Shown here piece by piece: positions 1-64,000 of a stretch of DNA of 64,000 nucleotides. Position numbers and translations under genes: made by a program. Within the stretch, counting starts at the first letter, position 1. Every line of letters starts with the position of its first letter. Under the pieces are notes generated by a model. The model had not been told where the DNA came from. It did no database searches and saw only the letters and a program-made list of their open reading frames with translations. Source of the DNA: Methylopila sp. 73B (GTDB lineage Bacteria > Pseudomonadota > Alphaproteobacteria > Rhizobiales > Methylopilaceae); contig NZ_JAFV01000001.1 of assembly GCF_000526315.1 (NCBI RefSeq), forward strand, positions 3,598,501 to 3,662,500, written 5' to 3'.

Positions 1-392
1 TTGATCTCGTTGAAGAAGAACACGGCGAGGTTTTCGCCATGGTGCAGCACCGGGCCGGGCTCCACGCGCGGCTTGCCGGCGTCGTCCACGAAGGCGGTGT
101 AGAGCATGTCGGTCGGCATCAGGTCGACCGTGCCCTCGATGCGCTCGAACGGGCCGCCGAGCGCGCGGGCGACCGCCCGCAGGATGGTGGTCTTGCCGAC
201 GCCGACGTCGCCCTCGAGCAGAACGTGGCCGCGGGCGAAGATCGCGATGGTCAGCAGGCGCACCACATGCGGCTGGCCGACGACCGCGCGGCCGACCTCC
301 GCCTCGAAGGCGAGGGCCTGTTCGCGCCAGCGCTCGAGCGAGGCGGCGCCGGCGGGATCGTTGCGGAGGCCGGCGATCGAGGGGTGCGCCAT
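1..392 (-). CDS. mxaR: MxaR/MoxR-type AAA+ ATPase, C-terminus cut by window edge
   Basis: The reverse-strand reading begins MAHPSIAGLRND at the ATG ending at 392 and runs off the window. It shows a Walker A motif (GDVGVGKTT) and a start of Walker B (VFFFNEI), with the ERIEGTVDLMPTDM stretch typical of MoxR ATPases. MoxR-family ATPases are thought to be chaperone-like and to assist maturation or metal insertion of partner enzymes. In mxa operons this gene follows mxaFJGI and is needed for active methanol dehydrogenase. The position directly after mxaI fixes the name. About 130 residues are visible. Confidence 0.88.
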   Translation of the reverse strand, partial: MAHPSIAGLRNDPAGAASLERWREQALAFEAEVGRAVVGQPHVVRLLTIAIFARGHVLLEGDVGVGKTTILRAVARALGGPFERIEGTVDLMPTDMLYTAFVDDAGKPRVEPGPVLHHGENLAVFFFNEI

Positions 393-505
393 GCGGGTCG
401 GACCTTACGGGTTCGCGTCCGGGAAAAGGCGGCCGCCGCGCGGGGAGAAGCCGGTCAAGGCCTCGCCCCGCCGCCGGCGGCCGTCAGGTTTGTCGTCATC
501 CCGAA

Positions 506-530
506 GGGACGGCCGGAAGAGACCCGTCCC
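506..530 (-). promoter_or_regulatory. hairpin between mxaI and mxaR
   Basis: Seven-base arms GGGACGG and CCGTCCC flank an 11-base loop in the 208-base gap between mxaI and mxaR. There is no T-run after it in the direction of transcription, so it looks like an mRNA-end or attenuation hairpin rather than a full terminator. It could lower expression of mxaR relative to the structural genes. The role is inferred. Confidence 0.35.
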
Positions 531-600
531 GACGACGAGAGGGAGCGGTCCGAACGCGCTCGAACCGCACGGGATTGGCGTCGATCAGACGTCCAGCCGG

Positions 601-906
601 TCAGTTGCCGATCTTGGAGACGTCGTATTCGAACTTGCCGGTCTTCGCGAAGTTGTCGGCGCGCTTCTTGTTGCGCTCCTCCATCGCCTGGATCGAGGCC
701 GACTGCTTGTTGATTTCCTTCGGGTCGTGCTTCGGGTCGTACTTCGAGCCCTTGATCTCGTTCTTCGCGGGATAGCCCGGCTTCGGCTCCCAGCACACGC
801 CGGGCTCCTTGCAGTTGGTCCCGTCGTAGGCGAGCGCCGGAACGGCGAGCGCGGCGGAAGCGATGGCGGCGGCGACGGCGACCCGTCCGAGAGCGGCGAT
901 CTTCAT
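601..906 (-). CDS. mxaI: Methanol dehydrogenase small (beta) subunit MxaI
   Basis: This 101-residue protein has a signal peptide ending at ALA26, then a mature part of 75 residues starting YDGTNC. It carries the MxaI hallmarks CWEPKPGYPAK, GSKYDPKHDPKE and MEERNKKR. The beta subunit wraps the large PQQ subunit in the periplasmic alpha2-beta2 methanol dehydrogenase. It exists only in the calcium-dependent Mxa enzyme, so its presence separates this operon from lanthanide xoxF loci. A strong ribosome site (AAGGAGGATC) precedes the ATG. Confidence 0.97.
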   Translation of the reverse strand: MKIAALGRVAVAAAIASAALAVPALAYDGTNCKEPGVCWEPKPGYPAKNEIKGSKYDPKHDPKEINKQSASIQAMEERNKKRADNFAKTGKFEYDVSKIGN

Positions 907-1015
907 GAGCTGATCCTCCTTGAGGTGTTGCAGGCAGTTTTTCCAACCGAGGGGCGGCTCGCTTATGGCCGCGTGCGCGCCCCGTCCCGCGCCGGCCCGC
1001 CGGCGGAGATTTCTG

Positions 1016-1594
1016 TCATTCGCTGGGCTTGCAGGCCTCGGGCGTCTTCGCCAGGTCCGGCTTGGGCGCGGGCGAATGGCCGTCGTAGGGCTTGAAGTTC
1101 GCCTTCTCGGCCTCCTCGAGCCACTTCGCGTCCTCGGGACCGTCCTTGTAGAGGTGGCGCACCCAGGACATGATCTGGAGCATCTGGTCCGGGTTCACCG
1201 CGCCGTACATCGGCCCCATCTGGCCGGACGCGCCGCCGAAGATGGTCTCGAACAGGCCCTTGTCGGTGTTGTTGTCCGGATAGGTCCAGTAGTTGTCGTT
1301 GAGGCCGGGCCCGATCTTGCCTTCGGCGACATGGCCATGGCAGCCCGAGCACATGCTGAGGAACAGCTGCTCGCCGTTGGCGAGGCAGTTCGGCTCCTTG
1401 TTGTACGGGTTCTTGCCGGTCTCGAGGAACGCCTTGAACGCCTCGGTGTCGCGGCCCTCGGGGCCGGCGTCGTCGAGGTTCAGCGGCTCGCCGGTCACGG
1501 TGTTGTGCAGCTCGATGGCGGCCTGGGCGCCGAGCGCGCCGAAGCCCAGCGCGGCGGCGGCGAGCCCCGCCATCAGCAGGTTGCGTTTGATCAT
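1016..1594 (-). CDS. mxaG: Cytochrome cL (MxaG), electron acceptor of methanol dehydrogenase
   Basis: A 192-residue periplasmic c-type cytochrome, with a signal peptide ending near AQA26 and one haem site, CSGCH, at residues 82-86. The flanking sequence ([27 protein letters not shown]) is characteristic of cytochrome cL, which takes electrons from the PQQ of MxaFI and passes them to cytochrome cH. I chose the ATG at 1594 because AAGGTGAG lies about ten bases upstream; an in-frame GTG at 1609 would add five residues. It lies between mxaJ and mxaI, as in all mxa operons. Confidence 0.95.
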
Positions 1595-1636
1595 CAGAAA
1601 CTCACTCACCTTTTGAAGTCGGCGATCGACGTCGCC

Positions 1637-2482
1637 TCAGCCGTTGGGCTGCAGCGTGGGAATGCCCTCGTCGTTCAGGACGGCGTCAATCTCGGGCTTC
1701 GCCTTGTCGATCGCGGCGTTGAGCTCCTTGAGGAGCCCCGCATCGTCCTTGCGGACGCCGATCGCCTGGTCGAAGTGCAGGGGAATCTTGAGCCCGTCCG
1801 AGCGCTTGAAGTCGTCCCGGATCATGGTCATGCGCAGCGGCTTCGACGACGCCTTGACGTAGCGCGCCACGTCGGAGGCGAAGGCGATGGCGACGTCCGC
1901 GTCGCCGTTCACCACCTCGTTCACCAGCTTGTCGGCCGGGACCTGGGTGTAGCGGTTCCGCTTGTCCTCGAAGTTCACCAGCGAGAGATTGTACGAGAGG
2001 TTGTCCTCGTACTTGCCCGCCTGCTTCACGATGAGCTCGCCGGGGCTGGAGAAGCGGACCGCGAAGGTCTTGTAGTCGGGCTTCGCCGCGTCCTCCCAGC
2101 TCGAGCCGATCTCCGGCTTGTCGGCGGGGGTCACGAACACGTAGCCGGTGCGGAAGTAGGGCTTGGTGGCCAGCACCCGCTCGTCCTCGGAATCGACGCC
2201 GAACACAAGGTCGCAGGCGTTTTTGTCGAGGAAGTCGCGCACGAGATAGATAGCCGGCTTGTCCGACCAGACGAACTGCGCCTCGCGGCCCATGGCCTTG
2301 GCGAGGACGACGGCGATCTTGTTCTCGAAGCCCTGGGCCTTGGCGATCGAGTAGGGAGCCTCGACGCTCGACGCGCAGATGCGGAGCGGAGGCTCGGCGG
2401 CGGAGGCCGCGGAAAGGGGTGCGAGAAGGGCGGCGGCGGACAACAGCGCGGTGCGGACGCGTCCGGCGAAGCGGTGGCTCAT
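1637..2482 (-). CDS. mxaJ: MxaJ, periplasmic methanol oxidation protein
   Basis: A 281-residue secreted protein: signal peptide to about ASA29, then a bacterial extracellular solute-binding fold (PLRICASSVEAPYSI near the N-terminus, LVFGVDSEDERV and NGDADVAIAFASDVA further on). MxaJ is required for methanol dehydrogenase activity and is thought to help assemble or mature MxaFI in the periplasm; it has no known transport role. The gene follows mxaF after a 160-base gap and precedes mxaG by 42 bases. A good ribosome site (GGGAGAG) precedes the ATG. Confidence 0.94.
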   Translation of the reverse strand: MSHRFAGRVRTALLSAAALLAPLSAASAAEPPLRICASSVEAPYSIAKAQGFENKIAVVLAKAMGREAQFVWSDKPAIYLVRDFLDKNACDLVFGVDSEDERVLATKPYFRTGYVFVTPADKPEIGSSWEDAAKPDYKTFAVRFSSPGELIVKQAGKYEDNLSYNLSLVNFEDKRNRYTQVPADKLVNEVVNGDADVAIAFASDVARYVKASSKPLRMTMIRDDFKRSDGLKIPLHFDQAIGVRKDDAGLLKELNAAIDKAKPEIDAVLNDEGIPTLQPNG

Positions 2483-2586
2483 GATCGTCTCTCCCAGCGG
2501 CCGGGACGGTGTTGTCCTCCGGCCGTGCGGGCCGGGGCGTCCTCTTCGAGCCGTCGATCGTGCGGTGTAGGGTCTTTCGGGCGGCG

Positions 2587-2614
2587 TCCGCCGGCGGGAT
2601 GTCTCGCCGGCGGA
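2587..2614 (-). promoter_or_regulatory. stem-loop between mxaF and mxaJ
   Basis: A perfect 10-base stem (TCCGCCGGCG with CGCCGGCGGA) closes an 8-base loop about 30 bases after the mxaF stop. No T-run follows, so it is unlikely to be a strong terminator. Its position suits an RNA-processing or 3-prime-end stabilising element that leaves mxaF transcript in excess over mxaJGI. The structure is visible; the role is inferred. Confidence 0.5.
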
Positions 2615-2642
2615 GCCTTGCGTCGTTCAGGCGAGGGCTGGA

Positions 2643-4535
2643 TCAGCCGCCCTTGCCGACCCACTCGCCGACGTTGACGTCGTCGTAGGGGTTCTTGCCG
2701 TTGAGCGAGAAGACCTGCACGCCGCCGCCCATCTGGGTGTACTTCTGCAGGTTCTTGAACGCGCCCACCGCGCCGAGACCGGCGGTCGGATCGGTCAGGT
2801 CGAACACCAGGCCGACGCCCGCCCAGCCGCCGACGCCGTAGTAGATGGCGACGTACTGGTTGCCGTCATGCGTGTAGGTCATCGGGTGACCGATCACGCC
2901 GGAAGGCAGGCGGTACTTCCAGAGCAGCTCGCCGGTCTTCGAGTTGCGGGCCTTGATGAAGCCGTCGAGCGTTCCGTAGAACACCAGGTCGCCGGCGGTC
3001 GCGAGCGTGCCGCCCCACACCGCGAAGCGCTCCATCTTCTCCCAGGCGTACTTGCCGGAGATGGCGTTGTACGCCTTGATCTGGCCGAGGCCTTCGAAGC
3101 CCTGACGATCGCCCTTCGGGCCGGGGTACATCCACAGGGTCGCGCCGACGAAGAACTGACCGGCGCGGTACGGGAGCATGAAGGGCTCCCAGTCCATGCA
3201 GATGTGGTTGATGCCCATGAAGAACAGCTGCTTCTCGGGATCGTACGAGTCGTGGCCCTGGTTGTGGTAGCCCATGGCGGACGGGCAAATCTCGGTCGCC
3301 TTGTGGTCCATCCGGGTCGCGAACTCGGGATCACGGACCGGGATGCCGGTCTTCAGATCGACCTGCTTCACCCAGTTGACCGTGTCGTCGAGCTTGTCGG
3401 CCGAGATGAGCGTGCCGTCCTCGCGGTCGAGCGTGTAGACGATGCCGTTGCGGTCGGGATGGGTCAGCAGCTTGCGCAGCTTGCCCTGCTTGTCCTTCTG
3501 CTCCGACAGCATCATCACGTTGACGCCGGCGTAGTCCCACTCGTCGTGCGGCGTCTTCTGGTAGCCGAACTTGGCCTCGCCGGTGTCGATGTCACGACCC
3601 CAGATGGTCATCGTCCACTTGTTGTCGCCCGGACGCATGGTCTCGTTCCACGGCGCCGGGTTGCCCGAGCCGTAGTAGAACAGGTTGGTGTCCGGGTCGA
3701 AGGCGTACCAGCCCCAGTTGGTGCCGCCGCCGATCTTCCAGGCGTCGCCTTCCCAGGTCTTGTTCGTGCCGAGGCCGAACTGGCCATAGTGCGGGTTCTT
3801 GCCGTTGAAGTCCTTGGCGAGCTTGATGTCCTCGTCCGGACCGGTGGCGTAGGCGCGCCACTTCTGGGCGCCGGTCTTCACGTCGTAGGCGGTGACGTAG
3901 CCGCGCACGCCGAGCTCGGCGCCCGAGGAGCCGACCAGGACGACGTCCTTCACCACGTAAGGCGCGATCGTGAGGGTGGAGCCGACCTTGATGTCGGAGT
4001 TCTCCATCTTCCAGACCTCGGCGCCCGTCTCGGCGTTCAGCGCCACGATGTGGCCGTCGAGCTGGGTCTTGAGGATCAGCGCGTCGCCGGAGCCGGTGCC
4101 CGGCCAGTAGGCGAGGCCGCGGTTCACGACGTCGCAACAGGCCACCGCGCGGGCCGTCGGGGCCTGCTTGGGCTTGTGCTGCCAGTCGATCTTGCCCGGC
4201 TCGTTGAGGTCGAGCGCGAAGGTGGTGTTCGGGAACGGCGTGTGCACGAACATCTTGTCGCCGATGACGAGCGGCGTGCCCTCATGGCCGTGCAGCACGC
4301 CGGTGGAGAACGCCCACGCCGGCTTCAGCTGCTTGACGTTCTCGGTCGTGATCTGCTTGGCGGGCGAGTAGTTCTGCGCGCTGTAGTTCTTGCCCGTCAT
4401 GGGCCAGTTCGCATCGCTCTTCGACAGCTCGACGAGCTTGTCGTTGGCGAACGCGGGAAGCGTCGTCGCAGCCAGTCCGACCGCGGCGGTCGCCGCGAGC
4501 GTGAACGCCGACACGGACGTTCGAAGGTTGATCAT
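2643..4535 (-). CDS. mxaF: PQQ-dependent methanol dehydrogenase large subunit MxaF
   Basis: A 630-residue periplasmic quinoprotein that oxidises methanol to formaldehyde. The signal peptide ends AFA30, and the mature chain starts [11 protein letters not shown]. The adjacent cysteines at 133-134 form the disulfide ring under PQQ. The catalytic aspartate lies in WDYAGVN (Asp334). The residue two after it is Ala336, where lanthanide-dependent XoxF enzymes have a second Asp, so this is the calcium type. The tryptophan-docking repeats of the eight-bladed propeller are present. It heads the operon mxaFJGIR and is divergent from a two-component system. The ribosome site is AAGGGG. Confidence 0.98.
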
Positions 4536-4957
4536 GTGAAACCCCTTGCGTTTCCCGTTCTGAGGTGCGGGCCGCCCTGATCCGGGCGGTCTCCGCGGCG
4601 CGCTGCGACGCGCATAAGGCCGGCGATCCCTGGAGTTCGCCGCCTTTTACTTGGCGCCTGGAGCGCTTCTTGCGTTCTGCAGCGGCGCAACTCTTTCCGA
4701 AGACGCGACGACTGTCTTTGGCGAATATGGAAAAATCAGACGGGAAGTTTTGCCCTGACGCCTGCCGCGAGGCGGCAAGTCCCGTCCCGCCCCTGGAAAG
4801 CCTTCAAAACCCAAGGAACCTCAGTTCTCTAAGGGAAGCGGGGCGTTCCGCGTGGTGCGACCACCGCGCGGCTTTCGTCGGGGTGGCGACGCTGATAAGC
4901 GTGCATTAGACCAACGTTTAGCCGCAATTCTGAGGCGAAACGGCAGTAAATCGCATC
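4536..4957. other. 422-base divergent regulatory region between mxaF and the mxaZ-like gene
   Basis: This gap is less GC-rich than its surroundings, especially at 4840-4957, and has no convincing gene. A 114-codon open frame at 4565-4909 has no ribosome site or family features. It must hold the mxaF promoter on the minus strand and the promoter of the regulatory genes on the plus strand. Confidence 0.7.
4692..4719 (-). promoter_or_regulatory. possible mxaF promoter
   Basis: On the minus strand, AAAGACA (4719-4713) exactly matches the upstream half of the motif reported before methanol-oxidation genes (AAAGACA, 16-18 bases, TAGAAA). The downstream half is poor: GAAAGA or CGGAAA lies only 13-15 bases away. 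It would leave a leader of roughly 150 bases before mxaF. Confidence 0.3.
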
Positions 4958-5506
4958 ATGTCTCAATATTCACTTATTAAGAGAATAGGTCTCGTCGCGT
5001 GGAGCGGTGCGATCATCTGCCTCACCGGCTGCGACGAGCCCGCCTCCGAGGCGCCGCCGCGCGACGTGGTGGCGGCGCTGACGCGCGAGCAGCCGCTGCA
5101 CGAACGGCGCTGGATCGAGGTGAAGGACAAGGTGTCGCCGGCGCGCTGGCTCGCGAGCCGCGAGGCCAGGCGCGACGTGGCGCCCGACGCGCCGGAGGTC
5201 GCCGCCATCGGCGGGCTGATCGCGGAGGCCGACCACCGCTTCACCGAAGCGCCCCGGATGATCGCGAACCGCGCGGTGCAGGTGCAGGAGATGCTCGGCG
5301 AGCGCGGCGTGACGATCTCGCCGCGCGCCGTGATCGAGGACATGGTGGCGGTGGCGGAAGGGGCGGAGCAGGAGCGCGCCGGCTTCGGCGAGACCTGCCA
5401 GCACTACGTCACCTCCCGCCTCGGCGGCGCGAGCCGCGAGCAGGCGGTCGCGGCGCTGCGCCGCCAGCCGCTGCCGACGGCGCGGGAGGGCGACGGCGCG
5501 CCGTGA
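4958..5506 (+). CDS. mxaZ: Small lipoprotein upstream of the mxa sensor kinase (MxaZ position)
   Basis: A 182-residue protein starting MSQYSLIKRIGLVAW, with a lipobox LTGC (Cys25) marking a lipidated periplasmic protein. The rest is charged, helical and alanine-rich with no domain I can name. It overlaps the sensor kinase start by GTGA, so the two are translated together. In Paracoccus denitrificans, moxZ, moxY and moxX lie upstream of moxF in the opposite direction, and moxZ is the gene of unknown function. The symbol rests on that gene order, not on sequence I can compare. A role in signal sensing or in the methanol oxidation complex is possible. Confidence 0.6.
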   Translation: MSQYSLIKRIGLVAWSGAIICLTGCDEPASEAPPRDVVAALTREQPLHERRWIEVKDKVSPARWLASREARRDVAPDAPEVAAIGGLIAEADHRFTEAPRMIANRAVQVQEMLGERGVTISPRAVIEDMVAVAEGAEQERAGFGETCQHYVTSRLGGASREQAVAALRRQPLPTAREGDGAP

Positions 5507-6951
5507 GCGAGCAGACCGTCCGTTTCGCCCGCCTCGCCGCCTTCGCGCGCCCGGCGCCGGCCGCGCGCTCGCTCCGTCTCCGGATCCTCGGCGTCGTCGC
5601 GGCGATCGACGTCGCCTGCTGCCTCGCCGCGGGCGTCGTCACGGTGATCAACGCGCGCGAGGCGACGCGGGTGGAGATCGCGGCCTCGCTCGAGATCGCC
5701 GAGCCCTTCGTGCGGGAGACGCTGATCCGGCTGCAGCGCGATCTCGGCCGGCTGCGTTCGATCGCGGACGTGCAGGTCGCCCTGCCCGGCGTCCGACACG
5801 TGCGCATCGTGGTCTACGACGAGGCCGGCCGCGAGGTCGCGACCCGTCCGGCCCAGAGCGCGCATGGCGAGGGCGAGGAGCCGCCGGCGTGGTTCGCGGC
5901 GCTGATCGCCCCGCCGCCGGAACGGCGCGTCGTGCCCGTGCTGATCGACGGCGAGCGCGAGGGCGAGGTCGTCATCCACGGCGAGGCGGCGGACGAGATC
6001 GCCGAGGTCTGGGAGGACCTGCTGTCGCTCGCCGCCCTGTTCGTCACGCTCAACGCGCTCGGCCTCGCGGTGTTCGCCGCCGCCCTCGCCCGCGTGCTCG
6101 CGCCGCTCGGCGCGCTGGCCCAGGGGCTGTCGGATCTTGAGCGGCGCAGGCTCGACCGCCCGCTGCCGACGCCGGCGAGCCGGGAGCTCGCGGCGCTGAC
6201 CGAGCGCTTCAACCGGCTCGCCGAGGCGTTGGGCGCCGAACGCGCCACCAACGCGCGGCTGTCCTGGCGCATGATCACGCTGCAGGATGACGAGCGCCGG
6301 CGGATCGCCAAGGAGCTGCACGACGAGCTCGGCCCCGGCCTGTTCGGCCTGCGCGCCAACCTCGCCTCGCTCGAGCGCGCGGTCGCGCCGGGGGTGGCGG
6401 CGGGCGCCCTCAAGCCGGAGGCGGGCGAGCGGATCGCGACCGTGATCGAGCTGTCCGAGCGGCTTTCGGGGGCGAACGTGCGGCTGCTGCGGAGCCTGCG
6501 CCCGATCGCTCTCGGGGAGGCTCCGCTGGCCGACGTCGTCCGCGGGCTGATCGCCGATTTCGAGCGGCTGCACCCCGATCGCGCCTTCGCGCTCGACGCC
6601 GAAGGTCTGAAAGCCGGCTACGGCGAGGTGGTCGACCTCACCGTCTACCGCTGCGTCCAGGAGGGCGTGACCAACGCGCTGCGTCACGCCGCCTGCTCGC
6701 GGGTCGACGTGCGGCTGAGCGAGGGACCTGACGCCGACGGCGAGCCCGCTGTGCTGATCTCGGTCCGCGACGACGGTGCCGGCGTCGCCGACGGCGCGCG
6801 CGAAGGCTTCGGTCTGGTCGGCCTCGGCGAGCGCGTCCAGGCGCTCGGTGGCCGCTTCCGCCTGCACTCCCGGTTCGGCGGCGCGGCGCTCGAGGTCGCG
6901 CTGCCGCTCGTTCCCGTCGCTTCTCCCCGCCCGCAAGGATGCCCGTCATGA
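5503..6951 (+). CDS. mxaY: Sensor histidine kinase of methanol dehydrogenase genes (MxaY-like)
   Basis: A 482-residue membrane kinase, starting at GTG inside the upstream stop. Two membrane segments (about 28-50 and 173-195) enclose a periplasmic sensor region. A HAMP-like linker follows, then a HisKA_3 helix ERRRIAKELHDELGPG with phospho-acceptor His273 and a C-terminal ATPase domain (CVQEGVTNALRHA, DDGAGV, GFGLVGLGERV). This is the NarX/DegS class, which pairs with LuxR-type regulators, and the next gene is one. It is divergent from mxaF, matching moxY of Paracoccus. The signal sensed is unknown. Confidence 0.82.
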   Translation: MSEQTVRFARLAAFARPAPAARSLRLRILGVVAAIDVACCLAAGVVTVINAREATRVEIAASLEIAEPFVRETLIRLQRDLGRLRSIADVQVALPGVRHVRIVVYDEAGREVATRPAQSAHGEGEEPPAWFAALIAPPPERRVVPVLIDGEREGEVVIHGEAADEIAEVWEDLLSLAALFVTLNALGLAVFAAALARVLAPLGALAQGLSDLERRRLDRPLPTPASRELAALTERFNRLAEALGAERATNARLSWRMITLQDDERRRIAKELHDELGPGLFGLRANLASLERAVAPGVAAGALKPEAGERIATVIELSERLSGANVRLLRSLRPIALGEAPLADVVRGLIADFERLHPDRAFALDAEGLKAGYGEVVDLTVYRCVQEGVTNALRHAACSRVDVRLSEGPDADGEPAVLISVRDDGAGVADGAREGFGLVGLGERVQALGGRFRLHSRFGGAALEVALPLVPVASPRPQGCPS

Positions 6952-7586
6952 GTTCCGCCCTTGTCATCGACGATCATCCGATCGTGCTGGAGGGCTGCCG
7001 GCGCGTGCTGCTCGACGCGGGGTTCGGCGAGGTGCTGGAAGCCGGGACCGCGCTCGCCGGGTTTCAGCTCTACCGCCGCGCTAAGCCCGAACTCATCATC
7101 CTCGACCTCGCCATCCGGGGCGCCGGCCTCGCGGGCCTGTCGTTGATCAAGCGCCTCAGGGTCCACGACGACCACACGCCGATCCTGGTGTTCTCCATGC
7201 ATGGCGATCCCGTGATCGCGAGCCGCGCGCTGAAGGCCGGCGCGACCGGCTTCCTCGCCAAGGACACCGGCCCGCGGACCTTCCTCGAGGCGATCGAGAA
7301 GGTCCGCCGTGGCCAGCCCTACATCGCCCACGACATGGCGGTGCAGGTCGCTCTTTTGGGATCGCGCGCGCGCGCGGAGCGCAGCGACCTCACGGCGCGC
7401 GAGCTTCAGACGCTGGCGTTGCTCGGCGAGGGCAAGTCCTACGCCCAGATCGCGGACGCGCTCGGCGTCAGCTACAAGACGGTCGCCAACACCTGCTCCA
7501 GCCTCAAGGAAAAGCTGAAGGTCACCACTCTGCAGGACCTCGTCCGCAAGGCGGTGCTGAGCGGGGCCGGGTTCGAGGCGCGCTGA
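6948..7586 (+). CDS. mxaX: LuxR/NarL-family response regulator (MxaX-like)
   Basis: A 212-residue regulator with an N-terminal receiver (acidic pair Asp8-Asp9, phospho-acceptor Asp53 in LIILDLAI, and the conserved lysine in GFLAKDT) and a C-terminal helix-turn-helix (LTARELQTLALLGEGKSYAQIA, residues about 146-167). The ATG at 6948 overlaps the kinase stop as ATGA; an in-frame ATG at 6939 would add three residues. With the kinase it forms the two-component pair likely to activate mxaF, as MoxYX does in Paracoccus. Confidence 0.82.
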   Translation: MSSALVIDDHPIVLEGCRRVLLDAGFGEVLEAGTALAGFQLYRRAKPELIILDLAIRGAGLAGLSLIKRLRVHDDHTPILVFSMHGDPVIASRALKAGATGFLAKDTGPRTFLEAIEKVRRGQPYIAHDMAVQVALLGSRARAERSDLTARELQTLALLGEGKSYAQIADALGVSYKTVANTCSSLKEKLKVTTLQDLVRKAVLSGAGFEAR

Positions 7587-7654
7587 CGCCCCGCGTCTTG
7601 CGCCGCGCTGGGCGCGCGGACCAGAATGAGGCCGCAACAGCGGGAGCGGACCTC

Positions 7655-8263
7655 ATGGCGACGCGCGGCTTCACGGGGCGGAGAACGCCGGACGATCATG
7701 CGGCGCGCACCCCGCCGGGGCAGGCGCTGACCACGGACTTTCCCGTGCTCTCGGCCGGGCCGACGCCGAAGATCGCGCTGGCGGACTGGTCGTTCACGCT
7801 GAAGGTCGGTCCGCGGCCGGTCGCCAGGTGGAGCTGGGAGGAGTTCTCCGCGCTTCCCCGGACGTCCTACGTCCGCGACATCCACTGCGTCACGACCTGG
7901 TCGAAGCTCGACACCGCCTGGGAGGGCGTGCTGGTCGACGACGTCCTCGCGGCCGCGGGCCTCGCGCCGCCGACCGGCTTCACCCTCGCCCACGGGTTCG
8001 ATGACTACACCACCAACGTTCCGACCGCGGACCTCGTCGGCGGCAAGGCGATGATCGCGACCGCCTACGACGGCGCGCCGCTCACGCCGGACCACGGCGG
8101 CCCGGCGCGGCTGCTGGTGCCGCACCTCTATTTCTGGAAGTCGGCCAAGTGGTTGAGCGGGCTTCAGTTCACCGAGCGCGACGAGGCCGGCTTCTGGGAG
8201 CTCCGCGGCTACCACATGTACGGCGACCCGTGGCGTGAGCAGCGCTACGACGACGACGCGTGA
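7655..8263 (+). CDS. Sulfite-oxidase-like molybdenum cofactor oxidoreductase (COG2041)
   Basis: A 202-residue single-domain member of the sulfite oxidase family. The molybdenum-ligating cysteine is in DIHCVTTWSK (Cys78), and the C-terminal part carries GGPARLLVPHLYFWKSAKW and WELRGYHMYGDPW. There is no Tat signal, so it is probably cytoplasmic, unlike MsrP. It overlaps the next gene, a flavin reductase, by GTGA, which suggests the two form an NAD(P)H-driven molybdoenzyme. The substrate is unknown. The ATG at 7655 follows the ribosome site GGGAGCGGA. Confidence 0.82.
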   Translation: MATRGFTGRRTPDDHAARTPPGQALTTDFPVLSAGPTPKIALADWSFTLKVGPRPVARWSWEEFSALPRTSYVRDIHCVTTWSKLDTAWEGVLVDDVLAAAGLAPPTGFTLAHGFDDYTTNVPTADLVGGKAMIATAYDGAPLTPDHGGPARLLVPHLYFWKSAKWLSGLQFTERDEAGFWELRGYHMYGDPWREQRYDDDA

Positions 8264-9009
8264 GCCTCGCCGACGCGCCTCGGATCTCCGGCTGGCGCTC
8301 CGCCGTCATCGTCGAGGCCGCGCCGCTGACGCCGCGGGTGAAGCGCATCGTGCTGGGCCTCGATCCGCCGCTGCGGTTCCGCGCAGGCCAGCACGTCGAT
8401 CTGCGCCTGACCGCGCCCGACGGCTACCAGGCCCGGCGCAGCTATTCCATCGCCTCCGCGCCGGAGACGCCGGACCGGCTCGAGCTCGCGATCGAGAAGC
8501 TCGACGACGGCGAGGTCTCGCCCTTCTTCCACGAGGTGGCGGAGGTCGGCGACGCGATCGATCTGCGCGGGCCGATCGGCGGCCATTTCGTCTGGTCGGT
8601 CGAGGACGGCGGACCGCTGCTGCTGCTCGGCGCGGGCTCCGGCGTCGCGCCGCTGATGTCCATGGTCCGCCACCGCGCCGCGCGCGACGACCGCACGCCC
8701 ACGGCGCTGCTGCTCGGCGCCCGCACCGCTGCCGACGCGCCCTACCGCGAGGAGTTGCTCGCGCTGGCCGCCGCCGATCCCTCGCTTGGGATCCTTTTTC
8801 TCCTGTCGCGCGAAGCCGCCCACGGGCCGTTCGATCGCGCCGGGCGGGTGGGCGCGGCGTCCGTGCGGGCGGCGACCGCGGGATGGGCGGGGCCGGCCCG
8901 GCATGTGTTCGTCTGCGGCTCGAACGCGTTCGTGAACGCCGCGGCGGAGGCGACGCTCTCGGGAGGCGCGTCGTCGGCGTCCATCCGAACGGAGCGTTAC
9001 GGCGGATGA
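8260..9009 (+). CDS. FAD/NAD(P)-binding ferredoxin-reductase-type oxidoreductase
   Basis: A 249-residue protein starting at a GTG that overlaps the stop of the molybdoenzyme gene. It has the FAD-binding RRSYSIAS motif near residue 60, a phosphate-binding LLLLGAGSGVAPLMSM around 125-140, and a C-terminal HVFVCGSNAFV of the NADH or NADPH site. There is no iron-sulfur domain, so electrons would pass directly or through a carrier to its partner. It most likely supplies electrons to the neighbouring molybdenum enzyme. Confidence 0.8.
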   Translation: MSLADAPRISGWRSAVIVEAAPLTPRVKRIVLGLDPPLRFRAGQHVDLRLTAPDGYQARRSYSIASAPETPDRLELAIEKLDDGEVSPFFHEVAEVGDAIDLRGPIGGHFVWSVEDGGPLLLLGAGSGVAPLMSMVRHRAARDDRTPTALLLGARTAADAPYREELLALAAADPSLGILFLLSREAAHGPFDRAGRVGAASVRAATAGWAGPARHVFVCGSNAFVNAAAEATLSGGASSASIRTERYGG

Positions 9010-9105
9010 TCTCGACCGTTGCGGACGACCTCAGGACCTGACAGAAATCGGGGCGGGGCAGGGGGAAAACGGTTCCGAACAGTCCATGTCATTTGACATA
9101 GGGCC

Positions 9106-11793
9106 TTGGCGCTCACGGTGGCAGATTGTCGTCCTAACACGGGCGGCGAGCTTCGAGCCTTCGCGCCTCCGCGACATCCCGCAATCAGAAGGCGCGTCGA
9201 GCGCCCGGAAAGAGCAACGCGTGGCTCTCTTGCTTCGCAGGCGGCGATCCTGAACGCCGTCGACCCCAGCTCCGTCGATCTGTCGACCTGCTCAAGCGAA
9301 CCGATCCACATTCCGGGATCGATTCAGCCGCATGGGATTCTGGTCGCCTGCGCGCTTCCGGCGTGGATCGTGAGCCATGTCTCGGCCAACACGCCGGCCG
9401 CGCTGGGGCGGAGCGGGACCGGAGAGCTGATCGGTCAGCCTCTGGCCGCCGTCCTCCCCGCGCAGCTGATCCATGACGCCCGCAACGCGCTTCAGGTCGC
9501 GATGATCTCCGGCACGCCCGAGCGGCTGCCGCCGCGCGAGACCGGCATAGCGGCGCTCGGCCGCTGCGACGTCGCCGTCCACGCGCACGACAACCTCGCC
9601 TTCATCGAGATCACCTCCAGCGACGACGCCGACACCGGCGCCGTCGATCCGAGCACGCTCGTGCGCGCGATGATCGGCAGCCTGAAGCGTTCGCCGAGCA
9701 TTCCACGGTTTCTCGCCCTCGCCGCACAGCAGGTCCGCAGCGTGACGGGCTACGACCGGGTGATGGTCTACAAGTTCCTGGAGGACGGCTCCGGCGAGGT
9801 GGCGGCCGAGGCGCTGCGCGGCGATCTCTCGCCCTATCTCGGCCTGCGCTACCCCGAATCCGACATCCCCGCCCAGGCGCGCGCGCTCTACAAGCGCCAG
9901 TTCCTGCGGCTCATTCCCGACATCGACTATGTCCCGACCCCGCTCGTGCCGGCGCTCCGGCCGGACGGCCGGCCCGTGGACCTCGGCCTCACGACGTTGC
10001 GGAGCGTCTCGCCGGTCCACATCGAGTACCTGCGCAACATGGGCACGCTCGGCACCCTGACGGTGTCGATCATGCGCGGGGACGAGCTCTGGGGCCTGAT
10101 CGCCTGCCACCACGACGCGCCGCGGCGCCTCAGCGGGTCGGTCTGCGCCGCGATCGAGCTGTTCGGGCAGGTGCTGTCGATCCAGCTCGAGGCCCGCGAG
10201 CAGGAGGAGACCCTCCGCTACATGGCCCGCTCGCGCGAGCAGCTCGACAAGCTGCTCGCGACCATGGCGCCGGAAGACACCATCTTCGACAACCTGGCGA
10301 AGTTCAGCGACCAGCTGCGCGCCATGATCCCCTGCGACGGCCTCGCGGTGTGGTCCGACGGCAAGCTCCAGACGGTCGGCGACGTGCCGCCGGAGGAGGG
10401 CCTCGTCGAGATCATCCGCTTCCTCGCGGCCCGCGGCGACGGCTCGGCCTTCGTGACCGACCATCTGGCCGACTTTCTGCCGAACGCCCACAAGCACGCC
10501 GAGACGGCCGCCGGCGTGCTCGCGATCCCGTTCTCCCGGCTGCCGGCCGATTTCGTGCTGCTGTTCCGGCGTGAGCTGGTGCGGACCGTGACCTGGGGCG
10601 GAAATCCGAACAAGCCGGTCGAGCCCAACGCCGCGGGCGGCCGCATCAGCCCGCGCAAGAGCTTCGAGGCCTGGAGCGAGCTGGTGCGCGGTCGCTCCGC
10701 GCCGTGGCTGCGGGGCGAACGGCAGATCGCGGACGCTCTGCGGATCTCGCTGCTGGAGGTGATCCTGCGGCGCGCCGACATGATCCACCGCGAGCGGGTG
10801 GCGGCGCAGGAGAAGCAGGCGTTCCTGATCGCCGAGCTGAACCACCGCGTGAAGAACATCCTGGCGGTGATCAGCTCGCTCGTGCGCCAGAGCCGGTCGA
10901 GCGCGACCTCGGTCGAGAGCTTCACGATCGACATCGAGCGACGGGTGCGCGCGCTCAGCTACGCGCACGACCAGCTCATCCAGTCCGGCTGGCGCTCCGC
11001 GCCGCTGCGGCAATTGCTGGAGGCCGAGGCGCTGGCCTGGACCTCCAACGTGCGCGAGCGGGTGATCCTGAGCGGCCCCGAGGTGAAGCTCGATGCGCGC
11101 GCGTACCAGGCGCTCGCGCTCGTTGTCCACGAGCTGATGACCAACGCGGCGAAGTACGGCGCGCTGAGCATGCCGGCGGGCCGCATCGCCATTGCATGGT
11201 CCATGCCGCCTTCGGGCGCGCTCGAGCTGAGCTGGACGGAGCGGGACGGGCCGCGGGTCGAGAAGCCCACGCGCCGCGGCTTCGGCTCCACGGTGATCGA
11301 GCAGACGATTCCGTTCGAGCTGAAGGGCGAGGCGCACCTCGCGCTCAACGCCGAGGGCCTGCGGGCCACCTTCCGGCTGCCGCCGGGCCACGCGACCGAG
11401 ATCGGCTGGCGCGAGGAGGCCCCGCCGCCCGTGCGGGCGGCCGCAAACCTCCGGGGCAAGCGGCTCCTGCTGGTCGAAGACAGCATGATGATCGCGCTCG
11501 ACGCGCAGACCACGCTGGAGGGCGCTGGCGCGACGGTCGAGGTCGCGGCGAGCGTGCTCGACGCGCGACGCTCGCTGTCGCTGATGGCCTTCGACGCGGC
11601 GATCCTCGACGTGAACCTGTTCGGCGAGACCAGCTTCGAGCTGGCCGACCACCTGAAGCAGCTCGGCATGCCGTTCATCTTCGCGACCGGCTACGGCGAA
11701 GGCGTCGTCATTCCCGACCGGTTCGCGGACGTGGCGATCATCCCGAAGCCCTATGAGGAGCGGTCGCTCCGCGAGACGCTTCCCGTCGCGTGA
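9106..11793 (+). CDS. bphP: Bacteriophytochrome hybrid HWE-type histidine kinase
   Basis: A red/far-red photoreceptor of up to 895 residues. Order of domains: PAS_2, with the biliverdin-attaching cysteine Cys62 just before EPIHIPGSIQPHG; GAF (SVTGYDRVMVYKF, LRYPESDIPAQAR); PHY; an HWE kinase core with NHRVKN (His580); and a C-terminal receiver (LLLVEDS near 786, phospho-Asp near 835 in AAILDVNLF). No ATG is available at the start; TTG 9106 and GTG 9118 are the in-frame options, and the real start may be later. Its last 43 bases overlap the convergent OmpR-type gene. Confidence 0.9.
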   Translation: MALTVADCRPNTGGELRAFAPPRHPAIRRRVERPERATRGSLASQAAILNAVDPSSVDLSTCSSEPIHIPGSIQPHGILVACALPAWIVSHVSANTPAALGRSGTGELIGQPLAAVLPAQLIHDARNALQVAMISGTPERLPPRETGIAALGRCDVAVHAHDNLAFIEITSSDDADTGAVDPSTLVRAMIGSLKRSPSIPRFLALAAQQVRSVTGYDRVMVYKFLEDGSGEVAAEALRGDLSPYLGLRYPESDIPAQARALYKRQFLRLIPDIDYVPTPLVPALRPDGRPVDLGLTTLRSVSPVHIEYLRNMGTLGTLTVSIMRGDELWGLIACHHDAPRRLSGSVCAAIELFGQVLSIQLEAREQEETLRYMARSREQLDKLLATMAPEDTIFDNLAKFSDQLRAMIPCDGLAVWSDGKLQTVGDVPPEEGLVEIIRFLAARGDGSAFVTDHLADFLPNAHKHAETAAGVLAIPFSRLPADFVLLFRRELVRTVTWGGNPNKPVEPNAAGGRISPRKSFEAWSELVRGRSAPWLRGERQIADALRISLLEVILRRADMIHRERVAAQEKQAFLIAELNHRVKNILAVISSLVRQSRSSATSVESFTIDIERRVRALSYAHDQLIQSGWRSAPLRQLLEAEALAWTSNVRERVILSGPEVKLDARAYQALALVVHELMTNAAKYGALSMPAGRIAIAWSMPPSGALELSWTERDGPRVEKPTRRGFGSTVIEQTIPFELKGEAHLALNAEGLRATFRLPPGHATEIGWREEAPPPVRAAANLRGKRLLLVEDSMMIALDAQTTLEGAGATVEVAASVLDARRSLSLMAFDAAILDVNLFGETSFELADHLKQLGMPFIFATGYGEGVVIPDRFADVAIIPKPYEERSLRETLPVA

Positions 11794-12470
11794 GCCGTGC
11801 GCGCTGCGAGGCGGAAGCCGACGCCGCGCACGGTCTCGATGGTGACGTCGGCGCCGAGCAGCTCGAGCTTGCGCCGGGCGTAGCCGACGTAGACGTCCAC
11901 CGAGTTCGGGGTCATCCGCGCCGCAGCCCCCCAGGCTTTGCGCAGCACGTCCTCGCGCGCGACCGGCGTGCCCGCGGATCGGGCCAGCAGCACGAGCAGG
12001 TCCGCCTCGCGCTTGGTGACGCTGCGGCTGCGGCCCTCCGCACGCAACAGGAGAGCGCCGACGTCGAGCCGCGCGACGCAACCGGCCAGTAGCGGAATCG
12101 GGTCGCCGGCCGCCCGGCGGCGGCGGAGCGCCGCGAGCTTCGCGGCAAATTCGCGCGGCGCGAACGGCGGCGCCAGGCAATCGTCGGCGCCCGCCTCGTA
12201 GCAGGCCAGCCGGTCCTCGAGATCGTCGGCCGCGGCGGCGACGATGACGTAGAGCTTGGGGTGCCGCGCCCGCAGCATCGCCACCTCGTCGGCGACGGCC
12301 GGACCCGCCGTCGCCGCCGCGATCACCGCGACGTCGCGGCCGACGGCGACGTTCGGCGCGCCTTCCTCGGGCGCGTCCGGGACAAGTTCGAAGGTATAGC
12401 CTTCCGCCTCCGCCACATCCGACAGCCTATGCGCAAGATCTTCTGATTTTTTTATTATGATAAGTTTCAT
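11751..12470 (-). CDS. OmpR-type DNA-binding regulator with a degenerate receiver domain
   Basis: A 239-residue protein with a full C-terminal winged helix (SVTKREADLLVLLARS, TPNSVDVYVGYARRKL, IETVRGVGFRL). The N-terminal half folds like a receiver but lacks every catalytic residue. The acidic pair is replaced by KKS (MKLIIIKKSEDL), the phospho-Asp by AAAT in DVAVIAAATAG, the Thr by Ala in VIVAAAAD, and the Lys by Pro in DCLAPPF. It probably works without phosphorylation. I chose the ATG at 12470, since homologous receivers start at the KLIII strand; an ATG at 12500 is possible. The tail overlaps the phytochrome gene, suggesting a functional link. Confidence 0.85.
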   Translation of the reverse strand: MKLIIIKKSEDLAHRLSDVAEAEGYTFELVPDAPEEGAPNVAVGRDVAVIAAATAGPAVADEVAMLRARHPKLYVIVAAAADDLEDRLACYEAGADDCLAPPFAPREFAAKLAALRRRRAAGDPIPLLAGCVARLDVGALLLRAEGRSRSVTKREADLLVLLARSAGTPVAREDVLRKAWGAAARMTPNSVDVYVGYARRKLELLGADVTIETVRGVGFRLAARTAHATGSVSRSDRSS

Positions 12471-12723
12471 CTGCCTGCGGAAATGCATGTCTCGCGACAC
12501 GATGCCTGTCCGCTTCGACGAGGTGAAGCGCTACCTATGCTGTAGCGCCAAGGCGATGCGGCTTTCGGCCTCGTGCGGGAGACCGCCCCCTGCGGCTGTG
12601 GATCGCGGGCGACGGCGGGCGGGATACGTCGTTCGCTCCACCCTTCGTTAACCCTGGCCTTCCTAACTGGAGGCACAGCGAAATCCGGCGCGCCAGCGCC
12701 CTTCAAGACGGGGTCAGCGACTC

Positions 12724-15198
12724 ATGCGCTCTTCCGGCCGACCGCCCGCTTCCTTCGACGCCGACGGCCGTCGCCAGCCTGCGGACCCGCGCCGCGGCGC
12801 CGCGCCCGGCGAGGTCCGCACCAGCCGCACGCCCGACCGCGTCCTACGCGAACGGCGCGCCGCCCGCGACGAGACCTTGGACAGCTCCGTCTCGGTCGAC
12901 CCGAGCCTGCTCGCCGGTCTCGAGCAGGCCCTGCAGACGCCGCGGATCGAGTTCATCGTCGAGGGGCTCGCGCCGGCGCCCTCCGCCGTGCCGAGCTGGC
13001 TGCGGCCGTTCGCGATCGGCCCGAACGCGCGCTTCACCCGCACGCCCGACAGCATCCTCCGCGGGCCGACGCAGAGCGCGAACGCGCCGTCCGACGCCGC
13101 CACGATCGATCCGGAAGCCGCGGCCGACGCGATCGCCGCCATGGCCTTCACCGACGTCGGCGCTCCGCCCGCGCGGCCGCTGCAGCCCGCGCGCCTGCGC
13201 CGCCTCGCCGAGGTGATCCGCCTCGACGACGACGCGCCCGAGACGCCGGGCGAGCAGGACAACGCGCGGCCTGCGGCCCCGGCGGACGACGCCGCGCCGG
13301 AGCCGGTCGCGGAGGCGCCCGCCGCCTTCATCACCGGTTCGCTCGGAAGCCCCTTCGGCTCCTTCGCGCCGGTCAGCTACTCCGCGTCCTTCGCCTGGGC
13401 GCCGGTGGCGCCCGCTGCGCCCGCGCCCGAACCGGCCGCAAGCGCGCCTGAGCCGGCTGCGATCCCGGCCGCGGCGGAGGCCGTCGCGCCGGCGGCCCGG
13501 GTCGCGACGCCCGCCCCCGCGACCCCCGCCCCTGCGGCGCCTGTCGCCGAGGCGCCCGTGCGCGCCAAGGCGCCCGTCCCGGCGCCGCAGCCAATGGTCG
13601 CTCCGATGGCGCCGATCGCCGCACCGCCCGCGCCGCGTCGCGCGGCCACGCCGTCGCCGGCCTCCGACGTCTACGAGCTGCCGCCGCTCGAGCTGTTGGC
13701 GGAAGCCGCCGCGAGCGAGCCCTGCTTCGAGCACTCCGAGGAGTTCCTGAACAAGAACTCGCTGAAGCTGCAGCAGACGCTGCAGGACTTCGGCGTGCGC
13801 GGCGAGATCATCGACGCCAACCCCGGGCCGGTGGTCACGCTCTACGAGTTCGAGCCGGCGCCCGGCGTGAAGTCGAGCCGCGTCATCGCGCTCGCCTCCG
13901 ACATCGCCCGCTCCATGAGCGCTGTGTCCGCCCGCGTCGCGGTGGTCGAGGGCCGCAACGTCATCGGCATCGAGCTGCCGAACGCCAAGCGCGAGACCGT
14001 CTACCTGCGCGAGCTGCTGGAGACGCCGGACTTCGGCGAGACCAAGCAGAAGCTCGCCATGTGCCTGGGGAAGACCATCGGCGGCGAGCCCGTCATCGCC
14101 GACCTCGCCAAGATGCCCCACCTGCTCGTCGCCGGCACCACCGGCTCGGGCAAGTCGGTCGCCATCAACACGATGATCCTGAGCCTGCTCTACATGCATC
14201 CGCCGGAGAAGTGCCGGCTGATCATGGTGGACCCGAAAATGCTGGAGCTCTCGGTCTACGAGGGCATCCCGCACCTGCTGACGCCCGTCGTGACCGACCC
14301 GAAGAAGGCGGTGATCGCGCTGAAGTGGGCGGTTCGGGAGATGGAGGACCGCTACCGCAAGATGTCGAAGCTCGGCGTCCGCAACATCGACGGCTTCAAC
14401 GCCCGCGCGGCGGAGGCGACGGCGAAGGGCGAGACGGTGGTGCGCACGGTGCAGACCGGCTTCGACCGCGAGACCGGCCAGCCGACCTACGAAGACGAGG
14501 TCATGGACCTCACGCAGCTGCCCTACATCGTCGTCATCGTCGACGAGATGGCCGACCTGATGATGGTGGCCGGCAAGGAGATCGAAGGCGCGATTCAGCG
14601 TCTCGCGCAAATGGCGCGCGCGGCCGGCATCCACATCGTGATGGCGACGCAGCGGCCCTCGGTCGACGTGATCACCGGCACGATCAAGGCGAACTTCCCG
14701 ACCCGGATCTCGTTCCAGGTGACGTCGAAGATCGACAGCCGCACGATCCTCGGCGAGATGGGCGCGGAGCAGCTGCTCGGCCAGGGCGACATGCTGCACA
14801 TGGCCGGCGGCGGCCGCATCCTGCGCGTCCACGGCCCCTTCGTCTCCGACGCCGAGGTCGAGAAGGTCGTCGACCATCTCAAGCTGCAGGGCCGGCCGGA
14901 ATATCTCGACGCCGTCACCGCGGACGACGAGGAGGAGGCGGGCGCCGAGGACGGCGAGGGCGTCTCCGAGGACGTCGCGGTGTTCGACGCGGGCGAGTTC
15001 GGCGAAGAGGGCGGCGACGCCTACGAGCAGGCGGTGGCCGTCGTGCTGCGCGACCGCAAGGCCTCGACCAGCTACATCCAGCGCCGCCTGCAGATCGGCT
15101 ACAACCGCGCCGCCTCGATCATGGAGCGGATGGAGAACGAGGGCATCGTCGGCCCGGCCAACCACGCCGGCAAGCGCGAGATCTTCCGGGGTCAGTGA
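12724..15198 (+). CDS. ftsK: FtsK/SpoIIIE-family DNA translocase lacking membrane segments
   Basis: An 824-residue protein. Residues 1-210 are charged with no hydrophobic segment, and about 210-310 are an Ala/Pro-rich linker. The motor domain follows ([20 protein letters not shown], Walker [10 protein letters not shown] near 471-479, [11 protein letters not shown] as Walker B). A gamma winged helix near 763-824 ([24 protein letters not shown]) recognises KOPS-like sequences. The motor and gamma parts are standard for chromosome translocation at division. The missing four-helix anchor suggests a second, soluble paralogue. The usual alphaproteobacterial neighbour lolA is absent. Confidence 0.88.
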
Positions 15199-15253
15199 GG
15201 AGCCGGCGCCGGCCCGCCACAGCCATAAGCCGCGCCGCCGCCATGTGGGACGC

Positions 15254-15420
15254 GGGGATCCCTCCCCTGGACAGGGGAGGGTGGACGGCCGCAGGCCGGC
15301 CGGGTGGGGTGGGCCTCGGGATGAAGCTCCCGGTCGTCGCGCCCCACGCCCAAGGCCCCACCCGACCTCGGCTATCGCCGAGGCCACCCTCCCCACGCCT
15401 CCGGCGCGAGGAGGGATCGC
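15254..15420. repeat. intergenic palindromic repeat, copy A
   Basis: This copy opens with GGGGATCCCTCCCCTGG, a self-complementary CCCTCCCC/GGGGAGGG palindrome, then GTGGACGGCCG, CCGGCCGGGTGGGGTGGG and AAGCTCC. It closes with CACCCGACCTCGG and GGCCACCCTCCCC arms that pair back to the first half. It is about 167 bases long and nearly identical to copy B downstream. Confidence 0.8.
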
Positions 15421-15455
15421 CTGCGCCTCATTCTGCGCCGCTGAAATTGAAGCGC

Positions 15456-15621
15456 GGGGATCCCTCCCCTGGGACAGGGGAGGGTGGACGGCCGGAGGCC
15501 GGCCGGGTGGGGTGGGGCTCAGAACCAAGCTCCACGCCGTCGCGCCCTATGCCAAGACCCCACCCGACCTCGGCTCGCGCCGAGGCCACCCTCCCCACGG
15601 CTGCGGCGCGGGGAGGGAGGC
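15456..15621. repeat. intergenic palindromic repeat, copy B
   Basis: The second tandem copy is in the same orientation as copy A and about 166 bases long. It has the same order of blocks: GGGGATCCCTCCCC, GTGGACGGCCG, CCGGCCGGGTGGGGTGGGG, CAAGCTCC, CACCCGACCTCGG and GAGGCCACCCTCCCC. Differences from copy A are mostly single bases and short indels in the loop, as expected for a young duplication. Confidence 0.8.
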
Positions 15622-15650
15622 CCGCGGTCTATCCGGAAGCGTTTTGCGCC

Positions 15651-16919
15651 TCAGCTCCAGGCGTGCAGCGGCGGCTTGACGCCGTTCAGGGCGTAGTCGC
15701 CGAGGATCTTGTACTTCCAGCGCACCGGGTCATGCAGCGTGTGCGTGCGGGCGTTGCGCCAGTGGCGGTCGAGGTTGTGCTCGCCGAGCGTCGAGCGCGC
15801 GCCGGCGAGCTCGAACAGCTTCGAGGATGTCGCGAGCGCCGCCTCGGTGGTGAGCACCTTCGCCTCCGCCACCGCGATCTGCGCCTCGGCGACGGTCTCC
15901 GCCGTCGCGTCCGCCACCGCGCGGTCGACGGCGAGGCCGGCCTTCTCCAGCAGCGCCTCGGCCGCGTGCAGGCGCAGGCTGAGGTCGCCAATCTCATGGA
16001 CCACGTAGGGGTCGTTGGACGCGCGGTCCAAGCCGCTGTCGACCCAGGGCCGCGAGCGCGTGCGCAGGAAGGCGATCGCGTCGGCGAGCGCGGCGCGAGC
16101 GATGCCGGCGTCGACCGCAGCCTGGATGATCTGGAAGACCGCGCCGTCCGCCGTGGGCCGGGCGTAGCCGAGATAACCGGGCACGAGGTGCGTCTTGGGC
16201 ACCCGCACATGGTCGAGGATCACAGTGCCGCTCGCAGTCGTGCGCTGGCCGAAGCCGGACCAGTCGTCGATCACTGTGAGGCCAAGCGCGTCGCGCGCGG
16301 CGATGGCGTAGAACGCGCGGCCCTCGTCGTCGAGCGCGACGATCGGCACGAGATGGGCGAGCAGGGCGCCGGTCGCGTAGAACTTGCGGCCGGTCACCAC
16401 CACGTGGTCGCCTTCGTCGGAGAAGCGTGTCTCGAACTCCGCCGCGCGCTTGGAGCCGAACTCCGAGAAGGCGTTGCCGAAGCGGGCGCCGCGCAGCACC
16501 TCGCCGAACAGCAGCTGCTTCTGCCGGTGGTCGGAGACGGTGCGGATCGCGGCGACCACGCCGAGGTGGTTCTGCGGGATCTGTCCGAGCGAGGGGTCGG
16601 CCGTCGAGATCCGCGCGATCACCTCGGCGAGGGTGACGTAGGAGACCTCCGGCCCGCCGTAGTCCTTCGGCACGTTGATCGACCACAAACCGCTCTGGGA
16701 GAACAGGTCGAGCTCCGCCACGGGAAGCCGCCGCGTCCGATCGCGCTCGGAGGCGCCCTTGGCGAACTCCTCGGCGAGATGGCCTGCAACGTCGAGCGCC
16801 TCCGCGTCGCTGCGGATGACGTGGGCCGGCCGGGTCGGGCGGGGCAGGGCGGCCGCGCCGGCGGGCTCGGAGAGCGCCTCGCCCACGGCGGCGAGGCGGA
16901 CGGGGGTCTGGGCGTTCAT
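15651..16919 (-). CDS. sfnB: SfnB-family sulfur acquisition oxidoreductase
   Basis: A 422-residue flavoprotein with the acyl-CoA dehydrogenase fold, of the DszC/SfnB branch (VPKDYGGPEVSYVTLAEVIA, GQIPQNHLGVV, KFYATGALLAHLVPI, ELAGARSTLGEHNLDRHWRNARTH without repeats of family CoA residues). Members are flavin-dependent monooxygenase-type enzymes made during sulfate limitation. It lies 13 bases after sfnG on the same strand, so the pair is co-transcribed and serves release of sulfur from dimethylsulfone or related organosulfur compounds. The exact reaction of SfnB is not established. Confidence 0.85.
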   Translation of the reverse strand: MNAQTPVRLAAVGEALSEPAGAAALPRPTRPAHVIRSDAEALDVAGHLAEEFAKGASERDRTRRLPVAELDLFSQSGLWSINVPKDYGGPEVSYVTLAEVIARISTADPSLGQIPQNHLGVVAAIRTVSDHRQKQLLFGEVLRGARFGNAFSEFGSKRAAEFETRFSDEGDHVVVTGRKFYATGALLAHLVPIVALDDEGRAFYAIAARDALGLTVIDDWSGFGQRTTASGTVILDHVRVPKTHLVPGYLGYARPTADGAVFQIIQAAVDAGIARAALADAIAFLRTRSRPWVDSGLDRASNDPYVVHEIGDLSLRLHAAEALLEKAGLAVDRAVADATAETVAEAQIAVAEAKVLTTEAALATSSKLFELAGARSTLGEHNLDRHWRNARTHTLHDPVRWKYKILGDYALNGVKPPLHAWS

Positions 16920-16932
16920 AACGCGTCTCCTT

Positions 16933-18054
16933 TCAGGCGGCCGCGGACACAGGCTGGCGCCCGGGCGCGCGTTTCGCCTCGAGTTCGCGCACGAGTGGGA
17001 TCACCTCGCGCCCGAAGAACTCCACCTCCTCCTGGAAGTGCAGGAAGCCGAGCAGCACCAGGTCCACGCCCGCGTCCTTGAGGTCGAGGATGCGCTCGGC
17101 GATCTGGCGCGGCGTGCCGATCAGGTTCGACTTGAAGCCGTCGTTGTACTGGACGAGGTCCTCGAAGGTGGACTTGGCCCAGTTGCCTTCGCCCTCGGGC
17201 GAGGCCTTGCCGGCGTTCTTCACCTCGTGGCCGAAGGCGTTGACGGCGTCGGGATTGGCCTTGGCGACGATCTCGTCGACCACCGCGCGGGCCTCGGCCT
17301 CGGTCGCGCGGGCGACCGCGAAGGCGTTGACGCCGATCTTCACCCGCCGGCCGAGCGCCGCGGCCTTGGCCTGCACGTCCTCGACCTGCCTCGCGACGTT
17401 CTCCGGCGTGTTTCCGTTGGTGAAGTACCAGTCCGACACCCGGGCCGCCATGTCGCGCGCGGCGCGGGACGAGCCGCCCTGGAAGATCTCCGGCTGCGGG
17501 TCGATCGGCTTCGGCTTCAGCGAGTAGTCGCGGTAGCGGTAGAAGTCGCCGGCGAAGGTGAAGCTGTCCTCGGTCCAGATGCCGCGCAAGGCGCGAATGA
17601 ACTCCTCGGAGCGGCGGTACCGCTCGTCGTGGTCAAGCCAGGGCTCGCCGATCGCCCGGAACTCGCCGCTGAACCAGCCGGAGACGAGGTTGATCGCGAT
17701 CCGGCCCCCGGTGAGGTTGTTGATGGTCGCGATCTGCTTGGCGGCCAGCGTCGGGTTCCACGGGCCCGGCAGCAGGGCGGCGATGATCTTGAGCTTCTCC
17801 GTCGCGGCCAGCAGCGCGTGGCTGAAGGCGACCGACTCGTGCTGGTTTTCCGCGCCGTAGCCCGCGGTGAAGCGGATCTGCGTCAGGCCGTACTCGAAGC
17901 CGGCGGCTTCCGCGATCAGCGCGAGCTTGCGGTTGTAGCCGATGTCCCAGCTCGTGCGCTGCTCGATGTCTGAAATCACCAGGCCGCCTGAGACGTTCGG
18001 GACCCAGTAGGCGAATTTCAACGGCTCGGCGTTGCGGTCGTCGGATGCGGACAT
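16933..18054 (-). CDS. sfnG: FMNH2-dependent dimethylsulfone monooxygenase SfnG
   Basis: A 373-residue luciferase-type monooxygenase. Diagnostic stretches include KFAYWVPNVSGGLVISD, EQRTSWDIGYNRKLA, RFTAGYGAENQHES and LLPGPWNPTLAAKQ. SfnG cleaves dimethylsulfone to methanesulfinate and formaldehyde using reduced FMN from a separate reductase, which is not seen nearby. The formaldehyde produced fits a methylotroph. It is the first gene of the sfnG-sfnB unit, with an AT-rich upstream region. Confidence 0.92.
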   Translation of the reverse strand: MSASDDRNAEPLKFAYWVPNVSGGLVISDIEQRTSWDIGYNRKLALIAEAAGFEYGLTQIRFTAGYGAENQHESVAFSHALLAATEKLKIIAALLPGPWNPTLAAKQIATINNLTGGRIAINLVSGWFSGEFRAIGEPWLDHDERYRRSEEFIRALRGIWTEDSFTFAGDFYRYRDYSLKPKPIDPQPEIFQGGSSRAARDMAARVSDWYFTNGNTPENVARQVEDVQAKAAALGRRVKIGVNAFAVARATEAEARAVVDEIVAKANPDAVNAFGHEVKNAGKASPEGEGNWAKSTFEDLVQYNDGFKSNLIGTPRQIAERILDLKDAGVDLVLLGFLHFQEEVEFFGREVIPLVRELEAKRAPGRQPVSAAA

Positions 18055-18080
18055 GAGGGCTCCTTCACGGCGGGATCATC

Positions 18081-18115
18081 GTTACCTAAGTCAATCTACT
18101 ATTTGAATAGAATTT
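18081..18115 (-). promoter_or_regulatory. AT-rich promoter/operator region of sfnG
   Basis: This is a markedly AT-rich patch in a GC-rich window, 30-60 bases before the sfnG start. It contains the palindrome CTATTTGAATAG (18099-18110). It is a good candidate for regulator binding and promoter melting. I could not fit a clear sigma-54 or CysB-type consensus. Confidence 0.4.
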
Positions 18116-18217
18116 AGGAGCCGAAGAATGTCAACCGGCGATCAGTGCGCGCTGCGGAAGCGCGATGGAAGCCGCCGTTCCAATCCGCGCGCCGGTCCCC
18201 GCAAAAGCCTGAACGCA

Positions 18218-18251
18218 AACGGCGCGTCTCCCGCCTGGGCGACGCGCCGTT
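18218..18251 (-). terminator. stem-loop terminator after the esterase gene
   Basis: A perfect 11-base stem (AACGGCGCGTC with GACGCGCCGTT) closes a 12-base loop, 29 bases after the stop of the minus-strand esterase gene. On that strand the stem is followed by TTTGCGTTC, a weak T-tract. Confidence 0.6.
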
Positions 18252-18279
18252 CGACGAAGGTCGGAGAGACTGACGGGGG

Positions 18280-19365
18280 CTACAGCGCTCGACCTACGCG
18301 GGCCCCGCGCTCGTCCGGCGCAAACGCGGCGACGAGGTCGCGGGCGACGGCTTCCTGGGCGAGGCGGGCGTCGCGCACCACCTCGCTCATGCCGAAGAAC
18401 TCGTGGGTGACGCCCTCGAAATCGACGGCGTTGACGGCGACCCCGGCGGCGCGAAGCTTCTCCGCCAGCGCCTGCCCCTCCCAGCGCAGCGGGTCGATCT
18501 CGGCGGTGATCAGCGTCGTCGGCGGCAGTCCGCGGAGGTCCGCCCGGCCGACGAGGTCGAGCCGCGGATCCTCCTGCGCCAGCGCGTCCGCCAGGGCGTG
18601 GCCGACGCACCAGCCCATCATCGCCTTGTTGAGCGGGCGCGCGTGCTCGTTGATCTGGTAGGACGGCGTCTCCATGTCGACGCCCGCGACGGGGGTGATC
18701 AGCACCTGGTGCGTCGGGAGCGGCAGCCCCTGGTCGCGGGCGGCGATCGCGACGTTGATCGCGAGGTTGCCGCCGGCGCTCTCGCCCATGACGGCGATCC
18801 GCGACGGGTCGCCGCCGAGCGCCTCCGCCTCCTCGATCACCCAGCGATAGGCTTCGATCGCGTCGTCGTGGGCGGCGGGGAATTTGTGCTCCGGCGCGAG
18901 GCGGTAGTGCGCGGAGACCACGACCGCGCCGGTGCGCGCCGCGATCGCGCGCGGCGTCGCGTCGTAGGCGTCGAGGTCGGCGAACACCCAGCCGCCGCCG
19001 TGGAAATACAGCACGATCGGGCGGGGCGTCCCGTCGCCGAAGGTCCGGTAGATCCGGGCCGGCAGGTCGCCCTCGGCGCCGGGGTAGCGCACGTCGCTGG
19101 AGACGACGCCGTCGTGCGCGGTTTCGAGCCCGGTCTTTTCGATCAGCGCCTTGACGGCGTCCGACGGCGTCGGCTGCCGACGCGCGGCTTCGGGCGTCAG
19201 GTCTTCGATCGGCTCCGGCGCCAGCGCGCGAAGCTCCTCCAGCACGCGGCTCATGTCGAGGTCGGCGCGCGCGACGGGATCGCCGCGCACCGAGCCGAGG
19301 AAACGCGCGACCTTCTCTCCGACGCTCGGCCCATCGAGCGACTGTCCGCTTTCGAAAATCGACAT
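18280..19365 (-). CDS. Alpha/beta hydrolase of the HSL/Aes esterase family
   Basis: A 361-residue cytoplasmic esterase. It has the oxyanion motif HGGGW, the nucleophile elbow GESAGG, and late acid/histidine positions (DPLRWEG and VTHEFF), all typical of hormone-sensitive-lipase-like carboxylesterases acting on short acyl esters. The ATG at 19365 was chosen because GGAGAGAA lies just upstream; an in-frame ATG at 19383 lacks this. It is a single gene, separated from sfnG by a terminator and from acvB by 163 bases. The natural substrate is unknown. Confidence 0.82.
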   Translation of the reverse strand: MSIFESGQSLDGPSVGEKVARFLGSVRGDPVARADLDMSRVLEELRALAPEPIEDLTPEAARRQPTPSDAVKALIEKTGLETAHDGVVSSDVRYPGAEGDLPARIYRTFGDGTPRPIVLYFHGGGWVFADLDAYDATPRAIAARTGAVVVSAHYRLAPEHKFPAAHDDAIEAYRWVIEEAEALGGDPSRIAVMGESAGGNLAINVAIAARDQGLPLPTHQVLITPVAGVDMETPSYQINEHARPLNKAMMGWCVGHALADALAQEDPRLDLVGRADLRGLPPTTLITAEIDPLRWEGQALAEKLRAAGVAVNAVDFEGVTHEFFGMSEVVRDARLAQEAVARDLVAAFAPDERGARVGRAL

Positions 19366-19492
19366 GGCGTTCTCTCCTCGCATGTCTTGCGACGGCGGCG
19401 ACGCCTTCTCGACGCGTCTGAGGGCCGCGGTCGTGCGGGCAGAGCTTACGCGCTTGGCCTTCGATGAAAAGACACGATTAAGCGTGCGGCCT

Positions 19493-19518
19493 GGAACGGT
19501 TGTCGTAAGGTCCGTTCC
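19493..19518. promoter_or_regulatory. inverted repeat between acvB and the esterase gene
   Basis: Arms GGAACGG and CCGTTCC are separated by 12 bases. It could be a terminator for acvB. It also reads as GGAAC, 15 bases, CGTT on both strands, close to but one base shorter than the EcfG stress promoter pattern. The two readings cannot be separated by eye. Confidence 0.35.
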
Positions 19519-19528
19519 GGACTGATGT

Positions 19529-20932
19529 CTACCGCCCCGGCGCGGCGGCGGGTTGGGCGGCGACGCGCTTGGCGAATTCGGCGTCGAGGCGCTTGGCGAG
19601 CACGTCGTAGTTCTCGTCGAAGTGGTGGCCGCCGGGCTCCTCGATGCGCGAGGCCTTCGGGAACACGTCGGTCGCGCAGGCGACGTCGTTGTCGGCCTCC
19701 TCGAGCTCCTCCTTGCCGTAGACGCAGAGGACGCGGTCCATTGGAAGGCCGGCCGAGGCCTTCACCACGTCGTGGGCGCCGGTCCCGACGCCGAGCCAGC
19801 CGGAGACGCTGACCTCGAAGTCCGCCGTCTTGGAGAGGCCGAGCAGCGCGATCAGGCGAACGCTGTCGCGCACCTGCTTGGACAGTCTCTGCCAGGCGAA
19901 GGGCAGCACGTCGGCGCCGAAGGAGTAGCCCGCGAGGAGGACGTTCTTCGCCTTCCACTCCGGGGCGTAGCGCCCGAGGATCGCCTCGAGGTCGTCGCCA
20001 AGCTCGCGCGGGGTCTTCTCGTTCCAGAAGTAGCGCAGGGTGTCGACGCCGACGACCCCGTAGCCCTCGTTCTGGAAGAAGCCGGCGATGGTCTTGTCGA
20101 GGTCCCGCCAGCCGCCGTCGCCGGCGTAAATCACCACGAGGCCCTTCACGGTCGGCTGGGTCGGCGGATAAAGCACCAGCGGCAGCGCGTTGACGGCGTC
20201 GGGGTCGCCGCCGCCGATGTCGAGCGCCGCGTCGAACGCCGCCTGGGTCAGGTCGGAGCCGGCGGGCGCCTCCACCACGTCGCCGTTCGGCAACGGCTCG
20301 ACGAAATCCTTGATCTTCTGGGGCGCCGGTCCTGCGGTGAGCACCCGCCACTCGCCCTGCAGGCCGTCCGTCGAGTCCGGCTCGCCGATCATGAACTCGC
20401 CGTTCGCAAGCGTTTCGGTCTTCGGCCCGTCGCAGAGCGGCTTGGTCAGCGGCGCGGAGCCCGAGAATCCGATCGAGACGCCGCCGGCGAACATGTTGGG
20501 CGGGGCCTGGACCAGCATGGCGTAGACAATATCCGCGCCGCGGCCGGACCCCAGCAGGACGGGGAAGCGGTAGGTCTTGATCCCGAGCTCCTTGCCGGCG
20601 AGGCGGGTGTACTCCTCGATGTCGCCCGGCATGTAGAAGCAGTCGTCGGTCTCCTTGGCGAGGCCGGCGAGGTAGCGCTTCAGGTCGACGCCGACGACGA
20701 GCGCGCCCTGGGTCGCGAGCGCGTCGGCGTCCGACTGGAGCTTCGGCGTCCAGCCGTCGAGGTCGGAGATCATCACCACGATCGCCGAGGGCTCGTCGGC
20801 GGGGCCGACGACCGGAATGGCGTCGAGCGTCTCGTTCTTCACCGTCGCGCGCCGGAGATCGTCGGCGCGGGCGGGGCCGACGACGGCGAGGCAGGCCAGC
20901 GCGAGGGCGAGGAGGGTCGCGAGACGCGTCAC
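19529..20932 (-). CDS. acvB: AcvB/VirJ-family periplasmic hydrolase
   Basis: A 467-residue secreted protein starting at GTG, with a signal peptide ending ARA. It has two alpha/beta-hydrolase-like VirJ domains; the second has the nucleophile elbow LLAGYSFGADV and a final GGHHFDENYD. In Agrobacterium, AcvB hydrolyses lysyl-phosphatidylglycerol in the periplasm, opposing LpiA. Here the start overlaps the lpiA stop as GTGA, so synthesis and breakdown of the aminoacylated lipid are tightly coupled. Confidence 0.88.
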   Translation of the reverse strand: MTRLATLLALALACLAVVGPARADDLRRATVKNETLDAIPVVGPADEPSAIVVMISDLDGWTPKLQSDADALATQGALVVGVDLKRYLAGLAKETDDCFYMPGDIEEYTRLAGKELGIKTYRFPVLLGSGRGADIVYAMLVQAPPNMFAGGVSIGFSGSAPLTKPLCDGPKTETLANGEFMIGEPDSTDGLQGEWRVLTAGPAPQKIKDFVEPLPNGDVVEAPAGSDLTQAAFDAALDIGGGDPDAVNALPLVLYPPTQPTVKGLVVIYAGDGGWRDLDKTIAGFFQNEGYGVVGVDTLRYFWNEKTPRELGDDLEAILGRYAPEWKAKNVLLAGYSFGADVLPFAWQRLSKQVRDSVRLIALLGLSKTADFEVSVSGWLGVGTGAHDVVKASAGLPMDRVLCVYGKEELEEADNDVACATDVFPKASRIEEPGGHHFDENYDVLAKRLDAEFAKRVAAQPAAAPGR

Positions 20933-23589
20933 GCCGCGGTTTCCTTGGCTGCGGGCCGCGGGGCGGTCGTCGCGGCGGCGCGCTTGGGCGCGCCTCCGAT
21001 CAGGGCGGTGACGTCGATCAGAATCTGGGGCAACACCCAGCCGCCGGGGCAGGCAAGGTAGCGCGGCTCCCACACCGGGTTGAACTTGGACTTGTAGGTC
21101 CTTAGGCCCTCGAAATTGTAGAAGTTGTCGCCGTAGCGGAACAGGAAGGCGCCGACGCGGTTCCAGGTCGGTCCGAGCGGGTGGTCCGTCAGTCCGGACA
21201 GCGGCGCCATGCCGAGGTTGAACCAGCGGTAGCCGTCGGCCTTGGCGCGCAGCATCAGCCGCACGAACAGCGCGTCCATCACGCCCTTCGGCGCGTCGGG
21301 GGCGTAGCGCATCAGGTCGACGGTCGCCTCCTCCTTGTTCGCGCCGTACCACATGTTGGCGAAGGCCACGATCCGGCCCTCGTGGCGCACCACCGCCATG
21401 TCGAAGTGGCTGAGGTAGTCCTCCGACCAGAAGCCGAGCGAAAAGCCCTTTTCGCCCGCCTTCTTCGAGGTCATCCAGGCGTCCGACACCGCCTTGAACT
21501 CGGGGTAGAGCGCGCGCGCCTCGTCCCGCGGGACGATCACGACGTCGATGCCGTCCTTGGTCGCCTTGCGGTCGACGTAGCGCCATTCGTAGCCCGCCTT
21601 GCCTTCGAGCGTGAAGGCGGCGAGATCGACCCGCGCCTCCTCGCCGAGCTTCAGCAGGGAGAGGCCGAGATCGAGGTAGCTCGGCAGGCGCGCCACGCTC
21701 GCCTGGTAGAACACCGGCCAGCCGCTGTGCTGGTCCGCGAGCTCCCGGAACGCCCAGACCAGCTCCGAAACGCGCTCGGCGGGGCCGACCGGATCGCCCA
21801 TGGCGACCCAGCTCCGGCCCTGCACCTGGTACATGATGAAGGCGTCGCCGGTGTCGGAGAACAGGAACCGCTTGTCGCCGAGGAAGGCGAGGTTGGCGTC
21901 GGCGCGGGCGCTCGTCGCGACGATCGCCGCGAGGCGCTCCGCCGGTTCGCCCGCGCCCGCCTTCGGCGTCGATTGGCGATGGAGCAGCGCGTGCAGGCCG
22001 ATCGCGAGCGCCGCCACGCAGGCGGCGAGCGAGGCCCGGAGGAAGCGCGGGGCGTCGCCGCGGTAGGCGAAATCCCACCAGAGGTCGTTCGAGTACTCGA
22101 CGTTGCGGTAGGCGAAGAAGCCGAGCCAGATCGAGCCCGCCAGCACGATCGCGACCGCCGCGAGCCATGCGGGGGCGAGATCCTGGCTCCAGAGCGAGGC
22201 GCGGCGGTAGAAGGCGCGGCGGTTGACGGTGAGCAGCGCCAGCACGCCGCCGAGCACCAGCGCCTCCTCCACGTCCACGCCCTTGATCAGGGAGAACACG
22301 AGGCCCGCCGAGAGCAGCACCTGCGCGACGCGGTAGGCGCTGTCGAGCCGTCGCAGCAGCCCGCGCGCCACCACGAGCAGCACCACGCCGACCACGCTCG
22401 CGAGCAGATGCGAGCCCTCGACGAAGGGCAGGGGCACGATCCCGCGGATCAGGTGGAGGCGGTCGGTCTCGGCCGGCAGCGCGCCGGAGACCAGCAGGAC
22501 GATGCCGCCGAGGAACACCGCGGCGCCCAGCACGATCGGCGCAACCGGCCGCATGACCACCGCGAGCATGGCGCCCGCGCGCTGGAAATGGCCCTTGCGG
22601 CGGGCGAGCTCCGAGGCGCCGAGCAGGCAGAGCGCGATGGTGAAGGGGATGAGGTAGTAGACGACGCGCCAGAGCAGCAGGCTCGCCAGCACGGCGTCGG
22701 CCGGCAGGTTGGGCAGCGCCAGCAGCACGGTCGCCTCGATGACGCCGGCGCCGCCGGGCGCATGGCTCAGCATGCCGAGCGTCATCGCCACCACGAACAG
22801 GGCGGCGAAGGTGGGGAAGGCGATGACCGCGTCGGCCGGCAGCAGCACCCAGAGGGCGAAGGCGGCGCCGAGCAGGTCGACGAGGCCGATCACGATCTGC
22901 GCCGCGGTCGACTTCACGCCCGGCAGCGCGAGGCGGTAGCCCTCGACGGTGACGGCGCGCTCGCGGCGGCCGATCCAGATGAGATAGGCGACGAGCGCGA
23001 GGATGATCGCGATCCCGATCGCCATATTCAGGCTGGGCGACATGCCGTCGAGCCGGGCGACGTCCTGCGCCTCGGTGACGAGGCCGAGCGCGAGCGTGAA
23101 GAAGATCCCGAGCCAGAGCGTCAGCGCCGAGATCGCGGTGATCGCCGCGACCTCCGCCGCCCCGAGCCCCGCCCCGGCGTAGATCCGGTAGCGCACGGCG
23201 CCCGCGACCACGATCTGGAAGCCGATGGTGTAGCTCAGCGCGTAGCCGGTGAAGGAGGCGAGCGCCGCCACGGGGTAGCCGACGTCCCGCCGCTTGATGT
23301 GGACGATGCCGAACCAGTCGTAGCCGGTGAGCGCGACATAGCTCGCCGCGGTGGCCGCGAGGGCGATCCCAAGCGTGCTCCAGGGCTTCGCGGCGATGGC
23401 CGCGCGCACGTCGTCAAGCTTCACCTCCTCCACGAGGCCGTGCAGGACATAGAGCACGATGCTGAACAGCACGACCGAGGCGATCGCGCCGACCGTGCGC
23501 CACGGCACGGTGGCCGCCCAGGCGCGCAGCTTGGGGAAGCCGAGCGGGGGCGTCTCGGGAGCGGGGGCCGTCTCGTTGGGTCGGGACAT
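20929..23589 (-). CDS. lpiA: Lysyl-phosphatidylglycerol synthase/flippase (LpiA/MprF)
   Basis: An 886-residue membrane protein. The N-terminal part has about a dozen hydrophobic segments (the flippase module, including TGYDWFGIVHIKRRDVGYPV and LGMLSHAPGGAGVIEA). The C-terminal cytoplasmic DUF2156 synthase domain starts near residue 580 (FLFSDTGDAFIMYQVQGRSWVAMGDP split over the fold, and YRWFNLGMAPLSGL). It transfers lysine from Lys-tRNA to phosphatidylglycerol and exposes the product on the outer leaflet, giving resistance to cationic peptides and acid. It is the first gene of an lpiA-acvB operon. Confidence 0.9.
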   Translation of the reverse strand: MSRPNETAPAPETPPLGFPKLRAWAATVPWRTVGAIASVVLFSIVLYVLHGLVEEVKLDDVRAAIAAKPWSTLGIALAATAASYVALTGYDWFGIVHIKRRDVGYPVAALASFTGYALSYTIGFQIVVAGAVRYRIYAGAGLGAAEVAAITAISALTLWLGIFFTLALGLVTEAQDVARLDGMSPSLNMAIGIAIILALVAYLIWIGRRERAVTVEGYRLALPGVKSTAAQIVIGLVDLLGAAFALWVLLPADAVIAFPTFAALFVVAMTLGMLSHAPGGAGVIEATVLLALPNLPADAVLASLLLWRVVYYLIPFTIALCLLGASELARRKGHFQRAGAMLAVVMRPVAPIVLGAAVFLGGIVLLVSGALPAETDRLHLIRGIVPLPFVEGSHLLASVVGVVLLVVARGLLRRLDSAYRVAQVLLSAGLVFSLIKGVDVEEALVLGGVLALLTVNRRAFYRRASLWSQDLAPAWLAAVAIVLAGSIWLGFFAYRNVEYSNDLWWDFAYRGDAPRFLRASLAACVAALAIGLHALLHRQSTPKAGAGEPAERLAAIVATSARADANLAFLGDKRFLFSDTGDAFIMYQVQGRSWVAMGDPVGPAERVSELVWAFRELADQHSGWPVFYQASVARLPSYLDLGLSLLKLGEEARVDLAAFTLEGKAGYEWRYVDRKATKDGIDVVIVPRDEARALYPEFKAVSDAWMTSKKAGEKGFSLGFWSEDYLSHFDMAVVRHEGRIVAFANMWYGANKEEATVDLMRYAPDAPKGVMDALFVRLMLRAKADGYRWFNLGMAPLSGLTDHPLGPTWNRVGAFLFRYGDNFYNFEGLRTYKSKFNPVWEPRYLACPGGWVLPQILIDVTALIGGAPKRAAATTAPRPAAKETAA

Positions 23590-23800
23590 ATCAGCCGTGA
23601 GCAGATGTCATTGGGCGCCGCGAGACGCAAGTCGGACGCGTTCGGAAACGCGCGGGAGACAAGCCCTCGAACACGGCGGACATAGGGCGGTTCTTAACCC
23701 GATTGCGATACGAGAGATTGCGGATGCCGCCGAGGGGCGGCGAAAGCCGTGCAAAATCTCCGGCCGCCGTGGCGCCGGAGCCGCAACGCGGAGGATGCGC

Positions 23801-25291
23801 ATGACGCTCGCCAGCATGCCTCGGTCCGATGGCGCAAGACGGGCTCCGGCCGGCGATCTGCCGCCGCTCGCCGTGGACGTCGACGGCACGCTGGTGCGCG
23901 GCGACCTGCTGGCGGAGTCGGCGCTCGCCTATCTGCGCGGCAATCCGCTCCGCATCGTCTTTCTCGTGCTGTGGCTCGCGCAGGGCCGCGCGGTGCTCAA
24001 GCGGCGGCTCGCCGAACGCGTCGACCTCGACGTCGACGGCCTGCCGCTGAACGAGGAGCTGCTCGCCTTCATCGAGGCCGAGCACGCCCGCGGCCGCCAG
24101 ATCCATCTCGCCACCGCCTCCGACGCCATGGTGGCGGCCAAGCTCGCCCGCCGCTTCCGCTTCGTCGACGGCGTGATCGCGAGCGACGGCGCCACCAACC
24201 TCAAGGGCGAGGCCAAGGCGCGCGTGCTCGCGAGCCGCTTCCCCGGCGGCTTCGCCTACGCCGGCGACCACCGCGCGGATCTCGCGGTCTGGCGCGCCGC
24301 CGCCGAGAGCGTCATCGTCGAGGCGAAGCCCGGCGTGCGGAAGGCCGCCGAGGCGATCCGCCCGCCGCTCGCCGTGCTGCCCCGCCCCAAGCTCGGAGCC
24401 AGGACCGTGCTCAAGGCCGCCCGGGTCCATCAATGGGCCAAGAACGCGCTCGTCTTCGTGCCGCTGGTGCTCGGCGGCAAGGCGCTCGACCTGGTCGCCT
24501 GGAGCGAGGCGCTGATCGGCTTCGTGCTGCTCGGCGTGCTCGCCTCCGGCACCTACCTGCTGAACGACCTCTGGGACATCGAGGACGACCGCAAGCACTG
24601 GTCGAAGAAAAACCGCGCCTTCGCCAGCGGCCGCCTGCCGATCGCGGCGGGCCTCGTCGCGGCGCCGCTCGCGATCGTCGCGGCGCTCGTCGGCGGCGCG
24701 TTGATGGGCGGCGCCGTGTTTGCGAGCCTCGCGGCCTACCTCGTGGTGACGCTCGCCTACTCGTTCCGGCTGAAGCGGCTCGCGGTGGTGGACGTGTTCA
24801 CCCTGGCCGCGCTGTTCACGCTGCGGCTCGTCATCGGCGTCGCGCTGGTCGCGGTGCCGCCGTCGCCGTGGCTCCTGGTGTTCTCGATGTTCATCTTCGC
24901 CTCGCTGTCCTTCGCCAAGCGCCACACCGAGATGGCGCGCGTGGCGCAGGCGGGCGCGGCCAAGGCGAGCGGTCGCGGTTACGTCGCCGCCGACGTGCCC
25001 TTCCTGATCGCCATGGGCACCGCCACCGGCATGTCCGCGGTGCTCGTCATGGTGCTCTACATCTTCAACGAGGCGTTCCCGGCCGGCATGTACAAGACCC
25101 CGGCGGCGCTCTGGGTGTTCCCAAGCGTGCTGTTCCTGTGGCTCGGGCGGATCTGGGTGCTGTCCGGCCGCGACGAACTGCACGACGACCCCGTCGCCTT
25201 CGCGGTCAGGGACAAGGCGAGCATAGCGCTCGGGGCCATCATGGCGCTCGCCTTCGTCGCCGCGGTCGCGCCCCACGGCCGGCTGTGGTGA
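23801..25291 (+). CDS. HAD-UbiA fusion prenyltransferase (polyprenyl-phosphate phosphoribosyltransferase-like)
   Basis: A 496-residue protein in two parts. Residues 1-190 are a HAD-like phosphatase module (LAVDVDGTLVRGD, HLATASDAMVAAKL, YAGDHRADLAVW). The rest is a membrane UbiA domain with the polyprenyl-phosphate and metal motif NDLWDIEDDRKHW and a second motif near SFRLKRLAVVDVFTL. This arrangement occurs in decaprenyl-phosphate phosphoribose synthases and rhizobial NoeC-like proteins that start arabinose donor synthesis. The ATG at 23801 follows GGAGG; the longer upstream frame has no support. A GtrA protein follows seven bases later. Confidence 0.82.
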   Translation: MTLASMPRSDGARRAPAGDLPPLAVDVDGTLVRGDLLAESALAYLRGNPLRIVFLVLWLAQGRAVLKRRLAERVDLDVDGLPLNEELLAFIEAEHARGRQIHLATASDAMVAAKLARRFRFVDGVIASDGATNLKGEAKARVLASRFPGGFAYAGDHRADLAVWRAAAESVIVEAKPGVRKAAEAIRPPLAVLPRPKLGARTVLKAARVHQWAKNALVFVPLVLGGKALDLVAWSEALIGFVLLGVLASGTYLLNDLWDIEDDRKHWSKKNRAFASGRLPIAAGLVAAPLAIVAALVGGALMGGAVFASLAAYLVVTLAYSFRLKRLAVVDVFTLAALFTLRLVIGVALVAVPPSPWLLVFSMFIFASLSFAKRHTEMARVAQAGAAKASGRGYVAADVPFLIAMGTATGMSAVLVMVLYIFNEAFPAGMYKTPAALWVFPSVLFLWLGRIWVLSGRDELHDDPVAFAVRDKASIALGAIMALAFVAAVAPHGRLW

Positions 25292-25298
25292 GGGCGCC

Positions 25299-25751
25299 AT
25301 GGACAGCCTCGTCGCCGCGCTTCCTCCCGCCCTCCGCGCCCGCATGAGCCCCGCGGAGCTCCGCCGCATCGGCCGCTTCCTGCTCGCGGGCGGCTTCGCG
25401 GCCTTCGTGAACTGGGCGGCCCGTTTCCCGCTGAACGAGATCATGCCGTTCTCCGCCGCGGTGCTCGTCGCCTACGGCGTCGGCATGGTGGTCGGCTTCT
25501 TCCTCTACCGCCTGTTCGTGTTCGAGGCCCACGGCGGCGACGCCCGCTCCCAGCTCTGGAAGTTCATCCTCGTCAACGCCGTCGGCGCGGTCGAGGTGTG
25601 GCTGCTGGCGCTCGCCTTCGTGCACTGGCTGGCGCCCGCGGTCGGCTGGACGCTTTGGGTCGAGCCCATCGCCCACGCCGCCGCCATCGGCATCGGCGCC
25701 GCGACCAGCTACGTCGGCCACCGCCTGCTGACGTTCCGCGGCATCGGGTGA
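25299..25751 (+). CDS. GtrA-family membrane protein
   Basis: A 150-residue protein with four hydrophobic segments and the GtrA pattern (RFLLAGGFAAFVNWAARF at the start, VGFFLYRLFVF in the second helix pair, TSYVGHRLLTFR at the end). GtrA proteins are thought to move polyprenyl-phosphate sugars across the inner membrane. Being co-transcribed with the UbiA-HAD gene, it is a likely flippase for the polyprenyl-phosphate pentose made there. Confidence 0.82.
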   Translation: MDSLVAALPPALRARMSPAELRRIGRFLLAGGFAAFVNWAARFPLNEIMPFSAAVLVAYGVGMVVGFFLYRLFVFEAHGGDARSQLWKFILVNAVGAVEVWLLALAFVHWLAPAVGWTLWVEPIAHAAAIGIGAATSYVGHRLLTFRGIG

Positions 25752-25762
25752 GGGCTTGGGCC

Positions 25763-25914
25763 TTCCCCCCTCCCCCTTGCGGGGGGGGGCGGGGGTGGGG
25801 GTGGTCCCGGGTGGATCGCCGAAGGCGCCATCGCGTTCGAGGCGCCTCACGCGCGTCAGCCGGCGCGTTGTGGTCTGCGCCACCCCTAACCCCTCCCCGC
25901 AAGGGGGAGGGGGA
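25763..25914. repeat. inverted pair of palindromic GC-rich repeat arms
   Basis: The left arm (25763-25803, CCCTCCCCCTTGCGGGGGG, then GGGGGTGGGGGTGG) and right arm (25881-25914, CACCCCTAACCCCTCCCC, then GCAAGGGGGAGGGGG) are complementary and flank 77 bases. It lies between the convergent gtrA and livF genes and would end transcription from both. It belongs to the same repeat family as the elements at 15254, 15456 and 49664. Confidence 0.7.
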
Positions 25915-25955
25915 CAGAGGCGCCCGCGCGCCTGAACGGCTCGCGCTCGAAAGCG

Positions 25956-26660
25956 TCACCCGCCGAGATAGGCCGCCCGCACATGCGGGTCGGCGATGAG
26001 GTCGGCGCCTTTGCCGGACATGGCGATGCGGCCGGCCTCCAGCAGGTAGGCGTGGTCGCAGAGCTCAAGCGCCGCGAAGGCGTTCTGCTCGACGAGCAGC
26101 ACCGTCACGCCGGCGTTCCGCACCGCGCCGATGATCGAGAACATCTGCTCCACGATGTTGGGCGCGAGCCCGAGCGAGGGCTCGTCGAACAGCACCAAGC
26201 GCGGCTTCGCCATCAGCGCGCGGCCAATGGCGAGCATCTGCTGCTCGCCGCCCGACAGCGTGCCCGCCATCTGCGCGCGCCGATCGTGTAGGCGCGGAAA
26301 GTCGCCGTAGATGCGGTCGAGGTCGGCGCGCACGCCGGCCGCGTCGCGGCGGAGGTAGGCCCCCATCGCGAGGTTGTCCGCGACCGTCATGTGCGCGAAC
26401 ACCCGCCGCCCCTCCGGGCAGTGCGACACCCCGAGCCGCAGCATCGCGCGCGGGTCGGCCCTGGTCACGTCCTCGCCGTCGAGGCGGATCGCGCCCGCGC
26501 GCGCCGGGACGAGCCCCGAGATCGCGCGCAGCGTGGTGGACTTGCCGGCGCCGTTCGCGCCGACAAGCGCGACCAGCTGGCCCTGGCCCACGGTGAAGGA
26601 CACGCCCTTCAGCGCGGAGACCTGGCCGTAGCCGCAGACGAGGTCCTCAATCTCGAGCAT
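25956..26660 (-). CDS. livF: Branched-chain amino acid-type ABC importer ATPase LivF
   Basis: A 234-residue nucleotide-binding subunit with Walker A GANGAGKST, signature LSGGEQQM, Walker B LVLFDEPSLGL and an H-loop region. It matches LivF in length and in the LVCGYGQVSALKGVSF start. It is the last gene of the ten-gene minus-strand operon, and its ATG overlaps the livG stop by one base. With livG it powers import by LivHM. The substrate is probably the compound oxidised by the molybdenum hydroxylase encoded upstream, not necessarily an amino acid. Confidence 0.9.
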   Translation of the reverse strand: MLEIEDLVCGYGQVSALKGVSFTVGQGQLVALVGANGAGKSTTLRAISGLVPARAGAIRLDGEDVTRADPRAMLRLGVSHCPEGRRVFAHMTVADNLAMGAYLRRDAAGVRADLDRIYGDFPRLHDRRAQMAGTLSGGEQQMLAIGRALMAKPRLVLFDEPSLGLAPNIVEQMFSIIGAVRNAGVTVLLVEQNAFAALELCDHAYLLEAGRIAMSGKGADLIADPHVRAAYLGG

Positions 26661-27460
26661 CAGCCCTGCGCCTCCCCCGCCAGTTCCCGGGCCGCGCCGC
26701 CCTTGCCGAGATAGGCCTCGATCACCGCCGGGTCGGCGCGGATCGCAGCAGGCCCGCCTTCGGCGATCAGCCGCCCGTAGTTCAGGCAGACGATGCGGTC
26801 GGAGACCTCCATGACCATCGGCATGTCGTGCTCCACCAGCAGGATGGTGACGCCCTCGTCGCGGATGCGGCGGATGAGGCGCACGAAGACCTGCGTCTCC
26901 GAGGCGTTCATGCCGGAGACCGGCTCGTCCAGCAGCAGCATGGTCGGCTCGGTCGCGAGCGCGAGCGCGACGCCCACGAGCCGCTGTTCGCCATAGGCGA
27001 GCGAGCCGGCGAGCTCGTCCGCGCGGGAGGCCAGGCCCACCAGATCAAGGATCTCGCGCGCCCGGACCCGCAGGCGGGCCTCGTCGGCGCGGCGCCGCGC
27101 CGGCGCGACGCGGTCGAGCAGCGGAGGCTCGGCGTGGCGGTGCAGGCCGATCAGCACGTTGTCGAACACGGTGTCGGCGGCGAACACGCTGGTGCGCTGG
27201 AACGTCCGGGCGAGGCCGGCGCGCGAAATCTCGTGGGGCTTCAGCCGCGACAGGTCCTCGCCCTTGAACAGCACCCGCCCCTGCGAGGGCTTGAGGAAGC
27301 CCGTCATGACATTGAACGCCGTGGTCTTGCCCGCGCCGTTCGGCCCGATCAGGCTGACGATCTCGCCCTCGGCCACGTCGAAGTGCAGGTCGGCGATGGC
27401 GACGAGGCCGCCGAAGCGCACGCCGACATGGTCGATCCGGAGGATGGGGCCTGCGCTCAT
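26660..27460 (-). CDS. livG: Branched-chain amino acid-type ABC importer ATPase LivG
   Basis: A 266-residue ATPase with Walker A GPNGAGKTT, the LivG-type segment GLARTFQRTSVF, a variant signature region LAYGEQRL, Walker B MLLLDEPVSGMN and C-terminal GRLIAEGGPAAIRADPAVIEAYLG. The start at 27460 (MSAGPILRIDHVGV) overlaps the livM stop. An upstream extension of the frame is only the livM gene read in another frame. Confidence 0.9.
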   Translation of the reverse strand: MSAGPILRIDHVGVRFGGLVAIADLHFDVAEGEIVSLIGPNGAGKTTAFNVMTGFLKPSQGRVLFKGEDLSRLKPHEISRAGLARTFQRTSVFAADTVFDNVLIGLHRHAEPPLLDRVAPARRRADEARLRVRAREILDLVGLASRADELAGSLAYGEQRLVGVALALATEPTMLLLDEPVSGMNASETQVFVRLIRRIRDEGVTILLVEHDMPMVMEVSDRIVCLNYGRLIAEGGPAAIRADPAVIEAYLGKGGAARELAGEAQG

Positions 27461-28485
27461 GACGAGGCCCTCGCGGTTTCGGGCTTGGGCGCCGCGGGCG
27501 CGCGCTTCGGAAGCGCCAGCGCGGCGAGCGCCGGGGCGATGCCGCGCGGCATGACGAACAGGATGACGATCAGCGTCGCGCCGTAGACGATCCACTGCGC
27601 CTCGGGCGCCATCACGGGCCTGAGCGCCACCGGCAGCAGGCCGAAGATCAGGCCGCCGATCACGGGGCCGATCAGCGTGCCCTTGCCGCCCGCCACCACC
27701 ATGATGACCATGGTCACCGTGTAGGAGAACAGGAACACGTCGGGGTCGATGATGCGGATGTAGTGGGCGTAGAGGCTGCCGGCGGCGCCCGCCATCGCGG
27801 CGGAGACGGTGGCGGCGATGGTGAGCGTGCGGGTGGCGTCGACACCGACGGAGAGCGCCAGCGGCTCGTTCTCCTTCAGCCCGCGCATGGCGCGGCCGAA
27901 GCGGGAGCCGACGAGGCGCGCGATCAGCAGGTAGCTCAGCGTCGCGACGCCAAGCACCAGGTAGTAGTTCTGGATCTTCGTCCTGAAGGTCATCTCGCCG
28001 AGGCCGGGGAGGCCCAGCGTCATGAACGGGATTGAGGTCAGCGCAAGCGGGCCTTGCGTCAGCTCGATCCAGTTCAGCGCGACCAGCCGGACGACCTCCG
28101 CGAACGAGATCGTCACGATCACGAAGTAGGCCCCGCGCACCCGGAACGAGAGCCGGCCCACGACGTAGCCGCAGAGCCCGGCGATCAGCACGGCGAGCAG
28201 GAAGCCGGCCGCCGGCGGCCAGCCCTCGTGGGTGACGCGCAGGCCGAAGGGCAGGCCGACGTCGAAGCCGAGCGAGGTCAGCGCGCTGACGTAGGCGCCG
28301 ATGCCGAAGAAGGCGATGTGGCCGAGGCTGAGCTGGCCGGTGTAGCCGAGCAGCAGGTTCAGGCTCATGGCGCCGATGGTGAAGATGCCGGTCGTGATCA
28401 GCGCGTTGAGGAGATAGGGGTCCTTGAGCCCGAGCGGCAGCAGGGCGAGGACGACGAGCAGGGCGAGCGGGAGAATCCGGGTCAT
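27457..28485 (-). CDS. livM: Branched-chain amino acid-type ABC permease LivM
   Basis: A 342-residue inner-membrane permease with about nine hydrophobic segments and the LivM hallmarks LLLGYTGQLSLGHIAFFGIGAY and GRAMRGLKENEPLALSVGVD. The C-terminal tail is rich in Ala and Pro. Its ATG overlaps the livH stop as ATGA and its stop overlaps livG, so the complex is made in step. Confidence 0.9.
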   Translation of the reverse strand: MTRILPLALLVVLALLPLGLKDPYLLNALITTGIFTIGAMSLNLLLGYTGQLSLGHIAFFGIGAYVSALTSLGFDVGLPFGLRVTHEGWPPAAGFLLAVLIAGLCGYVVGRLSFRVRGAYFVIVTISFAEVVRLVALNWIELTQGPLALTSIPFMTLGLPGLGEMTFRTKIQNYYLVLGVATLSYLLIARLVGSRFGRAMRGLKENEPLALSVGVDATRTLTIAATVSAAMAGAAGSLYAHYIRIIDPDVFLFSYTVTMVIMVVAGGKGTLIGPVIGGLIFGLLPVALRPVMAPEAQWIVYGATLIVILFVMPRGIAPALAALALPKRAPAAPKPETARASS

Positions 28486-29354
28486 CCGATGCGCTCCGCG
28501 CGGGCGAACAGGCCGGTCGGCTTCACCAGCAGCACCGCGATGATGATCAGGAAGCCCATCGCGTCGCGGTAGCCGGAGGAGACGTAGCCGGCGCCGAACT
28601 CCTCCGCGAGCGCCAGCGCGAAGCCGCCGATGGTGGCGCCCGTGATCGAGCCGAGGCCGCCGAGGATGACGATGGCGAAGGCCTTCACGGCCGCGAGGTC
28701 GCCCATCTGCGGGAACACCACGTAGACCGGCCCCAGCAGAGCGCCGGCGGCGGCGGCGAGGCTCGAGCCCAGCGCGAAGGTCGCGGTGTAGATCAGCGAG
28801 ACGTTGACGCCCATCAGCGCCGCGGTGTCGTGGTCCTGGAAGGTAGCGCGCATGGCGCGGCCGAGCCGGGTGCCGTTGATCAGCGCGTAGGCCGAGACGA
28901 TCAGCGTCAGCGCGGCCAGGAAGACGAAGATGCGCAGCCACGACACCGAGGCGCCGAGGATCTGCAGCGGCGCGTCGGGGAACGGCGAGGGCACCGCCTT
29001 GGCGACGCCGCCGAAGGTCCAGAGCGCGCCGGACTGCAGCACGATGCCCGCGCCGATCATGACCAGCATGGTGGTGTCGATGTCCGCGCCCCGGAGCGGC
29101 CGCAGCAGCGTGAACTCGATCAGCGCGCCGAGCGCGAGGCCGGCGACCACAGCGACCGGCAGCGCCACGAAGAAGTTCATCCCGAGGCCGACGGCCGCGA
29201 TGTACATGGCGTAGGCGCCGACGGTGTAGAGCGCGCCGTGGGTGAAGTTCACCACGTTCATGATGCCGAAGATCAGCGTGAGGCCGATCCCCAGCAGCGC
29301 GTAGGTGCCGCCGAGCACGAGCGCGTTGACGAGGTGTTGCAGCAGTTGGTCCAC
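28482..29354 (-). CDS. livH: Branched-chain amino acid-type ABC permease LivH
   Basis: A 290-residue permease with the LivH features ALLGIGLTLIFGIMNVVNF, THGALYTVGAY and VVFPQMGDLAAVKAFAIVILGGLGSITGA. It pairs with LivM to form the membrane channel. It is separated from the binding-protein gene upstream by 209 bases that contain an inverted repeat, while all downstream genes overlap. Confidence 0.9.
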   Translation of the reverse strand: MDQLLQHLVNALVLGGTYALLGIGLTLIFGIMNVVNFTHGALYTVGAYAMYIAAVGLGMNFFVALPVAVVAGLALGALIEFTLLRPLRGADIDTTMLVMIGAGIVLQSGALWTFGGVAKAVPSPFPDAPLQILGASVSWLRIFVFLAALTLIVSAYALINGTRLGRAMRATFQDHDTAALMGVNVSLIYTATFALGSSLAAAAGALLGPVYVVFPQMGDLAAVKAFAIVILGGLGSITGATIGGFALALAEEFGAGYVSSGYRDAMGFLIIIAVLLVKPTGLFARAERIG

Positions 29355-29398
29355 GGGGCGTCTCCGGTCGGGAGGCTTTGGGGCATGCGGGGGGCGAG

Positions 29399-29547
29399 GC
29401 CCCTCACCCGGCGCTTCGCGTCGACCTCTCCCCGGACGGGGAGAGGTGCGCTGCGACGCCGTTCAGGCGCTTGGAGCCGGGCGCGGGCCTTCACCTCTCC
29501 CCGGCGGGAAGGGTCGGGGGCGTCAGTCCTCCGGGTGAGGGGGCGCC
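29399..29547. repeat. inverted repeat pair between livK and livH
   Basis: CCCCTCACCCGGCG with ACCTCTCCCCGGACGGGGAGAGGT forms the left half. CACCTCTCCCCGGCGGGAAGG with CCGGGTGAGGGGGCG forms the inverted right half. Both halves contain their own palindrome, and together they could fold into a long stem inside the operon transcript. It could raise binding-protein mRNA over permease mRNA, as in many ABC operons. Confidence 0.65.
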
Positions 29548-29563
29548 CGGCCGGGGCTTCCAG

Positions 29564-30721
29564 CTACAGCGTGACTTCGCTGACCGCGCCGTCGGCGATC
29601 TTGATGAGGTAGACGGTGGGCTTGCTCTGGCCGCTCTCCTTGCCCTCGGGGCCGGACTTGGCGAAGGCGATCGGGCCGTTGAGGCCGGTCATCTTCACGT
29701 CCCAGAAGGCCTTGGTGATCGCGGCGGGCTCGGCCGAACCGGCCTTCTCGATGGCGGCGGCGATGGAGCGGATGCCGTCGTAGCCGCGGAAGCTCTCGGT
29801 CGCGCCGGCGAACTGATGTCCGCGGGCCTTCCATTCGCCGAGGAAGTATTTCGTCGCCGCCGGGTCCGGGGTCTTCTCGGGCGCCCAGGGCAGGAAGGTG
29901 GTGAGGTGCATGGTGCCCTCCGCCGCCGCGCCCGCCTGCGCGATGATCTGGTCGGGGTTCTGCGAGCCGCCGGTGGTGATGACGCGCTTCTTGATGCCGA
30001 GCGCCGCCATCTGCTTGAACAGCAGCGTCAGCTGGTCGACCGAGGTCGTCATCATGATGGTGTCGGCGTCGGAGCTCTTCAGCTTGGAGAGCTGGGCGCT
30101 CATGTCCTGCGCCGCCTGGTCCATGGTCTCCGTCAGCCCGACCTCGACGCCTTCCGCCTTCAGCATCTTCGAGAAGTCGCCGGCCGCGCCGCGGCCCCAG
30201 TCGTTGTTGATGACGAGGAAGTCGACCTTCTTCAGCCCGATCTTCTTGACCATCGGCGCGAAGGACGCGGCCTCGAGCGCCGACGGCGGCGAGATGCGGA
30301 ACACGAAGGGGTTGCCCGACGTGGTGATCTTGCCGGAGGAGGAGGTCTCCACCAGCATCGGCACCTCGTACTCCTCGAGCTTCGGCATGACGGCGAGCGT
30401 CAGGCTGGAGCCCCAGGCGCCCATCAGCACCGGCGTCTTGTCGCTGGTGATGAGCTTCTCCGCGACCGCGGCCGCTTCGGTCGGGTTCGACTTGTTGTCC
30501 TCGATCACGAGCTCGATCTTCTTGCCGAGCACGCCGCCCTTGGCGTTGATCTCGTCCGCCGCGATCTTGGCGCCGTTGACGACGTAGGTGCCGGAGGCGG
30601 CGAAGGCGCCCGTCAGCGGCTCGTTGACGCCGATCTTGATGGTGTCGGCGGCGAAGGCCGGGCCCGCCATCAGCGCGAGGGTCAATGCGGCAAGCGAGGC
30701 AAGGCGTGTGGTCGTCGACAT
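29564..30721 (-). CDS. livK: Periplasmic solute-binding protein of the Liv-type importer
   Basis: A 385-residue secreted protein (signal peptide ending AFA) of the type-1 periplasmic binding fold: IKIGVNEPLTGAFAASG, EINAKGGVLGKKIEL, VLMGAWGSSLTLAV. It starts 13 bases after the hydroxylase small-subunit stop, so it belongs to the same operon. Binding proteins of this group take amino acids, amides, urea, aromatic acids or heterocycles. The context suggests the last two, but the ligand cannot be read from sequence. Confidence 0.88.
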   Translation of the reverse strand: MSTTTRLASLAALTLALMAGPAFAADTIKIGVNEPLTGAFAASGTYVVNGAKIAADEINAKGGVLGKKIELVIEDNKSNPTEAAAVAEKLITSDKTPVLMGAWGSSLTLAVMPKLEEYEVPMLVETSSSGKITTSGNPFVFRISPPSALEAASFAPMVKKIGLKKVDFLVINNDWGRGAAGDFSKMLKAEGVEVGLTETMDQAAQDMSAQLSKLKSSDADTIMMTTSVDQLTLLFKQMAALGIKKRVITTGGSQNPDQIIAQAGAAAEGTMHLTTFLPWAPEKTPDPAATKYFLGEWKARGHQFAGATESFRGYDGIRSIAAAIEKAGSAEPAAITKAFWDVKMTGLNGPIAFAKSGPEGKESGQSKPTVYLIKIADGAVSEVTL

Positions 30722-30733
30722 CGCCGTCTCCTG

Positions 30734-31957
30734 TCAGGAACGGGGGGTGGATTCGTCGCCCTTGCGGGCCACGCGGCGGAACCATGCGGCGATCCGGCCT
30801 CGGGCGAGGTCGAAGGCGAGCCGCAGGGGATTGAGGCCGGGCGCCTTGGCGTCGGCCGCGGGGGCGCGCCCGGCGAGCCGGGCTTCGAGGTTCGCCGCGA
30901 ACTCGGCGACGAGGCGGGCGGCGACGTCGCGCACGAGGCCGGGGCGGCCGAACTGCGCGAGCGGGCCCTTGAGCGCGTAGCCGACGGTCAGGTTCACCTG
31001 CGATGAACCCGGCGTTGCCCCGTCGTTAACCCGGTAGCGCACTTCGCCCTGCGCGCCGGAGCGGCCGTCGGCGCCCGCGCCTCTGATCCGGCCCTCGCGC
31101 GCGGCCTCGTCGCGGCGCACGTCGGCCGCGCCCCGGAAGGTGGCGGAGATCGGCCCGAGCTTGACCCGCATGCCGCCCTCGACCCGTTCCGGCGAGGGCA
31201 CGGCGGTCACCACGGCGCCCGGCAGGCAGGCCGCGACCTCCTGGACGCGCCCGAAGAAGGCGAACACCTGCTCGGGCGGAAAACCGACCTCGAAGCTCTG
31301 GTCGAAGCTGTGCGCGGGCCGGAAGTCTGCGGGGATTCCGGCGGACGCCGGCGTCACGGCGGCCGTCGTTTCGGCCGCCGTAGCGCGCTGGGCGCTCGCG
31401 CCCGACGATCCCGTCCGGGCCCCGACGGGACCGAGCCCGCGCTCGCCGGTGGTTGGGCCCAAGCCCTTGGCGCGGCGGTCGGAAATGACGCTCTGGACGG
31501 CCCGCACGATGCCGACGTAGCCGGTGCAGCGGCAGAGATTTCCGGCGAGGCCCAGCCGGATGCGTCGCTCGTCCGGCTCGGGCAGGCGCAGCACGAGGTC
31601 CCGCGCGGCGACGATCATTCCCGGCGTGCAGAAGCCGCACTGCAGGGCGTGCTCGCGGTTGAAGGCGGCGCGCAGCTCCGTCGCGATCTCATCGTCGTCG
31701 AGGCCCTCGATGGTGGTGACCTCGGCGCCCGCGCAGGCGGCGGCGAAGCTCAGGCAGGCCCGTGCGGGCTCGCCGTCGAGCAGCACCGTGCAGGCGCCGC
31801 AGACGCCGTGCTCGCAGCCGAGGTGGGTCCCGGCAAGGTTGAGCTCCTCGCGCAGCGCGTCGGCCAGATGCGTGCGCGGCTCGACCTCGACCGCGACCGC
31901 GCGGCCGTTGACGGCGAGCGCGACGTTGACGCGCGGCGGGCGGACGGGCGCGTTCAC
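30734..31957 (-). CDS. Molybdenum hydroxylase small subunit ([2Fe-2S]) fused to a CoxG domain
   Basis: A 407-residue protein. Residues 10-165 are the two-cluster iron-sulfur subunit (GCEHGVCGACTVLLDG and CGFCTPGM with CRCTGY). A roughly 50-residue Ala/Ser/Thr linker follows, then about 215-365 is a CoxG/SRPBCC domain (FPPEQVFAFFGRVQEVAACLPGA, MRVKLGPISATFRG). Electrons pass through the clusters from the molybdenum centre to FAD. CoxG is usually a separate protein that helps membrane attachment of CO dehydrogenase; here it is built in. The start overlaps the stop of the FAD subunit gene. Confidence 0.87.
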   Translation of the reverse strand: MNAPVRPPRVNVALAVNGRAVAVEVEPRTHLADALREELNLAGTHLGCEHGVCGACTVLLDGEPARACLSFAAACAGAEVTTIEGLDDDEIATELRAAFNREHALQCGFCTPGMIVAARDLVLRLPEPDERRIRLGLAGNLCRCTGYVGIVRAVQSVISDRRAKGLGPTTGERGLGPVGARTGSSGASAQRATAAETTAAVTPASAGIPADFRPAHSFDQSFEVGFPPEQVFAFFGRVQEVAACLPGAVVTAVPSPERVEGGMRVKLGPISATFRGAADVRRDEAAREGRIRGAGADGRSGAQGEVRYRVNDGATPGSSQVNLTVGYALKGPLAQFGRPGLVRDVAARLVAEFAANLEARLAGRAPAADAKAPGLNPLRLAFDLARGRIAAWFRRVARKGDESTPRS

Positions 31958-32832
31958 GCGGCGCTCCTGACGTCGGGACGGAGGGGCGAGGCCAAGAGCG
32001 CGTGGGCCTGAAGCGCGGCGCGGCGCAGCACTTCAACGTGGATGTGGCGGTCGACGGCGTCGGCCATCCCGGCGCGGGCCAGCACGCCATCGGCGGCGGG
32101 GACGTCGAAATCGTCGGCGAAGCCGGGGCGGATGCGGCCGCCGAACAGGACGCGCGCGTCGTCGACGACGACGGGGGGCGCCTCGACGGCGCCGAAGACG
32201 GCGCGTCCTGTTGCGGTCTCAGGGTCGATCAGCACAGCGCCGATCGCGTGAGCGAACTCGCCGACCTTGCGGCAGTGCTTCACGTATCCGAACCGCGACG
32301 ACGGGTTCATGACGGGCACGCGCACGGCGATAAGAATCTCGTCGGCTTCGAGCGCGGTCGACAGCGCGCCGGTCACGAACGCCGGCAGCGCCAGCCGGCG
32401 GCGGCCGGCGGGGCCTGCGATCTCCACCTCCGCGCCGAGCGCGGAGAGCGACGACAGCCAGTCGGCGGCGGGGTCGGCGTGGGCGAGGCTCCCGCCGAGG
32501 GTGCCGCGGTTCCGCACGGCGCGGTAGGCGATGCCGGAGGCGACGCGCGCCATGACGTTCGGCCCGACGTCCGGCGCGCGGCCGTCCTCGATGTCGGCGT
32601 GGGTGACGCAGGCGCCGTAGACGATGGCGTCGCCGTCGCGGCCGGCGTGGCGCAGCTCCGCCACGCCCGAGACGTCGACGATCAGCTCAGGTTCCGCGAG
32701 CCGCAGGTTCAGCATGGGACCGAGCGACTGGCCGCCGGCCATCACCTTGGCGGCGCCCTTAGCCTGAGCGAGCAGAGCGAGCGCTGCGGCGAGATCGCGC
32801 GGCCGCTCGAGGGCGAAGCGGGCGGGCTTCAT
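31954..32832 (-). CDS. Molybdenum hydroxylase FAD-binding medium subunit
   Basis: A 292-residue protein of the CoxM/XdhB type. FAD motifs are AGGQSLGPMLNLRLAEP near residue 32 and RNRGTLGGSLAHADPAAD near 108. It accepts electrons from the iron-sulfur subunit. The ATG at 32832 overlaps the large-subunit stop as ATGA; the longer open frame upstream is a shadow of that gene. Confidence 0.88.
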   Translation of the reverse strand: MKPARFALERPRDLAAALALLAQAKGAAKVMAGGQSLGPMLNLRLAEPELIVDVSGVAELRHAGRDGDAIVYGACVTHADIEDGRAPDVGPNVMARVASGIAYRAVRNRGTLGGSLAHADPAADWLSSLSALGAEVEIAGPAGRRRLALPAFVTGALSTALEADEILIAVRVPVMNPSSRFGYVKHCRKVGEFAHAIGAVLIDPETATGRAVFGAVEAPPVVVDDARVLFGGRIRPGFADDFDVPAADGVLARAGMADAVDRHIHVEVLRRAALQAHALLASPLRPDVRSAA

Positions 32833-35201
32833 GCCGCGTCCCTCGTCATTGCGGGCGCGCCGCGGGCGGCGAGCACCGCCTCGACGATGCGCCGCGGCGT
32901 GGCGGGCGAACGCAGAACCCGGGCGTTCAGAGGACGGAGCGCGTCGTTGATGGCGTTGACGATCGCGGCCGGCGGGGCGATCGCCCCGCCTTCGCCGATG
33001 CCCTTTACGCCGAAGCGGGTGTAGGGGGAGGGGGTCTCCATGTGGTCCACGCGCGGGGCCGGAACCTCGCACGCGCCCGGCAGCAGATAGTCCGCGAGCG
33101 TTGAGGCGAGCGGCTGCCCCGCCTCGTCGAACGGCATCTCCTCCAGCAGCGCGGTGCCGATCCCCTGCGCGAGGCCGCCGAAGATCTGGCCGTCCACGAC
33201 CATCGGATTCACGAGCACGCCGCCGTCCTCGACGATGACGTAGTCGAGGATCTCGACCTCGCCGAGCATGGGGTCGACCGCGAGCACGACGGCGTGCGCC
33301 GCGTAGCTGAAGGTGCCGCTGTCGCGCTGCGGCTTGTAGCCGGCGGTGACCTCGAGGCCTCCGGGGTTCACGTCGGAGGGCAGGTCCTGCGGCCGCAGGT
33401 ACCAGACCCGGGCGATCTCGGGCAGGCCCACGTCGCCCGCGGGCCCGACGACGCGGCCGGCCTCGAAGCGCACGTCCGCAGGGTCGGCCTGCAGCAGGTG
33501 GGCGCCGATCAGGCGGGCGCGCTCGGCGAGCTCCGCGCAGGCGGTCGCGACCGCGCCGCCGGCCATCACCATGACCCGGGAGCCCCAGCTGCCGGTGGAG
33601 TAGGGCGTCAGCGCGGTGTCGCCGTGAACGAGCCGGGTGCGCGCGACCGGCACGCCCAGCACCTCGTGCGCCACCTGCGCGAGCGTGGTCTCGAGCCCCT
33701 GGCCGTGCGAGTGCGCGCCGATCCGCAGCTCCAGCCCGCCGTCGGGCGTCAGGCGGGCGCCGGCCTGCTCGTGGCCCGGAACCATCGGAATGCCCCAGCC
33801 GGAGTAGACCGAGGTGCCGTGGGCGGCCTGCTCGCAGTAGATCGAGAGCCCGAGGCCGATGCGCCGGCCGTCCGCCTCGCCCGCGGCCTGCCGCGCGCGC
33901 ACGCCGACGGCGTCGATCGCCGCCACCGCGCGGGTCAAGGCCTCGGGATAGTCGCCGCTGTCGAAGTGCTTGTTGGTGATGTTGTCGAACGGCATCCGCT
34001 CGGGCCGCACGAGGTTCTTCAGTCGCACGACCTCGGGCGCGAGCCCCGTTTCGGCCGCGACGGCGTCGAGCGCGAGCTCCAGCGCGAAGCAGACGCCGGT
34101 GCGCGCCACCCCGCGGTAGGGCAGGATCGGGCATTTGTTGGTGGCGACCGACCAGGTGCGGCAGCGGTAGGCCGGGAAGTCGTAGGGGCCGGGCAGGATG
34201 CTCGCGACCTGCGCGGCCTCAAGACAGGCAGAGAAGGGATAGGCGGAGTAGGCGCCGCTATCGACCGTCGCTTCGCAGTCGACGCCGCAGATGGTCCCGT
34301 CGCGCTCGGCGTAGACCGTGATTTCGTAGTGATGCTCGCGGCAGTTCGCGTTGGCCGTCAGATGCTCGCGGCGGTCCTCCAGCCAGCGCACGGGATGGCC
34401 GCAGCGCAGCGCTAGCCAGCCGAGGCAGACCTCTTCCGCGAGCAGGATCGCCTTGTAGCCGAAGCCGCCGCCGACGTCGGGCGAGACGATGCGGACGCGG
34501 CCCTGCTCGAGCCCCAGGCATTCCGACAGGCCGGTGCGCACGATGTGCGGCATCTGGCTTGCGGTATGGACCACGAGCTGGTCGAGCCTGTGGTCGAGGT
34601 GGACCACGGCGCCGCGGCCTTCGATCGGCGCCATGCACTGGCGGCCGGTCGAGATCGTGCGCGAGACCTTGATCGGCGCGTCGAACGCGGCCTCGATCCC
34701 GATGTTCACGTTGGTCTCGAGGTAGACGTTGTCGCCCCAGTGCTCGTGGACGAGCGCGGCGCCGGGCTCGCGAGCGGCCAGCATGTCGTGCAGCGCCGGC
34801 AGCTCCTCGAGATCGAGCGTGACCCGCGCGGCGAGATCCTCGGCCTCGGCGCGCGTGGGCGCGACGCAGATCGCGAGCAGCTCGCCGACCTGCCGGACCT
34901 TATCGACGGCGAGCGGCGGCTGCTCGGAGACCTTGAAGCCGGGCAGTCCCGACACGGCGCGGATCGGCTTCACGCCGTCGAGGTCGGCCGCGGTGAACAC
35001 CCGGCCGCGGCAGTCCTCCGGCACGTGGATCGCGCGGATGCGGGCGTGCGCCAGCGGGCTGCGGACGAAGGCGACGTCCTGCATCCCGGCCATGCGGATG
35101 TCGCCGACATATTCGCCGCGCCCGCGCATCAGGCGGTCGTCTTCCTTGCGCGGCAGCCGCGCGCCGACGCCTTCGGCCAGAGGCGCGCGGCCGCCGCTCA
35201 C
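32829..35201 (-). CDS. Molybdenum hydroxylase large (molybdopterin) subunit, xanthine dehydrogenase family
   Basis: A 790-residue subunit binding molybdopterin. Family features: GGGFGYKA in the cofactor region, LPYRGVARTGVCFALE at the active-site loop, and EGGAIAPPAAIVNAINDAL at the C-terminus with the glutamate that activates water. The loop reads YRGVAR, not the YRCSFR of true CO dehydrogenase, so it is not form I CoxL. It probably hydroxylates an aromatic heterocycle or aldehyde. It lies between the alpha/beta hydrolase and the FAD subunit with 4-base overlaps on both sides. Confidence 0.88.
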   Translation of the reverse strand: MSGGRAPLAEGVGARLPRKEDDRLMRGRGEYVGDIRMAGMQDVAFVRSPLAHARIRAIHVPEDCRGRVFTAADLDGVKPIRAVSGLPGFKVSEQPPLAVDKVRQVGELLAICVAPTRAEAEDLAARVTLDLEELPALHDMLAAREPGAALVHEHWGDNVYLETNVNIGIEAAFDAPIKVSRTISTGRQCMAPIEGRGAVVHLDHRLDQLVVHTASQMPHIVRTGLSECLGLEQGRVRIVSPDVGGGFGYKAILLAEEVCLGWLALRCGHPVRWLEDRREHLTANANCREHHYEITVYAERDGTICGVDCEATVDSGAYSAYPFSACLEAAQVASILPGPYDFPAYRCRTWSVATNKCPILPYRGVARTGVCFALELALDAVAAETGLAPEVVRLKNLVRPERMPFDNITNKHFDSGDYPEALTRAVAAIDAVGVRARQAAGEADGRRIGLGLSIYCEQAAHGTSVYSGWGIPMVPGHEQAGARLTPDGGLELRIGAHSHGQGLETTLAQVAHEVLGVPVARTRLVHGDTALTPYSTGSWGSRVMVMAGGAVATACAELAERARLIGAHLLQADPADVRFEAGRVVGPAGDVGLPEIARVWYLRPQDLPSDVNPGGLEVTAGYKPQRDSGTFSYAAHAVVLAVDPMLGEVEILDYVIVEDGGVLVNPMVVDGQIFGGLAQGIGTALLEEMPFDEAGQPLASTLADYLLPGACEVPAPRVDHMETPSPYTRFGVKGIGEGGAIAPPAAIVNAINDALRPLNARVLRSPATPRRIVEAVLAARGAPAMTRDAA

Positions 35202-36055
35202 GGCGTGGCCTCGGCGAACACGTCCTGCGCGGCCTTCACCAGAACGCCGTCGGCGCTCAGCAGGCCGTCGAGGATGGAGAAGTGGTCGGCGCCCTCGATC
35301 GGGATCAGCGCGCCCGGCGCGTCGGCCTCGGCCCGCTTGGCGTGCAGCGCCAGCGAGTCATGGATCAGCGCCGGCACCTCGGCCGTGCCGTAAGCGATCG
35401 CGAGCGGCTTTCGCGTCACCGGCAGGCGGAGCGGCGACAGCGTCGCGATCTCGTCGTCGGTGAGCTTCAGCGCGGCGTTGAGGAAGGTGTCGCGGATCGG
35501 CGCCAGTTCGTAGACGCCGGAGATGGCGAGGCCGGCGGCGACCGCGGAATGACCGAGCAGCATGGCGACGAGGTGCCCGCCCGCCGACCAGCCGGAGAGC
35601 ACGATGCGGCCGCCGACCCCGTGGGTGCGGCCGTCGCGGGCGAGCCAGTCGAGCGCGGCGCCGAGCTCGGCGACGATCTCGGTGAGGCTCGCGTCGGGCG
35701 CCAGCGTGTGGCTCGGCATCGCGACCGCCCAGCCGGCGTCGAGCGCGCCCTGGGCGTAATGCGCGAAGACCTCGCGCGAGTTCTTCTGCCAGTAGCCGCC
35801 GTGGATGAAGACGAGGCAGGGGGCGTCGGGGTCGGCCGCGGGGTAGAGGTCGAAGGCCTGGCGGGGCTTCGGGCCGTAGGCCACGTCGAGCTTGGCCGCA
35901 TGCGCCGCCCGGAACGCCGGCGCCGCGACGTCGCGCGCCGCGACCCAGGCCGCGCTGGTCGGCACGGCCGCGTTGTTGTTGTAGGCGGCGTCGCGCTGGT
36001 CCTGGGACAGCGTGTCCCAGACCTCCTGCGGCGCGGGAGCCGGGGCGGCGATCAC
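35198..36055 (-). CDS. Arylformamidase-like alpha/beta hydrolase
   Basis: A 285-residue hydrolase with the oxyanion motif IHGGYWQKN (near residue 94), nucleophile elbow GWSAGGHLV (near 153) and late GADHFSILDG with the catalytic histidine. The HGGYW motif is characteristic of the kynurenine-formamidase-like branch, which hydrolyses N-formyl or amide bonds on aromatic compounds. It overlaps both neighbours. In this operon it may open or deacylate the product of hydroxylation. No kyn genes are nearby, so tryptophan breakdown is unlikely to be its job. Confidence 0.8.
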   Translation of the reverse strand: MIAAPAPAPQEVWDTLSQDQRDAAYNNNAAVPTSAAWVAARDVAAPAFRAAHAAKLDVAYGPKPRQAFDLYPAADPDAPCLVFIHGGYWQKNSREVFAHYAQGALDAGWAVAMPSHTLAPDASLTEIVAELGAALDWLARDGRTHGVGGRIVLSGWSAGGHLVAMLLGHSAVAAGLAISGVYELAPIRDTFLNAALKLTDDEIATLSPLRLPVTRKPLAIAYGTAEVPALIHDSLALHAKRAEADAPGALIPIEGADHFSILDGLLSADGVLVKAAQDVFAEATP

Positions 36056-37338
36056 GCCGCGATCGCCTGCGGGAGGATCGGGCTGTCGGCGTCGAAACGC
36101 TTGCCGGCGCGGAGGCAGAAGGCCGGCTGCAGCAGGCGCTCGGCGATGACGCGGTAATCCTCGTTGTCGCGCAGCACGAACCGGCCGCGGACGTCGTCCA
36201 GCACCGACACGTCGGCGACGCGCCCGACGGCGAGCGAACCGAGGCTGTCCTCCATCCCGAGCATCTTCGCGGGATGGGTCGTGACCATCTTCACCACGTA
36301 ATCGAGCGGCAGGCCGAGCGTCATCATCGAGCTCATCGCCTGAGTGAGGCTGAAGCGCGCCTGGCCCTTGAACGGATGGTTCTCGTCGTCCGCGTGCTCC
36401 TCCGGCGTGCCGGCGGGGGCGGGAATCTCGGGCACCTGCGTGTTGTAGCCGTGCATGTCGGCGCCGAGCGTGTGCGGCACGACGCCGGCGGCGAGCGCCA
36501 TCTTGGCGAGGCGGTAGGAGAAGTGGCTGCCGTGGCCGACGTCGACCGTCAGCCCGCGGTCGATCGCCGCCTGCAGCACGTGGTGCAGTTCGCCTTCCGC
36601 GTTCACGAAGCCGCCGGGGTGGCGGGTGAAGGGATGGGCGAGCACGTCGCCTTCCTTCAGCAGCGGAATGACGCGCTCGAGGATGGTGTCGGCGTCCTCG
36701 CCGTTGGCGCCGCTTTCCGGCAGGCCCCAGAGCTGGCCGAAGTGCACGTAGAGCGGAACCTCGGCGCGGCGGGCGATCTCGGCCGCCATCTCCATGACCT
36801 TGATGCCCCAGCGGGCGAAGCCGCCGATCTCGGCGTGGCCCTTGATGCCGCGCACCAGGTCCCGGTTGGCGACCGCCGAGCGCACCGTCGCGTCGATGTC
36901 GACGCCGTCGGGGCTGTAGAGGTTGGGATAGAAGTGGCCTTCGAGGCCGCCGACGAGATAGGCGGACAGGAAGCAGAGCACGTTGGTCTCTGAGCGCTCC
37001 GCGATGAAGTGGCGGAAGCCCGGCAGCGTCATGCAGGACGGGCCGCCCTGGTCGACGACGGTCGTGACGCCTGAGCGCACGCCGACCATGTCAGGGTCGA
37101 GGCCGAAGCGGCCGGTGACGTACTGGTAGATGTGGCCGTGGGTGTCGATCAGGCCCGGGAGCACGAGCTTGCCGGAGACGTCGACGGTCTGCGCGGCGCT
37201 CGTCGGCAGGATGGCGTCCGCCACCGCCGCGATGCGGCCGCCGCGGACGCCCACGTCGCGGATCCCGTCGACGCCGGTCGCCGGGCAGATGACCCGGCCG
37301 CCCTTCAGCAGCAGATCGTATCCCGTCGGTTCGACCAT
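36052..37338 (-). CDS. Amidohydrolase/deacetylase-family metallohydrolase
   Basis: A 428-residue TIM-barrel hydrolase of the amidohydrolase superfamily. Metal ligands are visible in LPGLIDTHGHIYQY, the lysine/histidine region RGIKGHAEIGG, YVHFGQ, LAHPFTRHPGG and the catalytic aspartate of VDVGHGSHFSY. Members hydrolyse cyclic amides, N-acyl amino acids or similar C-N bonds. It is the first gene of the ten-gene operon and is divergent from a MarR gene, with a palindrome 47 bases before its start. It is a good candidate for cleaving a cyclic amide formed by the hydroxylase. Confidence 0.82.
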   Translation of the reverse strand: MVEPTGYDLLLKGGRVICPATGVDGIRDVGVRGGRIAAVADAILPTSAAQTVDVSGKLVLPGLIDTHGHIYQYVTGRFGLDPDMVGVRSGVTTVVDQGGPSCMTLPGFRHFIAERSETNVLCFLSAYLVGGLEGHFYPNLYSPDGVDIDATVRSAVANRDLVRGIKGHAEIGGFARWGIKVMEMAAEIARRAEVPLYVHFGQLWGLPESGANGEDADTILERVIPLLKEGDVLAHPFTRHPGGFVNAEGELHHVLQAAIDRGLTVDVGHGSHFSYRLAKMALAAGVVPHTLGADMHGYNTQVPEIPAPAGTPEEHADDENHPFKGQARFSLTQAMSSMMTLGLPLDYVVKMVTTHPAKMLGMEDSLGSLAVGRVADVSVLDDVRGRFVLRDNEDYRVIAERLLQPAFCLRAGKRFDADSPILPQAIAA

Positions 37339-37384
37339 GGTGTCCTCCTCGAACGCTCGCGCCGGCGATGGCGCGCCTGAAAAA

Positions 37385-37400
37385 GCGAAGTATGCTTCGC
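37385..37400. promoter_or_regulatory. candidate MarR operator
   Basis: GCGAAGTATGCTTCGC is a 16-base near-perfect palindrome (one mismatched pair) of the size and AT-centre typical of MarR-family sites. It lies in the 143-base gap between the divergent amidohydrolase and MarR genes, 47 bases from the first and 82 from the second. It could therefore control both. Confidence 0.6.
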
Positions 37401-37481
37401 AATCTCATGCACGCGGCATGCCAGATGCAGGGACGTCCGCGGAGACGGTCCGGCGGCCTGAAGCCGCAAGTCGAGGGCGGA

Positions 37482-37967
37482 ATGACGGAAAACGACGTGG
37501 AATCAAATACGTCCAATGAAAATTGGCCGCTGATGGAGCGTCCGGGCTTCCTGGCGCGTCGGCTGCATCAGATTCACGTGAGCCTGTTCAGCGAGCGTTG
37601 CGCCGCGTCGCGGCTGACGCCGCTGCAGTACAGCCTGCTGTGCGCGCTGGCGGACTGCGACACCGCGGACCAGACGACGCTCGCGCGCGCCGTCGCGCTC
37701 GACCGCACCACGACCACCGGAGCGTTGAAACGCTTGGAGGCGCGAGGGCTCGTACAGCGCGTGACGTCGTCCTCGGACCGGCGCGCGCAGGTCTGCCGGA
37801 TGACGCCGGAGGGGGAGCGGCTGCTGGCGGAGATGGAGGACGCCGCGAGGCGCGCGCACGAGGAGACGGTGGCCGCGCTGGACGCCGACGAGCGGGACGC
37901 CTTCGTCGGCTACCTCAAGCGCATCGTCGACGCGCATGGCGGGCGTCGCGACGCTGTCGTGCTCTGA
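37482..37967 (+). CDS. MarR-family transcriptional regulator
   Basis: A 161-residue dimeric winged-helix regulator: RLTPLQYSLLCALADCDTAD, recognition helix around DRTTTTGALKRLEARGLVQR, and the wing SSSDRRAQVCRMTPEGERLL. The ATG at 37482 was chosen for its upstream GAGGGCGGA; a longer frame from 37368 would run through the palindrome and is unlikely. MarR proteins often repress aromatic catabolic genes and are released by the substrate or an intermediate. It is divergent from the ten-gene operon and is its probable regulator. Confidence 0.88.
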   Translation: MTENDVESNTSNENWPLMERPGFLARRLHQIHVSLFSERCAASRLTPLQYSLLCALADCDTADQTTLARAVALDRTTTTGALKRLEARGLVQRVTSSSDRRAQVCRMTPEGERLLAEMEDAARRAHEETVAALDADERDAFVGYLKRIVDAHGGRRDAVVL

Positions 37968-38042
37968 TTTTGAGCGCGCATTGATCTAAATCAGGGCGCC
38001 GGCGGGCGGCGCTTGGCGCGCCGCCTCTCGTCTTGACTGCGT

Positions 38043-39905
38043 TCAGCGCAGGCCGTGGCCGCCCGGCGCGCCGGCGCGGTTGCCCTTCGCGAAGCGCTTC
38101 TGCGGCTTGCCGGCGCCGGTCGGCGCCTCGGCGCGACGGTGGTCGGAGGGCCCGCGCGGATGGTCGGAGGCGCCGCGGGGGCGCGGCGCGGCGTGCTTCG
38201 GCGCATGCCCGTAGGGCTTCGCCGGGCGCGGCTCGCGCGGGGTCTCGACGTCGGGGCGGGGGCCTGACAGCTGAGCGCGCGTGATCGCCACGTCGTTCTT
38301 CTCGGCCCCAAGGGCCGAGGCCGCGAAGCTCTCGGCGGCGCCGACCGCGATCTCGACCTTGGTCTCGGCGTCGAAGATGCGGATCGCCCCGATGTCCTCG
38401 CGGGTCACGCCGCCGCGGCGGCAGATCAGCGGCAGCAGCCACTTCGGATCGGCGTTCTGGCGACGGCCGACCGCGAGCCGGAACCACACGCCTTCGCCGA
38501 ACGGGCCGCGACGCTCGGCCGCCGGCTCGCGGTCGGAGCGCACGGGATCGTAGGCCGGCCGGCCGTTGTCGCGCACGCGCTCGCGCGGCGCCTGGCGCTC
38601 GCCGGGATCGGTGACGTCCTCGGGGGCGGGCAGGCGGGCGCGGTGCAGGCGGGCGAGCGCCACTGCGATCTCCTCCTGCGACTTGTGCGCCATCAGCATG
38701 TGCGCGAGGGCGATGTCCTCGGGGGTCGGCTGCTCGGTCAGCGCCGGGTCGGCGAGCAGGCGCTTCTGGTCGAGGGCGTGAATCTCCTCGGCGGTGGGCG
38801 CCGCGCTCCAGGTCGGGACCACGCCGGCGTCGACCATCATGGTCTCGGCCTTGCGGCGGCGCGACGGCGGCACCAGCAGGACGCTGACGCCCTTGCGGCC
38901 CGCGCGGCCGGTGCGGCCGGAGCGGTGCTGGAACACTTCGGCGTCGTGCGGCAGGTCGGCGTGGATCACGAGCGTGATGCTGGGCAGGTCGATGCCGCGG
39001 GCGGCGACGTCGGTCGCGACGCAGACGCGGGCGCGGCCGTCGCGCAGCTCCTGCAGGGCGCGGTTGCGCTCGTTCTGGCTGAGCTCGCCCGACATCAGCA
39101 CGGCGGGGAAGCCCCGCTCGGACAGCGTGGCGTGCAGGCGGCGCACCGCCTCGCGGGTGGCGCAGAACACGATCGCGGCGGGCGCGTCGGCCTGGCGCAG
39201 CAGGTTGACGACGGCAGCGCCGATCTCGCGCGGCAGCACGCGCACGGCGCGGTGCTCGATGTCGGCGTGGCCGCGTTCGGGACCCGCGGTCTCGACCCGG
39301 GCGGCGTCGCGCTGGAAGCGGCGGGCGATCGCCACGATGTCGGAGGGGATCGTCGCCGAGAACAGCAGCGTGCGGCGGTCGGCCGGCGCCGACTCGAGGA
39401 TCGCCTCGAGGTCCTCGCGGAAGCCGAGGTCGAGCATCTCGTCGGCCTCGTCGAGCACGACCGCCTTCAGACCGTCGAGCACCAGCGCGCGGCGCTGGAT
39501 GTGGTCGAGCAGGCGGCCGGGAGTGCCGACGACGATGTGGCAGCCCATCTCGAGACGCTTGCGCTCGGCGCGCGGGTCCATGCCGCCGACGCAGGCGACG
39601 ACGCGGGCGCCGGTCTTGGCGTAGAGCCAGCGCAGCTCGCGCTCGACCTGCAGGGCGAGTTCGCGGGTGGGGGCGACGACCAGGGCGACCGGCGCGCCCG
39701 CGGCGCTGATGGCGCCCGCGTCATCCAGCAGCGTGTCGCCCAGCGCGAGGCCGTAGGCCACCGTCTTGCCCGAACCCGTCTGCGCCGAAACCAGAAGATC
39801 GCGACCGCGCACCGCGTCGGCCAGCACCGCGTGCTGCACGGGGGTGAGGTCGACATAGCCGCGCTCGGCAAGAGCCTGCGCGAGCGGGGAGGCGGCGAAC
39901 GGCAT
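38043..39905 (-). CDS. DEAD-box RNA helicase with DbpA-type RNA-binding domain
   Basis: A 620-residue helicase with all core motifs: AQTGSGKT, PTRELA, GTPGR, DEAD, SAT, and HRSGRTGRAGR. After the two RecA-like domains come a linker, a DbpA/CsdA RNA-binding domain (about 465-540, GEGVWFRLAVGRRQNADPKWLLPLICRRG in pieces) and a basic, glycine-rich low-complexity tail. It probably acts in ribosome assembly or cold-stress RNA unwinding. The ATG at 39905 gives the normal helicase start (MPFAASPLAQAL). It is convergent with MarR and divergent from hydA. Confidence 0.88.
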   Translation of the reverse strand: MPFAASPLAQALAERGYVDLTPVQHAVLADAVRGRDLLVSAQTGSGKTVAYGLALGDTLLDDAGAISAAGAPVALVVAPTRELALQVERELRWLYAKTGARVVACVGGMDPRAERKRLEMGCHIVVGTPGRLLDHIQRRALVLDGLKAVVLDEADEMLDLGFREDLEAILESAPADRRTLLFSATIPSDIVAIARRFQRDAARVETAGPERGHADIEHRAVRVLPREIGAAVVNLLRQADAPAAIVFCATREAVRRLHATLSERGFPAVLMSGELSQNERNRALQELRDGRARVCVATDVAARGIDLPSITLVIHADLPHDAEVFQHRSGRTGRAGRKGVSVLLVPPSRRRKAETMMVDAGVVPTWSAAPTAEEIHALDQKRLLADPALTEQPTPEDIALAHMLMAHKSQEEIAVALARLHRARLPAPEDVTDPGERQAPRERVRDNGRPAYDPVRSDREPAAERRGPFGEGVWFRLAVGRRQNADPKWLLPLICRRGGVTREDIGAIRIFDAETKVEIAVGAAESFAASALGAEKNDVAITRAQLSGPRPDVETPREPRPAKPYGHAPKHAAPRPRGASDHPRGPSDHRRAEAPTGAGKPQKRFAKGNRAGAPGGHGLR

Positions 39906-40185
39906 GGTCAAGGGGGATCGCTTTCGATGGGCGCGCGGCGGAAGGGGCCGCACGTCACGGCCCGCAGCGTCCGTGGACGATGATGGGATTGGAACCCTCA
40001 TAGCCTTTTTTTACTTGAAACGCCATGGCCCCCGCCGCAGGTCAGATCCTCGCCGGGCAATGGCGTCGCCACGCTCGGCGGACGCAGGGCCTCGGACCGA
40101 TCCGAGCACGAAGCTTGCGTCCGCTTAGCACGACCTTTGGGCGTCGGTCCGAACCGCAACGTTCGAAGCCGAAACAGGAGAGTCC

Positions 40186-41595
40186 ATGCTCGATCTCATC
40201 ATCAAGGGCGGCGTGGTCGCGACGGCGGCGGACACGTTCCGCGCCGACGTCGGCGTGCGCGACGGAACGATTGTCGCGCTCGGGCTCGCGCTCGGCGAGG
40301 CGAAGGATGTGATCGACGCTTCGAACAAGCTCGTGCTGCCGGGCGGCATCGACAGCCACGTCCACATCGCCCAGCCGAGTGGCGAGGGCATCGTGATGGC
40401 CGACGACTTCGAGAGCGCGACCCGATCCGCGGCCTTCGGCGGCAACACCGCGGTGATGCCCTTCGTGCTGCAGGAGCGCGGCACGCCGCTGCGGACCACG
40501 CTCGCCGCCTACCACGCGAAGGCGGAAGGCCAGTCCTACGTCGACGTCAGCTTCCACCTGATCGTCTCGGAACCGAACGCGCAGACCCTGGGCCAGGACC
40601 TGCCGGCGCTGATCGCGGACGGCTACACCTCGTTCAAGGTTTTCATGACCTACGAGGGCCTCGCCCTGAACGACCGCGAGATGCTGGAGGTGATGGCGAC
40701 CGCGCGCGAGACCGGCGCGCTCGTCATGGTCCACGCCGAGAACTACGACGCGATCCGCTTCCTCGCCGACCGGCTGGAGCGGGCGGGCAAGACCGCGCCG
40801 TTCTTCCACGGCCCCTCGCGGCCGATCCCTGTGGAGCGCGAAGCGACCCATCGCGCGATCAGCCTGGCCGAGATCGTGGACGTTCCGGTCGTCATCGTCC
40901 ACGTCTCGAACCGCGAGGCGATGGAGGAGATTTCGCGGGCCCGCCGGCGCGGGCTGAAGGTCTATGGCGAGACCTGCCCGCAGTACTTGGTGCTGACCGA
41001 GAAGGACATGGACGGGCTCAACATGGAGGGCGCGAAATACGTCTGCAGCCCGCCGCCGCGCGACGAGGCGCACCAGCAGGCGTGCTGGGAGGGGCTGCAG
41101 CAGGGCGTGTTCGACGTGTTCTCCTCCGACCACTGCCCCTTCCGCTACGACGACCCCGCCGGCAAGCTGAACCCGAAGGGCCGCACCAGCTTCCGCTGGG
41201 TGCCGAACGGCATTCCGGGCGTCGAGACCCGGCTGCCGATCCTGTTCTCGGAGGGTGTGGGCAAGGGGCGCATCACGCTGCAGCAGTTTGTGGCGCTGTC
41301 GGCCACGAACCACGCTCGCATGTACGGCCTAACGACGAAGGGTTCGATCGCGATCGGCATGGACGCCGACATCGCGATCTGGGACCCGAAGCGCGAGGTC
41401 ACGATCCGCCAGAGCGTGCTGCACCACGGCTCGGACTACACGCCCTACGAGGGGATCGCCGTGAAGGGCTGGCCGGTGACGACCATCGTCCGCGGACGCC
41501 CTGTGGTGAAGGACGGCGAGCTGGTTGGCGCGAAGGCGCATGGCCGTCACGTGGCCCGCGAGCGCTCGGCCTATGCGACGCCGCGCGTGAAGTGA
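40186..41595 (+). CDS. hydA: Dihydropyrimidinase / D-hydantoinase
   Basis: A 469-residue zinc hydrolase that opens dihydropyrimidine or hydantoin rings. Metal and catalytic residues: HVHIAQPSGE, the carboxylated lysine in SFKVFMTYEG, VHAENYD, IVHVSNRE and SSDHCPFRY. The ribosome site AGGAGAG precedes the ATG. It is not followed by the carbamoylase (beta-ureidopropionase) or flanked by preTA, so its pathway is unclear. A link with the cyclic-amide operon ending at 37338 is possible, but a helicase gene lies between them. Confidence 0.9.
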   Translation: MLDLIIKGGVVATAADTFRADVGVRDGTIVALGLALGEAKDVIDASNKLVLPGGIDSHVHIAQPSGEGIVMADDFESATRSAAFGGNTAVMPFVLQERGTPLRTTLAAYHAKAEGQSYVDVSFHLIVSEPNAQTLGQDLPALIADGYTSFKVFMTYEGLALNDREMLEVMATARETGALVMVHAENYDAIRFLADRLERAGKTAPFFHGPSRPIPVEREATHRAISLAEIVDVPVVIVHVSNREAMEEISRARRRGLKVYGETCPQYLVLTEKDMDGLNMEGAKYVCSPPPRDEAHQQACWEGLQQGVFDVFSSDHCPFRYDDPAGKLNPKGRTSFRWVPNGIPGVETRLPILFSEGVGKGRITLQQFVALSATNHARMYGLTTKGSIAIGMDADIAIWDPKREVTIRQSVLHHGSDYTPYEGIAVKGWPVTTIVRGRPVVKDGELVGAKAHGRHVARERSAYATPRVK

Positions 41596-41623
41596 GGGGT
41601 TAAACTCGGAAACGCCGACAGCA

Positions 41624-41742
41624 TGTCCCGGCCTTGAGCCGGACCCAGACCCAGACCCCCGACGTGTCCAGACAGGTGCCGGCCGCGTCGCGTCTTTTCC
41701 TTCCGACTCGGCGGCTCTGGGTCCCGGCTCGAGACCGGGACA
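41624..41742. repeat. long inverted repeat between hydA and putA
   Basis: The left arm (41624-41649, TGTCCCGGCCTTGAGCCGG then ACCCAGA) is nearly the reverse complement of the right arm (41716-41742, TCTGGGTCCCGGCTCGAGAC then CGGGACA). They are separated by 66 bases. It lies between convergent genes and can act as a two-way terminator. Its sequence is unrelated to the CCCTCCCC repeats elsewhere in the window, so it is a second repeat type. Confidence 0.7.
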
Positions 41743-41756
41743 CGAGCGAGTGTTGC

Positions 41757-44700
41757 TCACTCCAGCGCCATCAGGCTGGCGTTGCCGCCGGCCGCCGCGG
41801 TGTTGACGCTGAGGCTGCGCTCGGCGACGAGAAATTCGATGGGGTAGGCCCGGCGGCCGGTGGTCGAGTCGAGCCGGGGAACGTGGACCTGGACGATCGG
41901 ACCCGGACGCTGCGAGAGCGACCGGTTCAGCTCCGCAAGCTCGTCCGGGCCGCCGTCGAACAGGGCGGCGAAGACGGCGTCGAGACTGGCTCCGCCCACG
42001 ATGCGCGCCCCGAGCGTGCCGGGCAAACCAGACGGAAGTGACTCCCGCAAGACCGCGCGGGCGCCGGCGGCCAGCGCCACGCCGATCTGGACGAGCTCGG
42101 CGCTCGGGTGGAGCCCGGCGCAGATCACACCGCCGCGGCCCTTCAAGCTGTAGACGTTCCGCTCGCCGACCGGACCGGGAAGCTCGATCTCCACCCCGCG
42201 GGGGCTCCGTGCGATCGCGTCCTCCACCTCGGCCGCGGCGTCATCCCAGCCCGAGGCGCGCAGCCACGTTGCATAGGCGACGGCGGCGGGGTCCGGCGCG
42301 CCCTGCGGCAGGCTCGTTTCCGCGGGGCAGGCCGCAAGAAGGCGCCGCAGGATGAGGGGGCCGCCGGCTTTCGGCCCCGTGCCCGAAAGCCCGTGTCCGC
42401 CGAAGGGCTGCACCCCGACGACGGCGCCGATGATGTTGCGGTTGACGTAGACGTTGCCGGCGGCGCTCAAGGCCGCCGCGTCCGCCGCCCGTTCGTCGAT
42501 CCGCGTGTGGACGCCGAAGGTGAGCGCGTAGCCGGTGGCGTTCACGGCCTCGATCGTTCGCTTGAGGTCGCCCGGCGCGAAGCGGATGACGTGCAGGACG
42601 GGGCCGAACACCTCATTCGTCAACTCTCCGACGTTTTCGATTTCGATCAGCGTCGGCGCGACGAAGTCTCCGGGGGCGCAGACCTCCGGCAACGCGAGCC
42701 GGTGGACCGGCCGCCCCGCCGCGCGCATCTCCGCCACATGGGCCTCGATCCGCTCCCGCGCCTCCGCCGAGATCACCGGTCCGACGTCGGTCGCGAGCCG
42801 GTCGGGCGGACCGACCCGCAGCTCCGCCATGGCGCCCTTCAGCATGGCGAGCGCGCGGTCGGCGATCTCCTCCTGCAGGCACAGCAGGCGCAGCGCCGAG
42901 CAGCGCTGGCCGGCGCTGTCGAAGGCGGAGGCGAGCACGTCGGCGGTGAGCTGCTCCAGCAGGGCGGAGGAATCCGCGACCAGCGCGTTCTGGCCACCGG
43001 TCTCGGCGACCAAGGGGACCGGCGATCCGTCCGGGTTGAGCCGCTCGGCCAGCGTCTTGGCGATCGATGTCGCGACCGCGGTCGAGCCGGTGAACAGCAC
43101 GCCGCGCACCCGCGGGTCGCCGACGAGCGCCGCGCCGACCTCGCCCCGGCCCGGCAGAAGCTGCACCGCGGCGGCGGGGACGCCCGCCTGCCGCAGGATG
43201 CGAACCGCCTCGGCGGCCACCAGCGGCGTCTCTTCGGCCGGCTTCGCCAGCACCACGTTTCCGGCGGCGAGGGCGGCAGCGACCTGCCCGAGGAAAATCG
43301 CGAGAGGAAAGTTCCACGGGCTGATGCAGGCGACAGGGCCAAGCGGGACATGGGTCGCCGGATCGAACGCCTCCGCCTGCCCTGCGTAGTAGCGCAGGAA
43401 GTCCGCCGCCTCGCGGATCTCCGAGACCGCGTTCGCCGCCGTCTTCCCGGCCTCGCGGATGAGCAGGCCGATCAGCGCGTCGCGCCGGCTTTCCAGCATC
43501 TCCGCCGCGCGGACGAGACGCGCCGCGCGCTCCGAGCCGGGAGTCTCGTCCCACGCGGCGGCGCCGCCCTCCGCCTGGGCGAGGGCTTCGGCGACGACGT
43601 CCGGGCCGGCCTCGACCACATGGCCGACGACGTCGCGCCGGTCGGCCGGGTTGGTCACGGGAACGCCGATTCCCTCGGCCTCGCCGCCTGCAAGCAGCGG
43701 CGCCGTGCGCCAGCGATGGCCGGCGCCGGCGCTGAGGGAGTTCGAGAGCTCGGCCAGGACGCGTTCGTCCGCCAGATCCAGCCCGGCGCTGTTCAGGCGG
43801 TCGGGAGTGAGCGCCCGGGGCCGTCGGATCGCCGGATGCGGCGCGCCGAGCGGCGAGAGGCGCTGCGCCTCCGCGACCGGATCGGCGATCAGCGCATCGA
43901 CGGGCGTCTCCGGATCGGCCACCTGATGCACGAAGGAGGAGTTCGCGCCGTTCTCCAGCAGGCGGCGGACGAGATAGGCGAGCAGCGTCTCGTGGGCGCC
44001 GACGGGGGCGTAGATCCGGCAGGGGCGGCCGAGCTTGTCGGGGCCCACCACCTCCTCGTAGAGCGGCTCGCCCATGCCGTGCAGGCACTGGAACTCGTAG
44101 TCGCCGACGCGGAACTTCGGCCCGGCCATGGCGTGGATGGCGGCGACCGTCTGGGCGTTGTGGGTGGCGAACTGCGGGAACACCGCGTCCCTCGCCTCGA
44201 GCAACTTGGCGGCGCAGGCGAGGTAGGAGACGTCGGTGTGAACCTTGCGGGTGAAGACGGGAAAGTCGTCGAGGCCGTCGACCTGGGCGCGCTTGATCTC
44301 GCTGTCCCAGTAGGCGCCCTTCACTAGCCGCACCATCAACCGCCGCCCCGTGCGGCGGGCGAGATCGATGATGAGGTCGAGCACGAACGGCGCGCGCTTC
44401 TGGTAGGCCTGGACGACGAAGCCGAGACCGTCCCAGCCCTGAAGCGCGGGGTCTCGGGCGAGCGCCTCCAGCACGTCGAGCGACAGGTCGAGCCGGTCCG
44501 CCTCCTCGGCGTCGATGTTGAGGCCGACGTCGAAGCCGCGGGCGCGGACCGCAAGCTCCTGAACGCGCGGGAGAAGTTCCGACAGCACGCGGTCCCGCTG
44601 GCTGCGGGCGTAGCGCGGGTGCAGCGCGGAGAGCTTGATCGACACGCCGGGGCCGTCGTAGACGCCGCGCCCCTTGGCGGCGGCGCCGATCGCGTCGATC

Positions 44701-45434
44701 GCGCCGCGATAGTCCGCGAAGTAGCGGTCGGCGTCCGCCGCCGTCATCGCCGCCTCGCCCAACATGTCGAAGGAGTAGCGGAATCCGTTAGCCTCCATGC
44801 GGCGGCTGTTGGAGAGCGCCCGCTCGATGGTCTCGCCGGTGACGTAGCGCTCGCCCATCATCCGCATCGCGAGGTCGACGCCCTTCCGGATCAGGGGCTC
44901 TCCGCCGCGCGCGACGAGCCGCGTCAGCGCGGAGCCCAGACCCTCCGCGGTCGAAGGCGCCGCGAGCCCACCGGTGACCACCAGCCCCCAGGTCGCCGCG
45001 TTCACGAACAGCGAGGGGCTGTGGCCGAGGTGGGCGCGCCAGTCGCCCGGAGCGATCTTGTCGCGGATCAGCGCGTCGCGGGTTGCGGCGTCGGGAGTGC
45101 GCAGCAGCGCCTCGGCGAGGCACATCAGGGCGACGCCTTCGGGGCTCGACAGGTCGTACTCCTGCACGAGACCGGCCACGCCGCCGCCGGGCCCCTTGGC
45201 CCGCAGCGCCTCCACCAGCGTCCGCGCGAGGCGCTGCGCGGCGGCCGCCTGCGGCGCGGGCGATGCGGCCGCGGCGAGCAACGCGGGTAAACAGCGGGTT
45301 TCTGGAAGGTTAACATTCCGGTTAACCGCGGCGCGCAGCGGGGTTAACGGCCACGGTCCTGAGGTGAACGCCGCGAAGGGCCGCGCGTCGCCTTCCGCGC
45401 CGGCCGGCGTCTCGGTCGTGATGGTCCCGGCCAT
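41757..45434 (-). CDS. putA: Bifunctional proline dehydrogenase / P5C dehydrogenase PutA
   Basis: A 1225-residue enzyme converting proline to glutamate in two channelled steps. The FAD-linked proline dehydrogenase barrel (DGPGVSIKLSALHPRY, RLVKGAYWDSEIKRAQ) is followed by the aldehyde dehydrogenase (PWNFPLAIFLGQ, AETGGQNALV, catalytic Cys845 in SAGQRCSALR) and a C-terminal conserved tail. There is no N-terminal ribbon-helix-helix domain, so it does not repress its own gene. The ATG at 45434 follows GGAGG; the 16-residue upstream extension is not supported. Confidence 0.95.
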   Translation of the reverse strand: MAGTITTETPAGAEGDARPFAAFTSGPWPLTPLRAAVNRNVNLPETRCLPALLAAAASPAPQAAAAQRLARTLVEALRAKGPGGGVAGLVQEYDLSSPEGVALMCLAEALLRTPDAATRDALIRDKIAPGDWRAHLGHSPSLFVNAATWGLVVTGGLAAPSTAEGLGSALTRLVARGGEPLIRKGVDLAMRMMGERYVTGETIERALSNSRRMEANGFRYSFDMLGEAAMTAADADRYFADYRGAIDAIGAAAKGRGVYDGPGVSIKLSALHPRYARSQRDRVLSELLPRVQELAVRARGFDVGLNIDAEEADRLDLSLDVLEALARDPALQGWDGLGFVVQAYQKRAPFVLDLIIDLARRTGRRLMVRLVKGAYWDSEIKRAQVDGLDDFPVFTRKVHTDVSYLACAAKLLEARDAVFPQFATHNAQTVAAIHAMAGPKFRVGDYEFQCLHGMGEPLYEEVVGPDKLGRPCRIYAPVGAHETLLAYLVRRLLENGANSSFVHQVADPETPVDALIADPVAEAQRLSPLGAPHPAIRRPRALTPDRLNSAGLDLADERVLAELSNSLSAGAGHRWRTAPLLAGGEAEGIGVPVTNPADRRDVVGHVVEAGPDVVAEALAQAEGGAAAWDETPGSERAARLVRAAEMLESRRDALIGLLIREAGKTAANAVSEIREAADFLRYYAGQAEAFDPATHVPLGPVACISPWNFPLAIFLGQVAAALAAGNVVLAKPAEETPLVAAEAVRILRQAGVPAAAVQLLPGRGEVGAALVGDPRVRGVLFTGSTAVATSIAKTLAERLNPDGSPVPLVAETGGQNALVADSSALLEQLTADVLASAFDSAGQRCSALRLLCLQEEIADRALAMLKGAMAELRVGPPDRLATDVGPVISAEARERIEAHVAEMRAAGRPVHRLALPEVCAPGDFVAPTLIEIENVGELTNEVFGPVLHVIRFAPGDLKRTIEAVNATGYALTFGVHTRIDERAADAAALSAAGNVYVNRNIIGAVVGVQPFGGHGLSGTGPKAGGPLILRRLLAACPAETSLPQGAPDPAAVAYATWLRASGWDDAAAEVEDAIARSPRGVEIELPGPVGERNVYSLKGRGGVICAGLHPSAELVQIGVALAAGARAVLRESLPSGLPGTLGARIVGGASLDAVFAALFDGGPDELAELNRSLSQRPGPIVQVHVPRLDSTTGRRAYPIEFLVAERSLSVNTAAAGGNASLMALE

Positions 45435-45507
45435 GGCGGCCTCCGGCGGAGGGGATCGTCCCCCGCCATGGTAGGCCGCCACGGCGCCGGGTCCAGCCGC
45501 GCTGGGC

Positions 45508-46437
45508 TCAGACCGCGGCGCGCGGGTCCTTCGCGGCGAGGCGGGCCAGGAGATAGTCCACCTCCGCCTTCGCCTTGGCGGAGAGCGCCGCGCCCGGCTT
45601 GCGCTGGGCGTCGGAGGCGATGAAGCCGCGCCGCATCATCACGTACTTCCGCACGGCCAGGCCCACGCCCTGCTGCTGCTCGTAGCGCAGCAGCGGCAGG
45701 TGGGCGTCGAACAGGTCGTGCGCCGCGTCCCGGCGTCCCTCGCCTTGCAGGCGCACGACGTCGGCCAGCATCTCGGGGAAGGCGTAGCCGGTCATCGCGC
45801 CGTCGGCGCCGCGCTCCATCTCGAAATCGAGGAACAGGCCGCCGTTGCCGGTGAGGATCGAGATCGGCCGCATCGAGCCCTCGGCCTGGAAGCCGCGCAG
45901 GGTCGAGATCTTCTCGAGGCCCGGCCAGTCCTCGTGCTTCAGCATCACGCAGGAGGGATTGTCCTCGACGATGCGGCGGATGACCATCGGCGTCATCTGC
46001 ACCGTCAGGGTCAGGGGATAGTCCTGGATGACGAAGGGGACGTCGGCGCCGACCGCCTCCACCGCCTGGGCGTAGTAGCCGACGATCTGGTCGTCGGTGC
46101 GGAGCGACGGCGGCGGCGCGATCATCACGCCGGCCGCGCCGCGGTCCATCACCGCGCGGGCGAGCGAGCGCATGGCGGCGAAGCCGGGGGCCGACACCCC
46201 GACGATCACGGGCAGGCCCGGCATGCCGTCGATGAACCGGCTGGTGAGGTCGAGCGCCTCGTCCGGCTCGAGCTTCGGCGCTTCGCCCATGATGCCGAGC
46301 ACCGTGACGCCGGTCGCCCCCGCTGCGAGGTAGGCCGCGATCAGCGTCTCCACCGAGCCGTGGTCGATCGCTCCGTCGGCCGTGAAGGGCGTCGGCGCGA
46401 TCGGGAAGAGGCCGGCGGCGGAGGACGTGAGGCGCAT
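45508..46437 (-). CDS. DapA-family aldolase/lyase, not diaminopimelate-specific
   Basis: A 309-residue class I aldolase barrel of the dihydrodipicolinate synthase family (FPIAPTPFTADGAIDHGSVE, GVTVLGIMGEAPKLEPDE, Schiff-base lysine in SCVMLKHEDWPG). The GIMGEAPKL segment replaces the GTTGE of true DapA, which indicates a pyruvate-related lyase for another substrate. The ATG at 46437 (MRLTSSAAGLFPIAPTPF) is the normal family start. It is a single gene between putA and the CDF transporter, divergent from the latter. Confidence 0.82.
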   Translation of the reverse strand: MRLTSSAAGLFPIAPTPFTADGAIDHGSVETLIAAYLAAGATGVTVLGIMGEAPKLEPDEALDLTSRFIDGMPGLPVIVGVSAPGFAAMRSLARAVMDRGAAGVMIAPPPSLRTDDQIVGYYAQAVEAVGADVPFVIQDYPLTLTVQMTPMVIRRIVEDNPSCVMLKHEDWPGLEKISTLRGFQAEGSMRPISILTGNGGLFLDFEMERGADGAMTGYAFPEMLADVVRLQGEGRRDAAHDLFDAHLPLLRYEQQQGVGLAVRKYVMMRRGFIASDAQRKPGAALSAKAKAEVDYLLARLAAKDPRAAV

Positions 46438-46654
46438 GGGGAGACCTGTCTGCGGATGCGTGCGGAGGGTGGGAGATACCCCGGACGCGGCGGGGCGGGA
46501 AGCCGCGGCCGTCCGCGCCACGCTCCGACGCCCGGAGCGCCGCCCCGTTCGGCGACGCGGGCCGACATCGGCCGTTCTAGCGTTACGTCGGCGTCAGGCG
46601 CTAAGCGAGGGCCTGACATCGCGCCGGCATCCGGGCGCCGCAGAGCTCAGAGCC

Positions 46655-47650
46655 ATGACCGATCCTCACTCCCACGACCACGCCGCCCACGACCACGCGT
46701 CTCATGACGGCGGTCACCAGGAGCGGTCCGACTCCCACGCCGGCCACGCCCATGGTCCCGGCGGCCACACCCATGCTCCGGCCTCCTTCGGCCGCGCCTT
46801 CGCGCTCGGGATCGGGCTCAACACCGCCTTCGTCGCGGTGGAGGCGTTCTACGGCTACGCCAGCGGCTCGCTCGCGCTGGTCGCGGACGCCGCGCACAAC
46901 CTGTTCGACGTCGCGGGGCTGATCGTCGCCTGGATCGCGTCCGTGCTCTCGCAGAGGCCGCCGTCCGCGCGCTTCAGCTACGGGCTCCGGGCGAGCTCGA
47001 TCCTCGCCGCGCTGTTCAACGCGCTGTTCCTGCTGTTCGCCGTCGGCTTCATCGTGTGGGAGGCGGCCGACCGCTTCGCCGAGCCCCGGCCGGTCGCGGG
47101 CCTCACCGTGACCATCGTCGCCGCGATCGGCGTCGCCGTGAACGGCGGCACGGCGCTGCTGTTCCTGTCGGGCCGCAAGGGCGACATCAACATCAAGGGC
47201 GCCTACCTCCACATGGTGGCCGACGCCGCGGTCTCCGCGGCCGTCATCGTCGCGGGCCTCGCGGTGCTGGCCACCGGCTGGGAGCGGATCGACCCCATGG
47301 TCAGCCTCGGGGTCGCCGTCGTGATCCTGATCGGGACCTGGGGCCTGCTGCGCGACAGCGTCACCATGTCGCTCGACGCCGCGCCCCCGCACGTCGACCC
47401 CGAGCAGGTGCGCGTCTTCCTCGCCGCCCGGCCGGGCGTCGTGGAGGTGCACGACCTCCACATCTGGGCCATGAGCACGACCGAGACGGCGCTGACGGCG
47501 CACCTCGTCATGCCCGGCGGGCACCCCGGCGACGCGCCGATGCGGACGATCGCCGCCGAGTTGCGCGAACGCTTCCAGATCGCCCATCCCACGATCCAGA
47601 TCGAGCTCGAACAGGGCCGCTGCGCCTTCGCGCCTGATCACGCGGTGTGA
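46655..47650 (+). CDS. Cation diffusion facilitator (zinc/cobalt/cadmium exporter)
   Basis: A 331-residue inner-membrane proton antiporter. The N-terminus is histidine-rich (HSHDHAAHDHASHDGGH), a metal-binding tail. Six helices carry the transport-site residues DAAHNLFD and HMVADAA, and the cytoplasmic domain ends the chain (VEVHDLHIWAMSTTETALTAHL). It closely resembles CzcD/ZitB zinc exporters. No metal regulator lies next to it. The ATG at 46655 was chosen because the extended frame upstream overlaps the opposite gene and lacks features. Confidence 0.9.
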   Translation: MTDPHSHDHAAHDHASHDGGHQERSDSHAGHAHGPGGHTHAPASFGRAFALGIGLNTAFVAVEAFYGYASGSLALVADAAHNLFDVAGLIVAWIASVLSQRPPSARFSYGLRASSILAALFNALFLLFAVGFIVWEAADRFAEPRPVAGLTVTIVAAIGVAVNGGTALLFLSGRKGDINIKGAYLHMVADAAVSAAVIVAGLAVLATGWERIDPMVSLGVAVVILIGTWGLLRDSVTMSLDAAPPHVDPEQVRVFLAARPGVVEVHDLHIWAMSTTETALTAHLVMPGGHPGDAPMRTIAAELRERFQIAHPTIQIELEQGRCAFAPDHAV

Positions 47651-47673
47651 GCCTTGGGGCGTTCAGCCGATCG

Positions 47674-48597
47674 TCATGCGGCGACCGCCTGCGCCCATGG
47701 CGCGGCCGTCAGCCGGCGGCTCAGAAACTCGATCAGGGCCGTCACCCGCGCCGGCCGGAACGCGCCCGGCGGCGTCACCACATGGAGGGCGATCGGCGGC
47801 GGCGACCAGCCGGGCAGCGCGGCCTCCAGCCGGCCGGACGCCAGGTCGTCGTAGACGATGAACTCCGGCTGCACCGCGAGGCCGAGGCCGGCGCGCAGGC
47901 TCGCGGTCAGGGCGTCGGCGTTGTTGGCGCGCAGGGGGCCGGAGACATTTACCGCCTCCTCCGCGCCGGAGGCGTCGACGAACCGCCAGCGGTCCCACCC
48001 CGGCAGGTAGGCGTAGCCGAGGCAGGCGTGGGCCTCGAGGTCGCGCGGATGCTCCGGGCGCCCCGCCCGCGCGAAGTAGGCCGGCGCGCCGACGACGAGC
48101 CGTCGCACCTCGCACAGCCGCCGGGCCCTGAGCCGGGAATCCGCCAGCGCGGCGATCCGGAGCGCCACGTCGAAGCCCTCGCCGATCAGGTCCACCTGAG
48201 CGTCGGCGAGGTGAAGGTCGACGGAGACCTGGGGGTGCGCCGCGAGGAACGCCGGCAGCAGCGGCGCGACATGGGCGATCCCGAACGACATCGGGACCGC
48301 GAGCCGCACCCGCCCGCGCGGCGTGGCGGAGCCGGCGACCGCCTCGGCCTCCGCGGCCTCGCCCGCCTTCAGGATGCGCTCGGCGCTGTCGGCGGCGGCC
48401 CGCCCGGCCTCCGTCAGCGACAGCCGGCGCGTGGTGCGGTGGAGCAGGGGCGTGGCGAGCCGCGCCTCCAGCCGCGCCACGGCCTTCGACACCGTGGCCT
48501 TGGAGAGCGCCAGCTCCTCGGCCGCGCGGGCGAAGGAGCCGCGGGCCGCGACGCGGGCGAAGATCGCCCAGGCTTCGAAATCCGGCAGGGTCGTCAT
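47674..48597 (-). CDS. LysR-family transcriptional regulator
   Basis: A 307-residue regulator: the N-terminal winged helix (FARVAARGSFARAAEELALSKATVSKAVARLEARL) is followed by the periplasmic-binding-like effector domain from about residue 90. It is of the group that regulates divergent oxidoreductases and quinone-response genes. It is divergent from the glyoxalase-type dioxygenase with an inverted repeat between them. The ATG at 48597 was taken; a TTG two codons earlier is possible. Confidence 0.88.
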   Translation of the reverse strand: MTTLPDFEAWAIFARVAARGSFARAAEELALSKATVSKAVARLEARLATPLLHRTTRRLSLTEAGRAAADSAERILKAGEAAEAEAVAGSATPRGRVRLAVPMSFGIAHVAPLLPAFLAAHPQVSVDLHLADAQVDLIGEGFDVALRIAALADSRLRARRLCEVRRLVVGAPAYFARAGRPEHPRDLEAHACLGYAYLPGWDRWRFVDASGAEEAVNVSGPLRANNADALTASLRAGLGLAVQPEFIVYDDLASGRLEAALPGWSPPPIALHVVTPPGAFRPARVTALIEFLSRRLTAAPWAQAVAA

Positions 48598-48607
48598 GAT
48601 CAACCTG

Positions 48608-48631
48608 GAAACAGTCAGTTTCGATTGTTTC
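48608..48631. promoter_or_regulatory. candidate LysR operator
   Basis: Arms GAAACA and TGTTTC, 12 bases apart, lie in the 103-base AT-richer gap between the LysR gene and the divergent dioxygenase gene. The position and spacing suit a LysR-type site, although the classical T-N11-A core is only loosely matched. Confidence 0.45.
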
Positions 48632-48700
48632 TATTTAGATCCTAACAGAAGTGCGTACTTTCGTTCCAACGCAAACCGCCGGACCCGAAAGGCTCACCCG

Positions 48701-49630
48701 ATGACCTCCGCCCTGCACCATGTGACCGCCGTGAGCGGTCCCGCCGCCCGCAACGTCCGGTTCTACACGGACGTGCTCGGCCTTCGCCTCGTCAAGAAGA
48801 CCGTCAACTTCGACGATCCCGGCGCCTATCACCTGTACTACGGCGACGACGCCGGTCGTCCGGGCTCGATCCTCACCTTCTTCCCGTGGGAGCATGCGGC
48901 CGTCGGCCGGGTGGGCGTCGGCGAGACCTCGCGCACCGCCTTCCGCGTGCCGCGCGCCTCGATCGGCTTCTGGACCCAGCGCTTCGTCGAGGCCGCCGTC
49001 TCCCATGAGGCGCCGGTGGTCCGCTTCGGCGAAACCACCCTGGCGTTCAAGGATCACGACGGGCTCTCGCTTGCCCTCGTCGGCGTCGAAGGCGCCGAAA
49101 ACGAGCCGGGCTGGGGCGGGGCGAAGATCCCGGCCGGGCACGCCATCCGCGGCTTCCACGGCGTGACGCTGCTGCTTCGGGACGCCGCGCCCACGGCCGC
49201 GATCCTGACCAACGTGTTCGGCCAGACGGAGGTCGGGCGCGAGGGAAGCGTCACCCGCTTCGACGCCGGCGGCGAGGGCTACGGCCGCTTCGTCGACCTG
49301 CACGCGGCGGGCGACTTCCTGCCCGGCCGCCCCGGTCGCGGCGGCGTCCACCATGTCGCCTTCCGGGCGGCGGACGACGTGGCGCAGGCCGAGATGGCCC
49401 GCAAGCTGGTGACCGAGCATGGCCTCGGCGTGACCGAGCAGAAGGACCGCAACTACTTCCGCTCGATCTACTTCCGGGAGCCGGGCGGCGTGCTGTTCGA
49501 GATCGCCACCGACGCGCCGGGCTTCGCGATCGACGAGCCGGCGGAGACGCTCGGCCAGGCGCTGAAGCTGCCGCCCTTCCTCGAGGCGCTGCGGCCGAAG
49601 ATCGAAGAACGGCTCCCCGCGCTCGCGTGA
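48701..49630 (+). CDS. Glyoxalase-fold ring-cleaving dioxygenase, MhqO/LinE type
   Basis: A 309-residue protein of two vicinal-oxygen-chelate repeats. Metal ligands are the histidine of LHHVTAV, the histidine of GVHHVAFRA and the glutamate of PGGVLFEIATD. This branch contains hydroquinone dioxygenases such as MhqO and LinE-related proteins. Next to a carboxylesterase and a LysR gene, it fits a quinone or hydroquinone detoxification unit like the Bacillus mhq genes. The substrate is not proven. The ATG at 48701 gives the standard MTSALHHVTAVSG start. Confidence 0.85.
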   Translation: MTSALHHVTAVSGPAARNVRFYTDVLGLRLVKKTVNFDDPGAYHLYYGDDAGRPGSILTFFPWEHAAVGRVGVGETSRTAFRVPRASIGFWTQRFVEAAVSHEAPVVRFGETTLAFKDHDGLSLALVGVEGAENEPGWGGAKIPAGHAIRGFHGVTLLLRDAAPTAAILTNVFGQTEVGREGSVTRFDAGGEGYGRFVDLHAAGDFLPGRPGRGGVHHVAFRAADDVAQAEMARKLVTEHGLGVTEQKDRNYFRSIYFREPGGVLFEIATDAPGFAIDEPAETLGQALKLPPFLEALRPKIEERLPALA

Positions 49631-49663
49631 GAGGGCGGCCTTTAAGCTCGACGCGCCCCTTGG

Positions 49664-49812
49664 TCCCCCTCCCCCTTGCGGGGAGGGGTTAGGGGTGGGG
49701 GTGGCCCAGAATCAAGCTCCGCCGCCACGGCGTGCTCCCCCCGCCGGCCATGGGACGGTCGGGGGCTCGATCTAAAGCCACCGAACGCCGGCCCTCCCTG
49801 CAAGGGAGGACG
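49664..49812. repeat. palindromic intergenic repeat, single copy
   Basis: CCCCCTCCCCCTTGCGGGGA, then GGGGTTAGGGGTGGGGGTGG and CAGAATCAAGCTCC, ending with CCCTCCCTGCAAGGGAGG. The CAAGCTCC core after the GGTGGGG block is shared with the copies at 15254 and 15456, so this is one dispersed family. It sits between two co-directional genes and may reduce read-through to the esterase gene. Confidence 0.65.
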
Positions 49813-49855
49813 CAGCCTGAAACGTCAAATTCCCCGAACCGAAGGAGTGACGCCC

Positions 49856-50503
49856 ATGAGCGCGCAGGACCTCTCGTTCGTGCATGTCCACCGGCCCGCG
49901 ACGCGGCCCGCGCTTCCCCCGCTGCTGCTGCTGCACGGCACCGGCGGCGACGAGACCGATCTCTTGCCCTTCGGGGAGGCGATCGCGCCGGGCGCGGCGC
50001 TGCTGTCGCCTCGTGGACAGGTGCTGGAGCGCGGCGCGCCGCGGTTCTTCCGCAGGCTGGCCGAAGGCGTGTTCGACGAGGACGACGTTCACCGCCGGGC
50101 GGGCGACCTCGCCCGCTTCGTCGCCGAGGCGCGCACGGCCTACGGGATCGCCGCTCCGGTCGCGCTCGGCTACTCCAACGGCGCCAACATCGCCGCGGCC
50201 CTGATGCTGCTGCATCCCGGCACGCTCGCGGGCGCCGCGCTGCTGCGGGCCATGCCGCCGCTGACGACGCCGCCCGCCGCGGAGCTTGACGCGGCTCCCG
50301 TCCTGATGCTGTCGGGCGCGCTCGACCCCATCGCCTCGGGCGCGCACGCGGCCCTGCTGGAACGGCAGCTGCGCGCGGCGGGCGCGGCGGTGACGCTCGA
50401 GACCTTGCCGGCGAGCCATGGGCTCACCCGGATGGACCTCGAGGCGGCGACCCGCTGGTACGCGCGCCTCGCCGCCGAGGGGCGGGTCGAGGCGGCGTCC
50501 TGA
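49856..50503 (+). CDS. Phospholipase/carboxylesterase-type alpha/beta hydrolase (MhqD-like)
   Basis: A 215-residue single-domain serine hydrolase: LLLLHGTGGDETDLLPFG near the start, nucleophile elbow LGYSNGANIAA (serine near residue 103), aspartate in LSGALDPI and histidine in LPASHGLTRMD. This family includes MhqD, encoded with MhqO-type dioxygenases in quinone-stress regulons, which is the arrangement here. The ribosome site GAAGGAG fixes the start. The 225-base gap before it holds a palindromic repeat. Confidence 0.85.
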   Translation: MSAQDLSFVHVHRPATRPALPPLLLLHGTGGDETDLLPFGEAIAPGAALLSPRGQVLERGAPRFFRRLAEGVFDEDDVHRRAGDLARFVAEARTAYGIAAPVALGYSNGANIAAALMLLHPGTLAGAALLRAMPPLTTPPAAELDAAPVLMLSGALDPIASGAHAALLERQLRAAGAAVTLETLPASHGLTRMDLEAATRWYARLAAEGRVEAAS

Positions 50504-50525
50504 ACGGAGGGCCGTCCGCCCCGAC

Positions 50526-51332
50526 TCAGCCGGCGGACGGCCGCGCGACGATCCTGTCGCCCTGGCGTGCGACGAGGCCCATCGCCTCGAAGGCGGCGAG
50601 CCAGCCCTCCATCGGCCAGCGCCTCCATTTCGCGTGGAACAGCTCCGCGTTGCGGACGATGTCGGCGAGGTGCTCGATCGGCGGGTCGCTCACGGGGTGG
50701 TGCTGGTGGAATGCCGGCGCGCCGCCGAGAAACAGCAGCGGCGTCCCCGTCGCCTGCGCCGTGAGGCCGAAGTCGGTGTCCTCGCCGCCGTAGCCGACGA
50801 AGGTCTCGTCGAAGCCGCCGAGCGCCTCGAAGGTCGCGCGGCGGACGCCGAAGGCGAGCGACCAGAACAGGCCGGGGTTCGGCTCCGGCCGCAGTCCCTC
50901 CGCGGGGAAGGGGCGCACCGGATGGGGGCGACCGGCGGCGCGGAGCGCGTCCTCCGTCCAGGGGCCGCGGGCGTCGTCGGGGCCGAGGTAGAGCGCCTCG
51001 GGGCAGATCAGCGCGTCGGCCTCGTCGAGCGCGGTCTCGATCGCGTCGATGAGTCCGGCGGAGGGGATGCAGTCGGCGTCGAGGAACAGCAGGCGGCCGC
51101 CGGTCGCCAGCCGCGCCGCGCGGTTGCGCGCCGCGGCGAGCGGTAGGGTCCTGTCGGGCAGGCGCGCCACGCTGACCGGGAACGGCGCAGGCGGCAAGGC
51201 GAGGGCGCTGTCGTTCATGTCGACGACGACCAGTTCGCGCGGGAGGCGATCCGAGCGCCGAAGCCCTTCCAGCAGGTTGAGCAGGTGAGCCGTGCGGTTG
51301 CGCGCGAGCGTCAGGACGCTGAGGTCGCTCAC
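50526..51332 (-). CDS. Family 2 glycosyltransferase (galactosyltransferase-like), last gene of glycan operon
   Basis: A 268-residue soluble GT-A enzyme. Features: SVLTLARNRTAHLLNLLEGL at the nucleotide-binding start, the metal motif FLDADC, and a chondroitin-synthase-like acceptor region with GGFDETFVGYGGEDTDFG. It transfers an activated sugar to an unknown acceptor. The start overlaps the methyltransferase stop as ATGA. It is the last of seven overlapping genes. Confidence 0.83.
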   Translation of the reverse strand: MSDLSVLTLARNRTAHLLNLLEGLRRSDRLPRELVVVDMNDSALALPPAPFPVSVARLPDRTLPLAAARNRAARLATGGRLLFLDADCIPSAGLIDAIETALDEADALICPEALYLGPDDARGPWTEDALRAAGRPHPVRPFPAEGLRPEPNPGLFWSLAFGVRRATFEALGGFDETFVGYGGEDTDFGLTAQATGTPLLFLGGAPAFHQHHPVSDPPIEHLADIVRNAELFHAKWRRWPMEGWLAAFEAMGLVARQGDRIVARPSAG

Positions 51333-51913
51333 GGCGCCCGCCGCCAGAGGTCGAGGCGGTAGCGGTCGGTCCGCTCGCTCCGGGCCGCCTGGAACGGCGC
51401 CGAGATCGCGTCGGCGAGCTTCGCCACCGCCTCGTCGCCGGTCTGCGGGTAGTCGGTCTCGCCGATCCAGTGCACCAGCAGCACGTCGCCGCCGGGGGCG
51501 AGGGCCGCGTCGATCCGCTGGCCGGCCAAGACGATGTCCGCGTCGCTCCAGTAGTAGACGACCTCGGACAGCAGGATCAGGTCGAACGCCCCCGCGGGCG
51601 CCTCCGCGGGGAAAGACGCGCGGCTGAAGCTCACGGTTTCGAGGCCCGCGCAGCGCGCGCGGGCTCTGGCCAGCGCGCTGTCGCTGACGTCCAGCGCGAC
51701 GAGGTCGCCGGCGTGGTCCGCCACCCGGCGGGTCAGCACGCCGTTGGCGCAGCCGACCTCGAGCGCGCGGTCGTAGCGGCGGCCGGCGAGCGCCGCGATC
51801 GTGCGGTCGTACTTCGCCTGTTCGTAGGCGCTGGTCTCGAAGCGCCAGGGGTCGGGGTCGGCCTTGAACATGCCCTCGAAATAGTCCGGCGGCAGGGACT
51901 GGTCAGGACGCAT
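51329..51913 (-). CDS. NodS-like SAM-dependent methyltransferase
   Basis: A 194-residue class I methyltransferase with SAM motif I ALEVGCANGVLTRRVA, motif II VALDVSDSALARAR and DLILLSEVVYYW. The start (PPDYFEGMFKADPDPWRFETSAYEQAKY) is typical of the NodS family. NodS N-methylates the deacetylated amino sugar of Nod factors. Here it lies next to a PIG-L deacetylase in place of NodB, so methylation of a freed amino group on a glycan is the natural guess. It overlaps the PIG-L gene by 11 bases. Confidence 0.85.
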   Translation of the reverse strand: MRPDQSLPPDYFEGMFKADPDPWRFETSAYEQAKYDRTIAALAGRRYDRALEVGCANGVLTRRVADHAGDLVALDVSDSALARARARCAGLETVSFSRASFPAEAPAGAFDLILLSEVVYYWSDADIVLAGQRIDAALAPGGDVLLVHWIGETDYPQTGDEAVAKLADAISAPFQAARSERTDRYRLDLWRRAP

Positions 51914-52595
51914 GGCGGAAGCTCCGGAGGTACAGCACGTCGGCGGGGGCCATGCGGCGCAGACGCTCGGGCACGCGGAAGCCGTCGCCGTGGAGCGGGG
52001 TCATCTGGCTGCGGTGGGCGGCGAGCGCGAGGCCGCGCGGGCCGGCCGGCGCGGGCTCGGTGCGGAACGCGCGGTAGCTCGCCGGCATCGCTTCCTCCGC
52101 CCAGACGACGTATTCGAACACGCGGAACGGCCGGGGGGCGGCGGCGGCCAGGGCATAGGCCAGCGCGCAGGCGGCCTTGTGATCGCAATGGGGATCGCGC
52201 CCGCTGGTGACGGCGACGGCGTCGACCTGACCCCTGCGGCAGAGCGCGGCGAGCGTGGCGAGCGCGCGCGCCCAGCGCGGGTCGCCCGCCTCGGGCGGCG
52301 CGGCGTCGGGCCAGTCGAGAAAGGTCGGCGGCGGCGCGAAGGGCGTCAGCCGCCGGAGCGCGCGGCGCGCCTCGGCGCGCCTGATGGCGGCCAGATCGCG
52401 CGGGCCGCGGTCGCCGTGGGAGGCCGCGCCGTCGGTGAGAAACGCGACGCCGGCGAGCCGGTCGTCGGCCGCCGCCTCGCGGATCAGCGCGCCGGCGCCG
52501 ATGGTCTCGTCGTCGGCGTGCGGCGCGAGCACCAGCCAGCGGGCCCTGGCCCAGGCGCTTTGGTTGAGCCGGGCGGCGGACCGAGGCGCGGTCAC
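51903..52595 (-). CDS. PIG-L/LmbE-family N-acetylglucosamine-type deacetylase
   Basis: A 230-residue zinc deacetylase. The metal site is APHADDE (His26, Asp28-Asp29, Glu30) with a second ligand region DPHCDHKAAC. Family members remove acetyl from GlcNAc-linked compounds (PIG-L in GPI, MshB in mycothiol, BshB in bacillithiol). The GTG start overlaps the stop of the acyl-CoA-dehydrogenase-like gene. The much longer open frame upstream is a shadow of other genes. Confidence 0.87.
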   Translation of the reverse strand: MTAPRSAARLNQSAWARARWLVLAPHADDETIGAGALIREAAADDRLAGVAFLTDGAASHGDRGPRDLAAIRRAEARRALRRLTPFAPPPTFLDWPDAAPPEAGDPRWARALATLAALCRRGQVDAVAVTSGRDPHCDHKAACALAYALAAAAPRPFRVFEYVVWAEEAMPASYRAFRTEPAPAGPRGLALAAHRSQMTPLHGDGFRVPERLRRMAPADVLYLRSFRHAS

Positions 52596-53698
52596 CACAG
52601 CTCGTCGCCCTCGCCCCAGACGTCGTGGTCGAGCCATGCCTTGGCGGCCTCGTCGCGGGCGTGGTCCGGGCCGGCCTGGCGGAGGTAGAGGCTGAGATCG
52701 CGGATGATCTTGTCGATCCGCGTGCCCTCGACCGCGCTGCGCGTGCCGACGAGGCGCGCGGAGAGCTCCATCACGTCGAGCGCCGCGCGCTCGACCACGC
52801 CGCGGGTCATCTGCACGAAGGGCTTGGCGTCGGGATGGTCGGCGGCGGCGCGGTCCGCCGCCTCGCGCACCCAGAGGCCCGCCCCGCGGGTCGCGGCCAC
52901 GGCCTCGCCGAACTTCGCGCGCTGCAGCGGGTCCGCGCGGGCGGCTTCGGACAGCGCCGCGCGGGTCTCGGCCAGCAGCGCTTCCACGCCGCCGAGCTGC
53001 ACGGCGAGAAACCGCCACGCCCCGGCCGTGAAGCGCGGTTCGATGTCGTAGACGCCGGGATCGCCCAGCAGGTCGTCGTCGGCGGGGCGCACCCCGGTGA
53101 CGTCGTAGGAGCCGCTCGCGGTGGCGCGCATGCCGCGCATGGTCCAGGCGGACAAATCCGTGCGGTCGGCGATGTTCGCCGCGACGACGACCAGCCGGCG
53201 CGGCCCGTCGTCCGGCCGAGCGGTGACGATGGCGTAGTCGAGGCTGCCGGCGCCGGTCGCGAACCGCTTGGCGCCGTCGAGCCGCCAGCCGAACGGGTCC
53301 CTGGCGAGGGCGACGCCGGGGGTCGGCTCGGTCGCCCAGACGCCGAACAGCCGGCCGGCGGCGAGATCCCGGGCCAAGCGCTTGTGCTGACGGTCCGAGC
53401 CGTACCAGGCGAACAGCTTCAACGCGTTGACGTGGCCCTCGAAGATGCGGCCGAGGCTGAGGTCCGCGCGCCCCACCATCCTGAGGCAATCGAACAGCGC
53501 CCGGTTCTCCTCCTGCGGCGATCGGAAGACCTCGCCGCCGGCGGCCGGCGGCGCGAAGGTCTGGTGCATCCGGGACCGAACCAGGAGCGCGGCGCTCTCG
53601 GCCGGATAGACGCCCTTCGCGTCGTAGGCCGCGCCGAGTTCGGCGAGCGCCCCGTCGAGCAGGGCGAAGCGTAACGCGGTGGCGGGAAGGTTGGTCAT
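52592..53698 (-). CDS. Acyl-CoA dehydrogenase-like flavoprotein in glycan operon
   Basis: A 368-residue protein of the acyl-CoA dehydrogenase fold. It shows GVWATEPTPGVALARDPFGWRLDGAKRFATGAG for the FAD and substrate middle domain, and a helical C-terminus (FVQMTRGVVERAALDVMELSARLVGTRSAVEG). It is slightly shorter than usual, and the classical catalytic glutamate is not evident to me. It may oxidise or desaturate a carrier-bound acyl chain, or act as a monooxygenase. It overlaps both neighbours by 4 bases. Confidence 0.8.
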   Translation of the reverse strand: MTNLPATALRFALLDGALAELGAAYDAKGVYPAESAALLVRSRMHQTFAPPAAGGEVFRSPQEENRALFDCLRMVGRADLSLGRIFEGHVNALKLFAWYGSDRQHKRLARDLAAGRLFGVWATEPTPGVALARDPFGWRLDGAKRFATGAGSLDYAIVTARPDDGPRRLVVVAANIADRTDLSAWTMRGMRATASGSYDVTGVRPADDDLLGDPGVYDIEPRFTAGAWRFLAVQLGGVEALLAETRAALSEAARADPLQRAKFGEAVAATRGAGLWVREAADRAAADHPDAKPFVQMTRGVVERAALDVMELSARLVGTRSAVEGTRIDKIIRDLSLYLRQAGPDHARDEAAKAWLDHDVWGEGDELW

Positions 53699-54726
53699 GA
53701 GGTCGCCTGATCCAGGATGAAGGCCGCCGCTTTCGCGAGGCCCGCGGGGTCGTGCAGGCCGGCGATCCGCCGGGTGTCCAGCCGCCCGGCCGCGTCGAGG
53801 GTCGCTGGCCAGTCCGCGGCGTTCGGCCAGCGCGGCCGGACGACCGCAGCGCCCAGGGCCTCGAGCGCCGCGGCCTTGGCCGCCTGCTCGCCATAGGCCC
53901 GGTCTTCGGGCACGCAGACGAAGGGACGGCCGGCGGCCGCGACCGCGCCCAGGACGCCGTCGCCGGCGCCGCCGACCACGACGCCCGCGGCGGCGATCGC
54001 ACGCTCCGGATCGTCGGTCCAGCCGAGGACGTTGAGGTTGTCGGGGCACGGCGTCGGGGGCTCGCCCGGGCCGATGACGCGCCACTCCCGCCCCGGAGTC
54101 GCGCCGGCCGCCGCGGCGAGGTCGGCGCCGGTGACGCGCGATCCCCCCCGCCCGAACGCGACCATGACGACGTTGTCGTCCGGCGCCGCCGGCTTCGGGG
54201 CGACGGCCAGCCCGCTGACGTAACGCGTCTTGGCGCGCACCCAGTCGGGCGTGCGCGGGTCCTCCAGCCGTTCGTCGAACGGCGCGAGCAGAGCCTGCGC
54301 GCCGCGGAAGGCGTCGAGATGGGCGGGATCGGACCGGTCGCCGGCCAGCCGGACGTAGACGGTGGGCGTGGCGCACAGGCGGGCGAGCATGGCGACCTCC
54401 ACGGAGACGTCGACCACGAGAAGCGCGGGGCGCCGTTCCGCGATCCAGCCTGCGATCGCGAGCGCCCGCGCGCGGACTCCATCATGATTATAGGGCGCGT
54501 AATGCAGCGCCTCCGGGCGCTCGGCGGCGTCGTCGCGGCCATCGAAGCCGTCAGCCTGCGGGCGGTCGTCGGGGATGTCGAGCGTTTCGAACGGGCCGTG
54601 CATGCCGGCGACCCCCGTGCCGATGAGCGTGAAGCGACCGGGCGCCAAGGCGGCGATGGCGGCCGCGCGGCGCCGGTGGCCTTCGCCCTGGTGATGAACG
54701 TAATAGCCGATCGGAGCTCGGCTCAC
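53695..54726 (-). CDS. MGT/MurG-like GT-B glycosyltransferase
   Basis: A 343-residue GT-B enzyme starting at GTG (MSRAPIGYYVHHQGEGHRRR). The N-terminal HHQGEGH motif and the C-terminal nucleotide-sugar region VVVGGAGDGVLGAVAAAGRPFVCVPEDRAYGEQ resemble MGT and UDP-glycosyltransferase families. Residues 190-210 (VVMVAFGRGGSRVTG) open the donor domain. The start overlaps the stop of the upstream glycosyltransferase as GTGA. Acceptor and donor are unknown. Confidence 0.8.
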   Translation of the reverse strand: MSRAPIGYYVHHQGEGHRRRAAAIAALAPGRFTLIGTGVAGMHGPFETLDIPDDRPQADGFDGRDDAAERPEALHYAPYNHDGVRARALAIAGWIAERRPALLVVDVSVEVAMLARLCATPTVYVRLAGDRSDPAHLDAFRGAQALLAPFDERLEDPRTPDWVRAKTRYVSGLAVAPKPAAPDDNVVMVAFGRGGSRVTGADLAAAAGATPGREWRVIGPGEPPTPCPDNLNVLGWTDDPERAIAAAGVVVGGAGDGVLGAVAAAGRPFVCVPEDRAYGEQAAKAAALEALGAAVVRPRWPNAADWPATLDAAGRLDTRRIAGLHDPAGLAKAAAFILDQATS

Positions 54727-55676
54727 GCCGCGACCTCCGTCGCCGCCGGCGCGTCCAGTCGGAAGTCGCACGGCATGGGAGGGAGCTCGGGCTCGAGGCT
54801 CGCGATCAGCGCGTCGCCGCCGGCGCGGCTGCGCAGATCGCGGCGCCACAGCGCGCGCTCGCGCCAGAGTTCGAAGGAGGGCAGCAGCAGGGCGTCGGAC
54901 GTCGGGTCGCCAAGCCGCGCCATCGCCGCGGCCATGCCGCCGCTCGCGCGGCCCGCGGTCCGCGGCGAGACCCGCACCCAGACGTCCAGCGGGTGCGACA
55001 ACCGGGCTCCCGCCGCCTGCGCCGCCATCACGAAGGCACAGTCCTCGCCGGTTGGGCGCAGCGGCACGCCGCCCGCCGCGCGATAGGCGGCGGCCGTGAC
55101 CGCGAGGCTCCCGCCGGTGTTGTCGCCATGCCGCGGGGGCAGGTCCCACGGCCGCGGGTCGAGTTCGTCCTCGATCCGTCGAACCTCCGCCCAATAAGCG
55201 GCGAGCGCCGCCCAGCGCGCGCGCACGAGCGCCGGCGCAGGCTCGGCCTCGTCGAGCACAAGCGCGCCGCCCACGAGGTCGGCGCCGCGATCGATCGCCG
55301 CCACGTTCGCGGAGACCCAGTGCGGCGGCGGACACGCGTCGGCGTCGGTGGTGAGCAGGACCCCGCCGCCGTCGCCGTCAAGCAACTCGAGCGCGAGGTC
55401 CATCGCCCGGCGGCGGGCGGATCCCGCATGGGCGAGTTCGGGAGGGAAAACAGCTTCGTCGATGTGAAGAACCAGTTGGTCGTGGCGCCGCGAGGACAGC
55501 CCGTCCAGGACCTCGCGCGAGGCGTCGGTCGTGTTGTTGAGCGCGACGACCACGGGCAGCGGAGACGGCCAGTCCTGCGAGGCGAGCGCCGCGATCAGCC
55601 GTGGCAGGCGTTCCGCCTCATCACGGGCCGGCACGCAGACGACGACTCGCCGAGGCTCAGGCCCGCGCGCGCTCAT
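54723..55676 (-). CDS. Family 2 glycosyltransferase
   Basis: A 317-residue GT-A enzyme: VVVCVPARDEAERLPRLIAALASQ at the start, metal motif TTDADACPPPHW, and acceptor-site GEDCAFVMAAQAAGARL. There is no membrane segment, so it acts on the cytoplasmic side. It is the second gene of the operon and overlaps the GT4 stop as ATGA. Confidence 0.83.
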   Translation of the reverse strand: MSARGPEPRRVVVCVPARDEAERLPRLIAALASQDWPSPLPVVVALNNTTDASREVLDGLSSRRHDQLVLHIDEAVFPPELAHAGSARRRAMDLALELLDGDGGGVLLTTDADACPPPHWVSANVAAIDRGADLVGGALVLDEAEPAPALVRARWAALAAYWAEVRRIEDELDPRPWDLPPRHGDNTGGSLAVTAAAYRAAGGVPLRPTGEDCAFVMAAQAAGARLSHPLDVWVRVSPRTAGRASGGMAAAMARLGDPTSDALLLPSFELWRERALWRRDLRSRAGGDALIASLEPELPPMPCDFRLDAPAATEVAA

Positions 55677-56779
55677 ACCGCGAGGGCCAGATCGGACTGG
55701 GCGATCGGGCCCCTGAGCTCAGCGCCGCCCTGAGTGGCGAGCCGACGGTACAGGTCCTCATAACTGTCGATCATCACATCCACGTCGCAATGCTGTTCGG
55801 CGCGGTCGCGGCAGGCGCGTCGGTCGAGCCGCTGGGCCGCAATCGCGGCCGCCGCAAGGCTCTCGGCGTCGTCCGGACGCGCCAGCACGCCACACGTCTG
55901 GTCGACGATCTCGGCGATCGCGCCGCGTGCGAAGGCCGCGACCGGCGTCCCGCAGGCGAGCGACTCGGCGGCGACAAGACCGTAGGGCTCCTCCCAGCAG
56001 GGTGTGAACAGCAGCGCGCGCGCCCCGCCGATCACCGCGGCGAGCCGGCCGTGCTCGAGATGCCCGAGATGGATGGCGTTGGGACCGAGCCGAGGGACGA
56101 TCTCGGCGGCGAAATAATCAGGATTTGAGATCGGCCCGGCGATCCGCAGCTGCGCGCCCGCAATGCGGGCCGCGTCCATGGCGAAATGAAGCCCCTTTTC
56201 CGGGACGATCCGTCCGGACCAGACCAGATAGGGCTCGGGGTCGGGCTCCGCCTGGAAGGCGAACCGGTCGAGGTCGATGCCGTTCAGCACAACGCCTTCG
56301 ATCGGCGCGATCGGATTCCACAGCTGGCGCAGCGCCTCCGACACCGCGACGAAGGTCGCGCGCTGCGACCGGCAGAGCCGAACGCCGCTTTCGAGCCAAC
56401 AGAACGGCGGCGTGTGCAACGTCGTCACCATCGGCGTCGCGACGGTGTCGGCCATCGCGACCGGCAGGTAGTGCAGGGCGTTGTTGTGGATGACGTCGAA
56501 GTCCCGCGAGGCGAGGTCCGTCATCAGCCTCAGATAGGCGTGGTGCTCGCGGAAGAAGGCGACGTCGGTCGCTTCCGCGACGCCGACTTCCTCGAGCGCG
56601 GTCTCGTCGCAGATCGCCTCAAGCCCGAGCGCCTTGTCCGAGCGCGTCGAGGCGAACACCGTCACATCATGATCGCGCTCGCGAAGCCCTCTCGCCAGGA
56701 GATGGGTGTGCGTCTCCAATCCGCCTGCGAAGGGCTCGCTGATCGGATGCTTCAAGTGGGCGATGATGGCGATGCGCAA
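55673..56779 (-). CDS. Family 4 glycosyltransferase, first gene of glycan operon
   Basis: A 368-residue GT-B enzyme: GGLETHTHLLARGLRERDHDV near the N-terminus, LVWSGRIVPEKGLHFAMDAAR for the donor domain, and the EX7E-type region CWEEPYGLVAAESLACGTPV. I chose the TTG at 56779, which begins MRIAIIAHLKHPI in the usual place. An in-frame ATG at 56839 would put the catalase terminator inside the coding region. There is little room for a separate promoter, so transcription may read through from katN. Confidence 0.83.
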   Translation of the reverse strand: MRIAIIAHLKHPISEPFAGGLETHTHLLARGLRERDHDVTVFASTRSDKALGLEAICDETALEEVGVAEATDVAFFREHHAYLRLMTDLASRDFDVIHNNALHYLPVAMADTVATPMVTTLHTPPFCWLESGVRLCRSQRATFVAVSEALRQLWNPIAPIEGVVLNGIDLDRFAFQAEPDPEPYLVWSGRIVPEKGLHFAMDAARIAGAQLRIAGPISNPDYFAAEIVPRLGPNAIHLGHLEHGRLAAVIGGARALLFTPCWEEPYGLVAAESLACGTPVAAFARGAIAEIVDQTCGVLARPDDAESLAAAAIAAQRLDRRACRDRAEQHCDVDVMIDSYEDLYRRLATQGGAELRGPIAQSDLALAV

Positions 56780-56802
56780 ACTGGGGTCCTGGCTCTTGAG
56801 GA

Positions 56803-56833
56803 AAGACGAAAGGGCGCCCCGGAACGGGCGCCC
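56803..56833 (-). terminator. Rho-independent terminator after manganese catalase gene
   Basis: A stem of GGGCGCCC with GGGCGCCC (self-complementary arms) closes a 6-base loop and is followed on the minus strand by TTTCGTCTTT. It starts 18 bases after the catalase stop and ends 24 bases before the GT4 start. It probably allows partial read-through into the glycan operon. Confidence 0.7.
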
Positions 56834-56850
56834 TCCCATGAGCCGAGATG

Positions 56851-57765
56851 TCAGAGCTTCGCGTGCAGCTTCGACGCGATCTCGAAAATCTCGGACGGGT
56901 CGTAGTCCGTCGTGAAGGCGGAGGACGCCCCCTTCAGTTCGTCGATCTTGCCGCCGTCGGGATGGCCCGAAACGACTTCCAGATCGCCGGGCGGGTCGCC
57001 CGGGAGAGCCTTCTCGCCGCCGCCCCAGACCGCTTCCATCTCGCGGTAGGTCTCCTCGCCCCAAGTGTAGAGGCGCCGGTGACTGCCCTCGTCGAGGTAC
57101 TTCTGCGCCTCGGGGATCTTGGACAGGTCGATGTTCGGCGTCGGCAGCATCTTCTCCATCTCGACGCCCGTGAGCTTCTTCAGCGCGAGAGCGTAGGCAT
57201 GCGCATGGACGGAGCCGCGCACCAGCAGATAACCGCAGACCTCACGGCCGGTCGGATCCGACAGGGTCTCGTAGACGCGAAGCTTGTGCATCCGCGCGCC
57301 GCACTCGAGGAAGAAGTTGTGCAGCAGATCGAGCACGAGATTTCCGGTCGAGAACACGAACGTGCCGTTCCACGGCAGTCCGTTGGAATCGACCGGCATG
57401 GCGCCGCCGCCCGCGTGCAGGAAGGAGGCCGCCGAGCGGATGTCCTTCATGTCCTCGAACGGCGCCTGCGAGATATCTCCCTTATGCTCCTTCTCCGGCG
57501 AAGGGCCGTTCGCGAGCATCGTGATTCCGTTCGCGACCAGCTCGACGTGACCAAGCTCTTCGGCCGTAATGCTGGCCACGAGGCTGTAGAACGGCATCAC
57601 CTTCGATTTGTTACGAAAATTAAAGCTCTGATACATATAGTTATTCAGAGTGGACATTTCACCAAACTTGCCGCCGAGCAGCTCCTGCAACGCCGCTGCA
57701 GCGTTGGGATCGGCCCTTTTCGGCTTCGGAAGTTCAGCCTGAAGCTTGTCGATTCGCATGAACAT
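56851..57765 (-). CDS. Manganese catalase
   Basis: A 304-residue non-haem catalase with a ferritin-like four-helix core. The dimanganese ligand regions are GEMSTLNNYMYQSFNFR with AEELGHVELV in the first half and HNFFLECGARMHKLRVYE with LLVRGSVHAHAYA in the second. It destroys hydrogen peroxide. The gene is co-directional with the YciF-type gene 75 bases upstream and with the glycan operon downstream, a general-stress setting. Confidence 0.9.
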   Translation of the reverse strand: MFMRIDKLQAELPKPKRADPNAAAALQELLGGKFGEMSTLNNYMYQSFNFRNKSKVMPFYSLVASITAEELGHVELVANGITMLANGPSPEKEHKGDISQAPFEDMKDIRSAASFLHAGGGAMPVDSNGLPWNGTFVFSTGNLVLDLLHNFFLECGARMHKLRVYETLSDPTGREVCGYLLVRGSVHAHAYALALKKLTGVEMEKMLPTPNIDLSKIPEAQKYLDEGSHRRLYTWGEETYREMEAVWGGGEKALPGDPPGDLEVVSGHPDGGKIDELKGASSAFTTDYDPSEIFEIASKLHAKL

Positions 57766-57793
57766 GTTGGGACTTTCGAATATGTACGGGCGC

Positions 57794-57816
57794 CTCGCCG
57801 CCGGATCGGCGGCGAG
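57794..57816. promoter_or_regulatory. stem-loop between yciF-like gene and catalase gene
   Basis: CTCGCCGCCG, a 3-base loop, then CGGCGGCGAG form a perfect 10-base stem 24 bases after the yciF-like stop. No T-run follows on the minus strand, so a processing or attenuation role is likelier than full termination. The patch after it on the plus strand is AT-rich. Confidence 0.5.
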
Positions 57817-57840
57817 GGAAAATAAAATTGACAGAGGCGA

Positions 57841-58386
57841 TCAGGCGGCCTTGGAGGGCGCCTTCGTCGAAGCCTTGGCGCCGGTCGGCTTGTCCGTGGT
57901 CTCGCCCGTGACATCGAGGCCGAGCGCGATCTTGGACAGCAGTTCGTCCGCCTTCTTTTCTTCCGCGAGCGTCTGCTCGAGCAGCGGCACGGCTTCGTCG
58001 TAGCCGAGCTTGCCGGCCCAGGTCTTCAGCAGGCCGTAGCGTGCGATCTCGTAATGCTCCACCGCCTGCGCGCAGCCGATCAGGACATCGTCCGAGGCTT
58101 CGGTGCCGCCGAAGTCCTCGAGATCTTCCTCCATTTCGGAGGTGATTCCGGACATCGCTTCGCAGGTCTTCGCGCGGGCCGGCTTTCCGATGATCTCGAA
58201 CACCTGAGTCAGGCGTTCGACCTGCTCCTGGCTTTCCTCGAGATGGTTTTCGAAAGCGGTCTTCAGCTCCGAAGACTGCGCGGCCTTGGCGGATTTCTTG
58301 AGCGCGCGGACGGACTGCTTCTCGGCGTAGTACACATCCTTGAGCGTCTCGTGAAAGGCGTCCGCGAGGGTCTTTTCCTTGGCCAA
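57841..58386 (-). CDS. YciE/YciF-family ferritin-like stress protein (DUF892)
   Basis: A 181-residue helical protein: FHETLKDVYYAEKQSVRALKKSAKAA, FENHLEESQEQVERL and AVEHYEIARYGLLKTWA carry the family's conserved glutamate and histidine residues of a ferritin-like diiron site. The C-terminal 20 residues are a Lys/Ala/Thr tail. Members are induced by stress in many proteobacteria. It is the first gene before katN, with an EcfG-like promoter 33-57 bases upstream. Confidence 0.87.
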   Translation of the reverse strand: MAKEKTLADAFHETLKDVYYAEKQSVRALKKSAKAAQSSELKTAFENHLEESQEQVERLTQVFEIIGKPARAKTCEAMSGITSEMEEDLEDFGGTEASDDVLIGCAQAVEHYEIARYGLLKTWAGKLGYDEAVPLLEQTLAEEKKADELLSKIALGLDVTGETTDKPTGAKASTKAPSKAA

Positions 58387-58418
58387 ATGAGGCTCCCGTG
58401 TCTGTCGTGGACTCGGAA

Positions 58419-58443
58419 GACGTCTCAGGTGGACCCTCGTTCC
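58419..58443 (-). promoter_or_regulatory. EcfG-type general stress promoter before the yciF-like gene
   Basis: On the minus strand GGAAC (58443-58439), 16 bases, then CGTC (58422-58419). The consensus for EcfG sigma factors is GGAAC-N16/17-CGTT, so there is one mismatch. The -10 element ends 33 bases before the start codon, a normal leader length. Confidence 0.5.
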
Positions 58444-58503
58444 GCCGGAATCGCGCCCCGGCTGGAGAGGGGCGGAATAAACCGATCCTGGGACCAGATT
58501 CCG

Positions 58504-58752
58504 TTATACGCGTATACGATCAGCGATCTGCAGCTCGATCCAACGTTCGGCCGCCTGCAAGTTGGCGAACAACGGAGGCTTCGTGCTCTCCACGCCGTTG
58601 AAGCCGGCCTCGAGGCTCCACTGGCCCTTGGCGGGTCCGTGGCTCGGATCGTCGAGCCTGACGATGACGGCGACGAGCCGACCCTCATGCAGCACGAGCC
58701 GTCCCTCTTCGTCGGCGGAGTCCGTCGCAACCCTAATCTCTTGGAACTCCAT
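58504..58752 (-). CDS. Small conserved hypothetical protein
   Basis: An 82-residue protein (MEFQEIRVATDSADEEGRLVLHEGRLVAV and so on) that looks like a compact beta-rich fold with one C-terminal helix (NLQAAERWIELQIADRI). I do not recognise a family. Its ATG overlaps the stop of the upstream Crp/Fnr gene, which supports it being a real, co-translated gene. Confidence 0.65.
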   Translation of the reverse strand: MEFQEIRVATDSADEEGRLVLHEGRLVAVIVRLDDPSHGPAKGQWSLEAGFNGVESTKPPLFANLQAAERWIELQIADRIRV

Positions 58753-59489
58753 CAAGCGCGCCCTTCGGATGACTCGTCACGGTCTTTACGGAAGTGGAGA
58801 TAAGAGGGATCAAAGTCGGCGAAGGACTTGAGCGCCCCGACGTCCGGGATCGCGATCTCGCGGTTGGTCTGCTGGATCAGACCCGAGCTGCGCAGCTTCT
58901 GGAGCGCGCGGTTGACCGACACGGTGGTGAGGCCGACCGTGTCCCCGAGCTCCGCCTGCGACAGCTCCAGCCGGAAGCTGTCGCTCGTGGCTTCGCCCAC
59001 CACCTGCAGCCGGACGAGCAGCTCGCACAGAATGTGCGCCACGCGGACGCTCGGGGTGCGGCGGCCCATGTTGACGAGCCACTCGCGCAGGATCGAGGCG
59101 TTCACGAGCTCCGACCACCACAGCGCGCGCGCGAGCGCCGGCCGCGAGGTCAGCATGAGGATGTGCTCCTCGCTCAGCTCCGCGATCCGGCAGGCGGTCC
59201 GCGCCGCCATGCCATGGTCCATCCGATCGAGCAGGAAGCCGTAGAGGTCGCAGAAGTCGCCCGGCACGAGATAGCCGAGGATCTGCCGCTTCCCGTCCGC
59301 CAGGGTCTTGTAGCGGTAGCCGTGACCCTCAAGGATGACGTGCACGACGTCGGTCCGCTCGCCCTCGCGGACGATGTCGTCGCCGGCCTTCAGCGGCCGC
59401 CCACGCCCCACCACGGCGTGCAGCAGCGCTCTGTCGTCGTCGGGAAGGGGATGTAGCGCCTCGAGCTTGCCGAGGATAGCGGCGGACAT
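58752..59489 (-). CDS. Crp/Fnr-family transcriptional regulator
   Basis: A 245-residue regulator: a cyclic-nucleotide-binding-like beta barrel (GDDIVREGERTDVVHVILEGHGYRYK, GDFCDLYGF), a long helix, and a C-terminal helix-turn-helix (LSQAELGDTVGLTTVSVNRALQKLRSSGLI). It has no N-terminal cysteine cluster, so it is not an oxygen-sensing FNR. It belongs to a Rhizobiales group often found near stress genes. GGAGG lies 8 bases before the ATG, and a 28-base inverted repeat lies 52 bases upstream. Confidence 0.88.
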   Translation of the reverse strand: MSAAILGKLEALHPLPDDDRALLHAVVGRGRPLKAGDDIVREGERTDVVHVILEGHGYRYKTLADGKRQILGYLVPGDFCDLYGFLLDRMDHGMAARTACRIAELSEEHILMLTSRPALARALWWSELVNASILREWLVNMGRRTPSVRVAHILCELLVRLQVVGEATSDSFRLELSQAELGDTVGLTTVSVNRALQKLRSSGLIQQTNREIAIPDVGALKSFADFDPSYLHFRKDRDESSEGRA

Positions 59490-59540
59490 GCAGTGCCTCC
59501 TGAACGCGGCGGTCGTCACACGTCGCCGCGACATAGGGCA

Positions 59541-59568
59541 CCGCCAACGCGTCGGTAGCCGTTGGCGG
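59541..59568. promoter_or_regulatory. inverted repeat upstream of the Crp/Fnr gene
   Basis: CCGCCAACG and CGTTGGCGG are perfect 9-base arms 10 bases apart, in the gap between the Crp/Fnr gene and the divergent periplasmic protein gene. It may be an operator shared by both, for example for self-regulation. It does not match the usual TTGAT-N4-ATCAA box. Confidence 0.5.
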
Positions 59569-59606
59569 AACGAACGTCCCACAGGCCGCCGTCGCGGTTG
59601 CGGCAT

Positions 59607-59632
59607 GGAACGACCCCGCCCGCTGGCGGGTT
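59607..59632 (+). promoter_or_regulatory. EcfG-like promoter of the PepSY-like gene
   Basis: GGAAC (59607-59611), 17 bases, then GGTT (59629-59632), against the EcfG pattern GGAAC-N16/17-CGTT. It ends 31 bases before the ATG at 59664. It would place this gene in the same stress regulon as the yciF-like gene. Confidence 0.4.
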
Positions 59633-59663
59633 GCTGGGGCGAAGACACCCACGACCCCAGAGC

Positions 59664-60215
59664 ATGATGACCAATCCCCAGCGCTACCTTCGTTGCGTCG
59701 CGATCTGCGCGAGCGTGGTTCTCGCCCCGGCTCCGGGGCTGGCGCAGAGCCCAGGCCCGAGCCGCGTCCAGGGCGCGGCGTCCGGAAACGTGGACGTGCG
59801 CTTCAAGCTTCCGCACGCCATCGGGATTGCGGAGCGGGAGGGGCGCGGCAAGGCGATCAGCGCCGTCTTCACGCCCTTCGCGGCGGGCGGCGGCGCTCTC
59901 GAAGTGACGGTCATGCGGCCGGACAAGACGGTCGTGAAGTACCGCGTGGACGCCAACAACGGCTCTGTAATCAATGTCTCCGAGCAGACGATCGAAAGCT
60001 ACGTCTCGTCGATCGATCCCGCGGCGCTGGCCGGCCTGACGTTTTCGATGGTCCAGGCCGTCACGGCGACGGAAGGCCAGGCGGACGGCGGCGCGGTCGT
60101 GGGCGCCGAGGTGCAGACCGAGGGCGACGGCCTCGCCTACGAGGTCAGCGTCGTGAAGGACGGCGAGACCAAGGCCTTCACCGTCACCCCCGACGGAAAG
60201 GTCGCCGCGGACTGA
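59664..60215 (+). CDS. Secreted PepSY-like protein of unknown function
   Basis: A 183-residue protein with a signal peptide (to about GLAQ28). Near residues 85-115 and again near 150-180 it has short beta patterns seen in PepSY-type modules (VTVMRPDKTVVKYRVDANNG, YEVSVVKDGETKAFTVTPDGKV in pieces). These modules are often inhibitory or ligand-binding domains in the periplasm. It is divergent from the Crp/Fnr gene and shares its regulatory gap. Either ATG, 59664 or 59667, could start it. Confidence 0.65.
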   Translation: MMTNPQRYLRCVAICASVVLAPAPGLAQSPGPSRVQGAASGNVDVRFKLPHAIGIAEREGRGKAISAVFTPFAAGGGALEVTVMRPDKTVVKYRVDANNGSVINVSEQTIESYVSSIDPAALAGLTFSMVQAVTATEGQADGGAVVGAEVQTEGDGLAYEVSVVKDGETKAFTVTPDGKVAAD

Positions 60216-60236
60216 GGACGCGCACGGCGCGAGGCT

Positions 60237-61025
60237 TCAGGCGATCTCGTCCGCGATGTTCCGGACGCAGTCGAGGAGCGCGGCGACGATCGGCTGCGGG
60301 GGCTGCTCTTCGAAGCGGTACCGCGGCAGGCTGACGCTGACGCAGCCCGCCGGTCTGCCGTCGCGTCCGGCGATCGCGGCGCCGTAGCAGCAGATGTCGA
60401 GTTCGTTCTCCTGCAGGTCCAGCGCATAGCCGCGCGCCCGCGTCGCCTCGACGTCCGCCATCAGGGCGGCGCGCTCCGTGAAGGTGTGGGCGGTGCGCGC
60501 CGTCAGCGTCAGGCGCGCCGTCGCGCAATCCTCGGGGGACAGGGCCGCAAGCCAGGCCTTGCCGACCGAACTCGAATGCAGCGCGACGCGCGTTCCGATC
60601 CGAGACGCCATCCGCACGTTGCGGCGGGACTCGAGCTTTTCGATGTAGACCATCTCGGAGCCGCTCGGGATCGCAAGGTGCACGGTCTCGTCCAGAGCGT
60701 CGCGCAAGGCGACCAGATGCTCCTGGGCGGCCCGGCGCAGGTCCGAGCGGTCCCAGCTTCGGAACGCCAGGCTGATCAGTCGGGGCCCCAAAGCGAGGCG
60801 GCCGGTGCGGGGCTCCTCGATCGCAAGCCCCTCCGCCACCAGCGCGGCGACGATGCGGTGCGCGGTCGGACGGGGAAAGCCTGTCTGTCTGGCGAGCGAG
60901 GCCACGGTCAGCTCGCCCGGCGCGTCCGCGATCGCCTGCACCGCCCGCATGAACTTACCGAACGCGGCGGCGCCGGGCACGTCGGTCCGGTCGTGCGGGG
61001 CGGGCGTCTGCGGCGCGGTCTCCAT
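60237..61025 (-). CDS. IclR-family transcriptional regulator
   Basis: A 262-residue regulator. The N-terminal winged helix (FMRAVQAIADAPGELTVASLARQTGFPRPTAHRIVAAL) is followed by the IclR effector domain (LALGPRLISLAFRSW, RIGTRVALHSSSVGKAWLA, GYALDLQENELDICCYGA). IclR proteins control catabolic genes for sugar acids and aromatics. It lies 11 bases after the SDR gene stop on the same strand, at the end of the cluster, so it may be co-transcribed with the genes it controls. Confidence 0.88.
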   Translation of the reverse strand: METAPQTPAPHDRTDVPGAAAFGKFMRAVQAIADAPGELTVASLARQTGFPRPTAHRIVAALVAEGLAIEEPRTGRLALGPRLISLAFRSWDRSDLRRAAQEHLVALRDALDETVHLAIPSGSEMVYIEKLESRRNVRMASRIGTRVALHSSSVGKAWLAALSPEDCATARLTLTARTAHTFTERAALMADVEATRARGYALDLQENELDICCYGAAIAGRDGRPAGCVSVSLPRYRFEEQPPQPIVAALLDCVRNIADEIA

Positions 61026-61036
61026 GGCCTCGTCTC

Positions 61037-61777
61037 TTAAGCGGTGAGGTAGCCGCCATCCACCGGCAGAATGACGCCGGTGACGAAGGCCGCGGCGGGA
61101 CTTGCGAGGAACACGACGCCTTCCGCCACGTCGGCGGGGGCGCCCCAGCGGCCGAGCGGCGTCCGGGAGAGGATCGCGCCGGCGCGGGCCGTGTCGTCCT
61201 GCAACGCCTGCGTCAGCGGCGTCGCGATCCAGCCGGGCGCGACCGCATTCACGCGGATCCCCTCGGGGGCGTAGGCGATCGCCAGCGACTTGGTCAGCTG
61301 CATCACGCCGCCCTTGCTGGCGCTGTAGGCGGGGGCGAGCCCCGCCCCGAAGAAGCTCAGCATCGAGGCCATGTTGACGATCGACCCCCTGCTCGCCGCG
61401 AGCCGGGGCCGGGCCAGCGCGCAGAACCGCATCGTCCCCGTCAGGTTGATCGCGATCACCTGCTCGAACACCTCCGGATCGTGCTCGGCCGCGCGGCGGA
61501 TCACGCCGGCGCAGTTGACCAGCACATCGAGCCGGTCGAGCCCGTCCACGAAGGCCGCCACGCCCGCGGCGTCGGTGACGTCGAGCTCCTGCGCGGTCAG
61601 GTCGAGGCCGGGGCTCGCCGCGACAGCGCTCGCGCCGAAGCCGACGACGCGGACGCTCGCGCCGAGCGCGGCCAGCGCCTCCGCCACGCCGAGGCCGATC
61701 CCGGACGTTCCGCCGGTGACGACGGCGACCTTGCCGGCGAACAGGTCCGGCGCCCAGGCGCTCCGCGGCGCGGTCAT
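61037..61777 (-). CDS. Short-chain dehydrogenase/reductase
   Basis: A 246-residue NAD(P)-dependent dehydrogenase: cofactor motif TGGTSGIGLG, NCAGVIRR, catalytic serine region SIVNMAS and YSASKGG with Tyr and Lys. The C-terminus (GVILPVDGGYLTA) is of the sugar or polyol oxidoreductase type. Its ATG overlaps the transporter stop as ATGA, so it acts on the transported compound or a product of it. Confidence 0.87.
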   Translation of the reverse strand: MTAPRSAWAPDLFAGKVAVVTGGTSGIGLGVAEALAALGASVRVVGFGASAVAASPGLDLTAQELDVTDAAGVAAFVDGLDRLDVLVNCAGVIRRAAEHDPEVFEQVIAINLTGTMRFCALARPRLAASRGSIVNMASMLSFFGAGLAPAYSASKGGVMQLTKSLAIAYAPEGIRVNAVAPGWIATPLTQALQDDTARAGAILSRTPLGRWGAPADVAEGVVFLASPAAAFVTGVILPVDGGYLTA

Positions 61778-63104
61778 GCCGACGCCTCCGCGGCAGCGAC
61801 GCCGGGCAGGGGCTTCCGCACCAACACGAGGTAGGCCACGGCCGCGACGCCCGCGACGACGGCGCTCGCCAGCAGGGCGTTGACGTAGCTGTCGGTGGTC
61901 TGGACGATCCAGCCGGTGATCACAGGCGCGAACGAGCCGGCGAAGTAACCGCCGAAGTTCTGGATGCTCCCGAGCGACGCCACCTGCCGCTGGGGCGAGA
62001 TCACGCTCACCATCATCCAGCAGGCCGCGCTCGCCATGTTGATGAAGAACATCGCGAAGCACAGGAACACGACCGCCATGGCGACGCTCGGCGTGAAGGC
62101 CGCGGGCACGGTGAAGGCGGCGCCGCCGAGCAGGCCGACGCAGACCGGCCACTTGCGGCTCGCGATCAGGCCCGCGCCGGCGCGGTAGAGCCGGTCGGCG
62201 ATCTGGCCGGCGCAGAGCATGCCGACCGTGCCGAACAGGTAGGGGATCGCCACCACCCAGCCGGTGCGCGCCACCGACAGGCCGCGCTCGTGCTCGAGGT
62301 AGCTCGGCAGCCAGGTGAGGTAGAGCCAGACCATGTAGATCACGCCCATGAACCCGAAGATCATGCCCCAGGTGGCGGCGTGTCCGAACAGGCCGCGCCA
62401 TTCCCGGAACGTGAGCGAGCGGTTGACGCCGCCCATGTCCACGCCCTCTTCGAGATGCGCGGTCTCTTCCCGGGTGAGCTCCACCTCGGCTCGGTTGCGG
62501 TAGAGCAGATACCAGCCGACGGCGACGACGACGCCCACGAGGCCGGTGATGATGAACATCCAGCGCCAGCCGAAGGCGAGCATCATCGCGGTGAGCACCG
62601 GCGGCGCGATGCAGGGCCCGATGGTGGAGGCGCCGACGAAGATTCCAGTCGGCGTGCCGCGGTCGCGCACGTTGAACCACTCGCTCACCACCTTCGCGCC
62701 CGCCGGGAACTGCGGCGCCTCGCCGACGCCGAGGACGGCGCGGGCGACGAGGAACTGGTGGAAGCTGCCGACGAGGCCGCACACGATCTGCGCCAGCGAC
62801 CAGAAGAACATGCCGGCCCCCAGCATGATGCCGATCCGAAGCGGTCGAGCAGCGCGCCGATCGGCAATTGCGCGAAGGCGTAGGACAGCGAAAAGGCCGA
62901 CAGCAGCAGCCCCATCTCGGTCGGCGTCAGGCCCATCTCCTCGCGGATCGCGGTGTTCGCGATCGAGAGCGAGCTGCGGTCGAGGTAGTTGATGACGCCC
63001 GCGACCGTCAGGAACGCCACGGCGATCCACTGGATGCGAACGAGCCGGGCGGTTTTTCCGGCGGGCGACGCTTTGCCCCCGGACGAGATCGTGGCCTCGG
63101 TCAT
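61774..63104 (-). pseudogene. MFS transporter of the anion:cation symporter (DgoT-like) family, broken by a frameshift
   Basis: The first 90 or so residues (MTEATISSGGKASPAGKTAR to LPIGALLDRFG) read in one frame and the rest (IGIMLGAGMFFWSLAQI to PLPGVAAAEASA) in another. The switch falls near 62829-62840, around TTCGGATCGGCATC. The total length, 1331 bases, is one base short of a whole number of codons. Restoring it gives a 443-residue carrier with twelve hydrophobic segments, normal for D-galactonate/hexuronate/phthalate-type transporters. Either a true recent mutation or a single-base sequence error explains this. Confidence 0.85.
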
Positions 63105-63145
63105 GTCGGCGTTTCCTCAGGTTCTTGTTGATTGAAGACGGGACG

Positions 63146-63865
63146 TCAGTAGGTCGCTCGTCCGCCGGAGAGGTCGAACACCGCTCCGGTGTTGAAGCTG
63201 CAGCTGTCCGAGGCGAGCCAGAGCGCGAGCGCCGCGACCTCCTCCGGTTCCCCGAGCCGCTTCAGCGGGCTCTTGCCGATCATCGTCTCGACGTGCGCCG
63301 GGCTCATCTGGTCGAGCAGCGGCGTCCTTACCGCGGCGGGCGCGATCGCGTTGACGAGGACGCCCGAGCCCGCAAGCTCCTTGCCGAGCGACTTGACGAG
63401 CGCGAGCACGCCCGCCTTCGCCGCGCTGTAGGCCGAAGCGTTCGGCGTGCCCTCCTTGCCGGCGAGCGAGCCGATCGCGACGATGCGCCCATAGCCGGCC
63501 TCGACAATGCCAGGGACCACCGCGCGGCAGGCGTGGAACGCGCCGTGCAGGTTGACGTCCAGGATCCGCCGCCACTCCTCGAGGGGATAGTCGACCAGCG
63601 GAACCGTCACGCCGGCGTAGCCTGCGTTGTTCACGAGGACGTCGATCCGCCCGCACCGCGAGAGCGTCTCGTCCGCCGCCTGCGCGACGGCCGCGGCGTC
63701 GGTCACGTCGACGGCGACGCCGTCAGGCGTGGGCGTCCGGTCCCAGACGACCGTCGTCGCGCCGGCGGCCCGGAACGTCTCGGCGATCGCCGCCCCGATG
63801 CCCTGCGCGCCGCCGGTGACGACCGCGACGCGGCCGGCGAAGTCGTAGGCCGCGCGGGAGGTCAT
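63146..63865 (-). CDS. Short-chain dehydrogenase/reductase
   Basis: A 239-residue NAD(P)-dependent enzyme: VVTGGAQGIGAAIA for the cofactor, NNAGYAG, IVAIGSLAG with the catalytic serine, and YSAAKAGVLALVK with Tyr and Lys. The C-terminus SFNTGAVFDLSGGRATY is typical of sugar-acid-type SDRs. I chose the ATG at 63865 (MTSRAAYDFAGRVAVV); an upstream extension to 63913 covers the previous gene's end. It lies 42 bases before the transporter gene, in the same direction. Confidence 0.87.
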   Translation of the reverse strand: MTSRAAYDFAGRVAVVTGGAQGIGAAIAETFRAAGATTVVWDRTPTPDGVAVDVTDAAAVAQAADETLSRCGRIDVLVNNAGYAGVTVPLVDYPLEEWRRILDVNLHGAFHACRAVVPGIVEAGYGRIVAIGSLAGKEGTPNASAYSAAKAGVLALVKSLGKELAGSGVLVNAIAPAAVRTPLLDQMSPAHVETMIGKSPLKRLGEPEEVAALALWLASDSCSFNTGAVFDLSGGRATY

Positions 63866-63866
63866 C

Positions 63867-64000
63867 TCACCGGATGAACTGGTCGACATAGTCCGCGCCG
63901 AGCCCGACCTCACCGTAGTGCTTCCGGCACAGATCGATCTTGGTGAAGACGTCCTCGTAGCCGGTGGTCGCGCCCCAGGGATCGACGTAGTTCATCGAGC
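63867..64000 (-). CDS. C-terminal 43 residues of an unidentified protein
   Basis: The minus strand reads SMNYVDPWGATTGYEDVFTK to VGLGADYVDQFIR and stops one base before the SDR start codon. The rest lies outside the window. I cannot name the family. Its place at the head of the SDR-MFS-SDR-IclR group suggests it belongs to the same catabolic operon. Confidence 0.6.
   Translation of the reverse strand, partial: SMNYVDPWGATTGYEDVFTKIDLCRKHYGEVGLGADYVDQFIR

Follow-up and report, generated by a model that had tools for sequence, protein, structure and literature searches.

What is made by the seven minus-strand genes at 50526-56779 of the window, the whole 64,000-nucleotide stretch of DNA that we analysed from the methylotrophic bacterium Methylopila sp. 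73B? The original prediction described an operon for a deacetylated, N-methylated, and possibly acylated glycoconjugate with a protective role. We examined the gene families, their conservation, and their neighbors in other genomes.

Organization of the run

We re-derived the open reading frames, which gave the seven overlapping minus-strand genes as originally described, and Pfam agrees with the family labels first assigned to them:

55673-56779, minus strand: GT4 glycosyltransferase, GT-B (368 aa, TTG start)
54723-55676, minus strand: GT2a glycosyltransferase (317 aa), whose family accompanies the core in other lineages too
53695-54726, minus strand: GT1/GT28-like ("MGT-like") glycosyltransferase (343 aa)
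52592-53698, minus strand: flavoprotein of the ACAD fold (368 aa), closest in rank to group-D flavin monooxygenases
51903-52595, minus strand: PIG-L/LmbE-type zinc de-N-acetylase (230 aa)
51329-51913, minus strand: NodS-like SAM methyltransferase (194 aa)
50526-51332, minus strand: GT2b glycosyltransferase (268 aa), the last gene of the run

From GT4 to GT2b, the overlaps are 4, 4, 4, 4, 11, and 4 bases. The junctions are formed by the GT4 stop at 55673 and the GT2a ATG at 55676; the GT2a stop at 54723 and the GT1-like GTG at 54726; the GT1-like stop at 53695 and the flavoprotein ATG at 53698; the flavoprotein stop at 52592 and the PIG-L GTG at 52595 (an alternative GTG at 52598 gives a 7-base overlap); the PIG-L stop at 51903 and the methyltransferase ATG at 51913; and the methyltransferase stop at 51329 and the GT2b GTG at 51332. 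Support for the GT4 TTG start at 56779 comes from its MRIA..., which aligns with the first residues of the glucosylsucrose synthase TeGSS; another possible start, an ATG, lies farther upstream at 56839.

A Pfam scan of the seven genes detected no membrane, exporter, flippase, or polymerase families, in keeping with the predicted lack of a flippase or polymerase, and no acyltransferase, acyl carrier, deoxysugar, or aglycone families. The highest 19-residue hydropathy, 1.87 at residue 101 of the GT1-like protein (the remaining six proteins reach at most 1.38), would suggest a membrane segment, but the AF2 model puts this region in a strand-helix of the fold. The same model resembles CalG3, CalG1, and OleD, in support of the MGT/GT1-like label.

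Conservation across genomes

Considering those seven genes only, their order is kept in 45 of 119 scanned loci, 43 of which are among 80 loci from named genomes, the best-scoring of at least 543 and skewed to Alphaproteobacteria. Stretches were retrieved for 30/33, 21/21, and 6/6 genomes with a match, and one mostly masked locus (L140; 13,500 N) was kept in the counts. The order persists in loci where the flavoprotein is only 55% identical, and six loci carry a 2.1-2.2 kb insert with a catalase gene between GT4 and GT2a. The overlaps and the order kept in other loci indicate a real operon.

Nor are the homologues scattered. Among 104 loci with more than 3.5 kb on both sides, from which loci cut near the flavoprotein gene end were omitted, the flavoprotein has a methyltransferase nearby in 100, a GT2 in 93, and a PIG-L in 94; both PIG-L and methyltransferase are kept in 94. 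The flavoprotein has no nearby partner in four Methylobacterium/Beijerinckiaceae loci (L015, L092, L098, and L100) and likewise in two loci outside the 104 that are cut near its end (L077 and L096). Pairwise distances of the flavoprotein, PIG-L, and methyltransferase correlate across 140 loci (r 0.83-0.91, uncorrected for the species tree). The core (flavoprotein, PIG-L, methyltransferase, and one GT2) also occurs in other Proteobacteria and, as plasmid records show, in Deinococcus, Nostoc, and Kitasatospora. This core is a conserved, putatively modifying cassette, of which the remaining three transferases may be a lineage-specific elaboration. The titles and abstract starts of open-licence papers, which leave subscription journals largely uncovered, yielded no description of the cassette, and the conserved seven-gene pathway is apparently undescribed.

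Disaccharide and stress genes near the core

In gamma- and betaproteobacteria, the core is often beside genes for trehalose (otsA/otsB, malQ-treY-glgX) or sucrose (SPS-SPP). At least one trehalose, sucrose, or α-glucan gene is present in 36 of 65 non-alphaproteobacterial loci, with none in the stretch for the other 29. A disaccharide-panel gene is adjacent and on the same strand in 19 of the 65 (14 glgX, four otsA, and one SPS-SPP), while 0/40 control stretches, drawn from the genomes of L128-L147 and not from those of L250-L299, contain any such gene. The 14 glgX-linked loci span four genera of one family only; in five (L255, L257, L259, L260, and L293), the glgX stop is -1 to +3 bp from the nearest possible flavoprotein start. 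Comamonas has the arrangement otsA-core-otsB.

SPS-SPP accompanies members of the seven-gene type in three loci. One (L134) has SPS-SPP, GT1-like, GT2b, methyltransferase, and flavoprotein genes in one run, with no PIG-L near the core; in another (L022), SPP and GT2b overlap by 4 bp and GT4 is divergent; and the third (L139) has SPS-SPP and a GT4 within one stretch. A disaccharide gene occurs in 5/84 loci over 15 kb (alphaproteobacterial apart from L016 and L020) and in 2/64 named ones. The window contains no disaccharide-panel gene; OtsA is present elsewhere in the Methylopila genome. By linkage, the loci that contain such genes suggest a pathway for a sucrose- or trehalose-derived solute, in which a disaccharide would be the acceptor.

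The nearest solved relatives of GT4 are TeGSS (7fg9; 8e-46) and tetrahydrobiopterin glucosyltransferase. TeGSS (tll1591) glucosylates sucrose and needs Tyr18 and Arg179 for activity, and sucrose and glucosylsucroses increase under salt and heat stress (PMC9909042). GT4 retains the arginine corresponding to Arg179 and has Lys10 and Ala18 in place of Trp10 and Tyr18; we therefore rejected its identification as a glucosylsucrose synthase.

Three genes on the operon strand lie upstream:

56851-57765, minus strand: manganese catalase, directly upstream, 71 bp before GT4
57841-58386, minus strand: DUF892 protein
58752-59816, minus strand: Crp/Fnr-family regulator (start uncertain)

The stress context proposed earlier recurs elsewhere. 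Genes of a stress panel, picked from plasmid-record neighborhoods and the window, are near the core in 9/20 loci versus 1/40 control stretches (p 9e-5). In the first 20 loci, catalase by itself gives 4/20 versus 1/40 (p 0.04) and OtsA/OtsB by itself 2/20 versus 0/40 (p 0.11). Among the 64 named loci over 15 kb, a catalase (KatE or Mn) is present in 31 and a Crp/Fnr gene in 18. We also searched for an EcfG-type promoter (GGAAC-N15-17-[CG]GTT in the 320 bp preceding the first gene; 2/80 loci dropped). It precedes 1/44 seven-gene and 2/34 core-only loci, a total of 3/78 that is slightly above the 0.009 expected per locus, and there is none upstream of the operon, on its strand, in the window; these results give no general support for EcfG control through the canonical promoter. 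The S. melonis EcfG list includes glycosyltransferases and catalases, and the main text of that paper does not contain "LmbE" (PMC6599016).

The linkage can also be read as stress-island membership only, with the operon making a glycolipid or surface glycan induced by stress. The core has neighbors of mixed function (KatE, Mn catalase, DUF892, PA2169, Ku-LigD, GlgE, and TopIB), and in seven loci, all of one genus, Ku-LigD is upstream of the core instead; shared stress regulation could therefore explain every linkage. Moreover, the top NCBIfam match of GT4 is GlcNAc-phosphatidylglycerol synthase (61 of 480 bits, far below the cut-off), and GT4 also matches PimA (about 1e-8). However, no gene of the run belongs to a flippase, polymerase, exporter, or membrane family, and the tight flavoprotein-glgX junctions and the SPP-GT2b overlap resemble pathway operons rather than loose islands. 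We regard a glycolipid or glycan as somewhat unlikely, though a serious contender.

The flavoprotein

In acyl-CoA dehydrogenases, the catalytic glutamate is at the MCAD-376 or IVD-254 position. With the register taken from the RDxxxY and FxxxR motifs, and not from alignment to MCAD or IVD, these positions are A/P/G342 and W228 in 60/60 rows and S/Q/H/C and A/I/G/V/L in 13/13 non-alphaproteobacterial rows. There is thus no glutamate at either position, and the active-site base that a dehydrogenase would use is missing. On these positions, we rejected a catalytic acyl-CoA dehydrogenase, and the acylation that had been proposed for the product is therefore unsupported.

The best PDB profile matches are DszC, 5z8t, 5gj7, TdsC, and MsuC, and the first 26 fold matches of the predicted model (pLDDT 88.9) are monooxygenases or the nitrososynthase DnmZ, except 5gj7, which was deposited as a putative acyl-CoA dehydrogenase. 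DszC and TdsC are thus top-ranked in both searches, with TM-scores that overlap and fail to separate dehydrogenases from monooxygenases; in the profile search, several acyl-CoA dehydrogenases rank above KijD3, a nitrososynthase, and DnmZ. At the positions of H92, Y96, and H391, the catalytic residues of DszC, the flavoprotein has R84, G88, and Q341 (register from the profile alignment, extended to reach H391). Its own signature is R84-x2-E87-G-H89-x-N91 and Y338-L-R-Q341. The label "acyl-CoA dehydrogenase" is probably wrong; ranked by profile and fold nearest to the group-D flavin monooxygenases, the protein may instead oxygenate its substrate with reduced FMN or FAD.

N-hydroxylation is counted among group D reactions (PMC6165268), and the profile and fold relatives include KijD3, DnmZ, and a nitrososynthase. 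These similarities are what a nitrososynthase-like N-oxygenase would show if the operon made an antibiotic-type amino sugar, a secreted nitro- or hydroxylamino-sugar metabolite. The seven genes include no deoxysugar, aglycone, or exporter family, and conservation beside stress genes is unlike a secondary metabolite, so we consider such a product quite improbable.

The deacetylase and methyltransferase

PIG-L scores 67.9 against a Pfam cut-off of 28.2 bits, and H26, D28, D29, H136, D138, and H139 are invariant in 17/17 rows. These HxDD and HxDH residues are presumably the metal and base residues, and the protein belongs to the PIG-L/LmbE de-N-acetylases. The methyltransferase exceeds the Pfam NodS cut-off (64.7 of 24), matches structure 3ofj (Nodulation protein S), and falls short of the NCBIfam NodS equivalog (76.2 of 300 bits).

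Deacetylation followed by NodS-like methylation, the logic that the original prediction shared with Nod factor, mycothiol, and bacillithiol synthesis, is supported; the pathways themselves are not, as their enzymes fail the NCBIfam equivalog cut-offs. Nod factor synthesis was rejected on the NodS equivalog; a NodA search of the Methylopila genome gave no match, and control genomes gave none either. By analogy with mycothiol and bacillithiol, GT4, PIG-L, and then amine modification could yield a pseudodisaccharide that serves as a redox cofactor or resembles a low-molecular-weight thiol. The catalase neighbors and weak matches of PIG-L to BshB1 (29.9 of 182.5) and of GT4 to BshA (38.7 of 273.7) and MshA (30.6 of 462.5) fit this idea, but the scores are far below the curated cut-offs. 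BshC is absent from the genome by a search that found it in three controls; the MshC profile gives matches below cut-off only, and it matches in 14/14 control genomes, over cut-off in one. Both thiol pathways were rejected, and an analogous compound is highly unlikely. A true acyl-CoA or acyl-ACP dehydrogenase and an N-acylated product have only the slightest chance, as the Acyl-CoA_dh_1 Pfam score over cut-off and the equal TM-scores to dehydrogenases are set against the replaced glutamates and an operon with no acyltransferase or acyl carrier family.

A possible product

We tentatively favor a small stress protectant, soluble and cytoplasmic, in which a non-reducing disaccharide bears a modified amino sugar; this reading is possible rather than probable. 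Starting from sucrose, trehalose, or a closely similar sugar, GT4, GT2a, the GT1-like enzyme, and GT2b would build a short oligosaccharide, and one of the four would supply an N-acetylhexosamine. PIG-L would take off its acetyl group, and the NodS-like enzyme would methylate the freed amine. The flavoprotein, drawing its reduced flavin from a general reductase, may oxidise the same amino sugar (N- or C-hydroxylation) and not an acyl-CoA. The order of these steps and the protective effect are likewise proposals.

A bolder version, which we consider unlikely, is a new class of compatible solutes: sucrose- or trehalose-based oligosaccharides whose amino sugar is both N-methylated and N-oxygenated (a hydroxylamine or nitrone). 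They would be made by a mobile cassette of four genes, able to plug into any disaccharide pathway already present in the host. If the product doubled as a chemical antioxidant, this would explain the frequent company of catalases.

Across several phyla of bacteria, genes annotated singly as acyl-CoA dehydrogenase, PIG-L, NodS-like methyltransferase, and glycosyltransferase belong to a single cassette. Should its target be trehalose or sucrose, there is a group of stress protectants that has gone unnoticed, and the systematic mis-annotation of these genes as acyl-CoA dehydrogenase or nodulation genes can be put right. With its plug-in arrangement, the function of the cassette is open to a direct test.

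Comparison with known systems

Nod factor synthesis (NodC, NodB, NodA, and NodS) shares the logic of a deacetylated, N-methylated amino sugar and a methyltransferase of the Pfam NodS family resembling 3ofj; the deacetylase is NodB there and PIG-L here, and the NodS equivalog score is low. Bacillithiol and mycothiol synthesis also pair a GT4 with a PIG-L deacetylase; the proteins here score far below the cut-offs for those enzymes, there is no BshC, and our operon adds a methyltransferase and a flavin enzyme. The group-D flavin monooxygenases are the top relatives of the flavoprotein by profile (DszC, TdsC, and MsuC) and by fold (TdsC, DszC, and DnmZ); it differs in its ~20% identity, the loss of the DszC catalytic residues, and its own E87-G-H89 and R340-Q341. 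TeGSS is the closest solved relative of GT4, which differs at Lys10 and Ala18; an SPS gene lies beside tll1591 (PMC9909042), and SPS-SPP accompanies related seven-gene members. The trehalose/α-glucan stress operons of Pseudomonas (PMC8084333) share the malQ-treY-glgX genes, and the core follows glgX in 14 loci. The main text of the P. aeruginosa operon paper (PMC8084333) includes no acyl-CoA dehydrogenase, methyltransferase, or deacetylase; relative to that account, the cassette is the addition here.

Conservation and Spread of the Cassette

The seven-gene run named in the original prediction is present, with successive overlaps of 4, 4, 4, 4, 11, and 4 bases, in a 4.38-Mb genome of two contigs. 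Manganese catalase and DUF892 genes lie immediately upstream on the same strand.

50526-56779, minus strand: seven genes, in order GT4, GT2a, GT1-like glycosyltransferase, flavoprotein, PIG-L, NodS-like methyltransferase, and GT2b (Pfam families GT4, GT2, GT28-C, acyl-CoA dehydrogenase, PIG-L, NodS, and GT2)
49838-50503, convergent with the operon end: MhqD-like carboxylesterase gene (NCBIfam, 120/325 bits)

We refer to the flavoprotein, PIG-L, methyltransferase, and one GT2 as the core, or cassette. A protein search of plasmid records recovered all seven genes, preceded by a catalase gene, in Novosphingobium and Sphingobium; a reduced version, the core, was present in Deinococcus, Komagataeibacter, Bradyrhizobium, Roseomonas, Sulfitobacter, and Jiella. 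The core was also found by sequence in Nostoc and by annotation in Kitasatospora. The flavoprotein is 97% identical to its counterpart in Methylopila capsulata DSM 6130.

A genome scan yielded at least 543 places encoding relatives, from which the best 80 formed our named set; since only these best-scoring loci were kept, the set is tilted to Alphaproteobacteria. The seven-gene order was retained in 43 of these 80 loci and in 45 of all 119 loci scanned, with carriers that include Methylopila, Hansschlegelia, Chenggangzhangella, Bosea, Brevundimonas, Sphingobium, Novosphingobium, Sphingomonas, Stakelama, Hyphomonas, and Porphyrobacter. For the 104 loci with more than 3.5 kb on both sides of the flavoprotein, a methyltransferase was encoded within 3.5 kb in 100, PIG-L in 94, and GT2 in 93; four had none of these partners within that distance. 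Pairwise distances among flavoprotein, PIG-L, and methyltransferase correlated at 0.83-0.91 across 140 loci, values uncorrected for species-tree kinship. That the cassette is a real conserved unit is well supported, and the pathway it encodes is apparently so far without description in the literature.

Occurrence is patchy. With thresholds and profiles that were not uniform between searches, matches were obtained in 11/121 genomes from the order, 20/299 from the phylum, and 5/289 from the class, each count including the window's own genome. In taxa defined by other genomes, the counts were 4/274 (class of G392), 33/148 (family of G392), 21/200 (family of G304), and 6/194 (order of G246). One locus from the family of G392, L263, encodes the core with GT2b, GT1-like, and GT4, the last two on the opposite strand, and is a seven-gene set beyond Alphaproteobacteria.

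Several loci depart from the common arrangement. The flavoproteins without near partners (L015, L092, L098, and L100) are all from Methylobacterium/Beijerinckiaceae, and we interpret them as displaced or repurposed copies. Seven genomes belonging to a single genus (L132, L133, L250-L253, and L295) carry a second PIG-L gene, placed downstream of the core. L289, a second copy within one genome, has an in-frame TGA interrupting the flavoprotein gene and is perhaps a decaying paralogue.

The Flavoprotein Resembles Monooxygenases

The original prediction described the flavoprotein as acyl-CoA-dehydrogenase-like. Among NCBIfam models, SfnB and DszC ranked first, both far below their cut-offs. The best PDB matches of the family profile were DszC (2.9e-23), 5z8t, 5gj7, TdsC, and methanesulfinate monooxygenase, followed by several acyl-CoA dehydrogenases and then KijD3, with nitrososynthase and DnmZ lower. 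An AlphaFold model (pLDDT 88.9) gave 5gj7, 5z8t, TdsC, MAB_4123, DszC, and DnmZ as leading fold matches; 5gj7 was deposited as a putative acyl-CoA dehydrogenase, and 5z8t is a flavin-containing monooxygenase. These came ahead of 2dvl, an acyl-CoA dehydrogenase by name in the profile search, which was at rank 27; TM-scores of dehydrogenases and monooxygenases overlap.

We take positions 342 and 228 to be the acyl-CoA dehydrogenase catalytic-base sites, in a register set by sequence motifs rather than by alignment to those enzymes. All 60 aligned rows carry A, P, or G at 342 and W at 228, and dehydrogenase chemistry is therefore probably wrong. E87, H89, W121, K144, and Q341 are invariant in these 60 rows and in 13/13 distant non-alpha rows. 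Since the catalytic residues of DszC are not retained, we can only infer the chemistry; the fold suggests that the pathway may include an oxidation step. The acyl-CoA dehydrogenase domain is described as common to group D members, within which N-hydroxylation is a reported reaction type (PMC6165268).

The deacetylation and N-methylation that were also predicted are plausible. PIG-L, whose closest named solved relatives are diacetylchitobiose deacetylases, retains the HxDD and HxDH residues in 17/17 rows. The methyltransferase exceeds the Pfam NodS cut-off, yet fails that of the NodS equivalog (76/300 bits); its family's closest solved structure is 4isc, deposited as 'Methyltransferase' (6e-45), with NodS next.

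Disaccharide and Stress Genes Accompany the Core

The most likely product is a soluble stress protectant with a non-reducing-disaccharide base and an N-methylated amino sugar; gene linkage suggests a disaccharide as acceptor. No membrane family was matched in Pfam by the seven proteins, and the one hydrophobic segment of the GT1-like protein (1.87) is part of its modelled fold.

In Comamonas antarctica, otsA and otsB flank the core. We examined 65 non-alpha loci, comprising extended stretches from same-phylum genomes and five plasmid stretches. A trehalose, sucrose, or alpha-glucan gene occurred in 36 and was adjacent on the same strand in 19 (14 glgX, with malQ and treY ahead, four otsA, and one SPS-SPP), compared to none of 40 control stretches; 29 loci had no such gene. 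The glgX loci come from four genera of one family, and in five the glgX stop lies -1 to +3 bp from the nearest possible flavoprotein start. Representative TreY, GlgX, and MalQ proteins scored above NCBIfam cut-offs, as did trehalose-phosphatase in Comamonas, while matches to the models for OtsA, SPS-N, and the bacterial SPP domain were below. Sucrose genes accompany seven-gene-type members: L134 has SPS-SPP, GT1-like, GT2b, methyltransferase, and flavoprotein in a single run with PIG-L not nearby, SPP and GT2b overlap by 4 bp on the Jiella plasmid, where GT4 is divergent, and L139 has GT4 and SPS-SPP within one stretch. Some observations speak against this link: in addition to the 29 loci that lack such a gene, only 5 of 84 further loci longer than 15 kb, alphaproteobacterial apart from L016 and L020, contained one, and in seven genomes of one genus (L264-L267, L296, L297, and L299), Ku-LigD instead lies directly upstream of the core, possibly forming one operon with double-strand-break repair.

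Stress-panel genes were near the core in 9 of 20 loci (L128-L147), whereas one of the 40 controls taken from these genomes had one (p = 9e-5). Taken alone, catalase gave 4/20 versus 1/40 (p = 0.04) and OtsA/OtsB 2/20 versus 0/40 (p = 0.11). A heme or manganese catalase was encoded in 31 of 64 named loci longer than 15 kb, and heme catalase separates GT4 from GT2a in six loci, from Chenggangzhangella (one), Bosea (two), Brevundimonas (one), and unclassified Hyphomicrobiales (two). The canonical EcfG promoter was rare (3/78 loci). Elsewhere in the window, EcfG-type motifs overlap on both strands at 19493-19518, a possible divergent general-stress promoter.

By fold, the GT1-like model resembles the small-molecule transferases CalG3, CalG1, and OleD. 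The closest solved relatives of GT4 are 7fg9 (8e-46) and tetrahydrobiopterin glucosyltransferase. 7FG9 is TeGSS (tll1591), a glucosylsucrose synthase (PMC9909042). GT4 retains Arg179 and Lys184 of TeGSS, whereas Trp10 and Tyr18 are lost.
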